Shown: piece after piece, positions 1 through 64,000 of the stretch
How the letters are laid out: each line of letters opens with the position of its first letter
How positions within the stretch are numbered: position 1 is the first letter of the stretch
Assembly: GCA_947625195.1 (NCBI GenBank)
Contig: CANQNK010000002.1
Coordinates: forward strand, 1-64,000
Direction of reading: 5' to 3'
DNA length: 64,000 nt
Origin: an uncultured Clostridia bacterium
Lineage (GTDB): Bacteria > Bacillota > Clostridia > Oscillospirales > Ruminococcaceae
Notes under the pieces: generated by a model
What the model was told of the DNA's origin: nothing
What the model saw: the letters and a program-made list of their open reading frames with translations, nothing else
The model's database searches: none
Program-made: the position numbers and the translations under genes

Positions 1-81
1 AAGTTAAAACCCGATGTATAATATGCTTGTAGGATTGTAGGTGAAAGCAATCCTCGTAATACATACCTGGGAGGAATTTAA

Positions 82-1506
82 GTGAGTATTTCAAAACGCA
101 TTTTGGCTTTTGCTGCGGCTTTGACACTTTCGCTTTCTTTTGCGGCGTGCGGCAGCGGCTCAGGAGGAGAGGAATCGTCGTCTGAAAAAGAGAACGTAGT
201 AAAGGTTGTTACAACGGATGATATCGACCCTATTCCTAAGGGTGCGGAAAGCACGCTTTTGTATATGGGAATTGATGACTTGAATCCCGTTGGAAATGCA
301 GAAAAATCAGTGGGACTTACGCTTTTTGAGGACAGGGGCGGAAAGATTGAATGGACGAGAGTTACAGCCAGCAATCAGGCTACAAAGCTCGGTGCCGCCT
401 TAACTGCCGGAAAGGACGTTCCTGACATTTTCAAGGGCGGAGCTTTTCCGTATCAGGTGGTTCAGGGGTTCTTCCAGCCGGTGGATGAAATAGTTGACTT
501 TAACGACGCACTTTGGGCGGACGTAAAAGCAACTGCCGATCAGTCGGTTTTAAACGGAAAACACTACTGCGTTCCGCTTCAGTACGAGGCGGCGGCTATG
601 ATCTTCTACGATAAGAATGTAATTACCGAAAACGGATTTGAGGACCCAATGGAGATGTATTATAACGATCAGTGGGATTATGATGCTATGGACGAGCTGA
701 TGGATGAGTTCGTAAAGGGCGCTGAGGGCGACGAGACAAGGTACGGCATCAATGGATATTATGCCCCGCAGTACGTTCAACAGACAGGAGAAACACTAGT
801 AACCACAGATGATTATGTTACTTACAAAAATAACCTGGATAACCCCAAGCTGGCTGCTGCCGAGGACAGGCTCGCAAACTGGCAGAAGCAGGGCTGGGTC
901 GAGCCTAGCTGGATTGGAAACGCTGCCGAAGCGTTTAAAAAGAACATCTTGTTCTATTCTATGGGTGCATGGGCTGCAACAGGAAGCGGAAACGGTCCGT
1001 CAAACGGTGACAACTGGGGCGTTGTTCCGATACCGAAAGACCCCGCCTACGAGGGTGAGCTTCCGATTTCAAGCGCTACCACAACTCAGTATATGTGGGT
1101 AAAGGGCTCGACCAAGAAAGAGGCGGTAAAGACCTTTTACGAATGCTACAGAATAGCTGTAACAGATCCGGAATATCAGCAGAATACTAAGGACAAGTGG
1201 CTTGCGGATAATCCGAACTGGAACGAGGAGGCTTATCAGATTTTAAAAGATGCCGCAGACCCGAACAAGTGTCTTATGATATTTGACCCCGCATATGGTG
1301 TTTCAAGTCTTATGAGCGACGACTTCAGCGGATTTATGTCAGGAGTTTCTCTTGCAAACTGGATATATAAGAGCACCTCTGCTCCTGATGAGCAGGGTAT
1401 CAGCTACTCGTGGACGCAGACCAAGGAAAAGTTTTCTCCGACCGTCGACTCAGAGCTTAAAACGCTTAACGACAATATCAAAAAATTTATTGATAACGAT
1501 AAGTAA
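82..1506 (+). CDS. ABC transporter extracellular solute-binding lipoprotein
   Basis: GTG start after GGGAGGAA RBS; lipobox-like LSFAACGSGSGG; solute-binding protein features throughout. Confidence 0.85.
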   Translation: MSISKRILAFAAALTLSLSFAACGSGSGGEESSSEKENVVKVVTTDDIDPIPKGAESTLLYMGIDDLNPVGNAEKSVGLTLFEDRGGKIEWTRVTASNQATKLGAALTAGKDVPDIFKGGAFPYQVVQGFFQPVDEIVDFNDALWADVKATADQSVLNGKHYCVPLQYEAAAMIFYDKNVITENGFEDPMEMYYNDQWDYDAMDELMDEFVKGAEGDETRYGINGYYAPQYVQQTGETLVTTDDYVTYKNNLDNPKLAAAEDRLANWQKQGWVEPSWIGNAAEAFKKNILFYSMGAWAATGSGNGPSNGDNWGVVPIPKDPAYEGELPISSATTTQYMWVKGSTKKEAVKTFYECYRIAVTDPEYQQNTKDKWLADNPNWNEEAYQILKDAADPNKCLMIFDPAYGVSSLMSDDFSGFMSGVSLANWIYKSTSAPDEQGISYSWTQTKEKFSPTVDSELKTLNDNIKKFIDNDK

Positions 1507-1522
1507 AATAAATGTTTCAAAA

Positions 1523-1554
1523 AATCCGGTTAAGCTTAAATGCTTAACCGGATT
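1523..1554 (+). terminator. rho-independent-like terminator of the solute-binding protein gene
   Basis: AATCCGGTTAAGC-ttaaat-GCTTAACCGGATT inverted repeat just after the stop codon. Confidence 0.75.
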
Positions 1555-1574
1555 AATTTCTAAAAATAAAATTC

Positions 1575-1750
1575 CACCTTGCCGTCGCATAGCATATAAA
1601 ACCCGCACTCTCGCAGGTGGGTAACCGCCTGATTGTTTCACGATCCCCTCGTCCCGTAAGGATTTCTCGGCTTTCGCGGAGCCTTAGAGGAGGGCCTTCA
1701 ATCTGCAAACAGAGCTAAAGTTCCCTTTAAAAATGTGTTGGATTAAAAAA
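1575..1750. ncRNA. putative structured non-coding RNA (6S-like RNA is one possibility; strand unresolved)
   Basis: No convincing ORF; dense stems including CAGGTGG-GTAA-CCGCCTG, GGCT-ttcgcgg-AGCC inside CCCTC...GAGGG, and TCTG-caaa-CAGA; lies between two convergent genes. Confidence 0.45.
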
Positions 1751-1826
1751 AACTATGCTTGATCGAACAAGGCAGAAATTTTACAAACGTATTATCTGCT
1801 TTTGTCTGTGTTTTTATTCGCTTATA

Positions 1827-2159
1827 TCAGTTATCCTCACTGTGATGATGCTCACAGCTTTCGTCGTCGCACTCACCTTCGTACATATCTTCGAGCATAG
1901 ACATGAATATTTCACCGACCTTGTCAAAGGTCTCATCGTCGTCTACTGATACCAATATCTCTTCGTTTTCTTCGTAAACGCTTTTCAGTATTACCAAAAG
2001 TCCGTCGTCTTCAAGCGAATCCTGCGAATCATCATAATATGGCGTGAGGGCATAGTAAATTTCGCCCTTGTACTCGGTTTCCGCCAAAACCTCAAAGGTC
2101 TGCTCTTTTCCTTCTTCATCTACCAGTGTATAAAGGTCGGGTGTGTATTCGTTCGGCAT
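1827..2159 (-). CDS. DUF1292 family protein (YrzB-like)
   Basis: MPNEYTPDLYTLVDEEGKEQTFEVLAETEYKGEIYYALTPY pattern; acidic; Cys/His-rich tail; RBS AAAGGAGG upstream. Confidence 0.75.
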   Translation of the reverse strand: MPNEYTPDLYTLVDEEGKEQTFEVLAETEYKGEIYYALTPYYDDSQDSLEDDGLLVILKSVYEENEEILVSVDDDETFDKVGEIFMSMLEDMYEGECDDESCEHHHSEDN

Positions 2160-2302
2160 ATCATATCCTCCTTTTAAAGAAAAAATGCTGTGACTTTTAA
2201 TCACGGCAACACAATTATTATACACCATATTTTCTTATAAGTCAAGCGGAATTTGTAAAAGTAATGTTAAATAAAAAAATATAAATTTTTTTGAAAAAAC
2301 TA

Positions 2303-2331
2303 TTGACAATGCACAATAAATATGCTATATT
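2303..2331 (+). promoter_or_regulatory. strong sigma-A-like promoter
   Basis: TTGACA - 17 nt - TATATT. Confidence 0.7.
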
Positions 2332-2365
2332 ATAAACAAGGAAAAGGAAGAAAGGAATGATGAGT

Positions 2366-2404
2366 ATGAAAGCTTATCAGAAATCTATCCGAATCATCAA
2401 ATAA
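2366..2404 (+). CDS. putative 12-aa peptide MKAYQKSIRIIK (or 14 aa from ATG at 2360)
   Basis: AAAGGA RBS 9 nt before the ATG; TAA stop at 2402-2404; very short. Confidence 0.25.
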   Translation: MKAYQKSIRIIK

Positions 2405-2420
2405 GAAGGGAGCGAGTCCA

Positions 2421-2486
2421 ATGGGTTTTGAAGATTCATCACAGGTTTTTCTTTCCGCTGTTGCTCGTAAATCTAGGAGGACTTAA
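2421..2486 (+). CDS. putative 21-aa peptide MGFEDSSQVFLSAVARKSRRT
   Basis: AAGGGAG RBS with 8-nt spacing to ATG; basic C-terminus. Confidence 0.35.
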   Translation: MGFEDSSQVFLSAVARKSRRT

Positions 2487-2566
2487 AACTCAGACGAAAG
2501 AGCTGATAAAGTTAAATCATTTTGATATAAATATTTGAAGGACAGGGAAAGACAATTAAGGGTAGA

Positions 2567-2671
2567 ATGGCAAGTAGCTTGGGGGGTGATTCCGCCGGTT
2601 ATTCAGACTTTTATCTAAAACGAAATTTAATAAAGGAAGTACGGTCCAATGAAGTAATTGGTTTTCATTAA
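2567..2671 (+). CDS. putative 34-aa peptide MASSLGGDSAGYSDFYLKRNLIKEVRSNEVIGFH
   Basis: ATG preceded by AAGGG; open to TAA at 2669-2671; RBS spacing is short, so uncertain. Confidence 0.25.
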   Translation: MASSLGGDSAGYSDFYLKRNLIKEVRSNEVIGFH

Positions 2672-2734
2672 AATAAAATCTATGAAATAAGGTACGGTCC
2701 AATGAAATAAGTAGTTTTTAAAAATTTAATACAC

Positions 2735-2766
2735 AAAAAGCAGACGGGTTTTGTCGTCTGCTTTTT
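2735..2766. terminator. bidirectional terminator
   Basis: AAAAAGCAGACG-ggttttgt-CGTCTGCTTTTT between convergent units. Confidence 0.85.
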
Positions 2767-2792
2767 TGATGCAACAAATTTTGTTTTACACG

Positions 2793-3509
2793 CTACAGGA
2801 TCACCTCGTAGGTTTCCATATCCTTTAAAAGCCTTTTTCCGCTTTCTTTAATTTGCTCTACTTTGTCGTGTCCGTACTTTTTTGCTATAACCTCGTATGC
2901 TTTTGCAACGGGAACACCTCTGTCCTCGTGATGCATATCACTTCCTATTACCTGGACAAATCCTTGATTCATAAGCTTAAAGCAGCGCTTTTTGGTTTTT
3001 CTTTCAAGAAAAGAATTTGAATTTAGCTGGCCTAAAACATCCAGCGACATCAAGGCTTCAAGTTCGCTATAATCGGTAAAGTTTAAATATCTCTCAATGT
3101 GCGCGACCAAAATTTTAACTCTGCCACAGTCTACCAGCTGTGAAACGATATCTATTATCTGATTCGACAGACGCAGATACGGCATTTCAAGCAGAAGGTA
3201 ATTAGTTCCCTCAATGCACAGCTTTTCAAGATCGTCAAGGTGATTGAGCTTGCTTGTGTATAAAACCTCTGCGCCAAGCAGAATTTTAGGGTGATCAGGC
3301 TTGAGATAAGGCTTTAACTGCTCGTAAGAATTCTGTCTTGCTGACAAAAAGCTTTTTGTATCAATTTCGTGACAGTAAAAGTGCGGAGTGGCTATTACCA
3401 GATCCGTGCCGTTGCGGGCCATTATATCCAGAAGATGCACGGATTCCTCCACGGAAGCAGAGCCATCGTCGAGGCAGGGGAGTATATGCGAATGAAAATC
3501 TATCGTCAT
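2793..3509 (-). CDS. CpsB/CapC family PHP-domain tyrosine-protein phosphatase
   Basis: MTIDFHSHILPCLDDGSASVEES...; metal-binding His motifs; next to a BY-kinase. Confidence 0.9.
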   Translation of the reverse strand: MTIDFHSHILPCLDDGSASVEESVHLLDIMARNGTDLVIATPHFYCHEIDTKSFLSARQNSYEQLKPYLKPDHPKILLGAEVLYTSKLNHLDDLEKLCIEGTNYLLLEMPYLRLSNQIIDIVSQLVDCGRVKILVAHIERYLNFTDYSELEALMSLDVLGQLNSNSFLERKTKKRCFKLMNQGFVQVIGSDMHHEDRGVPVAKAYEVIAKKYGHDKVEQIKESGKRLLKDMETYEVIL

Positions 3510-3539
3510 ATATACCTCCTCCGTTTATGCATGATGCAG

Positions 3540-4328
3540 CTAAGCTTTTGCCTTTTCGGAATCTGAAACCGGTTCTGAATATGAATAGTCATAATTATAG
3601 TAACTCTTCTTGTAATATCCCGAGCTTCCGGAAACCTGACATGCAGTTTTAATAAATCCCAGAACCTTTCCGTTTGCAAGCTGTATCTGCGAAAGCGCAC
3701 GCTGAAGGTCTGTGTGTCTTGTATATCCGTCGCGGATGATAAACACGATACCCGAAATGTAATCGTTCAACAACTGAGAGTCCGAAACGACATTTACAGG
3801 CGGTGTGTCTATAAGTATGTAGTCATAGTGAGACCGCAAAACCTCAATGAGCTTTCCTGTGTTTGGTGATGACAAAATCTCCGCAGGATTCGGAGGAATA
3901 GGCCCCGACGTGATCACATCAAGATTGGGTCTGATGTTTTTCGATATAGCTTCCGAAACGGTACACATTCCGCTTAAAATTGTACTTGCGCCCTTTGAAC
4001 GATCAAGCTTAAGCAGTGAATGCTGAACCGGTTTTCTCATATCAAGGTCGATAAGAAGTACCTTTGCTCCCGTTGAGGCGAGAGTTATCGCCATATTAAG
4101 GCAGTTGGTGCTTTTTCCCTCTGCCGGATTTGCAGATGTGAATGCTATGACCTTGTTTTTTGTCTGAGAAAGCGAAAACATAAGATTTGTTCTTGCGGTG
4201 TTATATGCCTCGCTTATTATAAACTTTGTACCTTCGTTAAGTATGTATTTTCTGGACGTGGATCTTGAACGTCTCAGTTCATTTCTGTGGGTGGACGATT
4301 TTGAGCTTTTAGCGGTTCTTGTATTCAT
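3540..4328 (-). CDS. CpsD/CapB family bacterial tyrosine kinase
   Basis: Walker A-like SANPAEGKST, LLIDLDMRKP, YILIDTPPVN; C-terminal Tyr cluster YYKKSYYNYDYSYS. Confidence 0.92.
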   Translation of the reverse strand: MNTRTAKSSKSSTHRNELRRSRSTSRKYILNEGTKFIISEAYNTARTNLMFSLSQTKNKVIAFTSANPAEGKSTNCLNMAITLASTGAKVLLIDLDMRKPVQHSLLKLDRSKGASTILSGMCTVSEAISKNIRPNLDVITSGPIPPNPAEILSSPNTGKLIEVLRSHYDYILIDTPPVNVVSDSQLLNDYISGIVFIIRDGYTRHTDLQRALSQIQLANGKVLGFIKTACQVSGSSGYYKKSYYNYDYSYSEPVSDSEKAKA

Positions 4329-5055
4329 AGTCGTAACCTCCCTTTACGTTAGCTTCAAAGTCAACGATTTCTGCAAATACGGGTATTCCGTACATTGCGA
4401 ATAAATCGTCAGCCGGTTTGATTTTTGTATCAACCATTTCAACTACTATTGCGATAACACAGCCCAGTACAAGTCCGATTATCAAGCCTACTGCAGTATT
4501 TCTAGGTACGTTGGGAGAGGACGGATTATCCGGCACGCTTGCCGCAACGACCTCCTTAACGACACCGGAATCAACTACGGAGGAATAAACGCTGTGAGCG
4601 TTTAAATCAATGCTTTGTGCAACGGCAGCCGATAGATCCGGATCTCCCGTTTCTACGCTTACTGTGAGTATTGCCGTATTTTCAGGTGCGGTAACTGTGA
4701 TCCAGTCAGTTATTTCAGAACTTGTAAACTCATTGACGCCGTAATCATTTTTTAAGTCCTCCAATATATAGTTTACCATCTTTTCACTGGTGAAAAGAAT
4801 CTGACAGGTGCTGGCAAGCTTTTCTGACGCCTGAAGATCCTGATATCCTATTTCCTGCTGCGAACTGCTGCTTACACTTTCACTCGACTGAACGTACAGC
4901 ATTACGCTGGAGGTGTATTTTTTGGGGATTATAAGCGACGAAATTATAAGCGAACCCATGGTGAATATAACAACAAGCGCGATTATAAACTTGATGTGCT
5001 TTATAATCATAAAATACATACTTTTTAAGTCTATCGTCTTTTCAGTGTTATCCAT
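4309..5055 (-). CDS. Wzz/CpsC-like polysaccharide co-polymerase / kinase activator
   Basis: Two TM segments flanking an extracellular region; PDNPSSPNVPRN motif before TM2; start chosen at MDNTEKT after AAAGGAGAA. Confidence 0.88.
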   Translation of the reverse strand: MDNTEKTIDLKSMYFMIIKHIKFIIALVVIFTMGSLIISSLIIPKKYTSSVMLYVQSSESVSSSSQQEIGYQDLQASEKLASTCQILFTSEKMVNYILEDLKNDYGVNEFTSSEITDWITVTAPENTAILTVSVETGDPDLSAAVAQSIDLNAHSVYSSVVDSGVVKEVVAASVPDNPSSPNVPRNTAVGLIIGLVLGCVIAIVVEMVDTKIKPADDLFAMYGIPVFAEIVDFEANVKGGYDYEYKNR

Positions 5056-5308
5056 TAACATTTCTCCTTTAAAATTGTTACACAATTTTCTGCAATTGTT
5101 ATCATAACATATTTATTATTTGATGTCAACACAAAAATGAAGTAAATTTTTTCTTTATGTCATATATGTCGGTTTTATGTTAAAATTATTCATTTGTATA
5201 TGCTTTATGCCGATAAGCCGCTTAAATTTTACTTTTGAGTTGACTTTAAAATTAAAATGTTGTATCATATTTACATTAAAGCTGTTTTTTATGAAAGGAG
5301 AACGCCTT

Positions 5309-6907
5309 ATGGATAAGTCAATTGATGATATCATAAACGAAACTATGGAAAAAAAACGTAAAAATATTGGCGAACAATCACCTGAAACTCAGCACGACAG
5401 CAAAAAGACTACGCTTGAAAACACCTCGGACTATCTGATTTCCGATATATACGAAGAAAAGGACAATTTTAAAACTAAAGATGATAATATTTATACGGCG
5501 GATAATGCTGCGGAGAACAGGCCCGAGGAACACGTGACGATTTCTCAGGATGTTTTTGACAGCATTATAAGTTCAAGAGAAAAGCCAGAAACAAAAAAAA
5601 TAAACTCAAAAGGTGCTGCTGACGAGTTTTTGGCGGATAATTACAGTGAAGAGGATGAGGATCTGGCTTCTCTGGGAATCGCGGGCAAAGAAGGAAAAAA
5701 GGTTACCGATTATAAAAGCAAAGAGTATAAAAAGGATTCGCCGAAGGACTTTGACAAGGCCTATTATGATAAGTACGATAAATTAAAAAAACTGGATGCA
5801 CCGCCTGAAAGGCCGCAAAGCAAAAGCAAAAACCGACTAAAGAAAAACGGTAAGAAAAGATGGTCGGCAAAGAAAAAGATCATAGTTATAGTTATAATAA
5901 TTTTGCTTATTCTGCTATTGCTTGCAGGCGCTGCAGTGGCTCTTATTTTTAACTATATCTCAAAAATCAATATAGTTAAAAATCCCGATACCTCAATAGT
6001 TTCTTCCATATCTGATGATGACAAAGCCAATAAGCCGGATTCTCCTCAAAAGGATATAGACGAGCTCAATGAGAAGATCAAAAACAATATGGAGAACAAA
6101 AGCGAGCCGATTATGTATGACGAAAATGTAATGAATATTCTGGTAATCGGAACGGATTCAAGAGGCTCTGACAGAGGCAGAAGCGATAGTATGATACTGG
6201 TATCTCTTAACAAAAATACCAAAAAGATTGTTATGACATCCTTCTTAAGAGATATTTACCTTCATATTCCGCAGGTCGATGAATACACAAGGCTCAATCA
6301 CGCCTACGCTTACGGCGGCGCTGAGCTTTTGATGGACACGATCGAGCAGAATTTCAGAATAAAAATTGACAAGTACGTTATGGTGAACTTTTCCTCCTTT
6401 GTTGACGTTGTTGATTCTGTCGGCGGAGTAGATATAAATGTCACAGAGGACGAGGTGCAGTACGTTAATTCGTATTTGTCTGAGATAAACATGTTAAGAG
6501 GCGATCCGGCAGGCTCGGATAAAATAAGCTCTGCGGGACTTTATACACTTAACGGAAAGCAGGCTCTGGCATATTCAAGAATAAGATATGTCGGTACGGA
6601 CTTCGGCAGGACCGAAAGGCAGAGAACCGTTATGTCCAAAGTCCTCAACAAGGCAAAGGATCTAAATCTGTTTGAGATAAACGATCTGTTAGACGTTTTG
6701 CTTCCTAAGCTTACCACAAATCTTACAGAGGGCGAAATATTCTCTCTCGTTCTAGATGTGTTTGAATATCTTGACTTTGATACGGTTTCACAGGCAATAC
6801 CTCAAAACAGCGATTTCAGCTATCTCACTATAAGAGGTATGAGCGTTCTGGGTATAAACTTTGACTCAAGCATAGCTTACCTTAAAAGGACGATCTACGA
6901 CAAGTAA
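5309..6907 (+). CDS. LytR-CpsA-Psr (LCP) family protein with long disordered cytoplasmic N-terminus
   Basis: MNILVIGTDSRGSDRGRSDSMILVSLNKNTKKIVMTSFLRDIYLHIP LCP core; RBS GAAAGGAGAAC before ATG 5309. Confidence 0.92.
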   Translation: MDKSIDDIINETMEKKRKNIGEQSPETQHDSKKTTLENTSDYLISDIYEEKDNFKTKDDNIYTADNAAENRPEEHVTISQDVFDSIISSREKPETKKINSKGAADEFLADNYSEEDEDLASLGIAGKEGKKVTDYKSKEYKKDSPKDFDKAYYDKYDKLKKLDAPPERPQSKSKNRLKKNGKKRWSAKKKIIVIVIIILLILLLLAGAAVALIFNYISKINIVKNPDTSIVSSISDDDKANKPDSPQKDIDELNEKIKNNMENKSEPIMYDENVMNILVIGTDSRGSDRGRSDSMILVSLNKNTKKIVMTSFLRDIYLHIPQVDEYTRLNHAYAYGGAELLMDTIEQNFRIKIDKYVMVNFSSFVDVVDSVGGVDINVTEDEVQYVNSYLSEINMLRGDPAGSDKISSAGLYTLNGKQALAYSRIRYVGTDFGRTERQRTVMSKVLNKAKDLNLFEINDLLDVLLPKLTTNLTEGEIFSLVLDVFEYLDFDTVSQAIPQNSDFSYLTIRGMSVLGINFDSSIAYLKRTIYDK

Positions 6908-6916
6908 AAAGATTAA

Positions 6917-6946
6917 AAAAGAGCAGCCTTTAATTGACTGCTCTTT
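6917..6946. terminator. bidirectional terminator
   Basis: AAAAGAGCAG...CTGCTCTTT between convergent genes. Confidence 0.7.
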
Positions 6947-7457
6947 GTTGTTTATGTTTGTCTGCCGAATAGCTTTTGATAAAGCTTAAAACATTTGCCG
7001 GTTCAATGTCGAGCGACACGGCTATCTCTTCAAACGTCACTTTTTCGGCCTCTTTTAAAAACCTTTCGTCAAATCCGGACAGGTTTTTCCCCTTTGAGTG
7101 AAGCTCCTCCCTGCGTTTTGCTATGCTTTTGGCAAGTGACAAAATCTTTTTGCTGTCGCCTGAGTGCAGTATTTCAGAAAATATTCTTCGCCGCTCACCG
7201 GTGTCGTCTATCCAGACGCAAGCCTTTGACGATACCTCTTTTATCATTTCAACTATTTCCGTCTTGGGCATAAGCCCGCGCATTTTTGTTACGGTAGCAG
7301 GGCCGTTGCAGGGTGCGAATATCGTAGAATTTTTGTCAAAAACGGGCCTTAAAAGATAGTAGTCAAGCTCTTTCTCACCGAACTTTTTCTTTACTATTTC
7401 ACATACCGTACATACTCCCTGTGTTCCGTACAGTACGACGTCATTTTCGCTGTACAT
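6930..7457 (-). CDS. CarD family transcriptional regulator
   Basis: ENDVVLYGTQGVCTVCEIVKKKFGEKELDYYLLRPVFDKNSTIFAP. Confidence 0.88.
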   Translation of the reverse strand: MYSENDVVLYGTQGVCTVCEIVKKKFGEKELDYYLLRPVFDKNSTIFAPCNGPATVTKMRGLMPKTEIVEMIKEVSSKACVWIDDTGERRRIFSEILHSGDSKKILSLAKSIAKRREELHSKGKNLSGFDERFLKEAEKVTFEEIAVSLDIEPANVLSFIKSYSADKHKQQRAVN

Positions 7458-7756
7458 TTTAATCACCTAAAATCCTTTCTATTTTATTTTAACATATTTG
7501 TATATTTGATTTCAAAGGACATTTTCAACAAAAAATCTGCTTTGGGTTTAGACATATTTTATACCGTTTTTTAGGTCCTCCGGGGATTGCCTTCTTTTGC
7601 TGCAAAAGACAGGTGCAAAATTTTACTTAAAGCGTCAGGCGGGGCTTGGATGAGCGGCCAAAGTAGTTATAAAAGGAAACTTAGAGGCGCAAATATAGAA
7701 CCTTTTTTTGCTTTGATTCATACTATGAAATAGTAAAAGTGAAAGGAGGATTTTTT

Positions 7757-8470
7757 GTGGAAGAAGATTTGATTATTGTTCAAACCGTAACCCCTAATGT
7801 GGTTTATACTGCAAACGAAACGGTGACCGTGAACATAGAGGTGACTAATACAACAGACGAGGTTTTGAATAACGTAACGGTGACGAGCGGTTACACAAAT
7901 CTCGGAACGCTACAGGGACAGGTTCTGGTAAACGGAGCTCCCAGCGCGGAGGATATTGCAACCGGAATCGTGATAGCTACTTTAGGCCCGGGTGAAACCG
8001 TAAATATAAGCTATGAAGTTCTGGTGACGGATATTACTCAGAGGCAGGTTTCAATAACGACTACGGCTTCAGATGCCGCAGGTACCGTTACCGCCGCTGA
8101 AACCAGCATTGTATATGTGTCTCCTTATACGAGATACACAAGCGTTTCGGCTTCTATCTGCACTGAGGATATTGGCTGTGTTGAAGAGGTGTTTGTTGAA
8201 AGAGAACCCGTGAGATACGTTAATACGTGCGATACTACCGTGATAACAGCAGGCTTTTATATCGGCATAAAATATGAAAACTGCAAGGGTAAAAATAAGA
8301 CTGCAAGACGGCATGAGATGGCGACATTTACCGTTCCGACAGATATGTTTAACCCCGATACGCTGGAGGTAAACGTAAACCGTATATGTACAGCCTGCCG
8401 AGATTACGCTCAGTGCATAACAGTATATCTGAGTGCTGATTTTCCGCCGTCTACAGTAGAACCGGCATAA
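7757..8470 (+). CDS. DUF11-like repeat-domain protein, possibly spore-surface associated
   Basis: GTG start after GAAAGGAGG; VTPNVVYTANETVTVNIEVTNTTDEVLNNVTVTSGY...LGPGETVNISYEV; Cys-containing C-terminus. Confidence 0.65.
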   Translation: MEEDLIIVQTVTPNVVYTANETVTVNIEVTNTTDEVLNNVTVTSGYTNLGTLQGQVLVNGAPSAEDIATGIVIATLGPGETVNISYEVLVTDITQRQVSITTTASDAAGTVTAAETSIVYVSPYTRYTSVSASICTEDIGCVEEVFVEREPVRYVNTCDTTVITAGFYIGIKYENCKGKNKTARRHEMATFTVPTDMFNPDTLEVNVNRICTACRDYAQCITVYLSADFPPSTVEPA

Positions 8471-8609
8471 AAATTCACAGGAAATTTACCGTATAGGCAC
8501 AAATTCTTAAACAGCGTCTGCTAAAATAGGTTTTAAACGGGCTCCCCTAGTTTAGAGCTTATTTTTAAGTAAGTACATGCACGGGGCTGTAATTTAAGAG
8601 GTGAGGCTT

Positions 8610-9251
8610 ATGATAAAAGGACTTATCTTTGATATGGATGGTCTTATTCTAGATACCGAAAAGCTGTATAATAAGTTTACTAAAAAAGCGTGTGCTGATT
8701 TCGGATTTGACCTGAGTGATGAAGCGGCGCTTTCTCTGAGAAGTCTTTCAGGAGAAAATGCGAAAAAAAGATTTTTTGAGCTTTTTGGAGAAGAGTTTGA
8801 TTATTTTAAAGTAAGACAGCACAGAATAAAGCTTATGTACGACTATATAGAAAGGTATGGGATAGAGACTAAACCGGGCGCAAGGGAATTTCTGTGTGCG
8901 GCAAAGGATAGAGGATATAAGCTTTCCACCGCTACGACATCTCCTTATGAGCGAACGGAAAAATTACTTAAGTCGGTGGGACTTTTTGAGCTGTTTGATG
9001 CTTTTGCGTGCGGTGATATGGTGGCTTTGAGTAAGCCTGAGCCGGACATATATCTTCTTGCTGCAAAAAAGCTTTCTCTGGACACAGCGGAATGTATGGG
9101 CTTTGAGGATTCACCAAACGGGATCGAGGCTATTATCAGGGCTGGCGTAAGACCTGTTATGATACCGGATCTGAGTGAGCCGGACGATGAGCTTAAAGAC
9201 AAGCTGTTTGCTTTAAGGACAAGCCTTTATGACGCACTCGACCTTTTGTGA
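8610..9251 (+). CDS. HAD superfamily hydrolase (beta-phosphoglucomutase-like)
   Basis: GLIFDMDGLILDTEKL, STATTSPYERT, CMGFEDSPNGIEA motifs. Confidence 0.88.
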   Translation: MIKGLIFDMDGLILDTEKLYNKFTKKACADFGFDLSDEAALSLRSLSGENAKKRFFELFGEEFDYFKVRQHRIKLMYDYIERYGIETKPGAREFLCAAKDRGYKLSTATTSPYERTEKLLKSVGLFELFDAFACGDMVALSKPEPDIYLLAAKKLSLDTAECMGFEDSPNGIEAIIRAGVRPVMIPDLSEPDDELKDKLFALRTSLYDALDLL

Positions 9252-9314
9252 TTTGACAACGTCTTGAAAAAATAATATACTTTATGTATGACAAAATAGA
9301 AAGGAGCGGCAGAT

Positions 9315-10988
9315 ATGTCTGACGATACGCTTGATAAGCTTTTGGAGGAAAGCTTTTTGAGAAAGCAAGAAAAAGAAAAAAGCTTTGCCGACCTGTATGA
9401 TATCGGTTACAGGAAAAACGATATGAGTGTAAACGACACTAAAGAGATATTTGACGCCGAGAAGGTTCTTGGAAAAAATAACGGAGATTTTGGTAAGTTA
9501 CCAAGAGATTTCAAGGACGAGGAATGGGACAAGCTTCAGAGCGTTCATTCTACCGATGCGACCGACTCCGAGATACAGTCCTTAAGCAACGCACAGCTTT
9601 TTGAGCAAATGCCTATCGATACCACTGCGGCTCTTCTGGTGAATAGGAAAAATGAGGAGGAGAAAAGAGAACGCTTAAAGCGCACAGAGCCTGCCACGAC
9701 TGAGAGCGAAGCTTTAGAAAGCACGCATGTTGCTTATAATGAGGCAATTACTAACCGACCAAAGGGACATCCTGCGAACAGTCAGAAGTCCGGGTATATT
9801 CCTTACGACGCAGATCAAAACAGGCAGCGCACCAAGGAAAATTCATACGGCAGCGGGAAAAGCCGTAAGCAATCGGGGAGCGTGCAAAGAGACTCATCAG
9901 AGAAAAACGGGCATGAAGCGCCTAAGGCCGGAAGAGTCCATGAAAAAAATAAACAAAAATATGATAATGAAAGCAAAAAGTCAGGTGAAAATAAGATAAA
10001 TAACGGTACAAAGTCCAGGAAAAAAAGTAAAGTGAAAAAGGTTTTAATTGTAGTTGTCATTGTAATTCTGGTGCTGTTCGGGCTTATCAGCGCCCTTATT
10101 TTACGATATGCGGGTATGCTGAATATCGTCGAGAGTAAACAACAAGGCGAGACTGTCGAGGGTGTGGTGGACGCATCGGGAGTTGAAAATATTCTGCTGC
10201 TGGGCTCTGATACCAGAAACGAGGAGTCAGGGCGGTCGGATACTATGATCCTTGTGAGCATTAACAGCAAAACGGATAAAATCGTTCAGACCTCCTTTAT
10301 GAGGGATATTCTGGTTTCTATTCCCGGATATGGCTATGCAAAACTCAATGCCGCTTATGCTTACGGAGGCGCTGAACTGGTTATGGACACTATAGAGCAG
10401 AACTTCAAAATAAAAGTAGATAAATATATGCACATTGATTTTCTCTCGTTTGTCGATATAATCGATGCTGTGGGCGGTCTTGAGCTGACAGTAAACGACG
10501 ATGAGGCGCTCGCTATGAACGATCCCATGAACGAGGTGAATGACATTCTGGGACGTGCGCACGATACCGGAAATCTTTCGTATGGCGGAACCTATCATAT
10601 GGATGGAGTTCAGTCGCTTGCCTATGCCAGAATAAGATACGCCGGCGACGGCGACTTTGACCGCACCGGCAGACAGAGAGAGGTAATAGAAAAAATAATC
10701 GAAAGGCTAAAGGACTTAAGCATCTTTGAGATGAACAAGGCGCTTGAGACGATATTGCCGGAAATTACCACAAATATGTCCAAAACTGAAATATATTTTC
10801 TCTGTCTGAGGCTTCCTTTTATAATGGGCTATGATATGACGCAGTTTAGAGTGCCGTATGGAGAGCAGGGCACAGGCTTCTGGAACTACGGAGATTACAG
10901 CGGTGAATCGGTGCTGGATATCGATTTCGATAAGAATAACTCCCTTTTAAAAAGCGTAGTGGTTGACGGTGAGGAAGTTGAAGAATAA
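9315..10988 (+). CDS. LCP family protein (second copy)
   Basis: ENILLLGSDTRNEESGRSDTMILVSINSKTDKIVQTSFMRDILVSIPGYGYAKLNAAYAYGG. Confidence 0.92.
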   Translation: MSDDTLDKLLEESFLRKQEKEKSFADLYDIGYRKNDMSVNDTKEIFDAEKVLGKNNGDFGKLPRDFKDEEWDKLQSVHSTDATDSEIQSLSNAQLFEQMPIDTTAALLVNRKNEEEKRERLKRTEPATTESEALESTHVAYNEAITNRPKGHPANSQKSGYIPYDADQNRQRTKENSYGSGKSRKQSGSVQRDSSEKNGHEAPKAGRVHEKNKQKYDNESKKSGENKINNGTKSRKKSKVKKVLIVVVIVILVLFGLISALILRYAGMLNIVESKQQGETVEGVVDASGVENILLLGSDTRNEESGRSDTMILVSINSKTDKIVQTSFMRDILVSIPGYGYAKLNAAYAYGGAELVMDTIEQNFKIKVDKYMHIDFLSFVDIIDAVGGLELTVNDDEALAMNDPMNEVNDILGRAHDTGNLSYGGTYHMDGVQSLAYARIRYAGDGDFDRTGRQREVIEKIIERLKDLSIFEMNKALETILPEITTNMSKTEIYFLCLRLPFIMGYDMTQFRVPYGEQGTGFWNYGDYSGESVLDIDFDKNNSLLKSVVVDGEEVEE

Positions 10989-11068
10989 AGCATTTTATCG
11001 GTAAAATTTTCATATATGAGTTTTTGCAAAAAATTGTCGCATATTAAATTTTTGGGCATAATATATAA

Positions 11069-11199
11069 AAGCGGTGGTGAAAAAGGCGCGGCAAAAGCGG
11101 CGACCTTTCGCCGCAGGGGAGCTTTTGCGAAAACGTCTTTTTTAAAACCGCTTGATATAAATTAAAGCCGTATTCAAATTTTTTGAGTGCGGCTTTTCG
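11069..11199 (+). ncRNA. putative long-hairpin small RNA with its own terminator
   Basis: Nested stems AAGCGGT/ACCGCTT, AAAAAGGCG/CGTCTTTTT, GCAAAAGC/GCTTTTGC, GGCG/CGCC (11069-11153), then terminator GCCGTATTCAA/TTGAGTGCGGC-TTTT (11167-11197); upstream TTGTCG-N18-CATAAT. Confidence 0.5.
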
Positions 11200-11222
11200 T
11201 TTTCTGACAGCTTGTTTTCTAC

Positions 11223-11269
11223 TTGATTTATTTATAAAAATGTGGTATTATGTCTGTATCTGATACCAC
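11223..11269 (+). promoter_or_regulatory. glmS promoter with overlapping inverted repeat (operator candidate)
   Basis: TTGATT-N17-TATTAT; GTGGTAT-N14-ATACCAC spans the -10 and start region. Confidence 0.55.
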
Positions 11270-11339
11270 CGACTTAAAGCTGATGGGGAATGATTTCCCT
11301 GACGATATTTGTTTGAGCCAACGAAAGGAGACGTTGCTT

Positions 11340-13169
11340 ATGTGCGGTATTGTAGGTTACATAGGAGAGAAAGAATGTACGGGAATTTTGCTGGACTCTT
11401 TGTCTAAGCTTGAATACAGAGGATATGATTCTGCCGGAATTGCTGTTTTTGACAAGCACGACAAAACCATAAAAACCATTAAGGCAAAAGGCAGACTTAA
11501 AGACCTTGAGAAGAAAATGAAAGGAGAGGACAGACTTTACGGCTGCTGCGGAATAGGTCATACCAGATGGGCGACACACGGCGAACCCAGCGATATAAAC
11601 AGCCATCCGCACGGAAACGCAAGAGTTACTATCGTTCACAACGGTATAATCGAAAATTACAAGAAATTAAAGGAGTTTCTGGAATCAAAGGGATATGTTT
11701 TTGAGAGCCAGACCGACACGGAAACGGTGGCGAAGCTTCTGGATTATTATTACGACGGTGAAAATCCGATCGAGTGCATTAAAAACGTGATAAACGAAAT
11801 TGAAGGCTCTTATGCGCTGGGTATTCTTTTTAAGGATTATCCGGATACGATATACGCTATCAGAAAGGATTCTCCGCTTATCGTCGGAAAGGGCAAAGGC
11901 GAAGCGTTTATAGCTTCAGACGTGCCGGCAATTTTAAAATTTACTAAGAACTACTACCTTCTAGACGAGGACGAGATCGCCGTTCTTGACAGATCCGGCG
12001 CCAAATTCTATACCAAGTTCGGCGAGCTTATTACAAAAGAGCTTATAACCGCAGACTTTGATGAGGAGTCTGCCGCTAAGGGCGGATATGAGCATTTTAT
12101 GCTGAAAGAGATCCACGAGCAGCCAAACGCCATAAAAATGACGGTTACTCCGAGAGTGACAAACGGTATGCCGGATTTTTCTGAATGCGGTCTTACTGAA
12201 AAAATGCTTTCAGGATACAAGAGAATTTTCGTGATTGCCTGCGGGACGGCTATGCACGCCGGTACTGTTGGTAAATACGTTATAGAACGACTTGCGAGGG
12301 TACCTGTTACGGTAGATCTTGCTTCGGAGTTTAGGTACAGAAACCCTATTCTTAATAAGGAAGACCTTGTTATTCTGGTTTCGCAGTCCGGAGAGACGGC
12401 AGATACTCTGGCAGCGCTGAGACTTGCCAAAAATGTCGGTGCCGCTACTATGAGCATCGTAAACGTAAAAGGCTCTTCCATTGCCAGGGAATCGGATATA
12501 GTGGTGTATACACACGCGGGACCGGAGATATCAGTCGCTTCGACCAAGGCTTATATGGTGCAGATAGCTGTGTTTTATCTGCTTGCCTTTCAGCTTGCCT
12601 ACATAAAGAAAACTATTTCAAAGGACGAGTGCAAGAGGCTTGTTTCAGTTATGCTGAAGGTTCCCGATATCATCGAAAACGTTCTTGAGCTATCGGACAC
12701 CTGCTCTTACGTTGCTTCAAAGCTTGTAAACTCGGAAAACCTGCTGTATATCGGCAGAGGACTAGACTATGCCCTTTCTATGGAGGGCTCGCTTAAGCTA
12801 AAAGAAATTTCTTACATTCACTCGGAAGCATATGCTGCGGGAGAGCTTAAGCACGGAACCATTTCACTCGTGACAGATCAGATGCCGGTTATTGCCGTTG
12901 CCACTCAAAGAGAGCTTTTTGACAAAACGGTGAGCAACGTAAAGGAAGTAAAGGCCAGAGGAGCTAAGGTGATCCTGATTACGCACAAGTGTATGAGCGT
13001 TGACGAGGAGGCTGCCGACTATGTTATCAAGCTTCCTACCATCGACGATATGCTTATGCCTATGATCGGCGTCGTTCCGCTTCAGCTTATTGCTTACTAC
13101 GCTTCGGTGCTGAGAGGAAACGATGTTGATAAGCCGAGAAATCTTGCCAAAAGCGTAACGGTTGAATAA
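11340..13169 (+). CDS. glmS: glutamine--fructose-6-phosphate aminotransferase (isomerizing)
   Basis: MCGIVGYIGEKECTGILLDSLSKLEYRGYDSAGIAV; SIS domains; C-terminal PRNLAKSVTVE. Confidence 0.98.
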   Translation: MCGIVGYIGEKECTGILLDSLSKLEYRGYDSAGIAVFDKHDKTIKTIKAKGRLKDLEKKMKGEDRLYGCCGIGHTRWATHGEPSDINSHPHGNARVTIVHNGIIENYKKLKEFLESKGYVFESQTDTETVAKLLDYYYDGENPIECIKNVINEIEGSYALGILFKDYPDTIYAIRKDSPLIVGKGKGEAFIASDVPAILKFTKNYYLLDEDEIAVLDRSGAKFYTKFGELITKELITADFDEESAAKGGYEHFMLKEIHEQPNAIKMTVTPRVTNGMPDFSECGLTEKMLSGYKRIFVIACGTAMHAGTVGKYVIERLARVPVTVDLASEFRYRNPILNKEDLVILVSQSGETADTLAALRLAKNVGAATMSIVNVKGSSIARESDIVVYTHAGPEISVASTKAYMVQIAVFYLLAFQLAYIKKTISKDECKRLVSVMLKVPDIIENVLELSDTCSYVASKLVNSENLLYIGRGLDYALSMEGSLKLKEISYIHSEAYAAGELKHGTISLVTDQMPVIAVATQRELFDKTVSNVKEVKARGAKVILITHKCMSVDEEAADYVIKLPTIDDMLMPMIGVVPLQLIAYYASVLRGNDVDKPRNLAKSVTVE

Positions 13170-13203
13170 TATTTAATTGATTTGATTTTTGAAAGGACCG
13201 AAA

Positions 13204-13851
13204 ATGAAGTATTCTGTTTGCATTTTTGATTTTGACCTGACGCTTGCGGATTCTAAACCCGCAATTCTTGAATGCTTTAAGTTTGCTTTAAAGACCCATG
13301 GGGTAAAAGTTCCCGACGATCACACCATTGCGAAAACTATAGGGCTTACCATAGAGGATGCTTTTGAGCTGTTTCTGGGTCACAGGGACGAGGAGCTGAT
13401 AGATAAGCTAGCGGTTACATATCGTGCCAAGGCGGACGAGATAATGACTCCTATGACATCCTTTTACGACGACGCTCTGGGAGTTTTACAGCTTTTAAAA
13501 AATTCCGGAATAAAAATAGGAGTTGTCTCAACAAAGCGTTCTTACAGAATAAGGCAGTCGTTTGAGCGCGAAAATAATCTTTCGGTTGTAGACAGAATAA
13601 CGGGCATTGAGGACGTAAGCGCATGCAAGCCCGACCCCGAGGGGCTTAACCGGACAATAGAGTATTTTAACAGAGATAAGTCGGAAGTTTTATATATAGG
13701 CGACAGCTACATTGACGCTCTGACTGCGAAAAACGCATCAGTTGATTTTTGTGCGGTGCTTACGGGAACTACCGGGAAATCGGAGTTTGAAAAGTATCCG
13801 TGTGTGGCTGTTTGCACAAGCCTTACCGATATGCTTAAGACCATTTTTTGA
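13204..13851 (+). CDS. HAD superfamily hydrolase (PpaX/Gph-like)
   Basis: FDFDLTLADS, VSTKRSYRIR, YIGDSYIDALTAKNA. Confidence 0.85.
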   Translation: MKYSVCIFDFDLTLADSKPAILECFKFALKTHGVKVPDDHTIAKTIGLTIEDAFELFLGHRDEELIDKLAVTYRAKADEIMTPMTSFYDDALGVLQLLKNSGIKIGVVSTKRSYRIRQSFERENNLSVVDRITGIEDVSACKPDPEGLNRTIEYFNRDKSEVLYIGDSYIDALTAKNASVDFCAVLTGTTGKSEFEKYPCVAVCTSLTDMLKTIF

Positions 13852-13880
13852 TTGTTAATACTCTGTAAAATTTGTATGAA

Positions 13881-13909
13881 GGTAATGTTAACAAACATTG
13901 CCTTTTTTT
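13881..13909 (+). terminator. rho-independent terminator
   Basis: GGTAATGTT-aaca-AACATTGCC-TTTTTTT. Confidence 0.85.
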
Positions 13910-14007
13910 GCTTTGTGTGGTACAATATCTTATTATAGAAAAAACATAAAAAAGCATATTAAAGTTTGTGTTTTTAAGGATAATAATCAGAGAAAAGAGG
14001 GAAGAAT

Positions 14008-14886
14008 ATGCTGAAAAGCATGACGGGATTCGGCAGGGCTCAGGAGGTTATAAATAATCGGGAGATACTGGTTGAAATAAGGTCTGTTAATCATAGATAC
14101 TACGAGTTTAATTCGCGGGTGCCCAGAGCGTACGGATATCTTGACGAAAAGCTTAAAGGGTTTTTAAACGGAAGAATCTTAAGAGGTAAGGTAGAGGTGT
14201 CCGTTTCAATAATAAATCAGGAGGGTGCGGACGCAGCAATAGAGGTTAACCGCTCTATTGTAGGAGGATATGTAAATGCCCTGAGGGACGCTAATAAAGA
14301 GCTTGAGCTTAAGGACGACTTGTCGCTTTCTTCTATACTTAGACTTCCGGATATTTTCAACGTAGTGAAAACCGTTGAGGACGAGGAGGTCATCTGGGCT
14401 GACGTTAAAAAGGTAGCGGGCTTGGCATTGGATAAATTTATCGCAATGAGAGAGACGGAGGGCGTTAAAATGCACGACGATATTTCCTCAAGACTTGACT
14501 ATATAGAGAATGTAGTGGGTAAAATCGAAAAACGCTCGCCGGAGGTAGTTAATGCTTACAGGGACAAACTTTACTCTAAAATAAAAGAGATTTTGCAGGA
14601 TAAAAATATAGACGACGCAAGGGTACTTACCGAGGTTTGCGTTTTTTCCGAAAAAATTGCAGTTGACGAGGAAACGGTCAGACTCAAAAGCCATATTGCT
14701 CAGTACCGCTCGCTCATCGAGTCAACCGAGCCGGTGGGAAGAAAGCTGGATTTTCTTACGCAGGAGCTTAACCGAGAGGTGAATACAATAGGCTCTAAAG
14801 GGCAGGACCTTGAAACTACTAAAATGGTGGTAGACTTAAAAAGCGAAATTGAAAAAATAAGAGAACAGATTCAAAACGTTGAATAA
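14008..14886 (+). CDS. YicC/YloC family endoribonuclease
   Basis: MLKSMTGFGRAQ...EIRSVNHRYYEFNSRVPR...REVNTIGSKGQD. Confidence 0.95.
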   Translation: MLKSMTGFGRAQEVINNREILVEIRSVNHRYYEFNSRVPRAYGYLDEKLKGFLNGRILRGKVEVSVSIINQEGADAAIEVNRSIVGGYVNALRDANKELELKDDLSLSSILRLPDIFNVVKTVEDEEVIWADVKKVAGLALDKFIAMRETEGVKMHDDISSRLDYIENVVGKIEKRSPEVVNAYRDKLYSKIKEILQDKNIDDARVLTEVCVFSEKIAVDEETVRLKSHIAQYRSLIESTEPVGRKLDFLTQELNREVNTIGSKGQDLETTKMVVDLKSEIEKIREQIQNVE

Positions 14887-14897
14887 CGGAGGATTAT

Positions 14898-15140
14898 ATG
14901 GAGTTTTTAAATATAGGATATCAGAATGTGGTGTCGCTTGACAATGTAGTTGCAATGGTTACGCCGGATTCAGCTCCAATAAAGCGTATTATCACTGAGG
15001 CCAAGAGCAAGGGTACGCTTATAGACGCTACCTATGGAAGAAAAACCAGAACGGTTATAGTTATGAGCTCTGATCACGTAGTTTTGTCGGCTCTTGAAGC
15101 TTCTACGCTGTGCGCGAGAACGGAGGGTAAGGGTGAATAG
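14898..15140 (+). CDS. remA: DUF370/RemA family regulator
   Basis: NIGYQNVVSLDNVVAMVTPDSAPIKRIITEAKSKGTLIDATYGRKTRTVIVMSSDHVVLSAL. Confidence 0.93.
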   Translation: MEFLNIGYQNVVSLDNVVAMVTPDSAPIKRIITEAKSKGTLIDATYGRKTRTVIVMSSDHVVLSALEASTLCARTEGKGE

Positions 15141-15750
15141 AGGTACTTTATACATAGTTACCGCTCCGTCCGGCTGCGGAAAGGGAACTATTCTTGAAAA
15201 CGCAGCAGATAAGCATGGTCTGGTATATTCAGTTTCTGCAACTACAAGGCACCCCAGAGCAGGTGAGATAGACGGTGTTCATTACTTTTTCAAGTCTCGT
15301 GAGGAATTTGAAAAAATGATAAAAGACGACGGTTTTTTAGAATATGCCGAGTACTGTGGAAATCTTTACGGTACTCCAAGAGCCGCGGTTGAAAAGCTTT
15401 TAGACGAGGGCAAGGACGTGCTTTTGGAAATTGAAGTTCAGGGGGCTATGAATATTATGGATAAGCTGCCTCAGGCGGCGACGGTGTTTATCCTTCCGCC
15501 TTCAATAAAAGAACTGAGGCGCAGACTTTTAAAAAGAGCGACCGAAATGCCCGAGGTTGTAGAACAAAGGGTAAAGCAGGCAATTTGTGAGATTCCATTT
15601 GCAAAGTATTTTGACTTTGTTATAATAAATGACGATATTGACAATGCTATCAGAGATTTTGATGCCTGCATAGCAGCGGCAAAGCATTTGAGAAAATGCC
15701 GCGGTAAAGATATTGACAATAAAATTACGGAGGTTTTGAAAAATGAGTAA
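15133..15750 (+). CDS. gmk: guanylate kinase
   Basis: GTG start; GTLYIVTAPSGCGKGTI, VSATTRHPRAGEIDGVHYFF. Confidence 0.96.
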   Translation: MNRGTLYIVTAPSGCGKGTILENAADKHGLVYSVSATTRHPRAGEIDGVHYFFKSREEFEKMIKDDGFLEYAEYCGNLYGTPRAAVEKLLDEGKDVLLEIEVQGAMNIMDKLPQAATVFILPPSIKELRRRLLKRATEMPEVVEQRVKQAICEIPFAKYFDFVIINDDIDNAIRDFDACIAAAKHLRKCRGKDIDNKITEVLKNE

Positions 15751-15952
15751 ACCGGTATCGGCTACACAGATTTTAAGAAATAATGAGAGCTACTATTCTT
15801 TGGTTCTTGCCATTGCAAAAAGAGCCAGAGAAATTGCGGACAACGCAGTGGATCAAAAGGTGGTTTTAGACGAAAAGCCTGTAAAGACCGCCATTGATGA
15901 GTTTGTTGCGGGTGAATACAGAATTATAGAAGATCCGGGTGTAAAAGGATAA
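15743..15952 (+). CDS. rpoZ: DNA-directed RNA polymerase subunit omega
   Basis: NESYYSLVLAIAKRAREIADNA...KPVKTAIDEFVAGEYRI. Confidence 0.92.
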   Translation: MSKPVSATQILRNNESYYSLVLAIAKRAREIADNAVDQKVVLDEKPVKTAIDEFVAGEYRIIEDPGVKG

Positions 15953-15973
15953 GTCAGAGAGGAAGCAAAAGCA

Positions 15974-18436
15974 ATGCAGGCAAGATTTCTGGTGGCAAAA
16001 ACAGCGCTTTCAAACACTGCGCTTAGCTTTGACAAGGAATACAGCTATGCCGTGCCGCAGGGTCTTGCCGGTGCTTTAAAGCCGGGAGCAAGAGTTTTGG
16101 TTCCGTTCGGACGGGGAAACCGCAAAAGACTCGGGTTTGTAACAAGACTTTACGAGTGCGATCATAAAAGGGAAGAGCTTAAAAACATCCTGAGCGTGGT
16201 GGACACCAAGCCTCTTTTAAACGACGAAATGTTAAGCCTTGTTTTCTGGCTTAAAGAAAATACATTCTGCACATTCTACGAGGCTTACAGGACAATTGTG
16301 CCTACCGGGTATGACTACAGCCTTACTACACACTACAAAAGAGTGAACGCAAGGCTTGAGGTAACACTTACAGACGAGGAGAAAAAGCTCTTAAACGCTT
16401 TTATGCTTGAGAATTCCCAAAGGGACAGGGACCTTGTGATGGATTGTTCCGGCAATCCTGAAAAAAAGGCGGTTGTTGAATCGCTCATTAACAAGGGTGT
16501 GATTGAAGAAGCCGACATTTTAAAAAGAAGGGTCGGAGACGAAGTAGTCAGAATGATTCGCCTTACAAATGCATATCTTGACGCTGAGGTGGGAGCGAGA
16601 ATTACTCCTAAACAGCAGGTTGTAATAGACCTTTTATCTCAGTGCGAATCGGCTTCCGTAAAGGAAATCTGCTATATGGCGAACGTTACGCAGTCTATTA
16701 TAAAAAGACTTATTCAAAACGGCATTTGCGAGGATTATGAGGTCGAAGCGCTCAGAGTTCCAAAAAGCTCTGAGATAACAAGAACCGACCCGGAAAGTAT
16801 TGTTCTTAACGATGAACAGCAGAAAGCTTTTGAAGGAATATTTTCACTTGTAAAAGTGGGCAAGCCGTGCGGTTCGCTGTTGCATGGAGTTACCGGAAGC
16901 GGTAAAACCAGTGTGTTTATCCGCCTGATAAACGAAACGCTTAAGCTTAATAAAACTGCTATGTTGCTGGTGCCTGAAATTTCCCTGACGCCACAGATGG
17001 TCTCCAAGTTTAAATCTCTTTTTGGGGAGACGGTTGCGGTGATCAACTCAAGCCTTTCTCTTGGTCAGAGGGTGGACGAGTTCAAAAGAATAAAGTCCGG
17101 AAACGCACGCATCGTTATAGGCACGCGCTCTGCGGTGTTCGCTCCGCTTGAAAACATCGGCATAATTATTATGGACGAAGAGGGAGAGCATACGTATAAG
17201 TCCGAAAATTCTCCCAGATATCACGCAAGAGACGTTGCTATTCAGCGGTGTGGTCACAATAGCTGTGCGTTGCTGCTTGCATCAGCAACACCTTCAATAG
17301 AAAGCTGTTACTATGCACACTCGGGAAGATTTCATCTTTTTGAGCTTAAGCAGAGATACAATGACTCTCCGCTACCAAAGGTAATAATTGTAGATATGCA
17401 AAGAGAGGCGGAGGAAGGAAATGACTCTTTGTTTTCGCGCTCGCTAAAAGCAGCGATAGAAGATAATCTCAGGCGGGGTGAGCAGTCGATACTTCTCTTA
17501 AACCGAAGGGGCTTTAACACTTACGTTACCTGCCTTGAGTGCAGAACTCCCGTGCAGTGCCCGAATTGCAGTATCCCGCTTACATATCACAAAAGAAACA
17601 ATAGGCTTATGTGCCATTACTGCGGCTATACCAGAGCCGGTATAACCGAGTGCGACCACTGTCACAGCACTCACCTTAAAGCGACCGGAGTGGGCACTCA
17701 GCGTGTGGAGGACGAGGTAGCCCGTCTTTTCCCCTCTGCAAGGGTGCTTAGAATGGATGCGGATACGACCGGCTCAAGGTACGCCTACGAGAAGGGGTTC
17801 AATGCCTTCAAAAGAGGCGAGTATGACATTATGCTTGGCACGCAGATGATTGCCAAGGGCCTTGATTTTGAAAACGTGACTCTGGTGGGAGTTTTATCGC
17901 TTGACAGAAGCCTTTATTCGGGCGGGTTTCAAAGCTATGAGAAAACCTTTTCACTTCTGACGCAGGTAGTTGGAAGGAGCGGCAGAGGAAATAAAAAGGG
18001 AATTGCTTTTATTCAGACGTATTCCCCTGAGCATTACGTAATAGAGCTTGCTTCAAAGCAGGATTACAACGGCTTCTATGAGGGCGAGATAGAACTAAGG
18101 CGCGCTTTAACCTATCCTCCGTTTTGCGATATATGCGTGGTTGGGTTTTCTAGCGAGATAAACTCGGACGCCGAGCGTTCTGCCGCTGAGTTTATTAAAT
18201 TTTTAAAGCTTAATATTTCACAGCTTGAGTATAAAAAGCCGCTCAGAGTTCTCGGACCGTCGCCATGCGTTATGTCGAGAATAAACGGCAGATTTCGCCA
18301 CAGGATAATAATAAAATGCAAAAACTCTTCGGACTTTAGAAAGCTTATGTATAAAACCCTGATGGATTCGTACAGGTCTAAGATATTCTGCAACACAAGG
18401 CTGTTTGCAGATATTAACGGCGACACGGGAATATGA
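15974..18436 (+). CDS. priA: primosomal protein N' (replication restart helicase)
   Basis: LLHGVTGSGKTSVFIRLI, DEEGEHTYKSENSPRYHARD, zinc-binding Cys motifs. Confidence 0.97.
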   Translation: MQARFLVAKTALSNTALSFDKEYSYAVPQGLAGALKPGARVLVPFGRGNRKRLGFVTRLYECDHKREELKNILSVVDTKPLLNDEMLSLVFWLKENTFCTFYEAYRTIVPTGYDYSLTTHYKRVNARLEVTLTDEEKKLLNAFMLENSQRDRDLVMDCSGNPEKKAVVESLINKGVIEEADILKRRVGDEVVRMIRLTNAYLDAEVGARITPKQQVVIDLLSQCESASVKEICYMANVTQSIIKRLIQNGICEDYEVEALRVPKSSEITRTDPESIVLNDEQQKAFEGIFSLVKVGKPCGSLLHGVTGSGKTSVFIRLINETLKLNKTAMLLVPEISLTPQMVSKFKSLFGETVAVINSSLSLGQRVDEFKRIKSGNARIVIGTRSAVFAPLENIGIIIMDEEGEHTYKSENSPRYHARDVAIQRCGHNSCALLLASATPSIESCYYAHSGRFHLFELKQRYNDSPLPKVIIVDMQREAEEGNDSLFSRSLKAAIEDNLRRGEQSILLLNRRGFNTYVTCLECRTPVQCPNCSIPLTYHKRNNRLMCHYCGYTRAGITECDHCHSTHLKATGVGTQRVEDEVARLFPSARVLRMDADTTGSRYAYEKGFNAFKRGEYDIMLGTQMIAKGLDFENVTLVGVLSLDRSLYSGGFQSYEKTFSLLTQVVGRSGRGNKKGIAFIQTYSPEHYVIELASKQDYNGFYEGEIELRRALTYPPFCDICVVGFSSEINSDAERSAAEFIKFLKLNISQLEYKKPLRVLGPSPCVMSRINGRFRHRIIIKCKNSSDFRKLMYKTLMDSYRSKIFCNTRLFADINGDTGI

Positions 18437-18523
18437 TATTGGCATAATTGTCCGGCAGGATTTATAAATTAAGACGCTTAACAAAAACAGTTATTTGAAA
18501 ATTTTCTATTAAAGGAGAATAAA

Positions 18524-18994
18524 ATGGCTCTTCGTACGATACTTAATAAAAGGGACGAGATACTTTCAAAAAAGTGCAGACCGGTCGACAAATTCGACTC
18601 AAAGCTTCATACGCTTTTAGACGATATGAAAGAAACGCTTTACAACGCCGATGGAGCCGGCCTTGCCGCACCGCAGGTTGGAATACTGAGACGTGTCTGT
18701 GTTATGGACGTTGGAGAGGGTTATATAGAGCTTATAAACCCTGAAATCATCGAAACGAGCGGAGAGCAGACCGGAGTTGAGGGTTGTCTTTCATGTCCGG
18801 GCGAGTGGGGATATGTTACCAGGCCGATGAATGTGACCTTTAAGGCTCAGGACAGATTCGGGAACTGGTATGAAAAATCGGTCGAGGGGCTTTTTGCAAG
18901 ATGTGTTATGCACGAGTGCGATCACTTGGAAGGAAAAATATTTTTAGATCTTGTGACCCGCTGGGTCGATCCAGAGGAGCTTGAGGACAAGTGA
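18524..18994 (+). CDS. def: peptide deformylase
   Basis: GAGLAAPQVG, EGCLSCPG, HECDHLEG motifs. Confidence 0.97.
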   Translation: MALRTILNKRDEILSKKCRPVDKFDSKLHTLLDDMKETLYNADGAGLAAPQVGILRRVCVMDVGEGYIELINPEIIETSGEQTGVEGCLSCPGEWGYVTRPMNVTFKAQDRFGNWYEKSVEGLFARCVMHECDHLEGKIFLDLVTRWVDPEELEDK

Positions 18995-19929
18995 GAATAA
19001 TTTTTATGGGTACGCCCGATTTTGCTGTTCCAACGCTGATGGCGCTTATTAAATCTGAGCACGAGATAGCGGCGGTATTCACCCAGCCGGATAAACCGAA
19101 GGGCAGGGGAATGAAGCTTACTTCTCCGCCCGTAAAGGAGCTTGCAGCCCGAAACGGCATTGAAGTATTTCAGCCGGTCAGCCTTAAAAAAGACGCCGGT
19201 GAGTATATAGACGCTATAAAAGCATTAAACCCCGATGTTATCGTGGTCGCGGCGTATGGGAAGATACTTCCCAAAGAGGTGCTTGATATTCCAAAATACG
19301 GCTGTGTAAACGTGCACGGCTCACTTTTGCCGAAGTACAGGGGAGCGGCGCCTATCCAGTGGGCGGTTTTAAACGGCGACGAGGTTACCGGAGTAACCAC
19401 TATGCTTATGTCTGAGGGGCTTGACACGGGAGATATTCTACTTAAAAGCGAAACCAAAATCGGCGAAAACGAAACGGCAGCAGAGCTTTTTGAAAGGCTT
19501 TCAGTTATTGGAGCAGAGCTTTTAATTAAAACGCTTTGCAGGCTTGAGACGGGGGATATCACCCCAAAAGCTCAGGACGACAACTTTGCAAGCTATGCGG
19601 GAATGCTCTCTAAGGATATGTGTTATCTTGATTTTTCAAAGGACGCATTTTCAGTTCACAAAAAAATATGCGGCCTTTCTGACTGGCCGTGTGCCTGTAC
19701 AACATTCTTAGGAAAAAGACTTAAGGTTTACCGCTCTGAGATCGTGGAAATTGACACGAGTGATATTTTAAACGGCAGTATAATAGACGAGAAAAGGTTT
19801 GTTGTCTCCTGTGCAGACAAAGCCGTGCGGTTTGTTATCGTGCAGCAGGAGGGCTTGAGAAAAATGAGTTCCGAGGATTTTTTAAGAGGACGAAAAATAC
19901 AGAGGGGAACAACGCTTGAATTTAATTAA
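18991..19929 (+). CDS. fmt: methionyl-tRNA formyltransferase
   Basis: MRIIFMGTPDFAVPTL; VNVHGSLLPKYRGAAPIQWAVLNGD. Confidence 0.97.
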   Translation: MRIIFMGTPDFAVPTLMALIKSEHEIAAVFTQPDKPKGRGMKLTSPPVKELAARNGIEVFQPVSLKKDAGEYIDAIKALNPDVIVVAAYGKILPKEVLDIPKYGCVNVHGSLLPKYRGAAPIQWAVLNGDEVTGVTTMLMSEGLDTGDILLKSETKIGENETAAELFERLSVIGAELLIKTLCRLETGDITPKAQDDNFASYAGMLSKDMCYLDFSKDAFSVHKKICGLSDWPCACTTFLGKRLKVYRSEIVEIDTSDILNGSIIDEKRFVVSCADKAVRFVIVQQEGLRKMSSEDFLRGRKIQRGTTLEFN

Positions 19930-19943
19930 AAGGAGATTAAGTT

Positions 19944-20690
19944 ATGTTTGGTTTGTTTTATTATGATTGGACAATACTGATTTTGATTCCGCCGATGATC
20001 TTCGCGCTTATTGCGCAGGCTAGGGTAAATTCGGCATACAGCAAATACTCAAAGGTCAAAAGCGCAAGAGGGCTTACTGCTCACGAGGTGGCAAGGCAGA
20101 TCCTTGATGCAAACGGTCTGACCTATATCAAAATAGAGCATGTTTCAGGAAAGCTTACCGACCACTACGACCCAAAGGCGGAAGTGGTTCGTCTTTCTGA
20201 CAGTGTTGACGGTAACGATTCTGTTGCGGCGATAGGTATAGCCGCTCACGAGTGCGGTCACGCAGTTCAGCATGCCCAGGGGTACGCTCCCGTAAAGATT
20301 CGCAGCGCTATGGTGCCTATCACAAATTTCGGTTCCAGTCTTTCGATGATCCTCATTTTGCTGGGACTTGTTTTGGTATTTGCGCAGAGAGCCGCAACAG
20401 CTGGTGGAATGTATAATTTCGGAATGACTATTGCGGTTATCGGAATTATGCTGTTTGCGCTTTCTACTGTATTTCAGCTTATTACTCTTCCCGTTGAGTT
20501 CAACGCTTCAAGCAGGGCGATAAAAACGCTCAACAGCTTTCATATTTTAGAGGATTCTGAAATTCCCATGGCAAGATCCGTTCTTTCTGCGGCGGCTCTT
20601 ACCTACGTGGCGGCTTTGGTGTCATCGCTGGCGACTCTTTTAAGACTGGTTCTTATCGTCCTTGGCGCCGGAAGGGGAAGGCGAAATTGA
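19944..20690 (+). CDS. zinc metallopeptidase (YugP-like membrane protein)
   Basis: AAHECGHAVQHAQGY HExxH-like motif; several TM segments. Confidence 0.9.
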   Translation: MFGLFYYDWTILILIPPMIFALIAQARVNSAYSKYSKVKSARGLTAHEVARQILDANGLTYIKIEHVSGKLTDHYDPKAEVVRLSDSVDGNDSVAAIGIAAHECGHAVQHAQGYAPVKIRSAMVPITNFGSSLSMILILLGLVLVFAQRAATAGGMYNFGMTIAVIGIMLFALSTVFQLITLPVEFNASSRAIKTLNSFHILEDSEIPMARSVLSAAALTYVAALVSSLATLLRLVLIVLGAGRGRRN

Positions 20691-21976
20691 CACAGCGGGG
20701 CTTGGTTTTAAAGCTTCTATTAAGACTTGAAGAGGATGGCGGATACTCAAATATTCTGCTTGACAATGAGCTTCAAAAACACGACCTTGACTTTCGGCAG
20801 AGAGCTTTTGCAACCGCACTTTTTTACGGAGTGATCGAGAGACGCATAACTCTTGATTATTACATTTCAAAGCTTTCTAAAACAAAGATACAAAAGCTTT
20901 CAAAGGCAATTTTGAATATTCTCAGAATGGGGATATATCAGATAGAGTTTATGGACTCGGTTCCGGATTCCGCAGCCGTAAACGAGAGCGTTATTCTTGC
21001 AAGGAAAAACCAAAACCCACGTTTATCGGGCTTTGTAAACGGAGTGCTTCGCTCATTTATCAGAGAAAAGGACAGCATAAATCTGCCGAGCGATATGCCT
21101 GACAGGCTGAGCGTTTTGTATTCCTGTCCAAAACCTCTTATCTCAAAGCTTTGCAGCGAATACGGCGATGAGGCCGCCGAGGGTTTTTTAAAAAATTCGC
21201 TTGATCCGGCAAAGGTTTTTATAAGAACAAATACGCTTAAAACAGACGCAAAGACACTATTGTCTAAGCTTGAGGCCGAGGGCGTAAAGGCTGATAGATG
21301 CGATTTTGACGAAAATGCGCTGATCGTGTCGGGAAGTATCTTTTCATCAAGCGCTTTTTCAAACGGTCTTTTTTACGTTCAGGATTATTCAAGTCAGCTT
21401 GCGGCAAAGCTTCTGGGGGCAGAAAGCGGCGAGAGAATACTTGATTTATGCTCAGCGCCCGGCGGAAAGGCTTTTACAATAGCTCTTGAGATGAGGGGAG
21501 TTGGCGAGATAGTCGCCTGCGACCTTTATAAGCACAAGGTATCTCTGATAAAAGACGGGGCAAAGCGCTTAGGGATTGACATTATAAACGCAAGGGTAAA
21601 TGATGCATCGGTTTATAACGAGAGCCTGGGTCAGTTTGACAGGGTGCTGTGCGATGTTCCCTGTTCCGGCTTCGGCATAATAAAAAGAAAGCCGGAGATT
21701 AAATATAAGCCGCTTGAAAAAACAAAAGATCTGCCCCGAATTCAGCGGAACATTCTAAAAAATGCAGCTTTATATCTAAAGCCGGGAGGAGTTCTTATAT
21801 ACTCCACCTGTACGTTAAGCAGGGCTGAAAACGAGGAGGTCATTGAAGACTTTCTTAAAAGAAATACGGATTATATTCCGGTTAATGAATTTGACGGCGG
21901 TTTTACAAAAACCGTTATGCCTGAGCATTTTGGCTCGGACGCATTCTTCATATCAAAAATAAGACGTATAGGTTAG
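20687..21976 (+). CDS. rsmB: 16S rRNA (cytosine(967)-C(5))-methyltransferase
   Basis: YVQDYSSQLAAKLLGAESGERILDLCSAPGGKAFTIA, DVPCSGFGIIKRKPEIK. Confidence 0.95.
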   Translation: MTQRGLVLKLLLRLEEDGGYSNILLDNELQKHDLDFRQRAFATALFYGVIERRITLDYYISKLSKTKIQKLSKAILNILRMGIYQIEFMDSVPDSAAVNESVILARKNQNPRLSGFVNGVLRSFIREKDSINLPSDMPDRLSVLYSCPKPLISKLCSEYGDEAAEGFLKNSLDPAKVFIRTNTLKTDAKTLLSKLEAEGVKADRCDFDENALIVSGSIFSSSAFSNGLFYVQDYSSQLAAKLLGAESGERILDLCSAPGGKAFTIALEMRGVGEIVACDLYKHKVSLIKDGAKRLGIDIINARVNDASVYNESLGQFDRVLCDVPCSGFGIIKRKPEIKYKPLEKTKDLPRIQRNILKNAALYLKPGGVLIYSTCTLSRAENEEVIEDFLKRNTDYIPVNEFDGGFTKTVMPEHFGSDAFFISKIRRIG

Positions 21977-23025
21977 TGGTGAGAAAATTGAGCGGCACAA
22001 ATAAAAAAGATATATTATCTCTTGAGTTTAGTGAGCTGGAGAACGAGATTTTAAAACTTGCAGAGCCTAAATTCCGTGCAAAGCAGATTTTTGACTGGCT
22101 TCACGTCAAGCGGGTGTCGGATTTTGGCGCTATGACTAACTTATCTGCACAGTTTAGAGAGAGAATTTCATCTTTGTTTTGTATAAAATCACTATTTGCG
22201 TTAAAAAGACTTGCGTCTGAGCAGGATAATACTGTAAAATATTTATATGAGCTTGATGATAATAACCGCATTGAAACGGTTATGATGGAATACGAACACG
22301 GCACAAGCCTTTGTATATCAACCCAGGTGGGATGCAGGATGGGGTGCAGATTTTGTGCTTCAACTATTGCGGGCTTTAAACGCAATCTTTCGCCCTCAGA
22401 AATGCTTTTGCAGGTTTATGAAACCGAAAGGCTTGAAGGCAAAAAAGTACAGAGCTTAGTCCTTATGGGAATAGGCGAGCCGTTGGATAATTTTGATAAT
22501 GTAGTTAAGTTTCTTAAGATATTAAGCGACGAGCGGGGAAAGAATTTATCTCTTCGGCACGTATCAATCTCGACCTGCGGGATAGTTCCGAAAATCGACG
22601 AGCTTGCAAGGCTGAAACTTGGCGTTACGCTTTCGGTTTCACTTCATGCGGGAAACGACAGGACAAGGTCTGAGATAATGCCGGTAAACAATAAATATAA
22701 CATAGGTGAGCTGATCGATGCCTGCAAAAGGTATTTTGATAAGACAGGCAGAAGGATCTCTTACGAGTATGCCGTTATAGACGGGGTAAACGACAGAAAG
22801 AAAAATGCGGCAGAGCTTTATTCTCTGCTTGGTGGGCAGAACTGCCACATAAACATTATTCCTGTAAATAAAATAAAAGAGCGAAGCTTTACTTCTGACA
22901 GAAAAAGCGCAAATCAGTTTAAAAAATATCTCGAGAGCTTTGGGATGAATGCTACGGTTAGAAGAACCTTGGGCAGCGACATAAACGCCGCCTGCGGACA
23001 GCTAAGGCGGGAATATGAAGTATGA
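21976..23025 (+). CDS. rlmN: 23S rRNA (adenine(2503)-C(2))-methyltransferase, radical SAM
   Basis: CISTQVGCRMGCRFCAS radical SAM motif; MGIGEPLDNFDNV. Confidence 0.96.
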   Translation: MVRKLSGTNKKDILSLEFSELENEILKLAEPKFRAKQIFDWLHVKRVSDFGAMTNLSAQFRERISSLFCIKSLFALKRLASEQDNTVKYLYELDDNNRIETVMMEYEHGTSLCISTQVGCRMGCRFCASTIAGFKRNLSPSEMLLQVYETERLEGKKVQSLVLMGIGEPLDNFDNVVKFLKILSDERGKNLSLRHVSISTCGIVPKIDELARLKLGVTLSVSLHAGNDRTRSEIMPVNNKYNIGELIDACKRYFDKTGRRISYEYAVIDGVNDRKKNAAELYSLLGGQNCHINIIPVNKIKERSFTSDRKSANQFKKYLESFGMNATVRRTLGSDINAACGQLRREYEV

Positions 23026-23042
23026 AGGGACGGTGATATGGT

Positions 23043-23771
23043 TTGTTTGTTACGGCTAAAAGCGACATCGGAATGCTGAGAGTGGAGAATCAGGATAATT
23101 TCAAGGTGGGAACTATTGGCGACAACACTGCAATATGCGTTGTGTGCGACGGTATGGGCGGAGCTTTGGCCGGCGGCGAGGCAAGCGAGGTGGCATCTAA
23201 CGTGGTGTTTGACCGGCTTAACTTAAGCTATCGTGAGGGGCTTAGCTCAAGAGCGGTGCAGAATATGCTTGTGACGGCGCTGAGAACCGCAAACACAGTG
23301 GTGTATGAGAAAAGCAGATCGGACAAGCTGAAAGAAGGTATGGGCACTACATGCGTTGCGGCGGTGGCTTCTAAAGACACGGCCTATATTGCAAGTGTTG
23401 GAGACAGCCGAGCCTATCTTCTTAACTCGGACGGAATAACCCAGATAACAAAAGACCATACTTTTGTTGAAATGCTTCAGCGTCAGGGAAAATATGACGA
23501 GAGCGACGCCGCGGCAAAGCATATGAGTCATATCATCACTAAGGCGATAGGTACTGAACAAACGGTGGACCCGGACTTTTTTGAAATACCGCTTGCGGAT
23601 AAATCTCTTATACTTCTTTGCTCTGACGGGCTTACGAATTACTTGTCTGATGAGCAGATTTATAATTTTGTATATGCAAATCCTCTTGAATCGGCAATGA
23701 ATGATATGATAAATTATTGCAACGATTCCGGCGGAAAGGACAACATAACGATAGCAATTATTGTAAACTGA
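23043..23771 (+). CDS. stp: PP2C-type Ser/Thr protein phosphatase
   Basis: VCDGMGGALAGGEAS, TKDHTFVEMLQRQG, LCSDGLTNYLSDEQI. Confidence 0.94.
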   Translation: MFVTAKSDIGMLRVENQDNFKVGTIGDNTAICVVCDGMGGALAGGEASEVASNVVFDRLNLSYREGLSSRAVQNMLVTALRTANTVVYEKSRSDKLKEGMGTTCVAAVASKDTAYIASVGDSRAYLLNSDGITQITKDHTFVEMLQRQGKYDESDAAAKHMSHIITKAIGTEQTVDPDFFEIPLADKSLILLCSDGLTNYLSDEQIYNFVYANPLESAMNDMINYCNDSGGKDNITIAIIVN

Positions 23772-23798
23772 TAGAACAAACGGGAGGAAACTTTTAAG

Positions 23799-25949
23799 AT
23801 GGATGCTTATATCGGAAAAAGACTAGACGGCAGATATGAAATTACTGAGCTTATCGGAATGGGCGGAATGGCCGACGTTTATAAGGCTGTTGATATTATG
23901 GAGGACAGAACCGTTGCAGTTAAAATCCTTAAGAATGAGTTTTCTGAAAACGAGGAGTTTTTAAGGCGCTTTCGCAACGAGAGCAAGGCTATTGCAGTGC
24001 TTTCTCATCCTAATATTGTAAAAATCTATGACGTGGGATTTTCGGATGAGGTTCAGTATATTGTTATGGAATACATAAACGGTATTACCCTCAAGGAATT
24101 TATTGAGCAGCAGGGAGTGTTGAGATGGAAGGACGCTTTGCACTTTATTACGCAGGTGCTGAAGGCTCTTCAGCACGCTCACGACAGAGGAATAGTTCAC
24201 AGAGATATAAAACCACAGAATATTATGCTTTTTACTGACGGCACCATAAAGGTCATGGATTTCGGAATCGCAAGGTTCTCTCGTCAGGACGGCAGAACGC
24301 TTTCAGACAAGACTATAGGTTCTGTTCACTATATTTCCCCGGAGCAGGCGAGAGGGGATATCACCGACGAAAAGAGCGATATTTACTCGGTAGGAGTAAT
24401 GCTGTATGAAATGCTTACCGGAGTTAAGCCGTTTGATGCGGAAAATCCCGTTGCCGTTGCGCTTATGCATATGCAGGAAAATGCCAAGAGACCCAGAGAC
24501 ATAGTTGCTACTATCCCGGAACCTTTAGAGGAAATAGTAATGCACGCTATGGAAAGAGAGCCTTCAAAAAGATACCAGTCTGCGTCTGAGATGCTTAAGG
24601 ATATTGAAACCTTCAGACACGATCCGGACGTCGTTTTCGGCTATACTTCCCAGCCGGATTCTGAGTCTACGATATTCTTTAACCCCATTACGGACGCCGG
24701 CGTAAACGGTGCGAAGGCTCCGGCAAAGCCTGTCGATGAGGAAGAGGAAAATTATGATGATGAAGAGTATGACGAGGAAGAAGAGGAAGAGGGGGAGAAA
24801 AAACGCTCTTACGTTATCCCTATTCTTGCGGCGGTTACTGTTGCGGTGGTAATAGTTGCGGCGTTTACCATATTCTTTATGGTTATGAAGTCGATGGGAG
24901 GTCTTTCGGGAAGCACGGGCACGATAGAAATCCCGAACTTTATCGGAATGAGCATAACCGATGCGAGAGAGCAGTACGGCGACAAGCTGAATCTTATTAC
25001 CTTTGACGAGAATAATGACGAATACGCTGAGGGCATAATATTTGAACAGAATATTGCCGACGGCGAGATAAAGAAAGAGGGAACCGAGATAACCCTTACA
25101 GTAAGTAAGGGCCCCAGAACAGAGATCGTTCCGGATCTTGCAAATCAGACTTATGAGGATGCGAGAAACGATCTTGAAAAGCTGGGCTTTAAGGCTTCTG
25201 AAACGCTTCAGAATTCAGATACCGTCGATGAGGGAAGAGTAATCAGAACCAATCCTGCCGTAAACGAGGAAGCCCCCGTTGGCTCTACCATAAAGGTGTT
25301 TGTGAGCAAGGGCCCGCTTCAGAAAACCGTAAAGGTTCCGGATGTTTTAGGAAAAACTAAAGGCGACGCTAAGGCGATCTTAGAGAAAAACAAGCTGACC
25401 GTTTCTTTTGAGGATGTTGATACCGATGAGGTGGAAAAGGGCAAGGTAGTTGCTCAGTCAATATCCGGAGGACAGTATGTTGATATTAAATCTGAGATTG
25501 TTTTGCAGATTTCTACGGGTGAGGCCGCTCAGGCAACGGTTTCGATTCCTGTTAACGTGCCAATAGATGCATGGGGCAGCTACGTTATCAATATTTCCGT
25601 AAACGGCTCACTGGTAAACACTCAGATCATAGATCAGGCTGAGGCATGGGCCGGCGGAAACATTTCAGTTACCGTTTCAGGAAAGGGTGAAGAAACAGTC
25701 GCGATTTCTATTACTAATAATGCAAGCGGACAGACGGCGGTTTACGGACAGTACAAGGTATCCTATAAGGACAAGGATTACGAGACCGTTTCAAATAACG
25801 TAAACTGCTTCGCGCAGATAACTCCGGATCCGCCGACAAATCCTCCTGAGACAGAGCCTCCTACAGACGCGGCTGTTGAGCCGGAAACAGAAGCTTATGC
25901 CGACAGCGGGGATTACGATCCGGAATACGATACAGCAGACGAAGAATAA
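23799..25949 (+). CDS. prkC: PASTA-domain Ser/Thr protein kinase
   Basis: Kinase motifs IVHRDIKPQNIM and DFGIARF; single TM segment; PASTA repeats; acidic juxtamembrane region. Confidence 0.96.
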   Translation: MDAYIGKRLDGRYEITELIGMGGMADVYKAVDIMEDRTVAVKILKNEFSENEEFLRRFRNESKAIAVLSHPNIVKIYDVGFSDEVQYIVMEYINGITLKEFIEQQGVLRWKDALHFITQVLKALQHAHDRGIVHRDIKPQNIMLFTDGTIKVMDFGIARFSRQDGRTLSDKTIGSVHYISPEQARGDITDEKSDIYSVGVMLYEMLTGVKPFDAENPVAVALMHMQENAKRPRDIVATIPEPLEEIVMHAMEREPSKRYQSASEMLKDIETFRHDPDVVFGYTSQPDSESTIFFNPITDAGVNGAKAPAKPVDEEEENYDDEEYDEEEEEEGEKKRSYVIPILAAVTVAVVIVAAFTIFFMVMKSMGGLSGSTGTIEIPNFIGMSITDAREQYGDKLNLITFDENNDEYAEGIIFEQNIADGEIKKEGTEITLTVSKGPRTEIVPDLANQTYEDARNDLEKLGFKASETLQNSDTVDEGRVIRTNPAVNEEAPVGSTIKVFVSKGPLQKTVKVPDVLGKTKGDAKAILEKNKLTVSFEDVDTDEVEKGKVVAQSISGGQYVDIKSEIVLQISTGEAAQATVSIPVNVPIDAWGSYVINISVNGSLVNTQIIDQAEAWAGGNISVTVSGKGEETVAISITNNASGQTAVYGQYKVSYKDKDYETVSNNVNCFAQITPDPPTNPPETEPPTDAAVEPETEAYADSGDYDPEYDTADEE

Positions 25950-26827
25950 TGCGGGGAATAATAGTTAAGCTTATCGGAGGCACATACAGCGTTTGTGCCT
26001 CCGACGCCGTATATGAATGCAAGGCAAGGGGCGTTTTCAGAAAAAAGGGAGTCGCTCCTGTGTGCGGCGACAACGTTTTGTTTGAGGTTTCATCTGACGG
26101 CAGCGGTGTGATTTATGAGGTTTTGCCGAGAAAATCAATCATAATAAGACCGCCTGTTGCAAATCTTGACTGTCTTGTGCTTGTAAATTCTGTAGCTGAA
26201 CCCAGCCCTAATTTTGAGCTGATAGATAAGTTTTCGGCGGTTGCGGTGTTTAAAAATATCGAGCCTGTTATCGTGTTTACGAAAACCGATCTGCAAAGCG
26301 CTGACAAGCTTTTAAAAATTTACAAAGATGTAGGGTTTAAATCGTTTTCCGTTGATAATATCACCGGCACCGGAGTTGATGAGCTGGGAGAATACTTGAA
26401 GGGGAAAATCTCTGCTTTTACCGGCAACACGGGCGTTGGAAAATCAAGTCTTTTAAACAATATTTTTGAAGGCCTTTGCCTTGACACTGCCGAGGTAAGC
26501 AAAAAGCTCGGGCGGGGAAAACATACAACACGACACACACAGCTTTATCCCTTAAACGGCGGAGGGTATATCGCTGATACGCCGGGGTTTTCTACATTTG
26601 AAACAAACAGATACGATATCATAAAAAAAGACGAGCTTGCTCAGTGTTTTCCCGAATTTGAAGAGTATACAGGCTGCTGCCGTTTTCCGGACTGTACTCA
26701 CACGGCGGAGCCTGGCTGTGAGGTGATTGAGGCGGTAAACAGCGGCAGGATATCAATGTCAAGATACCAAAGCTACAAGGCCATGTATAAAGAGGCTCAG
26801 AGCATAAAGGAATGGGAGATAAAGTGA
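25949..26827 (+). CDS. rsgA: ribosome small subunit-dependent GTPase A
   Basis: FTGNTGVGKSSLLNNI, ADTPGFST, C-terminal zinc motif CRFPDCTHTAEPGCEV. Confidence 0.95.
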   Translation: MRGIIVKLIGGTYSVCASDAVYECKARGVFRKKGVAPVCGDNVLFEVSSDGSGVIYEVLPRKSIIIRPPVANLDCLVLVNSVAEPSPNFELIDKFSAVAVFKNIEPVIVFTKTDLQSADKLLKIYKDVGFKSFSVDNITGTGVDELGEYLKGKISAFTGNTGVGKSSLLNNIFEGLCLDTAEVSKKLGRGKHTTRHTQLYPLNGGGYIADTPGFSTFETNRYDIIKKDELAQCFPEFEEYTGCCRFPDCTHTAEPGCEVIEAVNSGRISMSRYQSYKAMYKEAQSIKEWEIK

Positions 26828-27453
26828 CGGACAGCGTTTTTATATTTGCAGGACCCGATATAAGCGATCTTTCCTTTTTAAAGGAGTATGATCTTTCGCG
26901 CTGCTGCATTATCGCCGCAGACTGCGGTATGAAGCTTTTAAACAGGCTGGGTATAACTCCCCATGCTGTCATCGGAGATTTTGATTCTATGGACGCCCCA
27001 AGCGTTGATATTTGCAGAGTTATAAGGCACAAGGTGGAAAAGGACGACACCGACACAATGCTTTGTATTCGCTATGCGCTTGACATTGGGGCAAGTGACA
27101 TAACGATAGTCTCCGGAATAGGCGGAAGACTTGATCACACCATAGCAAATATTCAAAGCCTTAGCTTTATTTTAAAAGCAGGTGCAAAAGGCAGAATAAT
27201 TTCAGCAGATGAGGAGGTTTTTCTTCTTGGTCCGGGAAGCTTTCGCTTTAACAGAAGGGACGGATTTTCAATGTCGCTTTTCAGTTACTCCGAGAAGGTC
27301 AGCGGCTTGAGCATTAGCGGAGCAAAGTATGAGGTTGAAAGCACAGATATAGACAATTCATTTCCGATAGGCGCAAGTAACAGTATAACTGAAGATTTTT
27401 GCAAGATTTCCTTTACCGATGGTACGCTGCTTGTAGTATTCTCAAGGCTTTAA
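26812..27453 (+). CDS. thiN: thiamine diphosphokinase
   Basis: IAADCGMKLLNRLGITPHAVIGDFDSM, VEKDDTDTMLCI, GRLDHTIANIQ. Confidence 0.93.
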   Translation: MGDKVTDSVFIFAGPDISDLSFLKEYDLSRCCIIAADCGMKLLNRLGITPHAVIGDFDSMDAPSVDICRVIRHKVEKDDTDTMLCIRYALDIGASDITIVSGIGGRLDHTIANIQSLSFILKAGAKGRIISADEEVFLLGPGSFRFNRRDGFSMSLFSYSEKVSGLSISGAKYEVESTDIDNSFPIGASNSITEDFCKISFTDGTLLVVFSRL

Positions 27454-27479
27454 CCTTTTTTTGCTTTGCGCATATCATA
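27452..27479 (+). promoter_or_regulatory. putative mother-cell (sigma-K/E-like) promoter for spoVM
   Basis: AAC - 16 nt - CATATCATA matches AC...CATAnnnTA architecture. Confidence 0.45.
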
Positions 27480-27508
27480 GTATTATCAAGCGTTTAGGAG
27501 ATGATACT

Positions 27509-27592
27509 GTGAAAATTGTTATAGTAAAGCCGGGAGTAATTCTTTCCGGCATTTTAAGAATCGTTTATAACATAAAGAAGGTAAATACATAA
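27509..27592 (+). CDS. spoVM: stage V sporulation protein M, 27 aa
   Basis: GTG start after TTTAGGAG; MKIVIVKPGVILSGILRIVYNIKKVNT resembles the SpoVM amphipathic peptide; directly downstream of thiN as in other spore formers; below the ORF-track length cutoff. Confidence 0.88.
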   Translation: MKIVIVKPGVILSGILRIVYNIKKVNT

Positions 27593-27600
27593 GGCTTGTC

Positions 27601-27625
27601 GAGCGGATTTTTCTCCGCTCTTTTT
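27601..27625 (+). terminator. terminator after spoVM
   Basis: GAGCGG-atttttct-CCGCTC-TTTTT. Confidence 0.8.
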
Positions 27626-27669
27626 CATATAAAAACAACCCCTTGAATAAACTATTCAGGGGCTTTACT

Positions 27670-28251
27670 ATGATAAGTTTTAAAATCGGAAAAACAAACC
27701 TCACTCTATGCTTTTCTTTTTTAGCGGTTGTTACCCTTTGCGTTTTGCTTTACGGAGAAAGGATAATATTGCTTTCTGTTATATCCTGTCTTCTGCACGA
27801 GTGCGGACATATCATCGCTATGAAAGCTTTCGGCGTCAGCATAAGGGAAGTACGCCTTTACGGCGGCGGTATGAAAATAACCTGTGCGCCCAAGCTCTTG
27901 ACGTTTTCAAAGGAATTGTCGATTGCACTTAGCGGGGCGGCACTTAACTTTCTTATCTGCATTTTAAGTGCTTTTTATTTTAAAACGCTGTCTGTTATAA
28001 ATCTTACTCTTGGTACTTTCAATCTTCTTCCCATAGGATACCTCGACGGGGGCAGGGCAACTGATCTTATTTTGGAAAGGTTTCCAAAGATGAGTGTTCC
28101 TCTTATCTTATTGAAAGTAATGGCGGCGTTATTATTATCACTTTTGATTGCCTATGCCGTGTTAAGAGGCTGGATTAACCTGAGCGTTTTTGTAACAGCG
28201 GCGTTTTTAGCCGTATCGGAAGCCTTGATATACACAAAGAAGGCGGCGTAA
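27670..28251 (+). CDS. M50 family site-2-type metalloprotease (SpoIVFB-like)
   Basis: SCLLHECGHIIAMKAFGVSIREVRLYGGGMKI; LLPIGYLDGGRATD; TM segments. Confidence 0.82.
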   Translation: MISFKIGKTNLTLCFSFLAVVTLCVLLYGERIILLSVISCLLHECGHIIAMKAFGVSIREVRLYGGGMKITCAPKLLTFSKELSIALSGAALNFLICILSAFYFKTLSVINLTLGTFNLLPIGYLDGGRATDLILERFPKMSVPLILLKVMAALLLSLLIAYAVLRGWINLSVFVTAAFLAVSEALIYTKKAA

Positions 28252-28270
28252 AATAATCACGCCGCCTTTT
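28240..28270. terminator. bidirectional terminator
   Basis: AAGGCGGCGT...ACGCCGCCTT between convergent genes. Confidence 0.8.
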
Positions 28271-28284
28271 GTTATATTTTAGAG

Positions 28285-29640
28285 TTACTGCCTTAAATAA
28301 ACTCCGTTTTCTTCAATATAATCCTCCATGTCCTGCTTATAATCAAGATCAAGCGGATCGTTTGAAATCACCTTAAGAGCACGCGCGCCTATATCTTTTC
28401 TAAAATGCACATTGTCCCAGCTTATCTTTGATACGGCGGCGTAGCTTTTGTCAAGCGCCCCCTGTAGCGTAAGTGCGTTGCAGGTAACTCCTAAAACCCT
28501 TCCGCCGTTTGTTAAAAACCTTGAGCCTTCTGCCTTTGTTCCGGCATGGTAAACAAACGCGGCGTCTATCTGTCCGTTTTCGTCAAGCCCGTCTATCACG
28601 AGTCCCTTTGGATAGCTTTCGGGATATCCGCCGCTTGCCATTATAACGCAGGAGCAATACCCCTGTTTCCATCTTATATCTGCGCTTTTCAGGTCGTGGT
28701 TATATATTTTCACCATAATGTCCGCAAGGTCACCGTCAAGCATCGGCAGAACTACCTGAGCTTCGGGGTCTCCGAAGCGGCAGTTGTATTCGATAACTTT
28801 AGGACCTTTCGGGGTTATCATAAGGCCAAAGTATAAACAGCCCTCAAACGTTCTGCCCTCTGACTTCATTGCGTTTATTGTGGGCAGAAAAATCTTTTCC
28901 ATACATTCTTTTGCAACGTCGTCAGTGTAATACGGGTTCGGCGCAACAGTTCCCATACCTCCGGTGTTTAAGCCTTCATCATTGTCAAGCGCTCTTTTAT
29001 GATCCATAGAGGATATCATTGGTACAATAGTTTCTCCGTCGGTAAACGACAGCACGGAAACCTCAGGCCCTGTCAAAAATTCCTCAATTACTATCCTAAG
29101 TCCGGAATCACCGAATTTTTTCCCGTTTATCATAGAGTTTACAGCTTCGACAGCATCGTCCTCATTTTGTGCAATTATAACGCCCTTTCCAAGCGCAAGC
29201 CCGTCCGCCTTGATAACGGCAGGGTATGAGTTTTGCTTTTTTAAATAAGCTATAGCCTTGTCAGCATCTGTAAAAACCTCATAATATGCGGTAGGTATAC
29301 CATACTTTTTCATAAGGTCTTTTGAAAAGACCTTGCTGCCTTCAATAATCGCTGCCGCCTTGGTAGGTCCGAATGTCATAAAGCCCTCGGAGCGCAGCGC
29401 GTCTACCATTCCCATAACCAGAGGATCGTCAGGTGCAACGACTACCATATCGACAGAAAGCTTTTTTGCAAGCGAAACCACTCCGTTAATATCCGTTGCC
29501 GATACGCTGAAGCACTCGGCATATTTTGATATTCCGCCGTTTCCGGGAGTGCAGTAAAGCTTTTCAACAAGCCTGCTCTCCTTAAGCTTCATAATTATTG
29601 CGTGTTCTCTTCCGCCGCCGCCTACTACAAGAATTTTCAT
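28285..29640 (-). CDS. purD: phosphoribosylamine--glycine ligase
   Basis: MKILVVGGGGREHAI; IKADGLALGKGV; GFMTFGPTKAAA. Confidence 0.97.
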   Translation of the reverse strand: MKILVVGGGGREHAIIMKLKESRLVEKLYCTPGNGGISKYAECFSVSATDINGVVSLAKKLSVDMVVVAPDDPLVMGMVDALRSEGFMTFGPTKAAAIIEGSKVFSKDLMKKYGIPTAYYEVFTDADKAIAYLKKQNSYPAVIKADGLALGKGVIIAQNEDDAVEAVNSMINGKKFGDSGLRIVIEEFLTGPEVSVLSFTDGETIVPMISSMDHKRALDNDEGLNTGGMGTVAPNPYYTDDVAKECMEKIFLPTINAMKSEGRTFEGCLYFGLMITPKGPKVIEYNCRFGDPEAQVVLPMLDGDLADIMVKIYNHDLKSADIRWKQGYCSCVIMASGGYPESYPKGLVIDGLDENGQIDAAFVYHAGTKAEGSRFLTNGGRVLGVTCNALTLQGALDKSYAAVSKISWDNVHFRKDIGARALKVISNDPLDLDYKQDMEDYIEENGVYLRQ

Positions 29641-29671
29641 ATCTGATTACCTCCTTGTTTTAATGTACTGT

Positions 29672-30016
29672 TTATCCTGCGGGCCACTCAAGCTCCCTGC
29701 CGGCCAGTATGTGAAAATGAATGTGAAAAACAGTCTGACCTGCCAACTCTCCGCAGTTGTTTACTACTCTGAAGCCATCTTTTCCAAAGCCCTCGTCCTT
29801 TGCGATTTTTGCAATCACCTCGTAAATATGCGCAATATACGATGAATTATGAGAATCTATCTCAAGTGCTGATGATATATGTTTTTTCGGCACAGCAAGG
29901 TAATGCACGGGAGCTGCCGGTGCGATATCCTTGAATACATAGACTAAATCGTCCTCATAAACCTTGTTTGAAGGGACCTCTCCCTTGATGATTTTGCAAA
30001 ACAAACAGTCTTCCAT
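29672..30016 (-). CDS. HIT family nucleotide hydrolase (HinT-like)
   Basis: CLFCKIIKGEVPSNKVYEDD...GQTVFHIHFHILAGR. Confidence 0.95.
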   Translation of the reverse strand: MEDCLFCKIIKGEVPSNKVYEDDLVYVFKDIAPAAPVHYLAVPKKHISSALEIDSHNSSYIAHIYEVIAKIAKDEGFGKDGFRVVNNCGELAGQTVFHIHFHILAGRELEWPAG

Positions 30017-30031
30017 ATAAAACACCCTTTC

Positions 30032-32680
30032 TTATTTAATAAACTCTGAAACTATTTCGTTTACTTTTGTAAGTGCCTCGTCGATTTTGTAGATATCTCC
30101 GACTCCGCCCATTGCGCTGTCCGGCTTACCGCCGCCCTTGCCGCCTGTAAGAGCCGAAACCTTCTTTAGAATATTTCCTGCGTGTGCGCCCTTTTCAATA
30201 GCAGCCTTAGAACAGGAGCAGTGAACTATACCCTTATCCTCGCTTGCTCTGCCGAAGATAACTGCTGTGACCGGCACATCCATAGACTTTATCTGATCGC
30301 CTATCTTCCTTAATATATCGCCGCCGGCATTTGCCATGAAGCTTGCAATTACATTTACTCCGTTTACATCGTTTCCGTTGCTGACGAGGTTTTTGATCTC
30401 TCCTAAAGCAAGCTTGTCGTTTAAAGTCTGAACCTCTTTTTCAAGGCTCTTTACATTTGTAAGAATGCTTTCGCACTTAGTTATAAACGATGAGATATCG
30501 TTGACCTTAAGCATATGGCTTGCTTTGACGATCGTTTCGTTAAACGAGTTAAACAACTTTAAAAGTCCGCGTCCCGTAACGGCTTCTATACGCCTTACCC
30601 CCGCCGCGACCGAGGATTCAGATACTATTTTGAAAAGTCCTGCCTGAGATGTGTTGCTAAGATGCGTTCCTCCGCAGAACTCAACGGAATAATCGCCCAT
30701 TGAAACTACTCTTACAACCTCGCCGTACTTTTCACCGAAAAGCGCCATCGCACCGAGCTTTTTAGCCTCGTTTATCGGCATCTCTTCTGTCTTTATATCA
30801 ATCGAATCAAGCAGCTTCTGGTTGACGATAGCTTCTATCTTTGAAATTTCCTCGGGTGTCACCGCGTCAAAATGTGAAAAGTCAAATCGCAGTCTATCCG
30901 CACTTACAAGCTGTCCCGCCTGATGAACGTGGTCTCCCAAAACCTCTCTTAACGCCGCTTGCAAAAGATGCGCACAGGAGTGATTTCTGGTAACGGACAT
31001 TCTGTTTGCCTTGTCAACCTCAAGGCGGGCCGCCTGTCCGACAACTATTTCGCCCTCCGACACCCTTGCGGTGTGCGCTATTTTTCCTGCAACAACCTTC
31101 TGAGTGTCGGTTACCGTGAGCTTTCCCGTTTCAGTCGTGATAGTTCCGATATCCCCGACCTGTCCGCCGCTTTCAGCGTAAAATGGCGTCTTTTCCGTGA
31201 CTATATAAACTTCATCACCGGCTGCCGCTTTATCGATAAGCTCGTCGTCGGTTGCAATATAATCTATCGTTGATACACAGGAGAGATTTTCGTATCCGAC
31301 AAATTCCGTGTGATAGGTTCTGTCTATTTTATGGAAAACCGTTTCGTCAGCCCCCATATATTTTGAGCCGCCGCGGGCCTCTCTTGCTCGCTCCTTTTGC
31401 TCCTGCATACATATGTTGAATCCTTTCTCATCGCATGAAAGCCCTTGCTCCTCCAGAAGCTCGCGCGTCAGGTCGATAGGAAAACCGTAGGTGTCTGAAA
31501 GCAAAAAGCAGGATTTTCCGTCGAGCACTTTTTTGCCGTTTGACTTGAGCTCGTCTATAAAGCCGCCGAGGATATTCATTCCCCTGTCGATAGTCTCGTT
31601 AAAGCTCTTTTCTTCGTTGGTAAGAAGCTTTTCTATGTAGTCAAACTTCTCAGCAAGCTCAGGATATTCGCCCTTTGAGTTTTCGACCACAGTTTTTACA
31701 AGCTCGCTTAAGAAAAGTCCGTTGATCCCTAAAAGCTTTGCGTGGCGAACGGCTCTTCTTATAAGGCGGCGCATTACGTAGCCTCTTCCCTCATTTGACG
31801 GAAAAACTCCGTCGGACGCCATAAAGGTAACAGAGCGTATATGGTCGGTGATAACGCGAATAGAAATGTCCTTTTTACGGTCGGCTCCGTACTCGCACTT
31901 TGCAATTTCACACACCTTATCCCTAATAGCCTTTACGGTATCAACATCGAATATAGAGTCAACATCCTGCATCATAACTGCCAGACGCTCCATACCCATT
32001 CCCGTATCTATATTCTTTTGTTTTAAAGGAGTATATGTTCCGTCCTCGTGTCGCTCAAACTGCGTGAACACCAGATTCCAAAACTCCATATATCTGTCGC
32101 AGTCACAGCCCACCGTACATCCGGGTTTGCCGCAGCCGTATTTCTCTCCTCTGTCGAAATAAATCTCAGAACACGGTCCGCATGGTCCGTCAACTCCCGC
32201 TTCCCAGAAGTTATCCTCTTTTCCCATTCTGAAGATTTTTTCATCTGAAAGTCCTATCTTCTCGTGCCATATGGTATACGCTTCGTCATCCTCCTCATAT
32301 ACGGAGACATACAGTCTGTCCTCAGGCAGTTCAAGCACCTTTGTACAGAACTCCCATGCCCACGAAATGGCGTCTTCTTTAAAGTAATCACCAAAGGAGA
32401 AGTTTCCGAGCATCTCAAAAAAAGTTCCGTGCCTTGCGGTAATTCCAACATTTTCTATATCGCCTGTGCGAATGCACTTCTGGCAGGTGGTCATTCGCCT
32501 TCTGGGCGGTTCCTCCTGTCCGGTAAAGTACGGCTTCAAAGGAGCCATTCCCGCGTTTATCAGAAGCAGGCTGTTGTCGTTTTGCGGAACGAGCGGAAAG
32601 CTCTTGTGTCTCAGATGCCCTTTGCTTTCAAAAAAATTTAAAAACATATCTCTGAGTTCGTTAAGTGATGTGTTTTTCAT
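30032..32680 (-). CDS. alaS: alanine--tRNA ligase
   Basis: ELRDMFLNFFESKGH, SFPLVPQNDNSLLLINAGMAPLKPYF, VEFCGGTHLSNTSQ. Confidence 0.98.
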   Translation of the reverse strand: MKNTSLNELRDMFLNFFESKGHLRHKSFPLVPQNDNSLLLINAGMAPLKPYFTGQEEPPRRRMTTCQKCIRTGDIENVGITARHGTFFEMLGNFSFGDYFKEDAISWAWEFCTKVLELPEDRLYVSVYEEDDEAYTIWHEKIGLSDEKIFRMGKEDNFWEAGVDGPCGPCSEIYFDRGEKYGCGKPGCTVGCDCDRYMEFWNLVFTQFERHEDGTYTPLKQKNIDTGMGMERLAVMMQDVDSIFDVDTVKAIRDKVCEIAKCEYGADRKKDISIRVITDHIRSVTFMASDGVFPSNEGRGYVMRRLIRRAVRHAKLLGINGLFLSELVKTVVENSKGEYPELAEKFDYIEKLLTNEEKSFNETIDRGMNILGGFIDELKSNGKKVLDGKSCFLLSDTYGFPIDLTRELLEEQGLSCDEKGFNICMQEQKERAREARGGSKYMGADETVFHKIDRTYHTEFVGYENLSCVSTIDYIATDDELIDKAAAGDEVYIVTEKTPFYAESGGQVGDIGTITTETGKLTVTDTQKVVAGKIAHTARVSEGEIVVGQAARLEVDKANRMSVTRNHSCAHLLQAALREVLGDHVHQAGQLVSADRLRFDFSHFDAVTPEEISKIEAIVNQKLLDSIDIKTEEMPINEAKKLGAMALFGEKYGEVVRVVSMGDYSVEFCGGTHLSNTSQAGLFKIVSESSVAAGVRRIEAVTGRGLLKLFNSFNETIVKASHMLKVNDISSFITKCESILTNVKSLEKEVQTLNDKLALGEIKNLVSNGNDVNGVNVIASFMANAGGDILRKIGDQIKSMDVPVTAVIFGRASEDKGIVHCSCSKAAIEKGAHAGNILKKVSALTGGKGGGKPDSAMGGVGDIYKIDEALTKVNEIVSEFIK

Positions 32681-32694
32681 ATAAAATTCTCCTT

Positions 32695-32935
32695 AAAAAA
32701 TAAAAGCCCGCCCATCATATTGGGACGAACTTAAAAATTCCGTGGTACCACCCAAATTGCAGCACTAAAAAAATGCTGCCGCTCTTAATCTTTAACGCAG
32801 ATTTACGCTGCGGTTTTCCGCAGTGCTCAGGGTTAGCCGCCAAGAAGCGCCTGAAAGCTTTCACCGTCCGCTTTCTCTCTGAAAAACGCCGCGCCTGGGT
32901 AAGTCCCTTCATAGCAGATTTTACTAAAAACAGTA
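32695..32935 (-). promoter_or_regulatory. T-box leader of alaS
   Basis: Minus strand GGGTGGTACCACGG T-box sequence; terminator GTTCGTCCCA/TGGGCGGGC-TTTTATTTTTT; promoter TTGATT-N17-TATACT just upstream. Confidence 0.92.
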
Positions 32936-32956
32936 TATCAAATACGCAGAAAAAAA

Positions 32957-33370
32957 TCAAGTGCTTTTTAATATATTTTTGCCCTCACAAAACACCTTTT
33001 CTGAAATAAGAGAGTTTATCTGCATAGTAAAAAATGATAACAATACCCAGGCAAGTGAAAACTTAAGGCATATCTGACCGTAAAGGTCAAGCCCGACCTC
33101 GCTGTAATCCCATATATTAAGGCCCAGCCGTATGTTTAAAAAGTATCCCATCAGAGCTTCCATTGCTGTGATAAATATCCCGCAGACAACGGCGCACAAA
33201 AGCGAAGAGAATAATCCCCTGCGAAAGCTGTTCATTATGCTTATAAACAGCATACATATCCCGCCAAGGACTCCCATTGAAATATGTGTATATCCTCTGA
33301 ACAAAAGCTCGATTATTCCGTACCCCAAAGCACCCGCGCAAAAAATAGTAAACGATTTAAGATATTCCAT
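32957..33370 (-). CDS. small multi-TM protein, putative ABC-transporter type IV (PF06541-like)
   Basis: Hydrophobic segments; GGICMLFISIMN and NIWDYSEVGLDLYGQICLKFSLAW pattern. Confidence 0.6.
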   Translation of the reverse strand: MEYLKSFTIFCAGALGYGIIELLFRGYTHISMGVLGGICMLFISIMNSFRRGLFSSLLCAVVCGIFITAMEALMGYFLNIRLGLNIWDYSEVGLDLYGQICLKFSLAWVLLSFFTMQINSLISEKVFCEGKNILKST

Positions 33371-33449
33371 TTATTTCCCCCGACATTTTTGTCTGGCGTA
33401 TTTTTAAAACTTTATGCTTTTATATTGCGCTGAGGAGGAAAAATAATTC

Positions 33450-33478
33450 TTGACAAACAAAAAAAAATATGGTAACAT
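33450..33478 (+). promoter_or_regulatory. tRNA-Leu promoter
   Basis: TTGACA-N17-TAACAT. Confidence 0.65.
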
Positions 33479-33494
33479 ATTTAAGCTATCATAC

Positions 33495-33581
33495 GCCGGT
33501 ATGATGGAATTGGCAGACGTGCTGGACTCAAAATCCAGTGGTAGCGATACCGTACCGGTTCGACCCCGGTTACCGGCACCA
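33495..33581 (+). tRNA. tRNA-Leu (anticodon CAA)
   Basis: Acceptor GCCGGTA/TACCGGC, anticodon arm CTGGA-ctCAAaa-TCCAG, variable arm, GGTTCGACCCC T arm, encoded CCA. Confidence 0.97.
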
Positions 33582-33583
33582 AT

Positions 33584-33620
33584 TCGCAGTAAGCTATGTT
33601 TTGCTTGCTGCGATTTTTTT
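33584..33620 (+). terminator. terminator after tRNA-Leu
   Basis: TCGCAGtAAGC...GCTTgCTGCGA-TTTTTTT. Confidence 0.8.
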
Positions 33621-33838
33621 ATTTCATATAAAGATAAAAAACGATAGCTTGCAACTATCTCCCTGACTGAGCGGTTATGCAAGTGTAATACTCATATGTC
33701 GTATTTATTATCTTTTACGCATATTTGACTTTTTTTACTTATTGACTACACTTTTTTGCATTTTTCATCATATGCTTATTTTATCAGCTATAATAAAAAG
33801 CAAACAGACATTATTGTTCAGATAAGGAGGTGTTATTT

Positions 33839-34126
33839 ATGAAACCAGGCGCTTGGAATTTCAGCAATTCAAGTTCTACCGGACTTCCGCAAAAGGTTGC
33901 CACCGGTTTTACTGATGTGACACAAGATCTTGAGGGTGCAAATTATGAGTTTTTGCTTTACTGTGGAAATCAGGTCGTAAATGGCATAAATCATATGATT
34001 ATCTGCAATAAAACTCTTGTTACAAAGGAAGGCCACGGAACACTTGCTGTTATGATTCTTCACGAGGATCCGATAGATGAAATTAAAAGCAAGTTTTCTA
34101 TTCTTTCCATTACAGATATCGGCTAA
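33839..34126 (+). CDS. small uncharacterised protein, possibly cystatin-like
   Basis: RBS TAAGGAGG 8 nt before ATG; 95 aa; GANYEFLLYCGNQVVNGINHMIICNKTLV resembles small cystatin-fold proteins; no signal peptide. Confidence 0.7.
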   Translation: MKPGAWNFSNSSSTGLPQKVATGFTDVTQDLEGANYEFLLYCGNQVVNGINHMIICNKTLVTKEGHGTLAVMILHEDPIDEIKSKFSILSITDIG

Positions 34127-34256
34127 CATTTTTATTAGTGGATGTTGACTTTACTAAGTCTGGCAATCGTAAAATCAAGTTTAGTATGACGTGAGCAGAC
34201 TTATCGGTTGTCTGTCTGTTGAAACGGGTTTTGATAGAACTGCAAAATACGTATCG

Positions 34257-34292
34257 AATAAAAGCGGATAGAATTTTCTACCCGCTTTTATT
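34257..34292. terminator. terminator
   Basis: AATAAAAGCGG...CCGCTTTTATT. Confidence 0.75.
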
Positions 34293-34340
34293 CTTACCAA
34301 ATTTTGTTTCTCGGTTAATATTTATAAAATAAATCAAAAT

Positions 34341-34781
34341 TCAGGTGTCAATCCTGATCATTTCATTTATTGATTTGTTTCTGTATACTAAATCTTTCCT
34401 TACTGTAAAACCAAGCTTTTCCCAAAAGGCATTTCCTTCGGCGTTTTTAGAAAATACTACTAAAGCTGCTTTGTTGATACCAAGATTTTTCAACGCCTGC
34501 AAAGTTGTTTCCACCAAAACTGTACCGACTCCTTTCTTTCGATAATCGGAGGCTACAGCTGTGTGATAGATATATCCTCTCCGGCCGTCATTTCCGCAAA
34601 TAATTGATCCAATAATTTTGCCGTTTTGTTCTGCAACAAAGCAGGTATCCGGATTGCGTTTTAAGAACTGTTCAATGCCTTCCCTTGAATCGTCAAGGTC
34701 ATTTAATCCCATTCCTGTACAGGACATCCATAATTGATATACTCGCTCATAATCATTATTGTCCATTGATCTTATCAGCAT
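34341..34781 (-). CDS. GNAT family N-acetyltransferase
   Basis: YHTAVASDYRKKGVGTVLVETTLQALK acetyl-CoA motif. Confidence 0.88.
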   Translation of the reverse strand: MLIRSMDNNDYERVYQLWMSCTGMGLNDLDDSREGIEQFLKRNPDTCFVAEQNGKIIGSIICGNDGRRGYIYHTAVASDYRKKGVGTVLVETTLQALKNLGINKAALVVFSKNAEGNAFWEKLGFTVRKDLVYRNKSINEMIRIDT

Positions 34782-34812
34782 ATTGTTTTCCTTTACTGAC
34801 TATATAAAAAGA

Positions 34813-37425
34813 TTACTGCTTAGAGCCGCCCAGATATTTTCTCAGAACATCGAACAGTTTTTCCATATCAAGCGGCTTTGCAATATGGTCGTTCATTCCG
34901 CATTTAATAGCCTGTTCTTTGTCTTCGTTAAACGCATTCGCAGTCATTGCTATGATCGGTATAGATGAGTGTGCAGGATTTTTAAGATTTCTTATTGCTA
35001 TGGTGGCGTCGTATCCGTTCATTACCGGCATCTGAATATCCATAAGAATCAGATCGTAATAGCCGTCACCTGAGGCCATGACCTTTTCAACAGCAACGGT
35101 ACCGTCTTCCGCGGTTTCTACCAGAAGACCGCTTTCCGCGAGAATAGTTTCTGCTATTTCACGGTTGAGCTCATTGTCTTCCACAAGCAGTATGCGCTTT
35201 CCTGCAATATCGTCGGCGGATTCCGGTATTATTGATTCTTCTTTCACCGGTTCCGGTGTGCCCGTTGCGCTGAGCAAAGTATCTCGAAGCGTAGACAGGA
35301 AAATCGGTTTGCTGCAAAATGCCGTTACGCCTGCCTCTCTGGCTTCATCCTCAATGCCCTCCCAGTCGTAAGCGGTGAGAATAATAATAGGCGTGCTTTC
35401 GCCAATAGCCTTGCGAAGACGTCTTACGACCTCTATGCCGTTTAGATCGGGGAGCTGCCAGTCGATTATATACGCGTTAAACTCGTCTGCAAGCTCATAT
35501 GCCTGTTTTGCATGAAGCACCGCCTCCTTGCCTGAAAGCGTCCAATCCGCTCTCATTCCAAGCTGAACAAGCATTTTGGTCACGCTGTCGCATATATTGT
35601 AGTCGTCATCTACAACAAGCGCTCTTAGTCCCTCAAGTTCTTTTATTACCTCTACCTGCTTCTTCTCAGACTGAAGCCTGAGCTCGAACGAGATAATAAA
35701 CTCAGTGCCCTTGCCCTGTTCACTTTTGACCTCAATAGTGCCGCCCATCATATCTATTATGTTCTTTGCGATTGCCATGCCAAGGCCTGTTCCTTGAATT
35801 CCGCTGACTGTAGAGGTCAGCTCTCTTTCAAACGGATCGAAGACCCTATCCAAAAACTCGGGAGCCATTCCTATTCCCGTATCCTTAACAGAGATCTCGT
35901 AAGACGCATATCCTTCCGGCGCACCGTGCTTTTGCTTTATAGTCAAAGACACAGAGCCGCCCGCGGGTGTGAATTTTATAGCGTTGCTCAGAAGGTTTAA
36001 AAGCACCTGATTAAGATGCAGCCGATCGCAGTAAACGTCCTCGTCTACTACGTCGATGGTGTCAATGAAAAAGTTGAGCTGCTTAGACTTCATCTGGCTT
36101 TGCAGAATATTTCTCAAGTCGTGCAGAACGTCAGGCAGGCTGCACTCGGTTTCTTCTATGTAAACACGTCCGCTTTCAATTCGGCTCATATCGAGAATAT
36201 CGTTTATAAGGCTTAAAAGGTGATTACTTGAAGAAATCGTTTTTGACAGATAATCCTTTACACGTTCCTTATCGTCAAGATTTGCCGCGGCAAGGGTGGT
36301 ATAGCCGATAATAGCGTTCATAGGAGTGCGTATGTCGTGAGACATATTTGACAAAAACATCGTTTTTGCACGCTCGGCGTTTTCCGCTTTGATAAGACGT
36401 TCCTCCAAAACCGCTTTTTCAAGGGTGGCATTTGTGTTCCTGATAGTCCAGATAAAGTATATAATAAGTATTATCGTTTCAACTATTCCCAGCAAATAAC
36501 ATACCGATCGTATTTTGTAAAGGTTGGCAAATGCTTCTTCCTCCGGTACGGCAACCGCTACTGTCCACTGGTTGTAATCGGGCGCTTCACCAAGTTCCCA
36601 TTCTTCAACATTTACAGGAGCATAGTAAAAATACATGTATTTGTCAAGTGCGGTTGATTTTGAAACAATATATCCCGATTTTCCTGCAAGTATTTCTTCT
36701 CTTGCATCTTTGGCGTCTTTGCTGCCCTTTGTTTCTTTTTCGCTGAAATCACTTATGTTTCCGAGCTTGTTATGCAGGGTATTCATAAGGAAGTCGCCGT
36801 TTGCTCTGTCTATTAAGTACACAGTTGCGGTTCCGTTATAAATATTATCAATATTAAGAGATTTGGGCAGGTTTTCAAGAAGGGTAGAGGCATATACCAT
36901 AGCGACCGTTTCGCCGTTTTTTACAACAGGGACAAAATGCCTGATAAGCATTTTGTCGTCATCGGTTATGCTTGTCATTCTGTCGGTTACATGCTCACCC
37001 TTAGCTGCCTCACCTTCAAAGGAGATCTTGCCGTATGCGTCAAATTCCTCTCCCTCATTTCCTATAACGATATCTCCCGGGAGCAAAAGGTTTATGTTCC
37101 TTGCTGTTGTAAGGGCCGAAAACTGCGTCATTATACCGCGCATGGTCTTTGTGTCAAAGTTGTCCTCCATAGAAATGATCTCAGCAACGGCGTTTAAAGT
37201 GTTGCTGTCTCTGGAAAGCTTGTTATTTATATCGTCCATGACTGTATTTACCGCTTCCTGCAATCGCTCAAGACATCTCTGCTCGGTGAGAACGCTTATG
37301 CGTATGTATGAGACAACAATTACAAGCAGAGTAAACACAGTGACCAGTACCGCAGCGACTATGTTTTTTTCTCTTAGCTTGCTTCTGTTTATTTTTTTAT
37401 CGGTAGCAGATTTTTTTGTTTTCAT
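34813..37425 (-). CDS. hybrid sensor histidine kinase with two receiver domains
   Basis: SNMSHDIRTPMNAIIGYT H-box; HATPase_c; two receivers (LRALVVDDD..., ILLVEDNELNRE...MDIQMPVMNG); N-terminal TM plus extracellular sensor region. Confidence 0.93.
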   Translation of the reverse strand: MKTKKSATDKKINRSKLREKNIVAAVLVTVFTLLVIVVSYIRISVLTEQRCLERLQEAVNTVMDDINNKLSRDSNTLNAVAEIISMEDNFDTKTMRGIMTQFSALTTARNINLLLPGDIVIGNEGEEFDAYGKISFEGEAAKGEHVTDRMTSITDDDKMLIRHFVPVVKNGETVAMVYASTLLENLPKSLNIDNIYNGTATVYLIDRANGDFLMNTLHNKLGNISDFSEKETKGSKDAKDAREEILAGKSGYIVSKSTALDKYMYFYYAPVNVEEWELGEAPDYNQWTVAVAVPEEEAFANLYKIRSVCYLLGIVETIILIIYFIWTIRNTNATLEKAVLEERLIKAENAERAKTMFLSNMSHDIRTPMNAIIGYTTLAAANLDDKERVKDYLSKTISSSNHLLSLINDILDMSRIESGRVYIEETECSLPDVLHDLRNILQSQMKSKQLNFFIDTIDVVDEDVYCDRLHLNQVLLNLLSNAIKFTPAGGSVSLTIKQKHGAPEGYASYEISVKDTGIGMAPEFLDRVFDPFERELTSTVSGIQGTGLGMAIAKNIIDMMGGTIEVKSEQGKGTEFIISFELRLQSEKKQVEVIKELEGLRALVVDDDYNICDSVTKMLVQLGMRADWTLSGKEAVLHAKQAYELADEFNAYIIDWQLPDLNGIEVVRRLRKAIGESTPIIILTAYDWEGIEDEAREAGVTAFCSKPIFLSTLRDTLLSATGTPEPVKEESIIPESADDIAGKRILLVEDNELNREIAETILAESGLLVETAEDGTVAVEKVMASGDGYYDLILMDIQMPVMNGYDATIAIRNLKNPAHSSIPIIAMTANAFNEDKEQAIKCGMNDHIAKPLDMEKLFDVLRKYLGGSKQ

Positions 37426-37635
37426 AAAAACACCCTATTTAATAATATATTTACAATTAGATATTAATTATCCATTATAAATATTTTATATCTTTTTATG
37501 CTGCAATGTCAAGGCCAAATCGAAAAATTGTATTTTTTGTAGTTTGAGGGTAAAATCCTCAGCGGTTGATTTTAAGATATATTTGTGTTATCATTTAGTT
37601 GAATAAGCTTAAAAAGAAAGTAAGGGAGAAGATAT

Positions 37636-38607
37636 ATGAAAATCGGAATACTGGGCGCAGGAAATATTGCAGGGAATATGGCATATACGGTAAACAATTT
37701 AGATGAGGTTGAGCTTTACGCAATAGGCTCCCGCAGCGAAAAGAAGGCTCAGGCTTTTGCTGAAAAATTTGGTGCTTTAAAGTCATACGGCAGCTATGAA
37801 GAGCTTGTAAAGGACGACAGCATTGACCTTGTATACATCGCGACTCCTCATTCGAGGCATTACGAGGACTGTATGCTCTGCCTTGAAAACGGAAGAAACG
37901 TACTTTGCGAAAAGGCGTTTACTGCAAACGCCGATCAGGCGAAGCGTGTTATATCATATGCAGAGAAAAAGGGCCTGTTTATTTCAGAGGCGATATGGAC
38001 GAGATTTTTGCCTATGAGGTTTGTACTTGATGATATAATAAACAGCGGCGTTATCGGAAGGATATCTTCGCTTACGGCCGATCTTGGATATTCTCTTGAA
38101 AATGTCGAGCGGCTGATTAAACCGGAGCTTGCGGGAGGTGCGCTGCTCGATCTTGGAGTGTATCCGATAAACTTTGCCCTTATGGTGTTTGGCAGCGACA
38201 TATGTGATATCAAATCAAGCTGCGTTAAGAACATGTACGGCGTTGACGAGCACAACAGCGTAATTATAAACTTTTCTGGAGGGAAAACTGCGGTTCTTCA
38301 CAGCAGCATTGCTTCAAACCTCGACAAAAGGGGCGTTATATACGGCGACAGGGGAAGGATCGAGTTTGAAAATATAAATAACTGTGAGGGAATTAAGGTT
38401 ATCCTTAACGATTCTACGGTACAGAGCTATGAAACTCCTAAGCAGATAACAGGATTTGAATATGAGGTTATGTCTTCTGTAAAGGCTATTTCACAGGGCA
38501 GAACAGAGTGTAAGGAAATGCCGCATACTGAAACTGTACGGGTTATGGAAATTATGGATTCTTTGCGGAAAGAATGGGGAGTTATTTATCCTTTTGAAAA
38601 AGTATAA
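37636..38607 (+). CDS. Gfo/Idh/MocA family oxidoreductase
   Basis: MKIGILGAGNIAGNMAYTV; VYIATPHSRHYEDCMLCLENGRNVLCEKAFT. Confidence 0.92.
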   Translation: MKIGILGAGNIAGNMAYTVNNLDEVELYAIGSRSEKKAQAFAEKFGALKSYGSYEELVKDDSIDLVYIATPHSRHYEDCMLCLENGRNVLCEKAFTANADQAKRVISYAEKKGLFISEAIWTRFLPMRFVLDDIINSGVIGRISSLTADLGYSLENVERLIKPELAGGALLDLGVYPINFALMVFGSDICDIKSSCVKNMYGVDEHNSVIINFSGGKTAVLHSSIASNLDKRGVIYGDRGRIEFENINNCEGIKVILNDSTVQSYETPKQITGFEYEVMSSVKAISQGRTECKEMPHTETVRVMEIMDSLRKEWGVIYPFEKV

Positions 38608-38667
38608 CCGGGTAATTTAACGCAGAGGTGCATATATATCAATTAGTCGAAATTCAAAGGTGTTGTT

Positions 38668-39141
38668 ATGAGAAAAAATACGTGCGGAATTTGTAAGACC
38701 ATTGAAAAGATAAAGAATAATGAAAACCCCTATTTTGTCAAGGAGCTTCAAACAGGATATGTTGTTATCGGAGATAATCAGCACTTTTACGGTTATTCTT
38801 TGTTCCTTTGCAAAGAATGTGTTTCTGAGATTTATGAATTGGAATCGGCGTTTCGGCAGAAGCATCTGATGGAAATGTCAATAGTTGCTAACGCTGTAAA
38901 AAATGCTTTTGGTGCAGACAAAATGAATTACGAGTGCTTAGGCAACGGCTGTTCACATATTCATTGGCATTTATATCCAAGACGTAAAGGAGATTTGGGT
39001 GAATACGGAAATAACGGAAAAGGACCGGTCTGGTGGCTGCCTCCACATATCCTCTGGTCAGATGAAACGATTCCGAGCAAAACAGAGCTTTATAAAATGA
39101 AAACAAAGCTTAGACAAGAATTGAAAACGTTGTTAAAGTAA
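38668..39141 (+). CDS. HIT-domain protein
   Basis: CSHIHWHLYPRR HIT motif; CGIC and FLCKEC cysteine pairs. Confidence 0.8.
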   Translation: MRKNTCGICKTIEKIKNNENPYFVKELQTGYVVIGDNQHFYGYSLFLCKECVSEIYELESAFRQKHLMEMSIVANAVKNAFGADKMNYECLGNGCSHIHWHLYPRRKGDLGEYGNNGKGPVWWLPPHILWSDETIPSKTELYKMKTKLRQELKTLLK

Positions 39142-39308
39142 GCTTTTTTGGACAAAAATTCCCAAATGTTTTGATCGTGTGCAGCCCTTATAAGAATGGC
39201 TGTAGTCTGCTTTGCCGAGCGTTTTTCTTAGCAGCGTCAACGTCAACGTGCAGGTGAGTTTTACTGTGTATTATCTCATGATTTACATTGTGAGCTTTGT
39301 GCTATGTA

Positions 39309-39337
39309 TTGACTTATCAGCACTTTTCTGTTATAAT
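39309..39337 (+). promoter_or_regulatory. promoter of the HD-GYP regulator
   Basis: TTGACT-N17-TATAAT. Confidence 0.7.
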
Positions 39338-39425
39338 TTAATTGTATAAATAAATGGTGATCAACACGAAATTTATGTCACTTCACAGGTCTTTGATTAC
39401 TGTTGTGAATTTGGAGGGTATTGGT

Positions 39426-40601
39426 GTGAGTGAGAATAAAATTGAGAAAATTCTTATTGTAGATGACTCTGAGATGAACCGTGCTATGCTTACGGCAATT
39501 CTTGATAAAAGATATGAAATACTTGAGGCGGAAAACGGGGAGGCGGCTCTTGTGGCTCTTAAAGAGCACGGAGTCGATATTTCGTTGGTGCTTTTGGATA
39601 TAGTTATGCCGAAAATGGACGGGTTTGAGGTTTTGGCAGTAATGAACGAAACTCACATTATCGAAAAAATCCCGGTTATAATGATCTCTGCTGAAAACGG
39701 CACAAGTCACATTAAGCGTGCATATGATCTCGGAGTTTCCGATTACATTAGCCGCCCCTTTGACGCGGAGGTTGTTCAGAAAAGAGTAAACAACACGCTT
39801 ATGCTTTATGCAAAGCAAAAGCGCCTTGTTGAGATGGTAACAGATCAGATTTACGAAAAGCAAAAGAGCAACAGCATTCTGGTAAACATTCTTTCACATG
39901 TTGTAGAGTTTCGTAACGGCGAAAGCGGAATGCATATTCTGCACGTAAATACGCTTACACATTTACTGCTTAAGCTTATATGCAAAAAAACTGATAAGTA
40001 TAAGCTGAGTGAGGCGGAAATTGATCTTATAAGTATGGCGTCTTCACTTCACGATATCGGGAAAATTGCTATACCGGATAACATTCTCAACAAGCCTGGC
40101 AGGCTTACCAAAGAAGAGTTTGAGGTGATGAAGACTCACTCCGCGATAGGATATTCGCTTATTGAGGAGGTTCCATACAATAAAGACGAGCCTCTTTTGA
40201 AAATCTCTTCAGAGATCTGTCGCTGGCACCACGAGCGGTATGACGGCAGGGGTTATCCCGACGGATTGAAAGGAGACGAAATCCCCATCTACGCACAGGT
40301 GGTATCGCTTGCGGATGTATATGACGCTCTCACCAGCGAGCGTGTTTATAAGTCGGCCTATTCACACGAAAAAGCGATAGAAATGATTTTAAACGGAGAA
40401 TGTGGTGCGTTTAATCCTATACTTTTAGAGTGCTTAAAGGAAAGCGGGGATCTTATTCGTGAAGAATTGAAGGTAAAATCCTTCAGGGAGTTTGACAAAG
40501 GGGAGATAGTCCGCATTACCGATGAAATGCTGAAGGTTGATCTTGCAAATGATGACGATTCAACGGTTATGCTTCTGCACAGAGGTAAGGACATTGTGTA
40601 G
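39426..40601 (+). CDS. response regulator with HD-GYP domain (putative cyclic-di-nucleotide phosphodiesterase)
   Basis: ILIVDDSEMNRAML receiver; HDIGKIAIPDNIL and HHERYDGRGYPDGLKGDEIP; GTG start. Confidence 0.92.
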   Translation: MSENKIEKILIVDDSEMNRAMLTAILDKRYEILEAENGEAALVALKEHGVDISLVLLDIVMPKMDGFEVLAVMNETHIIEKIPVIMISAENGTSHIKRAYDLGVSDYISRPFDAEVVQKRVNNTLMLYAKQKRLVEMVTDQIYEKQKSNSILVNILSHVVEFRNGESGMHILHVNTLTHLLLKLICKKTDKYKLSEAEIDLISMASSLHDIGKIAIPDNILNKPGRLTKEEFEVMKTHSAIGYSLIEEVPYNKDEPLLKISSEICRWHHERYDGRGYPDGLKGDEIPIYAQVVSLADVYDALTSERVYKSAYSHEKAIEMILNGECGAFNPILLECLKESGDLIREELKVKSFREFDKGEIVRITDEMLKVDLANDDDSTVMLLHRGKDIV

Positions 40602-40657
40602 GTTTAAAATTACTTGCAAGCTGATATTTGCGGCTTTTTGAAAAGGAGTAAGATGAT

Positions 40658-41023
40658 ATGACATTGAAGGAACTGTACAAGGAGATCGAAGGAGATTATG
40701 ACGATGTAATGAGCAGACTTCCTAGCGACAGTCTGATTAAAAAATTCGTAATAAAGTTTTTAGATGACAAAAGCTTTGAATTGCTGCAAAGCTCGCTTGA
40801 AGGCAAAAACTTGGAAACTGCTTTCAGAGCGGCGCATACGCTGAAAGGCGTTTGTCAGAATCTGAGCTTTACAAAGTTGTATAAGTCTTCAGAGACTTTA
40901 ACAAATTTCCTTAGACCGGGACAGATTCAGGAAGAAGACGTTATACAAAATCAGTTTGCTGTTGTAAAGCAGGATTACAGCAAAACGGCGTCTGCAATAA
41001 AGGAATTTGCTCAAGATGATTAA
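40658..41023 (+). CDS. Hpt (histidine phosphotransfer) domain protein
   Basis: AFRAAHTLKGVCQNLSF. Confidence 0.88.
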   Translation: MTLKELYKEIEGDYDDVMSRLPSDSLIKKFVIKFLDDKSFELLQSSLEGKNLETAFRAAHTLKGVCQNLSFTKLYKSSETLTNFLRPGQIQEEDVIQNQFAVVKQDYSKTASAIKEFAQDD

Positions 41024-41195
41024 ACTTTATTTTGGATTTTAGCTGCTTTGCGGTATAATACGGAGCTGTATTTATCATTACTGTTTTTTACGGATAAAAG
41101 ACCTTTTTTGATAAAGTTCTTTGTTTTCATATTTTTTATGGTATAAATAGCTTGTAAATCAGAAAATACTCTTTACCCGAAGATGTTACTGATTT

Positions 41196-41232
41196 ATTCT
41201 CCCCACTGCCAATAGGTAGTGGGGAATTTATT
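41196..41232 (+). terminator. terminator
   Basis: CCCCACTGCC-aata-GGTAGTGGGG followed by T-rich tract. Confidence 0.75.
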
Positions 41233-41406
41233 TTATGACGAATTAGTGCTTACAGTCTTTTAATTAAAGAATTCTATTTTACAGCCGGTAAAAAACTATA
41301 TTATATGTTTTTAGGTAATTATTTTACAAGCTGAGAAGTCAAATTAAGTCGGGCGGATCTGGTTTAAACGTAAAAATCTGAATTAGTATTTATTTTTCTA
41401 AACCCC

Positions 41407-41435
41407 TTGAAAATGGATCAACTTTATGATATAAT
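41407..41435 (+). promoter_or_regulatory. tig promoter
   Basis: TTGAAA-N17-TATAAT. Confidence 0.7.
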
Positions 41436-41475
41436 TACCAAGATACATTTAAATAAGCCATTGGAGGATGTAGAA

Positions 41476-42756
41476 ATGAGTTTAAAATCAGCAAACAAGG
41501 TAGAAACAAATAAGCACGAGCTTGAAATTGAGATTTCAGCAGAGGCTTTTGAGGCGGCGGTTCAGGCGGCTTATCTTAAGACTAAGAAAAATATCAATGT
41601 TCCGGGATTTCGCAAGGGTCACGCGCCGAGGAAGATAGTTGAGAGAGAATACGGCGAGGGCGTTTTTTATGAGGACGCTCTAAACGCCATTATCCCGGGT
41701 GAAGTGGATACGGCAGTGGCACAGGCAGGTCTTGAGCTTGTGGCACGTCCCGATGTTGAGGTCGCTGAGGTTTCCAAGGAAAAGGGAGCGGTCATTAAGG
41801 CGGTTTGCATTACAAAGCCCGAAATTGAGATCAAGGACTATAAGGGAATAAAAATAGAAAAATCTGTCAAGACTGTATCTGATGAAGATGTTGACCACGA
41901 AATCGACCACATAAGACAAAAGGGCATGAGAATCATCACGGTCGAAGACAGAGCGGCTCAAACCGGCGACGATGTTGTTATAGACTTTGAGGGCTTTAAG
42001 GACAACGTTGCTTTTGAGGGCGGAAAGGCAGAGAAGTTTACACTTACGCTTGGAAGTGGACAGTTTATTCCGGGATTTGAGGAGCAAATCGTCGGTCACA
42101 ATATCGGAGATGAGTTTGATATCAACGTGACTTTCCCGGAAGACTACGGCGCAAAGGAGCTTGCAGGCGCACCGGTAGTGTTTAAAATAAAGCTTCATGA
42201 GATAAAGGTAAAGGAGCTTCCTGAGCTTGACGACGAGTTCGTTAAGGATCAGTCTGAGTTTGACACTGTTGACGAGCTTAAGGCGGATGTCAGAAAGAAG
42301 CTTGAGGAAGCGGCTGAAAAGGCTTCTGAGCAGGAAGAGGAAGGCAAGATCTTTGACGAGGTTATTGCAAAGGTTGAGGGAGAGATCCCCGAGGTTATGT
42401 ACGATAAAAGAGTTGACGAGATGATCGAGGAGATGGGACAGCGTCTTGCACCGCAGGGAATATCAGTTGATATGTATCTTCAATACACCGGTCAGACAAT
42501 GGACTCTTTGAAAAAGACATATCGTGAGCAGGCTGAAAAGCAGGTAAAGCTTAGACTTGCTTTGGAAAAAATTGCAGAGCTTGAGAACATAGAGGCAACT
42601 GACGACGAGGCTGAGGAAGAAATTAAAAAAATGGCTGATAACTATAAGATGGACGTAGATCAGGTGAAGAGCTATGTGACTGTCGACGCCGTAAAAAAGG
42701 ATATAGCAGTAGGTAAGGCGGCTGACACAGTAAAAGAGGCAGCAGTTATCAAGTAA
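41476..42756 (+). CDS. tig: trigger factor
   Basis: VPGFRKGHAPRKIVEREYGEGVFYEDALN; FKBP-type domain; start corrected to 41476 because the promoter overlaps the longer ORF. Confidence 0.96.
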   Translation: MSLKSANKVETNKHELEIEISAEAFEAAVQAAYLKTKKNINVPGFRKGHAPRKIVEREYGEGVFYEDALNAIIPGEVDTAVAQAGLELVARPDVEVAEVSKEKGAVIKAVCITKPEIEIKDYKGIKIEKSVKTVSDEDVDHEIDHIRQKGMRIITVEDRAAQTGDDVVIDFEGFKDNVAFEGGKAEKFTLTLGSGQFIPGFEEQIVGHNIGDEFDINVTFPEDYGAKELAGAPVVFKIKLHEIKVKELPELDDEFVKDQSEFDTVDELKADVRKKLEEAAEKASEQEEEGKIFDEVIAKVEGEIPEVMYDKRVDEMIEEMGQRLAPQGISVDMYLQYTGQTMDSLKKTYREQAEKQVKLRLALEKIAELENIEATDDEAEEEIKKMADNYKMDVDQVKSYVTVDAVKKDIAVGKAADTVKEAAVIK

Positions 42757-42850
42757 GTAATTACGGGGCAATACCGCACAGCAAAATGTACGGCATTGCC
42801 TCAATTTTACCGCACAGCGCGGGCATATAATTTTATGGAGGGAACACAAA

Positions 42851-43438
42851 ATGGCATTGGTACCTTACGTTGTAGAACAGACAAACCGCGGCGAGAGAAG
42901 CTACGATATCTTTTCACGCCTTTTAAACGACAGAATAGTAATGCTTACAGGGCAAATTGACGACGCGCTTGCAAGCGTTGTTATAGCACAGCTTTTGTAC
43001 CTTGAGGGGCAGGACCCCGAAAAGGATATCGACCTTTACATCAACTCTCCCGGGGGAAGCGTTTCGGCGGGACTTGCGATATACGACACTATGCAGTATA
43101 TAAAATGCGATGTCTCAACCATTTGCGTGGGACTTGCAGCTTCTATGGGATCGTTTTTGCTTTCAAGCGGCGCAAAGGGAAAGAGATTTGCGCTTCCCAA
43201 CAGTGAAATACTTATTCATCAGCCGCTTATCTCCGGTGGACTGAGTGGCCAGCAGACGGATATTCAGATACACGCCGACAATATGCTGAAGACAAGAGAC
43301 CGCCTTGAAAGAATCCTTGCGGACAACTGCGGCAAGGACAAGGAAACCATTCACCAAGACTGTGAGAGAGACAACTATATGTCTGCGGATGAGGCGGCGG
43401 AATACGGACTTGTCGATAAGGTGATAGTTAAGAGATAA
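42851..43438 (+). CDS. clpP: ATP-dependent Clp protease proteolytic subunit
   Basis: [36 protein letters not shown]-like LIHQPL. Confidence 0.98.
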
Positions 43439-43459
43439 CAACAGGGAAGGACGGTATAA

Positions 43460-44704
43460 ATGGCAGGAAAGGAAACCTCAAGACATTGCAATTTTTGCGG
43501 AAAGTCAGAGGAAAGGGTAAGGAATTTATTTTCTGCGGGTACTACAAACATTTGCGATCAGTGCGTTTTGCTCTGCTACGACATTATGCAGCAGCAGGGA
43601 GATGTTCCCGTATCAAAAAAATCCGGCAAAAAGTCTGATAACGGAATTAAGCTGACTAAACCTGCGGATATAAAAAAAATACTCGATCAATATGTTATCG
43701 GACAGGAAAACGCAAAAATTTCTCTTGCGGTTTCTGTTTACAATCACTACAAGAGAATTATGAGTCTTGACGACGGAAGCGACGTTGAAATCCAAAAAAG
43801 CAATATTCTGCTTTTGGGCCCTACCGGAACGGGAAAGACGCTTTTGGCGCAGACGCTTGCTAAGATTTTAAACGTTCCGTTTGCGATCGCAGACGCCACT
43901 ACTCTTACAGAAGCGGGATATGTTGGCGATGATGTAGAAAATGTTCTGACACGGCTTATTCAGGCTGCGGATTACGACGTGGATGCTGCGCAGAAGGGAA
44001 TAATATATATCGATGAAATAGACAAGATAGCCAGAAAGAGCGAGAACACCTCCATTACCAGAGACGTGAGCGGTGAGGGCGTTCAGCAGGCACTTTTGAA
44101 AATAATCGAAGGCTGTGTTTCAAACGTTCCTCCACAGGGCGGCAGAAAGCATCCGCATCAGGAGTTTATTCAGATAGACACCAAGAATATCCTTTTTATA
44201 TGCGGCGGTGCATTCGACGGACTTGAAAAGCTGATTAAAAAGCGCACTGATAATTCTTCTCTGGGCTTTGGCGGAACAATTCGTCAAAAGGACGATAAAA
44301 AGCATCTTGAGCTTGTTGAGCCCCACGATCTTGTGAAGTTCGGTATCGTGCCGGAGCTTGTGGGCAGACTGCCGGTAATAACAGTTTTAGACGAGCTTGA
44401 CGAGGACGCGCTGGTGAAAATTCTGACCGAGCCTAAAAACTCTCTTGTAAAGCAGTACAAAAAGCTTTTTGAGTATGACGGCATTAAGCTTGAGTTTGAG
44501 GAACAGACGCTTAAGGAGATAGCCAAGAAATCCATTGAGCAGAAAACAGGTGCACGAGGACTCAGGTCGGTGGTAGAGGGGATTTTGATGAAGGTGATGT
44601 TTGATACTCCGTCCGACGAAACGGTTTCAACTGTCACCGTCACTCCGGATTGCGTTACAAAAGGCGCTCTACCGCTTATAATCAAGGGAAAAAAGAAAAA
44701 ATAG
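43460..44704 (+). CDS. clpX: ATP-dependent Clp protease ATP-binding subunit
   Basis: N-terminal zinc finger [26 protein letters not shown]. Confidence 0.98.
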
Positions 44705-44760
44705 AGTAAAGAGCGGCAAGATACCGCAGGTTTATCCCGTTTATATTTGTTGAAAAACTG

Positions 44761-44805
44761 AAAAAGGATAACGACAAAGCTTTAATGCTTTCGTTATCCT
44801 TTTTT
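44761..44805. terminator. bidirectional terminator
   Basis: AAAAAGGATAACGA...TCGTTATCCTTTTT. Confidence 0.85.
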
Positions 44806-44828
44806 GTCTACCAAAATAAAGAGTGCAT

Positions 44829-45755
44829 TCAGGAAATTTTGGTTATATCTTCAATGTTATAGGGCGTTCCCGGGTAAACTATGAAATTGAGCCAGTTTGA
44901 AAACATAAGGTTTGCATGGCACACCCATGTGTGAAGCGGCTTGTTTTTCGGGTTTTCATCGGGGAAGTAGTTGTACGGAAGTTCTATCGTAAGTCCCCTT
45001 TCAACATCTCTGAAATATTCGTTTGCAAGGGTGCGCTTGTCATATTCTCTGTGACCGAGAATGAAAAAGCGCCGCATCGATTTGTCTCCGACTATGTCAA
45101 CTCCTGCAATATCCGACTGTGCCAATATTTCAAGCTCAGGAACTTTTTCGATATCCTCGCTGCGAACCTCGGTATGCCTTGAGTGGGGTACAAGGAAAAT
45201 ATCGTCAAAGCCGTTTAAAATCGGGTGCTTGGGATTTAATACCTTGTGTTCAAATACGCCGAACATTTTCTTCTCAAGCGGATACTTCTTAATGCCGTAA
45301 TGGTAAAAAAGTCCGGCTTGTGCGCCCCAGCAGATGTGTATTGTAGAATATACGTGGGTTTTGCTCCACTCTAATATACTGCAAAGCTCGTCCCAGTAAT
45401 CTACCTCTTTAAAATCAAGCTGCTCAACGGGAGCGCCTGTTATTAAAAGACCGTCAAAGCACCTGTCCTTTATTTCTTCAAAAGAATTATAAAACTTAGA
45501 AATGTGGCTTTGAGGGGTCGTCTTGGAATCATGACTTGCGGTTTTTATAAGTTCTATATTCAGCTGCAAGGGAGTGTTGCTCAGAAGCCTTAAAAGTTGG
45601 GTTTCGGTCTCGATTTTTTTTGGCATAAGATTTAGTATTGCAATCTCAAGCGGTCGTATATCCTGATGTATCGCCCGTTCATCGTCAATGACCATGATTC
45701 TGTCGTCAACCAGAGTTTTGTATGCCGGAAGACCGTTTGGTATCTTTATAGGCAT
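44829..45755 (-). CDS. metA: homoserine O-acyltransferase (MetA family)
   Basis: MPIKIPNGLPAYKTL; LNLMPKKIETETQLLRLLSNTPLQ; HICWGAQAGLFYHYGI. Confidence 0.96.
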   Translation of the reverse strand: MPIKIPNGLPAYKTLVDDRIMVIDDERAIHQDIRPLEIAILNLMPKKIETETQLLRLLSNTPLQLNIELIKTASHDSKTTPQSHISKFYNSFEEIKDRCFDGLLITGAPVEQLDFKEVDYWDELCSILEWSKTHVYSTIHICWGAQAGLFYHYGIKKYPLEKKMFGVFEHKVLNPKHPILNGFDDIFLVPHSRHTEVRSEDIEKVPELEILAQSDIAGVDIVGDKSMRRFFILGHREYDKRTLANEYFRDVERGLTIELPYNYFPDENPKNKPLHTWVCHANLMFSNWLNFIVYPGTPYNIEDITKIS

Positions 45756-45885
45756 TTTTAAATCTATCCTTTCTTTTGAAACTGACTGAGTGTTATTTTA
45801 TCACAAAAATTATAAAATGTAAAGGGCTTGCGCAAGTCGATGTTGGTTTTTAACGTAAACGCTCGTATTATGATATAAACCGCCT

Positions 45886-45918
45886 TTGACAAATTTCTTT
45901 AGGACACGGGTCTATAAT
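45886..45918 (+). promoter_or_regulatory. spoIIE promoter with 21-nt spacer and Spo0A-box-like -35
   Basis: TTGACA - 21 nt - TATAAT; TTTGACAA at 45885-45892 is one mismatch from the 0A-box complement TTCGACAA. Confidence 0.6.
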
Positions 45919-45982
45919 AAAATTACCTTTCGTATAAATAGATATAAGCAAAGGAATTTTAAAGACAAGCAGGTGTTAAGGA

Positions 45983-48253
45983 ATGTTAAAAATGGAGACA
46001 ACGGTAAAAAACACGGATAGGCTGAGGCACTATACCTTGGCGGGAATCACAATGATTTTAAGCTTTATCGCAACAAGAGGCGAGCTGTTCGGATTTCCCT
46101 CGCCGGTAAACGTGGTAATAGCTTCGCTTTCGGGAAGCTTTGGCGGGTTTTCGCTTGCCGCGTGCATACTTTCTTACATAATAAGCGGAAGCGTTTTTGA
46201 CGGGATCATAAATCTGTGTTCCATAGCCACGGTGATGGCGATAAGGCTTTTGATAAACCGCTCCGGCAAAGAGCCCGCTCTGGCGGGTGCGCTTTTCACT
46301 TCTTCGGCATACCTTTTGTATTCCGCTATAGTAAGTCTTGTTACCGACAGCGACCTAAATCTGATACTTTTCAGAATATTGAGCGCGTTTATGTGTTTTG
46401 TTCTTACTTACTCAGTAAAAATCTGTTTCAACAGATATGTCTCTGACGGAATGATAGATATGAGCTCTGCAAACGGTATAATGATTGCCGTTATTTTCGT
46501 TATGGCTGTTGCAACTCTTACGGGTGTATCAATCCTGGGCATAAATTTCGGACGGGCTTTGGGCGTAGCGGTAATGCTGTTTGCCGCAAGCAAGTACAAG
46601 TATATGGGCGGCGCTGTGTTTGGTGCACTGGCAACGCTCGGAGTTATAATTTGCTCTCCGGATATGATAAAAAACACGCTGCTGCTGGCAACAGCCGGGC
46701 TTATATGCGGAGCGTTTTCGGCCCTTGGCGTGGTCGCGGTTATAATATCCCTTATGGCGGTGGTCGTGGGCGGAATTTTTATACTGGGAACGAATGCGGA
46801 TTCGTTTAAGCTGATAGCTGATGTTATAGTTGGCGCCGTAATGTATCTGTGTCTGCCGGATAACAAGGTGCTTTCTGCCTTCAGGCTGGTGGGCGGCAGA
46901 AAAAAATCGCCAGAAATATCCTGCCAGACTGCGGCAAGCAAAATAAGCTTTGCCTCTAAAAGCGTTATGTCAATAAGAGATCAGATACTGTCGGTAACAG
47001 AGGCGCTTGAAAAAAAGATAGCTCCGCCCGATCTTTCTAAAGAAGTGAGAACGTGCGTGTGCAGGGATTGCAGCAGAATTGCTCAGTGCTGGGAAGGAAA
47101 CAAGGGCGAGACCGCAAGCGCATTTTCTCAGCTTTCGATGAGAGTGAGACGAAACGGCGCGGTAACTCTTGACGACATAAGGCGAAAGCATAAGGACTGC
47201 TGCAAAAAAGAGGTTTTGATGAGCACGTTCAATATGCTTTATACAGGGCTTTCTTACGAGCAGGGAAGAAAAGAAAAGATGACCGAGCTGAGAGAGCTTT
47301 TGTGTTCTCAGCTTGTCATTATGTCTCAGCTTTTAACCGATTTGTCCGATAACACGGCAAGCCTTAACAAAATAGATGTTTTGCTTTCAGACTCTATCGC
47401 CGATCTCGTTTATAAGCAGGGGATAACAAACGCCAAAATATGCGCGTATATCGACGCTAATAACCAGCCGACCGTTGAGATGTATCTTCCGAAAGCCGCA
47501 AAGCCAGACCTTGTAAAGCTCACCGTTGAGATGGGAGAGCTTGCCTGCGCCGATTTTCAGATGCCGGTGGTAAGCTTTGCCGACAATATGAAAAAGCTCA
47601 TTTTTGCACCACGTCCGTTTTTTGGTGCAGAGTGGGATACCCTTTCTACCAGTGCTGTGTTCGGGGACTATTCGGGGGATTATTACGAATTTTTAAAGCC
47701 CTCGCCCTGTCGACAGTATATTGTTTTGTCAGATGGTATGGGTACGGGAAAAAGAGCACGTCTTGACTCTATGTTCGCGGTGAATCTGGTTACGAGAATG
47801 CTCACCTCAGGCGCATCGCCGACAACCGCAGCGGCGCTTATCAACTCTATACTAAGAGTAAAAAGCTGGGAGGAAAGCTTTGCCACCCTTGATATTGCGG
47901 ATATAAACCTGTCTACGGGAACGCTGAGCATTTTCAAATGCGGTGCAGCACCCAGCTTTCTTATAAGAAAGGGAAAGATAACCACTCTTGATGCAAAGAC
48001 GTTTCCTCTTGGTATTCTGTGCGAGTCTTCCTGTGAGACGATAAGCGTAAAGCTTGAAAAAGATGACATAGTTCTGATATGCTCTGACGGCATAAGCAAA
48101 AGCATTATTGAAAAATCAATTTCAAACAAAAAAATGATAAATAAAAGAACTCCGCAGGAGATAGTAAGGATCATCACCGAGGAAATAAGTATGAAAAATA
48201 CGTCCCAAAAAACGGATGATATTACTGTTTTAACTGTAAAAATAACAAATTAG
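45983..48253 (+). CDS. spoIIE: stage II sporulation protein E
   Basis: N-terminal multi-TM region plus C-terminal PP2C domain (VLSDGMGTGKRARLDS, DIVLICSDGISKS). Confidence 0.93.
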   Translation: MLKMETTVKNTDRLRHYTLAGITMILSFIATRGELFGFPSPVNVVIASLSGSFGGFSLAACILSYIISGSVFDGIINLCSIATVMAIRLLINRSGKEPALAGALFTSSAYLLYSAIVSLVTDSDLNLILFRILSAFMCFVLTYSVKICFNRYVSDGMIDMSSANGIMIAVIFVMAVATLTGVSILGINFGRALGVAVMLFAASKYKYMGGAVFGALATLGVIICSPDMIKNTLLLATAGLICGAFSALGVVAVIISLMAVVVGGIFILGTNADSFKLIADVIVGAVMYLCLPDNKVLSAFRLVGGRKKSPEISCQTAASKISFASKSVMSIRDQILSVTEALEKKIAPPDLSKEVRTCVCRDCSRIAQCWEGNKGETASAFSQLSMRVRRNGAVTLDDIRRKHKDCCKKEVLMSTFNMLYTGLSYEQGRKEKMTELRELLCSQLVIMSQLLTDLSDNTASLNKIDVLLSDSIADLVYKQGITNAKICAYIDANNQPTVEMYLPKAAKPDLVKLTVEMGELACADFQMPVVSFADNMKKLIFAPRPFFGAEWDTLSTSAVFGDYSGDYYEFLKPSPCRQYIVLSDGMGTGKRARLDSMFAVNLVTRMLTSGASPTTAAALINSILRVKSWEESFATLDIADINLSTGTLSIFKCGAAPSFLIRKGKITTLDAKTFPLGILCESSCETISVKLEKDDIVLICSDGISKSIIEKSISNKKMINKRTPQEIVRIITEEISMKNTSQKTDDITVLTVKITN

Positions 48254-48440
48254 TATTAAATTTTACTTTTTACATACCATAGCTCTAATCCGTTTTAAAA
48301 ATGACGTAAATTTTTAGTGAAGTTGCACAAAAAACGTTATACAATTATGTGCGGTTTGGAAAATATAGATAAAAACTATTGCAAATAGTTGTAAAAAGGG
48401 GTACAATGATAAAGTAATAAATCATTGTGGAGGAATATAG

Positions 48441-50414
48441 ATGTCAGACAACACAAACGAGGCTTACGATATTCCGCTTTTGCTTTTTCATGAGGGCACA
48501 AATTATAAGTGCGATGAGTTTTTCGGCGCGCATAAGGGCGAACTCGACGGAGAGCAGGGATATTTTTTCAGAGTCTGGGCTCCTCACGCGCTTGGCGTAA
48601 GCGTTGTAGGGGATTTTAATGACTGGGACGAACAATCCAATAAAATGGTCTGTATAAAAAACAGCGAGGTTTGGGAGGGCTTTGTAAAAGGTCTTAAGGA
48701 ATACGATACCTACAAGTATTGTATTGCCGCTAAAAACGGTGAAACGCTTTTTAAAGCCGATCCTTACGGAGTCCATATGCAGACGCCGCCCGAAACTGCT
48801 TCTAAAATTTACGACCTTGACGGATTCAAGTGGACTGATTCGGCGTATATCAAGAAAAAGGAAGCGTCGGACATATATAAAAGTCCGATGAATATTTACG
48901 AGGTGCATCTTAGCTCCTGGAAGCAGTATCCCGATGGAAACTTCTTTACATATGAGAAGTTTGCAAGGGAGATAATACCTTATCTTAAAGAAATGAGCTA
49001 TACGCACGTAGAATTTATGCCGCTTGCGGAATATCCCTTTGACGGATCGTGGGGATATCAGCAGATAGGCTACTTTGCGCCTACTTCAAGATACGGAACG
49101 CCCAAGGATTTTATGAAGATGATAAACTCCTTCCACCGTGCGGGAATAGGCGTGATCCTCGACTGGGTTCCGGCTCATTTTCCGAGAGACGCTGCGGGAC
49201 TTTCAAACTTTGACGGGGAAGCTTTATACGAATATTCAGACTGGAGAAAAGGTGAGCATAAGGCGTGGGGCACCAAGGTGTTTGATTACGGAAAAAACGA
49301 GGTTATTTCTTTTCTGATCTCAAACGCTATATACTGGCTTGATAAGTACCATATAGACGGTTTGAGGGTTGACGCGGTGGCTTCTATGCTGTACCTTGAC
49401 TACGACAGACGCGACGGCGAATGGGTTGCTAACAAATACGGAGAAAACAAAAACCTTGAGGCAATAGAATTTTTCAAGAAGCTAAACAGCGCGGTATTTG
49501 AAAGATTCCCGAACGCTCTGATGATAGCGGAGGAGTCAACTGCTTGGCCTATGGTGACCAAGCCCGCGGATATAGGCGGACTGGGATTTAACTTCAAGTG
49601 GAATATGGGCTGGATGAACGACATGCTCAAGTATATGGCTCTTGACCCGATACACAGAGCCTTTCATCACAATGCTCTGACGTTTTCGTTCTTTTATGCG
49701 TTTTCGGAAAATTTTGTTCTGCCGATTTCTCATGATGAGGTTGTTCACGGAAAAGGCTCTCTTATAAATAAGATGTTCGGCGATACCGATCAGAAGTTTG
49801 CACAGGCAAGAGCGTTTCTGGGCTTTATGACGGCGCACCCGGGCAAGAAGCTTTTGTTTATGGGAAGTGAGTTTGCTCAGTTCAGAGAATGGGATTACGA
49901 AAACGGTCTTGAGTGGTTTATGATCAAGGAATACGAAAACCACAGAAATTTTCACAACTTTGTAAAAAACCTCAATAAGTTTTATCTTGAAAACTCTCCT
50001 TTTTGGTCGGTGGACTTTTCATGGGAGGGATTTTCGTGGATATCTAACGACGACTATACCCAAAGCATAATAGTGTTCAGGAGGATAGACGATAAGGGTA
50101 AAGAAATAATTGTTGTATGTAACTTTGTGCCTGTTTCAAGAACGGGTTACAGCTTCGGAGTTCCTTTCAAAGGAAAATATACCGAGGTGTTTAATACGAC
50201 TTCTGAGGACGGAAGTCCGTATGTGAATAAACCGAAGCAGGCGAAGGCGGTTCCGATGCATGGGTACGATTACTCTATCACTGTGGATATTCCCGCCTAT
50301 TCGACTATGTATTTTAAAGTCGAAAAGCAGCAGCCCCAAAAGAAGACTTCTTCATCAGGCACGGCAAAAAAGACGGCTGCGAAAAAAGCTTTGGATATAA
50401 AAGCTCCGGTTTAA
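48441..50414 (+). CDS. glgB: 1,4-alpha-glucan branching enzyme
   Basis: GVGVILDWVPAHFPRD-like, GLRVDAVASMLYLDYDR, PISHDEVVHGKGSL. Confidence 0.97.
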   Translation: MSDNTNEAYDIPLLLFHEGTNYKCDEFFGAHKGELDGEQGYFFRVWAPHALGVSVVGDFNDWDEQSNKMVCIKNSEVWEGFVKGLKEYDTYKYCIAAKNGETLFKADPYGVHMQTPPETASKIYDLDGFKWTDSAYIKKKEASDIYKSPMNIYEVHLSSWKQYPDGNFFTYEKFAREIIPYLKEMSYTHVEFMPLAEYPFDGSWGYQQIGYFAPTSRYGTPKDFMKMINSFHRAGIGVILDWVPAHFPRDAAGLSNFDGEALYEYSDWRKGEHKAWGTKVFDYGKNEVISFLISNAIYWLDKYHIDGLRVDAVASMLYLDYDRRDGEWVANKYGENKNLEAIEFFKKLNSAVFERFPNALMIAEESTAWPMVTKPADIGGLGFNFKWNMGWMNDMLKYMALDPIHRAFHHNALTFSFFYAFSENFVLPISHDEVVHGKGSLINKMFGDTDQKFAQARAFLGFMTAHPGKKLLFMGSEFAQFREWDYENGLEWFMIKEYENHRNFHNFVKNLNKFYLENSPFWSVDFSWEGFSWISNDDYTQSIIVFRRIDDKGKEIIVVCNFVPVSRTGYSFGVPFKGKYTEVFNTTSEDGSPYVNKPKQAKAVPMHGYDYSITVDIPAYSTMYFKVEKQQPQKKTSSSGTAKKTAAKKALDIKAPV

Positions 50415-50469
50415 AATGCCGGTAAAACTTAAATTTAATTCTTATTTTTTAAAATAATAGGCTGGTGAT

Positions 50470-51681
50470 TTGATGTTTAACAAAAAAGAAATTGTCGCAA
50501 TGCTTTTGGCCGGCGGACAGGGAAGCCGTCTGTACGCTTTGACAAAGCAGATTGCAAAACCTGCGGTTCCGTATGGGGGAAAGTACAGAATTATTGACTT
50601 TCCGCTGTCAAACTGCATAAATTCGGGAATTGATACTGTCGGAGTTTTGACACAGTATCAGCCCTTGGCTATGAACGACTATATCGGAAACGGTCAGCCG
50701 TGGGATCTTGACCGCAATACCGGCGGCGTTCATATTCTTGCGCCTTATCAGTCTCAGCAAGGCGCAGAGTGGTATAAGGGAACGGCTAACGCAATATACC
50801 AAAATCTTTCGTTTATCGAGAGATATGATCCTGAGTATGTCGTGATACTTTCAGGAGATCACATCTACAAGATGGATTACAGCGAAATGCTTAAATACCA
50901 CAAGGAGAAAAATGCTGACTGCACCATTGCCGTTTTGGACGTTGATCTTGAAGAGGCATCTCGTTTCGGAATTATGTTTGCTCACGAAGACGGAGAGATT
51001 TACGACTTTGTGGAAAAGCCGAAGGAGCCTAAGAGCACGCTTGCATCAATGGGCATTTATATTTTCTCCTTTGACGTTTTGAAAAGGTATCTTACCGACA
51101 ACGAAAATGACAAGAGAGAGGACAACGCCAAGGATTTCGGTAAAGACATCATTCCTATGATGCTTAACGACAGCAAGCGTCTTTATGCTTACCGATTTGA
51201 GGGCTACTGGAAGGATGTCGGAACGATTGACAGCCTGTGGGAGGCTAATATGGATCTGATAAATCCGAACATCCCTATTGATCTTTACGATCCGACATGG
51301 AAGATATATTCAAGAAACCCGGTAATGCCGCCGCAGAGCATAGGGAAAAATGCAATAATTCAAAACTCTATGGTTACAGAGGGCTGCATCATCGACGGAA
51401 CGGTGGATTTTTCGATGATATCCGACGGCGTTACTATTGAAGAGGGCGCCGTGGTAACAGACTCGATCCTTATGCCGGGAGTAGTGGTAAAATCGGGAGC
51501 GGTAGTCGAATACGCAATTGTCGGAGAAAACTCTGTTATAGGCGAAAACGCAAAGGTCGGAGACAGGCCGGAAAACGTCGAAAACAGGGACAAGTGGGGA
51601 GTTGCGGTGATCGGACACGAGATAACGATTTCAAACTGCGCGAGAGTTATGCCGAAAGAAATTGTCGGAGAAAATAAGTAA
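50470..51681 (+). CDS. glgC: glucose-1-phosphate adenylyltransferase
   Basis: [40 protein letters not shown]. Confidence 0.97.
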
Positions 51682-51696
51682 GGGAGGGATTTTGAT

Positions 51697-52824
51697 ATGT
51701 CAGTAAATATGAAAAATGTTTTGGGAATAGTATTTGCCAATATGCACGATATGACGGTCGAGTCCCTTACTCAGAAAAGAACGATGGGCTCTATTCTGTT
51801 CGGAGGAAGATACAGGCTTATTGATTTTCCTCTGTCGAATATGGTAAACAGCGGGATATCAAATGTCGGTGTTGTTACAAAGCACAACTACCAGTCGCTT
51901 CTTGACCATATGGGCAACGGAAGAAGCTGGGATCTTTCAAGAAAAACGGGCGGACTTCATATTCTTCCCCCTTTCGGAAGCAACGAGAGCACTCTTTACA
52001 GAGGACGCTTAGAGGCTTTGTACGGCGCTACAAGCTTTATAATGCACGCTCCGCAGGAGTATATCGTTATGAGCGACTGCGACGTGGTTGCAAATATAGA
52101 TTACAGACCTATTGTTAACTATCACGTTGAAAGCGGCGCAGATATTACTGTTGTCACAAGCACCGGAAAGCTTAATTCCTATGAGACAAGACAAAGCACT
52201 TTTATGACGGTTGACAGTCAAAACAGGATTCAGGATGTTTTGATTCACAGCGGACTTGAGGGAACAGGCGCATTGAACCTGAATATGTATGTCGTTAAAA
52301 AGGACCTGTTGCTTGATATAGTAAAGTCTAACATCTCAAAGGGACTGTACAGCTTTGAGAGGGATGTGCTTCAGGCAAAGAAAAAAGAGCTTAAAATAAT
52401 GGCTTATGATTATCAGGGCTACTTTAAGCAGATTTTCAGCATTCTTTCGTACTTTAACGCAAATATGGATCTTCTTGACGTTAAGAACTGCCGAACGCTG
52501 TTTAATACCAGCAATCCTATTTACACCAAGCTAAAGGACAACGCTCCCGTTAAATACGGTCTTGACAGCAAGGTTACAAATTCTCTTATCGCTGACGGTT
52601 GTGTTATCGACGGTGAGGTAGAAAACTGCGTGCTGTTCCGTGGCGTAAAAATCGGAAAGGGCTCGGTGGTTAAAAACTCAATCCTTATGCAGGATACGGT
52701 GGTGGGTGAAAATGCACAGATTGATTTTGCGATAACCGATAAAAATGTTATCGTAAGCAACGGAAGAAATCTGTCTAGCTCTGAAACCTATCCTATATAT
52801 GTTGCAAAGGATGCGAGCGTATAG
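51697..52824 (+). CDS. glgD: glucose-1-phosphate adenylyltransferase subunit GlgD
   Basis: GlgC paralogue with degenerate N-terminus (GIVFANMHDMTVESLTQKRTMGSILFGGRYRLIDFPLSNMVNSG). Confidence 0.93.
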   Translation: MSVNMKNVLGIVFANMHDMTVESLTQKRTMGSILFGGRYRLIDFPLSNMVNSGISNVGVVTKHNYQSLLDHMGNGRSWDLSRKTGGLHILPPFGSNESTLYRGRLEALYGATSFIMHAPQEYIVMSDCDVVANIDYRPIVNYHVESGADITVVTSTGKLNSYETRQSTFMTVDSQNRIQDVLIHSGLEGTGALNLNMYVVKKDLLLDIVKSNISKGLYSFERDVLQAKKKELKIMAYDYQGYFKQIFSILSYFNANMDLLDVKNCRTLFNTSNPIYTKLKDNAPVKYGLDSKVTNSLIADGCVIDGEVENCVLFRGVKIGKGSVVKNSILMQDTVVGENAQIDFAITDKNVIVSNGRNLSSSETYPIYVAKDASV

Positions 52825-52831
52825 CTTAAAT

Positions 52832-52863
52832 AATTCAGCGGGGGTCAATGCCCCGCTGAATTT
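52832..52863 (+). terminator. hairpin downstream of glgD
   Basis: AATTCAGCGGGG-gtcaatg-CCCCGCTGAATT. Confidence 0.65.
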
Positions 52864-52967
52864 GAATGTAAACCAAGGCGCATTATGAAAAGAAGCACGG
52901 TACTGCACAGGCAGTAATATCGAATTCTTTGCGATGTGACAACTAAGAAATCAAAAAGGAGATTATT

Positions 52968-54389
52968 ATGAACATACTATACACGGCATCAGAGGCGCTT
53001 CCGTATGCTGCTTCGGGCGGACTTGCAGATGTAGCCGGTTCTTTGCCGGCGGCGATCAACGCACAGGGACACGATTGCAGAGTGGTTATCCCTATGTACG
53101 GTCAGATAAAGGACGAGCTTAAAGCCGACCTTACGTTTTTAATGAACTTTACAGTTCCCGTGGCGTGGAGAAATCAGTATTGCGGGGTTTTTGCGGGGAA
53201 TGTGAACGGGGTTACATACTATCTGCTCGACAACGAGTATTATTTCGGAAGAAACGGGCTCTACGGCTTTTATGACGATGCTGAAAGATTCGTTTTCTTT
53301 TCGCGCGCCGTGCTTGAGCTTATAAGATACATTGATTTTAAGCCGAACGTTATAAACGCAAACGACTGGCAGACAGCGCTTGTTCCGGTATATTACGATA
53401 TTTTCTACCGTTATCAGTCTGGCTACGAGGATATTAAAACGGTGTTTACCATTCACAATATCCAGTATCAGGGAAGATACGGTCTTGAGCTTATCGGCGA
53501 TATTATGGGAATTCCGCTTTATCACACGGATCTGCTTTCCTACGACGGAGACGTTAACTTTATGAAGGCTGCGATCGAGGTTGCGGACAAGGTTACTACT
53601 GTCTCTCCGACGTATGCCAACGAGATATTAGACCCGTGGTATTCTCATGGACTTGACAGGGCCCTTGCAGGAAAACAGTATAAGCTTTGCGGATTTTTAA
53701 ACGGAATAGACCAAAACGTCTACAATCCTCAAACAGACCCTATTATTGCCAAAAACTACAGTCTTAAGGATAAGTCCGGAAAGAAGATATGCAAAAGGTC
53801 TCTTTGTGAAGAACTTGGAATTTCAGACGGTAAGGAGCCCGTTATCGGAATTGTTACAAGATTTGTTTCACACAAGGGGCTCGACCTTATCAAATACGTT
53901 TTTGAGGATATTGTAAATTTAGGATATAAATTTGCAATCCTTGGCAGCGGTGAAAAAATTTACGAGGATTTCTTTACCGAAATGCACTATCGCTATCCTG
54001 ACAGAGTGGGTGTTACGCTCGGATTTATTCCGGCACTTTCAAAGAAGATCTATGCGGGCGCAGATATGTTCCTTATGCCGTCCCAGAGTGAGCCGTGCGG
54101 CCTTGCCCAGATGATTTCTTTAAGATACGGCACTATTCCGATAGTAAGAGAAACCGGTGGATTGAAGGATTCCATTCAGGACGCAGGCGATCCGAACGGT
54201 CAGCTTATGGGCAACGGCTTTACATTTAAGACCTATAACGCACACGATATGCTTGACGCGTGCGCAAGGGCAAGAGGCTATTATGATAATAAGATGAAGT
54301 GGGGAAGGCTTGTAAATAACGCGTTTAAGCAAGACTTCAGCTGGGAAAAATCAGCAAAACTGTATATCGGTCTTTACGAAAATATGTAA
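52968..54389 (+). CDS. glgA: glycogen synthase
   Basis: MNILYTASEALPYAASGGLADVAGSLP; KTVFTIHNIQYQGRY; PSQSEPCGLAQM. Confidence 0.97.
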   Translation: MNILYTASEALPYAASGGLADVAGSLPAAINAQGHDCRVVIPMYGQIKDELKADLTFLMNFTVPVAWRNQYCGVFAGNVNGVTYYLLDNEYYFGRNGLYGFYDDAERFVFFSRAVLELIRYIDFKPNVINANDWQTALVPVYYDIFYRYQSGYEDIKTVFTIHNIQYQGRYGLELIGDIMGIPLYHTDLLSYDGDVNFMKAAIEVADKVTTVSPTYANEILDPWYSHGLDRALAGKQYKLCGFLNGIDQNVYNPQTDPIIAKNYSLKDKSGKKICKRSLCEELGISDGKEPVIGIVTRFVSHKGLDLIKYVFEDIVNLGYKFAILGSGEKIYEDFFTEMHYRYPDRVGVTLGFIPALSKKIYAGADMFLMPSQSEPCGLAQMISLRYGTIPIVRETGGLKDSIQDAGDPNGQLMGNGFTFKTYNAHDMLDACARARGYYDNKMKWGRLVNNAFKQDFSWEKSAKLYIGLYENM

Positions 54390-54524
54390 AAATACGGCGA
54401 ATAAAAAAGAGAAAAGCCGTAAAAAGATTTACATAAAATTGAATAGTTTAGCTTTGTTTGACAAAACTTATTAAAACTGGTATTGACTAACGGATGTTTG
54501 TGTACAAAAAAGGAGACTCAAAAA

Positions 54525-55988
54525 ATGATAAGTTTTAAAAAGAAAGCGATTAGCATTATCTTGTCTTTTACGTTGCTGGCTGCATTCACAATGCCGGCAT
54601 TGGCGTCTGCACAGTCCTCTGACGGCATTATGGTGACGATAACCAAGGAAATGCAGGTGGTGGACACCATGACCTTTAACGGAAAGACATTCAAAGCTCT
54701 TTATCACCCGATCTATAACATATCATCTGCTCAGGTGTTTTCCGATGAAACCTATTGCTGTGCCGCCCTTGTATCAAAGTTTTATAAGACGGCTTTCGGC
54801 ATAGATACCACTTATATGATGCCGGGAGAATTTCCACAGGCAAGCAACGCCCAGTTTGTTGAAACCGATAACCCTAAGGTCGGGGATATCTACGGAAGCT
54901 ATAATCACTGGGCAATTGTAAAGAATGTTTCCGGAACTACGATTACACTGTTTGAGCAGAATTGGTGTTGGCTTGGCGGAGATGACGGTAAAACTACTTA
55001 CGCTCAATATGCCAGAAAGGTAGATACCAATAAGCTTGACAGCAGCGAAAGATTTTTTACAACAAAAAGCGCGGCAGGTACTTCTAGTGCAAGTCAGAAA
55101 ATTGAAAAAATAAGTGTTGAATTTAAAAACATTGTAAAAAACGCTTTCAGAATTGTGCTTGAAAAAGCAAACGTTGACGGATACAAGGTTTATATGAGCG
55201 AAAACGCAAGCTTTAACAACAGTAAGATCGTAAGAAACAACGGAGCTGACAACACAACGGTTCGCTTTGACGGACTGAAGGCTGCAAAAAAATACTACCT
55301 GAAGATTTATGGATTCAGGTATATTACAAGAAGCGGAAAGGCAACGGAGGTCCTTTCCGAGCCTACATATCTTGAAGTCACAACAGAGGGAGAAACGCCG
55401 AGCGTTTCGCTTACCTATGCAAACACAACGTCTTCTGCAATGAGGATACAGCTTAAAAAGACAGACGCAAGCGTATATAAAGTATGGATATGCGCTGACA
55501 AAAGCTTTGCGGACGGAAAGACCAGATACAAACGCCTTGAGGGAAATGCAAATACTGAAACGAGATTTGACAATCTCTCTGTAAAAAGCGGTAAATATTA
55601 TGTGAAGACACAGGGGTGTAAAAAGATAAACGGCAAGTGGTATTATTCGGTACCGGTGGTAACAGAGGTCACACTTTCGCCTGTGCTTGACAACACAAAA
55701 GTCAAAACCATTGCCACATCTGAAAATGCCGTCAGGGTAGAGCTTGAGAAAAACATATCTGCTGACGGATATAAGATATGGATATGCAAGGATTTAAGCT
55801 TTGATCCAGGCCAAACACGACTGATAAGAACATCATCTAACGCCAAAACCTCGAACAGATTCGACTGCCTTGCGGTAAAACATCATACATATAAACTGAA
55901 ATTGCAGACCTATAAGTGGCACGATAACGGCGTAAGAATGCAGCCTGTGTACTCAAATGAAAACATTTACGACGCCAAACTCAAATAA
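54525..55988 (+). CDS. secreted CHAP/NlpC-like protein with three FN3-like repeats
   Basis: Signal peptide ISIILSFTLLAAFTMPALASA; Cys/His/Asn-like region YCCAALVSKF...NHWAIVKNV...FEQNW; three ~95-aa repeats (xVYKVWICxxxSFxxGxTR). Confidence 0.75.
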   Translation: MISFKKKAISIILSFTLLAAFTMPALASAQSSDGIMVTITKEMQVVDTMTFNGKTFKALYHPIYNISSAQVFSDETYCCAALVSKFYKTAFGIDTTYMMPGEFPQASNAQFVETDNPKVGDIYGSYNHWAIVKNVSGTTITLFEQNWCWLGGDDGKTTYAQYARKVDTNKLDSSERFFTTKSAAGTSSASQKIEKISVEFKNIVKNAFRIVLEKANVDGYKVYMSENASFNNSKIVRNNGADNTTVRFDGLKAAKKYYLKIYGFRYITRSGKATEVLSEPTYLEVTTEGETPSVSLTYANTTSSAMRIQLKKTDASVYKVWICADKSFADGKTRYKRLEGNANTETRFDNLSVKSGKYYVKTQGCKKINGKWYYSVPVVTEVTLSPVLDNTKVKTIATSENAVRVELEKNISADGYKIWICKDLSFDPGQTRLIRTSSNAKTSNRFDCLAVKHHTYKLKLQTYKWHDNGVRMQPVYSNENIYDAKLK

Positions 55989-56054
55989 AGATGTGTAACT
56001 TAACCACAGTCAGTAAGGCTGTCTGTTGAATTACGGGGCACACTGCCCGATAAG

Positions 56055-56090
56055 AAAAGCCGAAGAGCGATTATTGCTCTTCGGCTTTTA
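56055..56090. terminator. bidirectional terminator
   Basis: AAAAGCCGAAGAGC-gattatt-GCTCTTCGGCTTTT. Confidence 0.85.
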
Positions 56091-56104
56091 TATCTGTAAT
56101 CAAC

Positions 56105-56983
56105 TCATTCGTCAAGCAACACGCCGTATGGCTTTGGCTCAACAAGAGAGGAAAACGCAAATTTATTTTTAAGCTCTTTATATGCTTTCTCAGCGACGCT
56201 TTTTCTTTTATAGAGCCCGAAAACACAGCTTCCGCTGCCAGTCATCATAGAGCCGAACGAATTGCTTTTCATAAGTGCGTTTTTCGCGTCGTCAATGACG
56301 TCCCTGGACGTGATAAACTCAAGCACGTTAAACATATTTCGACCAAGTTTTCTGATGCTTCCCTGTGCAATTGAATCCAGGATCTTATCATGCCGGAAAA
56401 CAGTATGTATGTGCATTTTGTCAAATCGCTTATATGCCGCGTCTGTGTGCGACTGAGCGTCTGGCTTGAGCAAAACCGCGTGAAAATTTATCAGCGGTAT
56501 TAGGGGAGTTATCTTTTCGCCGATTCCCTCGCAAAGAGCTGTTCCTCCGCATACGCAAAAAGGAACGTCAGCTCCTACACGTTCGCCTATTTTCATAAGC
56601 TCCTTTCGTTTATAACCAAGCTCGTAAAGCTCGTTCAAGGCTACTAGAGTCGCCGCAGCGTCAGCGCTTCCTCCGCCAAGCCCTGCCGCAGAGGGTATGT
56701 TTTTCTTTATGTTTATCTTTACCCCTTTGGTTATCTCTTTATCGGAAATGTCAAAAAGCTTCAACGCTGCTTTATACACAACGTTTTTTTCGTCAGTGGG
56801 AATACCCTCTTTATCGCAGGTTATAAAAACGCCTTTTTCATCTATCTTTTCAAATTCAAGAACGTCGTGCAAGGAGATGCTTTGCATAACCGTTTTAATC
56901 AGATGATAGCCGTCCTCGCGAATTCCTGTGATATCAAGCGAAAGATTTATTTTTGCATACGCGTTAGCTGTTATCCTGTTCAT
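56105..56983 (-). CDS. ispE: 4-(cytidine 5'-diphospho)-2-C-methyl-D-erythritol kinase
   Basis: AYAKINLSLDITGIREDGYHLIKTVMQSI; IPSAAGLGGGSADAAATL. Confidence 0.96.
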   Translation of the reverse strand: MNRITANAYAKINLSLDITGIREDGYHLIKTVMQSISLHDVLEFEKIDEKGVFITCDKEGIPTDEKNVVYKAALKLFDISDKEITKGVKINIKKNIPSAAGLGGGSADAAATLVALNELYELGYKRKELMKIGERVGADVPFCVCGGTALCEGIGEKITPLIPLINFHAVLLKPDAQSHTDAAYKRFDKMHIHTVFRHDKILDSIAQGSIRKLGRNMFNVLEFITSRDVIDDAKNALMKSNSFGSMMTGSGSCVFGLYKRKSVAEKAYKELKNKFAFSSLVEPKPYGVLLDE

Positions 56984-56997
56984 CAGACATCTCCGTA

Positions 56998-58164
56998 TTA
57001 TAGCTCATTTAAAAATTCGCCAATGTATTTGAGTGCGGTTTTAAGGTGCTTAAGAGAGTATGCATATGAAACACGGATAAAGCCCTCACCGCTTTCGCCG
57101 AAAGCGTTTCCCGGAACGACCGCGACGTTTTTAGAAAACAAAAGCTTTTCACAAAACTCTTCGCTTGACAGTCCGGTTGACTTTATGCTGGGGAATACAT
57201 AAAAAGCCCCCTTAGGTGTAAAGCAGCTAAGCCCCAGCTTGTTAAAGCCGTCAACTACATACCTGCGGCGCATATCGTATTCTTCCACCATTTCCTTAAC
57301 GTCGTTTCGGCAGGAGTTTAACGCCTTTATTGCAGCGTACTGTGAAACGGTGGGGGAGGACATAATTGCATATTGGTGTATCTTTAAAATCTCGCTGACC
57401 ATTTCTTTTGGTCCGCACAAATATCCAAGTCTCCAGCCGGTCATCGCAAACGCTTTTGAAAAGCCGTTTATTAAAATAGTGCGCTCTCTCATTCCCTCAA
57501 TTTCAACAATGGAAACGTGCTTTCTTCCGTATGTAAGCTCTGAGTATATCTCGTCTGAGAGAACGATTATATTCGTCCCTCTCAAAACCTCTGCAATATC
57601 CTCTAAATCCTCCCTGGTCATTATCGCGCCTGTCGGATTATTAGGGAAGGGAAGAATAAGCACCTTTGTTTTTTCTGTTATCTTATCTTTTAGCTCTTTC
57701 TTTGTGAGCCTGAAGTTGTCCTCGGCTTTGGTTTCTATCGCTATCACTTTTCCTCCGCAAAGCTCTACTATCGGCCGATAGCAAACAAAGCACGGCTCCA
57801 CTATCAGAACCTCGTCACCCTGCTCGACAACAGCGCGAATCGACAGGTCTATTGCCTCCGAGCCGCCAACCGTAACGATGATCTCGTTATCAGGATCGTA
57901 CTGAGTGTGAACTCTGTCCGAAACGTACTTTGCTATTTCACCTCTCAGCTCAGAAAGGCCTGCGTTGGCGGTGTAAAAGGTCTTTCCACGCTCAAGCGCC
58001 GTTATCGCCGCCTGCCTGATCGGCCACGGCGTTTGAAAATCCGGCTCGCCCACTCCGAGAGAAATTGCGCCCTTTTTGGTTGCGGCAAGGTCAAAAAATT
58101 TCCTTATGCCGGATGGCTTCATCTCGGTAGTGGCTTTGTTTATAACTTTACTGTAATCCATCAT
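56998..58164 (-). CDS. pyridoxal-phosphate-dependent aminotransferase class I
   Basis: LPFPNNPTGA, LSDEIYSELTY, GFSKAFAMTGWRLGY. Confidence 0.95.
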   Translation of the reverse strand: MMDYSKVINKATTEMKPSGIRKFFDLAATKKGAISLGVGEPDFQTPWPIRQAAITALERGKTFYTANAGLSELRGEIAKYVSDRVHTQYDPDNEIIVTVGGSEAIDLSIRAVVEQGDEVLIVEPCFVCYRPIVELCGGKVIAIETKAEDNFRLTKKELKDKITEKTKVLILPFPNNPTGAIMTREDLEDIAEVLRGTNIIVLSDEIYSELTYGRKHVSIVEIEGMRERTILINGFSKAFAMTGWRLGYLCGPKEMVSEILKIHQYAIMSSPTVSQYAAIKALNSCRNDVKEMVEEYDMRRRYVVDGFNKLGLSCFTPKGAFYVFPSIKSTGLSSEEFCEKLLFSKNVAVVPGNAFGESGEGFIRVSYAYSLKHLKTALKYIGEFLNEL

Positions 58165-58640
58165 GGGCTTATAAGACCTCTCTCATCAATTATTTCGTCG
58201 CTTAAATCAACGCCGTTGTCCTTGTATTTTTTCAAAACAAAGTGTGTTGCGGTCGATAATATCCCGTCAAGAGGTGCCAAGCGCTGTGAAACAAAAAGAG
58301 AAACATCAAGAAGTGTTTTACCTTTTACTGTGACACCGAGATCATATGCGCCCGACATAAGCCACACATTTTCCACTTCATCGTACTGACCGACCGCTCT
58401 TGCTATTTCGTCAAAGCCGCTCTGTGCCTTGGGTGATACCTTAAGCTCAATGTATGCGGTAACACTGTTTTCCAAAGACGCACTTTCAGACAGTATCGTG
58501 CTGTATCCCTTTATAACGCCCTCCTGCTCAAGGCGCTCGATCTCAGAAGCTATTTCCTCTTCACTTTTTCCCAGCATTACCGCCAACTCTGAGTTTGAAA
58601 GCCTTGCATTTCTCTTAAGAAGTTTTAACAGAGATTCCAT
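58161..58640 (-). CDS. Lrp/AsnC family regulator
   Basis: LLKLLKRNARLSNSELAVMLGKSEEEIASEIERLEQEGVIKGYSTIL. Confidence 0.9.
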   Translation of the reverse strand: MESLLKLLKRNARLSNSELAVMLGKSEEEIASEIERLEQEGVIKGYSTILSESASLENSVTAYIELKVSPKAQSGFDEIARAVGQYDEVENVWLMSGAYDLGVTVKGKTLLDVSLFVSQRLAPLDGILSTATHFVLKKYKDNGVDLSDEIIDERGLISP

Positions 58641-58756
58641 TTAATATGCCTCCCGAATTATTGTGATTTTTCTAATTATACTAAATTTGACAGATGGTGT
58701 CAATATCAAGATCATTCCGTTTAGCGGTTAGTCAAAAAGATTATGTTAAAAAACTA

Positions 58757-59512
58757 CTACACACGGCTTGCAAGCTCGAATGCAATTTTAGCAGTTCTTT
58801 GTGTCAGATCTTCAGGCATTTTACCTAAAATTCTTGTGTCCCATTTATCCTCTGAAAGGCAGTCAGCTGTATATACAAATTGATACACCTCGACTTTCCG
58901 GAATTTTCCCACTGCCATAACCGATGCGCATTCCATATCAACCGCTATGCAGCCGTCGTTTTTCCTTGCCGAAAAATTGTTCTTTGTTTCACGGTAAACA
59001 GCATCGGTGGTCCATATCTTTGCCTTTATATGTGGTATGTTTAACTCGTCAAAAAGCTTTGACAGCCTGTCGGCAGTTTCAATTTCAATATAGTCGCTTG
59101 CAGGAAGATAATGATAGCTTGTGCCCTCGTCACGGTATGCGGCAGTAGGCACTATGTAACGGCCTGCTGCGATTTGTTCGTTAAGCGCTCCGCAGCTCCC
59201 GAAAAACAAAATCTTCTTTGCACCCTTAGCGATCATTTCTTCAAGCAAGCCGACGGCCGCCGCTCCTCCCAAAAGACTATGATAAAACGCAAGTTTCCTG
59301 CCGTTGTATTCCGTGCGGTATATCGGAATTATCCTTCCGCCCGTCAGCGTGGTCATTACGGAACAATTCACCATATCAAGCATGGCGTTCATCGTAGGCT
59401 CAGAAAAAGCGGCAACTGCGACTTCGGGGAAGTCAGGGTCAAAAGAAACAACTTGGCTGGGGTTGATTATAGCCTCGCTTTTTGAGTCGTAAGAATTTAT
59501 AATGCTGATTAT
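58757..59512 (-). CDS. nucleoside phosphorylase family protein; upstream extension with possible non-canonical start
   Basis: ORF-track ATG at 59392, but the frame is open and protein-like upstream (IISIINSYDSKSEAIINPSQVVSFDPDFPEVAVAAFSEPT); AGAGGTG RBS at ~59519-59525; no ATG/GTG/TTG in the extension. Confidence 0.65.
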   Translation of the reverse strand: MISIINSYDSKSEAIINPSQVVSFDPDFPEVAVAAFSEPTMNAMLDMVNCSVMTTLTGGRIIPIYRTEYNGRKLAFYHSLLGGAAAVGLLEEMIAKGAKKILFFGSCGALNEQIAAGRYIVPTAAYRDEGTSYHYLPASDYIEIETADRLSKLFDELNIPHIKAKIWTTDAVYRETKNNFSARKNDGCIAVDMECASVMAVGKFRKVEVYQFVYTADCLSEDKWDTRILGKMPEDLTQRTAKIAFELASRV

Positions 59513-59536
59513 TAGTACACCTCTTTCTTAATTATT

Positions 59537-59569
59537 AAAACAGGCTGAATGATTTTTCAGCCTGTTTTT
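59537..59569 (-). terminator. terminator downstream of purL
   Basis: AAAACAGGCTGAA...TTCAGCCTGTTTT. Confidence 0.75.
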
Positions 59570-59572
59570 ATA

Positions 59573-62500
59573 TTACATTGTGAAGTATTTAACGCCGCTT
59601 TCAAAAATCTTCTGATCCTTTACTCCCGGAACATTTTTGGCAACACATTCGCCGATACGTTCTGAGTGTCCCATCTTTCCGAATACCCTTCCGTCAGGAG
59701 AGGTGATTCCCTCAATAGCGTACATCGAGCAGTTTGGATTGCAGTGTATATCCATTGTAGGATTGCCGTTAAAGTCAACATACTGTGTTGCGATCTGTCC
59801 GTTTTCCGCAAGCTGTTTTATTTCCTCCTCGGTGGCTACAAATCTTCCCTCGCCGTGTGAGATGGCGATAGTGTGTATGTCGCCTACACTCGTTCCCGAA
59901 AGCCACGGGGATTTATTGGAAGCTATTCGTGTGTTTACCATTTTAGACTGGTGCCTTGCAATGGTATTGAACGTAAGGGTAGGAGAGTCGTCTTTCATAT
60001 CCCTTATCTCGCCGTACGGAACAAGTCCCAGCTTTATAAGCGCCTGAAAGCCATTGCAGATTCCCAGCATAAGTCCGTCACGGTAGGTCAAAAGCTCGTT
60101 TATAGACTGTGTAAGACTTGGGTTTCTCAAAAATGAGGTTATGAACTTTCCGCTTCCGTCCGGCTCGTCACCGCCTGAAAATCCGCCCGGCAGCATTATA
60201 ATCTGAGAATTTCTTATTCTCTTTTCCATTTCCGAAACGCTTTCCTCAATAGCCGACGGAGTAAGATTCCTTATTACGAAAATATCGGCTATCGCACCAG
60301 CCTTTTCAAAAACCTTTGCGGTATCGTATTCGCAGTTGGTGCCGGGAAATACCGGGATCAAAACTCTCGGCTTAGCAATTGGGGTTATGGGCTCTTTTCT
60401 CCTTTGAACGGCGTAACTGAACTTCTCTACCTCTTCACTCTTAACACCCTTTACTTTTATCGGGAATACAGGTTCAAGCTTTTCTTCCCAAAGTTTTTCA
60501 AGATGTGCGATATCAAGCGTGTATTTTGTTGAAATTATTTTATATTCTTCTATCGTTTCTCCTATGACGCGCTCGTCCGTTTCAGCCTCATCGGCAAGCT
60601 CTATAACAAAGCTTCCGTAGCAGGCTCTGAAAAGCTCCTTTGGGGTAAGCTCTACGTTAAATTTAAAACCTATTCTGTTTCCAAACGACATCTTGGCAAT
60701 TGCTTCTGACACACCGCCATAGGAAACACTGTAACAGGATAAAACCTTTTTATCTTTTATTAGCGTTTCTACCTTTTCAAACACTGCCATTACGCTTTTA
60801 AAATCAGGACAGCGGTTCTCATCATATTCGGGTCTTATAAGTATAACTTTTGAGCCCGGCTTTTTAAATTCCTGAGAAATTATGTTGTAGCATGAGGTCT
60901 TTGATACAGCAAACGAAACAAGTGTCGGCGGAACGTCTATCTTTTCAAAGGTTCCGCTCATAGAGTCTTTTCCGCCTATTGATGCGCAGCCAAGCTCTAT
61001 CTGAGCTTTAAAAGCGCCAAGGAGCGCCGCAAACGGTTTGCCCCAGCGCTGCGGATCTTCCTGAGTCCTCTCGAAATACTCCTGGAAGGTAAGCCAGCAT
61101 TCTTTGCAGCTTCCGCCGGCTGCAACTACTTTAGCAACCGATTCTATTACGGCAGCCATTGCGCCGTGATAAGGGCTTTGCTCTGAAAGGAATGGGTCAA
61201 AGCCCCAGCCCATTACAGAAGCTGTGGTGGTGTCTCCGTTTAAAACGGGAATTTTTGCGGCCATGGCCTGCGTAGGGGTGTTTTGGTATTTTCCTCCGAA
61301 CGGCATAAGCACCGTCGATGCGCCGATAGTTGAATCAAAGTATTCCACAAGCCCCTTTTGCGAGCAGATATTCAGGTTTGAGATCATAGCCTCCCATTTG
61401 TCGGCGGTATCGTCAATCACTTCATTATTGTTGAATATAGGCTCCGGAACGAACACCGTGGTGTGCTTTTCCGCACCGTTTGAATTGAGAAAATCCCGAG
61501 AAAGGTTTACGATCTCGTTTCCTTTCCAGTTCATTTTAAGGCGTCTATCGCCGGTCACCGTGGCAACAAGAGTTGCTTCCAGGTTTTCCTTGCCTGCCTC
61601 ATTCATAAACTTCTCAACGTCGCTCTTTGATATAACTACCGCCATTCTCTCTTGAGATTCGGATATCGCAAGCTCGGTTCCGTCAAGTCCCTCGTACTTC
61701 TTCGTGACAGAGTCAAGGTCTATTATAAGCCCGTCTGTAAGCTCACCGATAGCGACCGAAACGCCGCCCGCGCCGAAATCGTTGCAGCGCTTTATCATTT
61801 TTGTGACCTCTGGGTTTCTGAAGAGACGCTGAAGCTTTCTTTCTTCCGGTGCGTTACCTTTCTGGACCTCCGCGCCGCAGGTCTCAAGAGACTGAAGCGT
61901 GTGTGATTTTGAAGAGCCGGTAGCTCCTCCGCAGCCGTCACGTCCCGTTTTTCCTCCGAGAAGTATAACAACATCGCCTACCTCAGGGCGTTCACGTCTG
62001 ACGTTTTTCTTGGGTGCTGCAGCAATAACTGCGCCTATTTCCATTCTCTTAGCTGCATATCCGGGGTGATATATCTCGTTTACATGGCCGGTTGCAAGTC
62101 CTATCTGGTTTCCGTATGAGGAATATCCCTGAGCCGCACCTACCGTTATTTTTCTCTGCGGAAGTTTTCCGGCGATTGTGTCTTCAAACGGAACCAACGG
62201 GTTAGCAGCTCCTGTCACTCTCATCGCCTGATAAACATAGCTTCTTCCCGAAAGAGGGTCTCTTATAGCTCCGCCAAGGCAGGTCGCCGCTCCGCCGAAA
62301 GGCTCTATCTCCGTCGGGTGATTGTGCGTCTCGTTTTTAAACATCAAAAGCCAGTCTTCTTCCTCGCCGTTTACATCCACCTTTATGTTGACAGAGCAGG
62401 CGTTTATCTCCTCGCTTTCGTCAAGAGCGTCTAAGAGACCGTCTTTTTTAAGCCGCTTTGCTCCGATAACAGCAAGGTCCATAAGCGTCATAGGTTTGTC

Positions 62501-63292
62501 TTTTCTGCCTAAGTACAATCTGTTTCTCGTCTTTAAGTAATCCTGATAGGTTTTTTCTATGTACGGAGCTTTTATCTGCGCCTCGTCTATAATTGTAAGA
62601 AACGTTGTGTGGCGGCAGTGATCCGACCAGTAGGTGTCAATCATTCTTATCTCGGTAACGGTCGGGTTTCTGCCCTCCTCGTCTCTGAAATACGCCTGAC
62701 AGAACTTTATGTCGTCAAAGTCCATAGCAAGTCCCATTGAACTTATCAGATCCTTAAGCTCTGAGTCGGATGAATATATAAAGCCTTCAATAGTATCCAC
62801 CTTGTCGGGAATCGTATAGTCGGAATCAAGAGTGTCAGGCTTTTCAAGTGAAGCTTCTCTGCTTTCTACCGGATTTATTATATAGTGCTTGATCTTTTCA
62901 AGATCCGAGTCGTTTAAATCTCCTTTGAAAATGTGAATTTTCGCACTTCTGACCGTAGGTCTCATTCCGCCTGTCAGCAGGGAAATACACTGTGCGCAGG
63001 AATCTGCTCTTTGATCAAACTGTCCCGGCAGATACTCAACGGCTATTATATGCTCGTCCTCGGTAAGCTTTGGAAGTTCGTAATACACCTTGTCGACGCT
63101 GGGCTCTGAAAACACAACGGGCACAGCCGCATTAAAGCTTTCTTCAGTCAGGCCCTGAGCGTCATAGCGGTTTATTATTCTGACGCTTTCAAGCCCTTTA
63201 AGGCCGAGAACGTTTTTGATGCCGCTTAAAAGAGAGTCTGCTTCTACGGCAAAGCCCTGCTTTTTCTCGGCATAGATTCTATAAACTGACAT
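59573..63292 (-). CDS. purL: phosphoribosylformylglycinamidine synthase (PurL-PurQ fused, single chain)
   Basis: 1239 aa; FKNETHNHPTEIEPFGGAATCLGGAIRDPL; C-terminal glutaminase LIPVFPGTNCEYDTA...LGICNGFQALIKLG. Confidence 0.97.
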   Translation of the reverse strand: MSVYRIYAEKKQGFAVEADSLLSGIKNVLGLKGLESVRIINRYDAQGLTEESFNAAVPVVFSEPSVDKVYYELPKLTEDEHIIAVEYLPGQFDQRADSCAQCISLLTGGMRPTVRSAKIHIFKGDLNDSDLEKIKHYIINPVESREASLEKPDTLDSDYTIPDKVDTIEGFIYSSDSELKDLISSMGLAMDFDDIKFCQAYFRDEEGRNPTVTEIRMIDTYWSDHCRHTTFLTIIDEAQIKAPYIEKTYQDYLKTRNRLYLGRKDKPMTLMDLAVIGAKRLKKDGLLDALDESEEINACSVNIKVDVNGEEEDWLLMFKNETHNHPTEIEPFGGAATCLGGAIRDPLSGRSYVYQAMRVTGAANPLVPFEDTIAGKLPQRKITVGAAQGYSSYGNQIGLATGHVNEIYHPGYAAKRMEIGAVIAAAPKKNVRRERPEVGDVVILLGGKTGRDGCGGATGSSKSHTLQSLETCGAEVQKGNAPEERKLQRLFRNPEVTKMIKRCNDFGAGGVSVAIGELTDGLIIDLDSVTKKYEGLDGTELAISESQERMAVVISKSDVEKFMNEAGKENLEATLVATVTGDRRLKMNWKGNEIVNLSRDFLNSNGAEKHTTVFVPEPIFNNNEVIDDTADKWEAMISNLNICSQKGLVEYFDSTIGASTVLMPFGGKYQNTPTQAMAAKIPVLNGDTTTASVMGWGFDPFLSEQSPYHGAMAAVIESVAKVVAAGGSCKECWLTFQEYFERTQEDPQRWGKPFAALLGAFKAQIELGCASIGGKDSMSGTFEKIDVPPTLVSFAVSKTSCYNIISQEFKKPGSKVILIRPEYDENRCPDFKSVMAVFEKVETLIKDKKVLSCYSVSYGGVSEAIAKMSFGNRIGFKFNVELTPKELFRACYGSFVIELADEAETDERVIGETIEEYKIISTKYTLDIAHLEKLWEEKLEPVFPIKVKGVKSEEVEKFSYAVQRRKEPITPIAKPRVLIPVFPGTNCEYDTAKVFEKAGAIADIFVIRNLTPSAIEESVSEMEKRIRNSQIIMLPGGFSGGDEPDGSGKFITSFLRNPSLTQSINELLTYRDGLMLGICNGFQALIKLGLVPYGEIRDMKDDSPTLTFNTIARHQSKMVNTRIASNKSPWLSGTSVGDIHTIAISHGEGRFVATEEEIKQLAENGQIATQYVDFNGNPTMDIHCNPNCSMYAIEGITSPDGRVFGKMGHSERIGECVAKNVPGVKDQKIFESGVKYFTM

Positions 63293-63319
63293 TTGACAAA
63301 ACTCCTTTTCAGCTTGAAT

Positions 63320-64000
63320 TTACATTTCTTCTGTCAAAGAGGCGAAAGCTTTGTCTTCTATTTCGCCAAGACAGTAATCTTCTTTTATATCAACTATTCT
63401 AACATAAAAACTTTTTTTATGCAATTTATTTTCGGGTTTTTTTCGTAAAACTTTTACTTTTGTATAATTGTCGGTGTGTCCGAAATGATATTCGGGTTCA
63501 CACTCGCGCTCAAAAATCACTTTCTGCAAAGTTCCAAGCTGAGTTTTTAAAAATTTTTTATTAAGGCACTGTGCGGTATCTCTCATTATTTGGGCGCGCT
63601 TTTTCTTGACTTGAGCTGAAACCTGCCCGATTGATTTTGCGGCGACGGTACCCTCTCTTTTTGAATAGGGAAAAACGTGTACCGCTGCAAAGCCGATTTT
63701 ATTTACAAATTCAAGCGACGTTATAAAATCCTCATCCGTTTCACCCGGAAATCCTACCATGACATCAGTGGTAATAGCGGCATTTTCAAAGCTTTCCCTT
63801 AGCTTGTTTACAATCGTGGCATATTGCGCCGATGTGTATCTGCGGTTCATAGCCATAAGTGTTTTATCGCAGCCGCTTTGAAGTGAAAGGTGAAAGTGGC
63901 CGCAAAGCTTTTCGCACGACTTAAGCTTGTCTATCTCAGTATCGGTAATAAGCTCCGGCTCCAGTGAGCTTAAGCGTATGCGTTCAATACCGTCAGTGTC
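63320..64000 (-). CDS. mtaB: MiaB-like tRNA methylthiotransferase (MtaB-like), partial at window edge
   Basis: Frame continues past the ATG at 63856 to the window end; revcomp encodes IERIRLSSLEPELI...CGHFHLSLQSGCDKTLMAMNRRY...TTDVMVGFPGETDEDF. Confidence 0.85.
   Translation of the reverse strand, partial: DTDGIERIRLSSLEPELITDTEIDKLKSCEKLCGHFHLSLQSGCDKTLMAMNRRYTSAQYATIVNKLRESFENAAITTDVMVGFPGETDEDFITSLEFVNKIGFAAVHVFPYSKREGTVAAKSIGQVSAQVKKKRAQIMRDTAQCLNKKFLKTQLGTLQKVIFERECEPEYHFGHTDNYTKVKVLRKKPENKLHKKSFYVRIVDIKEDYCLGEIEDKAFASLTEEM

Follow-up and report, generated by a model that had tools for sequence, protein, structure and literature searches.

The interval that separates the DUF1292 gene from the next annotated frame in the window (the whole stretch of DNA that was analysed, 64,000 nt) is occupied by a free-standing unit bounded by a promoter and an intrinsic terminator (Table 1). 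The promoter matches the consensus at 11 of 12 positions and has a TG ahead of the -10 element, and the transcript is expected to begin at about position 2338, as deduced from the position of the promoter. The terminator is a perfect 12-nt inverted repeat, AAAAAGCAGACG/CGTCTGCTTTTT (2735–2746/2755–2766), with a T-run on both strands. On the + strand, every open frame between the two signals is shorter than 60 aa, no gene follows the unit on its own strand in the window, and the RNA fold z of the unit is -2.3. A near-ideal promoter, a strong bidirectional terminator and the lack of a long ORF had all been claimed by the sequence-only reading of this DNA, and each of these claims was borne out; the promoter-to-terminator unit is confirmed to be real, and the observation goes further than that reading described.

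Table 1. Features of the unit and its surroundings, with the predicted pairing of initiation sites to the 16S rRNA 3′ tail.
Feature	Position	Strand	16S duplex (kcal/mol)	Remarks
6S RNA (Rfam RF00013)	1567–1781	-		far side of DUF1292; conserved neighbour
DUF1292 gene (PF06949)	1830–2159	-		divergent conserved neighbour of the unit
Promoter, sigma-70 type, TTGACA-N17-TATATT	2303–2331	+		-35 TTGACA 2303–2308; -10 TATATT 2326–2331
RNA unit, ~430 nt	2338–2768	+		start inferred from promoter, end from terminator
ORF1 micro-ORF, MKAYQKSIRIIK-stop	2366–2404	+	-12.4	start codon within hairpin GAUGAG...CUUAUC (2359–2379 region)
ORF2 initiation module, GAGCGAGTCCA-ATG	2410–2423	+	-17.7	
ORF2 micro-ORF, MGFEDSSQVFLSAVARKSRRT-stop (MGFEDSSQ...)	2421–2486	+		genus-conserved start M-x-x-E-x-S-S
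Hairpin	2480–2513	+		UCAG (2490–2493)/CUGA (2503–2506) in covarying outer stem
AUG-less 16S-complementary module, GGGGGGUGAUUCCGCC / GGGGGGTGATTCCGCC	2581–2596	+	-19.6	like modules in relatives
Mini-ORF MK-stop, ATG-AAG-TAA	2649–2657	+	-13.5	module AAAGGAAGTACGGTCCA
Mini-ORF MK-stop, ATG-AAA-TAA	2702–2710	+	-13.8	module AAGGTACGGTCCA
Intrinsic terminator	2735–2766	+		bidirectional by sequence
Next gene	2793–3509	-		convergent with the unit; 'tyrosine phosphatase' in the sequence-only reading

Two of the three short ORFs pointed out earlier in this interval, ORF1 and ORF2, are real. The third, MASSLGG... (2567–2671), is present as an open frame and was rejected as a conserved gene: its ATG is replaced by ATA in a relative of 87% identity (G014), an indel is present in another (G008), and its Shine-Dalgarno (SD) sequence is weak (-5.8 kcal/mol). 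Neither the AUG-less site nor the two mini-genes encoding MK had been listed, the latter having been overlooked on account of their position, within or next to the spurious MASSLGG frame. Both of these three-codon mini-ORFs sit on a 53-nt tandem duplication. The motif GTCCRATG occurs four times in the window, and three of these occurrences fall within the 430-nt unit, a clustering that exceeds chance.

Within the genus, the unit stands beside DUF1292 in divergent orientation in 14 of 15 genomes; the remaining assembly is 84% complete and gave no DUF1292 hit. In the search of these 15 genomes, four species gave copies with identities of 87, 82 and 80%, and the sequence upstream of DUF1292 revealed a diverged copy in every one of the remaining species in which it was taken. 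BLAST hits to the promoter only, elsewhere in the genomes (L008, L009, L012 and others), were not accepted as homologues of the unit. The -35 and -10 elements with their AAAAAACTATTGACA context are kept throughout the genus and also in other genera. Both ORF1 and ORF2 are maintained as reading frames genus-wide, with in-frame indels, synonymous changes and differing stops. The ORF1 versions (MKAYQKSIRIIK, MKAYQKFIRIIK, MKAYYLTSIRIIK, MLKRRLKAYQDRLIKI, MLKRIKSYQDRMIKI) differ by indels in multiples of three, by the use of TAA, TGA or TAG, and by conservative replacements (compare MKAYQKSIRIIK with MLKRRLKAYQDRLIKI). The ORF2 versions begin MGFEDSSQ..., MAIEESSK..., MAVESSS... or MAIEDSSMRRL; their C-termini are unrelated between clades, and in one clade the variable sites number 9, 9 and 11 at the three codon positions.

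Alongside these frames the genus relatives carry tandem cassettes composed of an SD sequence, a few bases, GTCC(A/G), ATG, one to three codons and a stop, which encode MNC, MC, MNS, MIC, MCC, MKY, MVH or MN. The dipeptide pattern GTCCAATGAARTAA is almost confined to the genus and is therefore unsuited as a probe for distant relatives. In two genomes, G005 and G010, the MNC/MC cassette pair is duplicated inside the unit, so that the number of modules differs among close species.

Conservation beyond the strain, which the sequence-only reading had named among the tests of its proposal, was found not only in the genus but also in other genera. A covariance model (R1) built from the ORF1–ORF2–hairpin core gave hits at E ≤ 0.1 in 58 of the family's 299 genomes, spread over 34 of its 126 genera; these E-values are rough. 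The hits examined share a strong promoter, an ORF2-like start GGAGCGAGTCC-ATG and the hairpin ACUCAG...CUGAYAAACUC, followed by further modules. In other genera the later modules encode MA, MV, MY, M, MR or MEK, each closed by a stop codon, or have the AUG-less form GGAGTGAG(T/A)CC(R)CC or GAGTCCRAAAGG. The common layout is SD-(N)-GUCCR-AUG, one to three codons and a stop, mingled with AUG-less modules that retain GGAGUGAGUCC; about 40% of the relatives' modules have no start codon, and most of those with AUG stop after one to three codons. The MY module of family f24 is spelled in three ways (TAC-TAG, TAT-TAA and TAC-TGA), and up to 12 occurrences of the motif stand beside DUF1292 at a single locus (L120). 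In a survey of 90 loci of DUF1292 across the order, the unit adjoins this gene only in the family of the window and in one sister family (L115, L133, L155, L157, L167 and also L090, whose ORF2-like frame begins MGTEESSQ...). The order 6S RNA–DUF1292–unit was found again in other genera, and 6S RNA lies close to the unit in 7 of the 20 relatives' loci tested and additionally in L204.

A compact RNA of about 150 nt, widespread in metagenome-assembled genomes labelled Oscillospiraceae and Candidatus Faecousia and present in two copies in several of them, carries the module AAAAAAGGAGTGAGTCCAATGTACTAAG (encoding MY) at its expected 5′ end, followed by a micro-ORF (for example MMEPNNFMR or MEPTFEKE) and by a terminator. 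It is putatively homologous to the unit, the module being the sole basis for this assignment. The second micro-ORF of the compact RNA (L192, L209, L241, L186 and others) has about 5–10 codons and ends at the foot of the terminator; a conserved element, TTATGGAACATCCCATCTTG, lies upstream.

Helix 1 surrounds the start of ORF1, pairs in all 14 genus sequences and includes one compensatory pair; the UCAG/CUGA hairpin pairing is invariant in the genus alignment, which taken alone yields little covariation in RNAalifold. Across 41 aligned sequences, each of the 16 pairs changed on both sides and the covariation score reached 0.32 vs at most 0.06 in slid controls, a result biased in favour of the structure by the fitting of this alignment to it.

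No Rfam covariance model matched the unit at the gathering threshold, either in the window or in the loci of 35 relatives; the only matches were 6S RNA, tRNA and T-box elements elsewhere, and the best sub-threshold matches within the unit are terminator-like. The earlier failure to recognise a tmRNA, RNase P RNA, SRP RNA or riboswitch here accordingly stands, and the direct match to a known class that would have refuted the sequence-only reading was searched for and is absent. A T-box leader (RF00230) does occur in the window, at 32718–32921 on the - strand. A riboswitch, T-box or attenuator leader was rejected for the unit itself, which lacks a same-strand downstream gene: the downstream genes are convergent or differ among relatives, where terminators also come after the unit. 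A type I toxin-antitoxin pair would comprise a hydrophobic toxin of about 20–60 aa and an overlapping antisense RNA; the longest conserved peptide of the unit has about 21 aa and is not hydrophobic, and no conserved antisense unit was noticed. No description of such an RNA was found in the library of open-access papers that was searched, and part of the RNA may already be listed, unnamed, among candidate structured RNAs. By its architecture the class appears to be new, and what we say of its function is a proposal.

The most distinctive property of the modules is their predicted pairing with 16S rRNA. The 3′ end of this rRNA is missing from the window genome's own assembly, and the tail used, GGATCACCTCCTTTCT, was confirmed in two genomes of the family, in which the 3′ end reads GGCTGGATCACCTCCTTTCT. 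The 5′ part of the modules (AAGGAG..UGA..UCC) shows complementarity to the final ~13 nt of 16S rRNA, far beyond a normal SD interaction. The predicted duplexes reach -15.1 kcal/mol for AUG modules (n = 100) and -14.8 kcal/mol for AUG-less ones (n = 64), compared with -9.9 kcal/mol for 62 gene starts of the window, each represented by its best candidate start, but UCC is part of the definition of the module, and the SD part taken by itself exceeds that of gene starts only slightly (-9.0 vs -7.9). Replacement of UCC by AAA costs about 4 kcal/mol, and among all 64 trimers at positions -4 to -2 UCC is the best for pairing with the tail. Of all 21-mers, 16% reach -11 kcal/mol in the unit, 3% in a control stretch and 0% on the antisense strand, which has no comparable 16S-complementary modules. 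A computation of additional pairing between 'CGCC' modules and helix 45 was set aside as uninterpretable, longer oligomers always scoring better.

The frames that follow the modules are unusually short. A stop within three codons terminates 66% of 131 modules (43 units) vs 16% of the remaining ATGs in these units that have an SD in front. In the other frames of the modules the corresponding values are 52% (+1) and 10% (+2); the early stops in frame +1 arise mostly because ATGA contains TGA, and the comparison between frames is therefore weaker than it appears. Each of the three stop codons occurs and the codons after AUG vary widely (K, C, A, V, Y, R, T, N), a variety that argues for an early stop rather than for one particular peptide. 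The AUG modules have the anatomy of minigenes, namely AUG, 1–7 further codons and a stop, with an SD at normal spacing.

The bar genes of phage lambda are toxic two-codon minigenes. ORFs of two to eight codons undergo reiterative translation in which the ribosome stays bound, 71 rounds having been recorded in vitro on the mccA message (PMC6495379), and a strong SD ahead of a minigene promotes repeated translation without dissociation (PMC8708949). The purine-rich end of SprF1 of Staphylococcus aureus binds ribosomes and reduces translation, in competition with the loading of mRNA (PMC8938821), which makes this RNA our working analogy; these published studies support the step from anatomy to mechanism. 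The unit has the complementarity to the 16S 3′ end that would be expected of an SprF1-like ribosome-associated RNA, but SprF1 itself is a short antitoxin of type I that has a single purine-rich 5′ end, whereas the unit has no toxin partner and bears many tandem modules with start codons and minimal ORFs. With the two-codon minigene mg2 of the axe-txe leader (PMC8708949) it shares the SD, the minimal frame and, as proposed below, re-initiation without dissociation; such minigenes, however, work in cis as part of a leader or are incidental, whereas here several of them are joined on an independent, conserved RNA that no gene follows. The mccA message likewise combines a strong SD and a very short ORF, read repeatedly by the same ribosome, on a short terminated RNA, but its seven codons specify the microcin C precursor, an antibiotic precursor modified by MccB (PMC6495379), while the unit's peptides consist of one to three residues and no modifying enzyme is encoded next to it. 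Among the RNA families that we could find, none combines numerous minimal ORFs with AUG-less 16S-complementary sites on one stand-alone transcript.

From the unit, its modules, their complementarity, the short frames and the synteny, all established in silico, we infer transcription, ribosome binding, idling and an effect on translation, which would proceed as follows. The free-standing RNA would be strongly transcribed, and its modules would grip 30S subunits or ribosomes very tightly. At AUG modules a peptide of two or three residues would be made and terminated, with re-initiation at the same site without release of the ribosome, while at AUG-less modules ribosomes would simply be held. Ribosomes parked in this way could lower or buffer the translation capacity, as 6S RNA holds RNA polymerase; ORF1, ORF2 and the hairpins might serve as additional docking, shielding or timing elements. 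That the RNA docks and idles ribosomes is, in our estimate, possible at somewhat below an even chance. The fuller proposal of an undescribed Oscillospirales-type RNA class, a translational counterpart of 6S RNA that captures ribosomes and keeps them idling by hyper-complementary 16S-binding modules with ORFs of 0–3 codons and is placed beside 6S RNA and DUF1292, is tentative and may well prove wrong. The parallel with 6S RNA concerns the holding of a core machine and the neighbourhood only, the two RNAs having no relation in sequence or structure. If ribosome parking is true, abundant and mostly uncultured gut bacteria would set their translation capacity by an RNA located physically beside the one that does an analogous job for transcription. 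The modules also offer a testable case for selection on ORFs of one to three codons, far under the limit of all gene finders.

The same evidence may be read differently. An ordinary stretch between genes, with a promoter and with ORFs due to chance, would account for the non-conserved MASSLGG frame, but the synteny, promoter, modules, hairpins and terminators conserved across genera make this very improbable. The near-identical modules, with or without AUG, might mimic mRNA starts by the repeated RGGAGUGAGUCCRAUG and so titrate a trans-acting sRNA or RNA-binding protein. CsrA, the best-known GGA-binding protein, would be the natural candidate, as the sponges of the CsrB/C and RsmY/Z type also present repeated GGA sites on stand-alone RNAs; however, csrA was found in 0 of 15 genus genomes by a search that was positive in the E. 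coli and B. subtilis controls, and the sites of the unit reach UCC(R)AUG, a part dispensable for CsrA, so that we rejected a CsrA sponge and consider titration in general distinctly unlikely. It is also conceivable, although we judge it rather improbable, that the RNA serves a different purpose (as an antisense, protein-binding or scaffold RNA) and that the seated ribosomes merely shield it from RNases. Protection of mRNA by ribosomes at minigene binding sites has been suggested (PMC8708949), the 5′ location of the module in the compact relatives is what such shielding would call for, and the covarying hairpins could be the working part; the number and tandem spread of modules nevertheless surpass the needs of 5′ protection, and a conserved long antisense or protein-binding segment was not found.

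The sequence-only reading had offered either a small-peptide operon or a regulatory RNA with decoy starts. The decoy half fits better, because many of the relatives' sites are AUG-less and those with AUG mostly have one to three codons. An mRNA for tiny active peptides (ORF1, ORF2 and the dipeptides), such as signals or regulators, is favoured by the coding-like variation of ORF1, by the M-x-x-E-x-S-S start of ORF2 that recurs in the sister family, and by the synonymous spellings of MY; yet peptides of one to three residues with almost any codon, and modules with no AUG, are hard to explain as products, the ORF2 C-termini are unrelated between clades, and no signal or membrane features were seen by eye. 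Purifying selection on amino acids rather than nucleotides is supported by the in-frame indels and varied stops but not by the nearly even distribution of variable sites over codon positions. We hold this explanation to be unlikely. The docking of ribosomes has difficulties of its own: the pairing of UCC at -4 to -2 would strain or block the ordinary placement of AUG in the P site, GUCC is possibly kept for another reason, and the amino-acid conservation of ORF1 and ORF2 suggests that their peptides may matter.

One order-level hit (L092) and several single-site hits in the contig scan (Pseudomonas, Streptococcus, Bacteroidaceae) look like chance matches. Positions 1400–1700 of L091, away from DUF1292, contain a promoter, GGAGTGAGTCC-ATG with the frame MVSQQSSHRQGSQPAL closed by a stop, and a second module; this element is likely a relative in a further family. 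The units of L084 and L070 carry repeated mini-genes encoding MA, with CCCCGCCGAAAGG-type segments in between.
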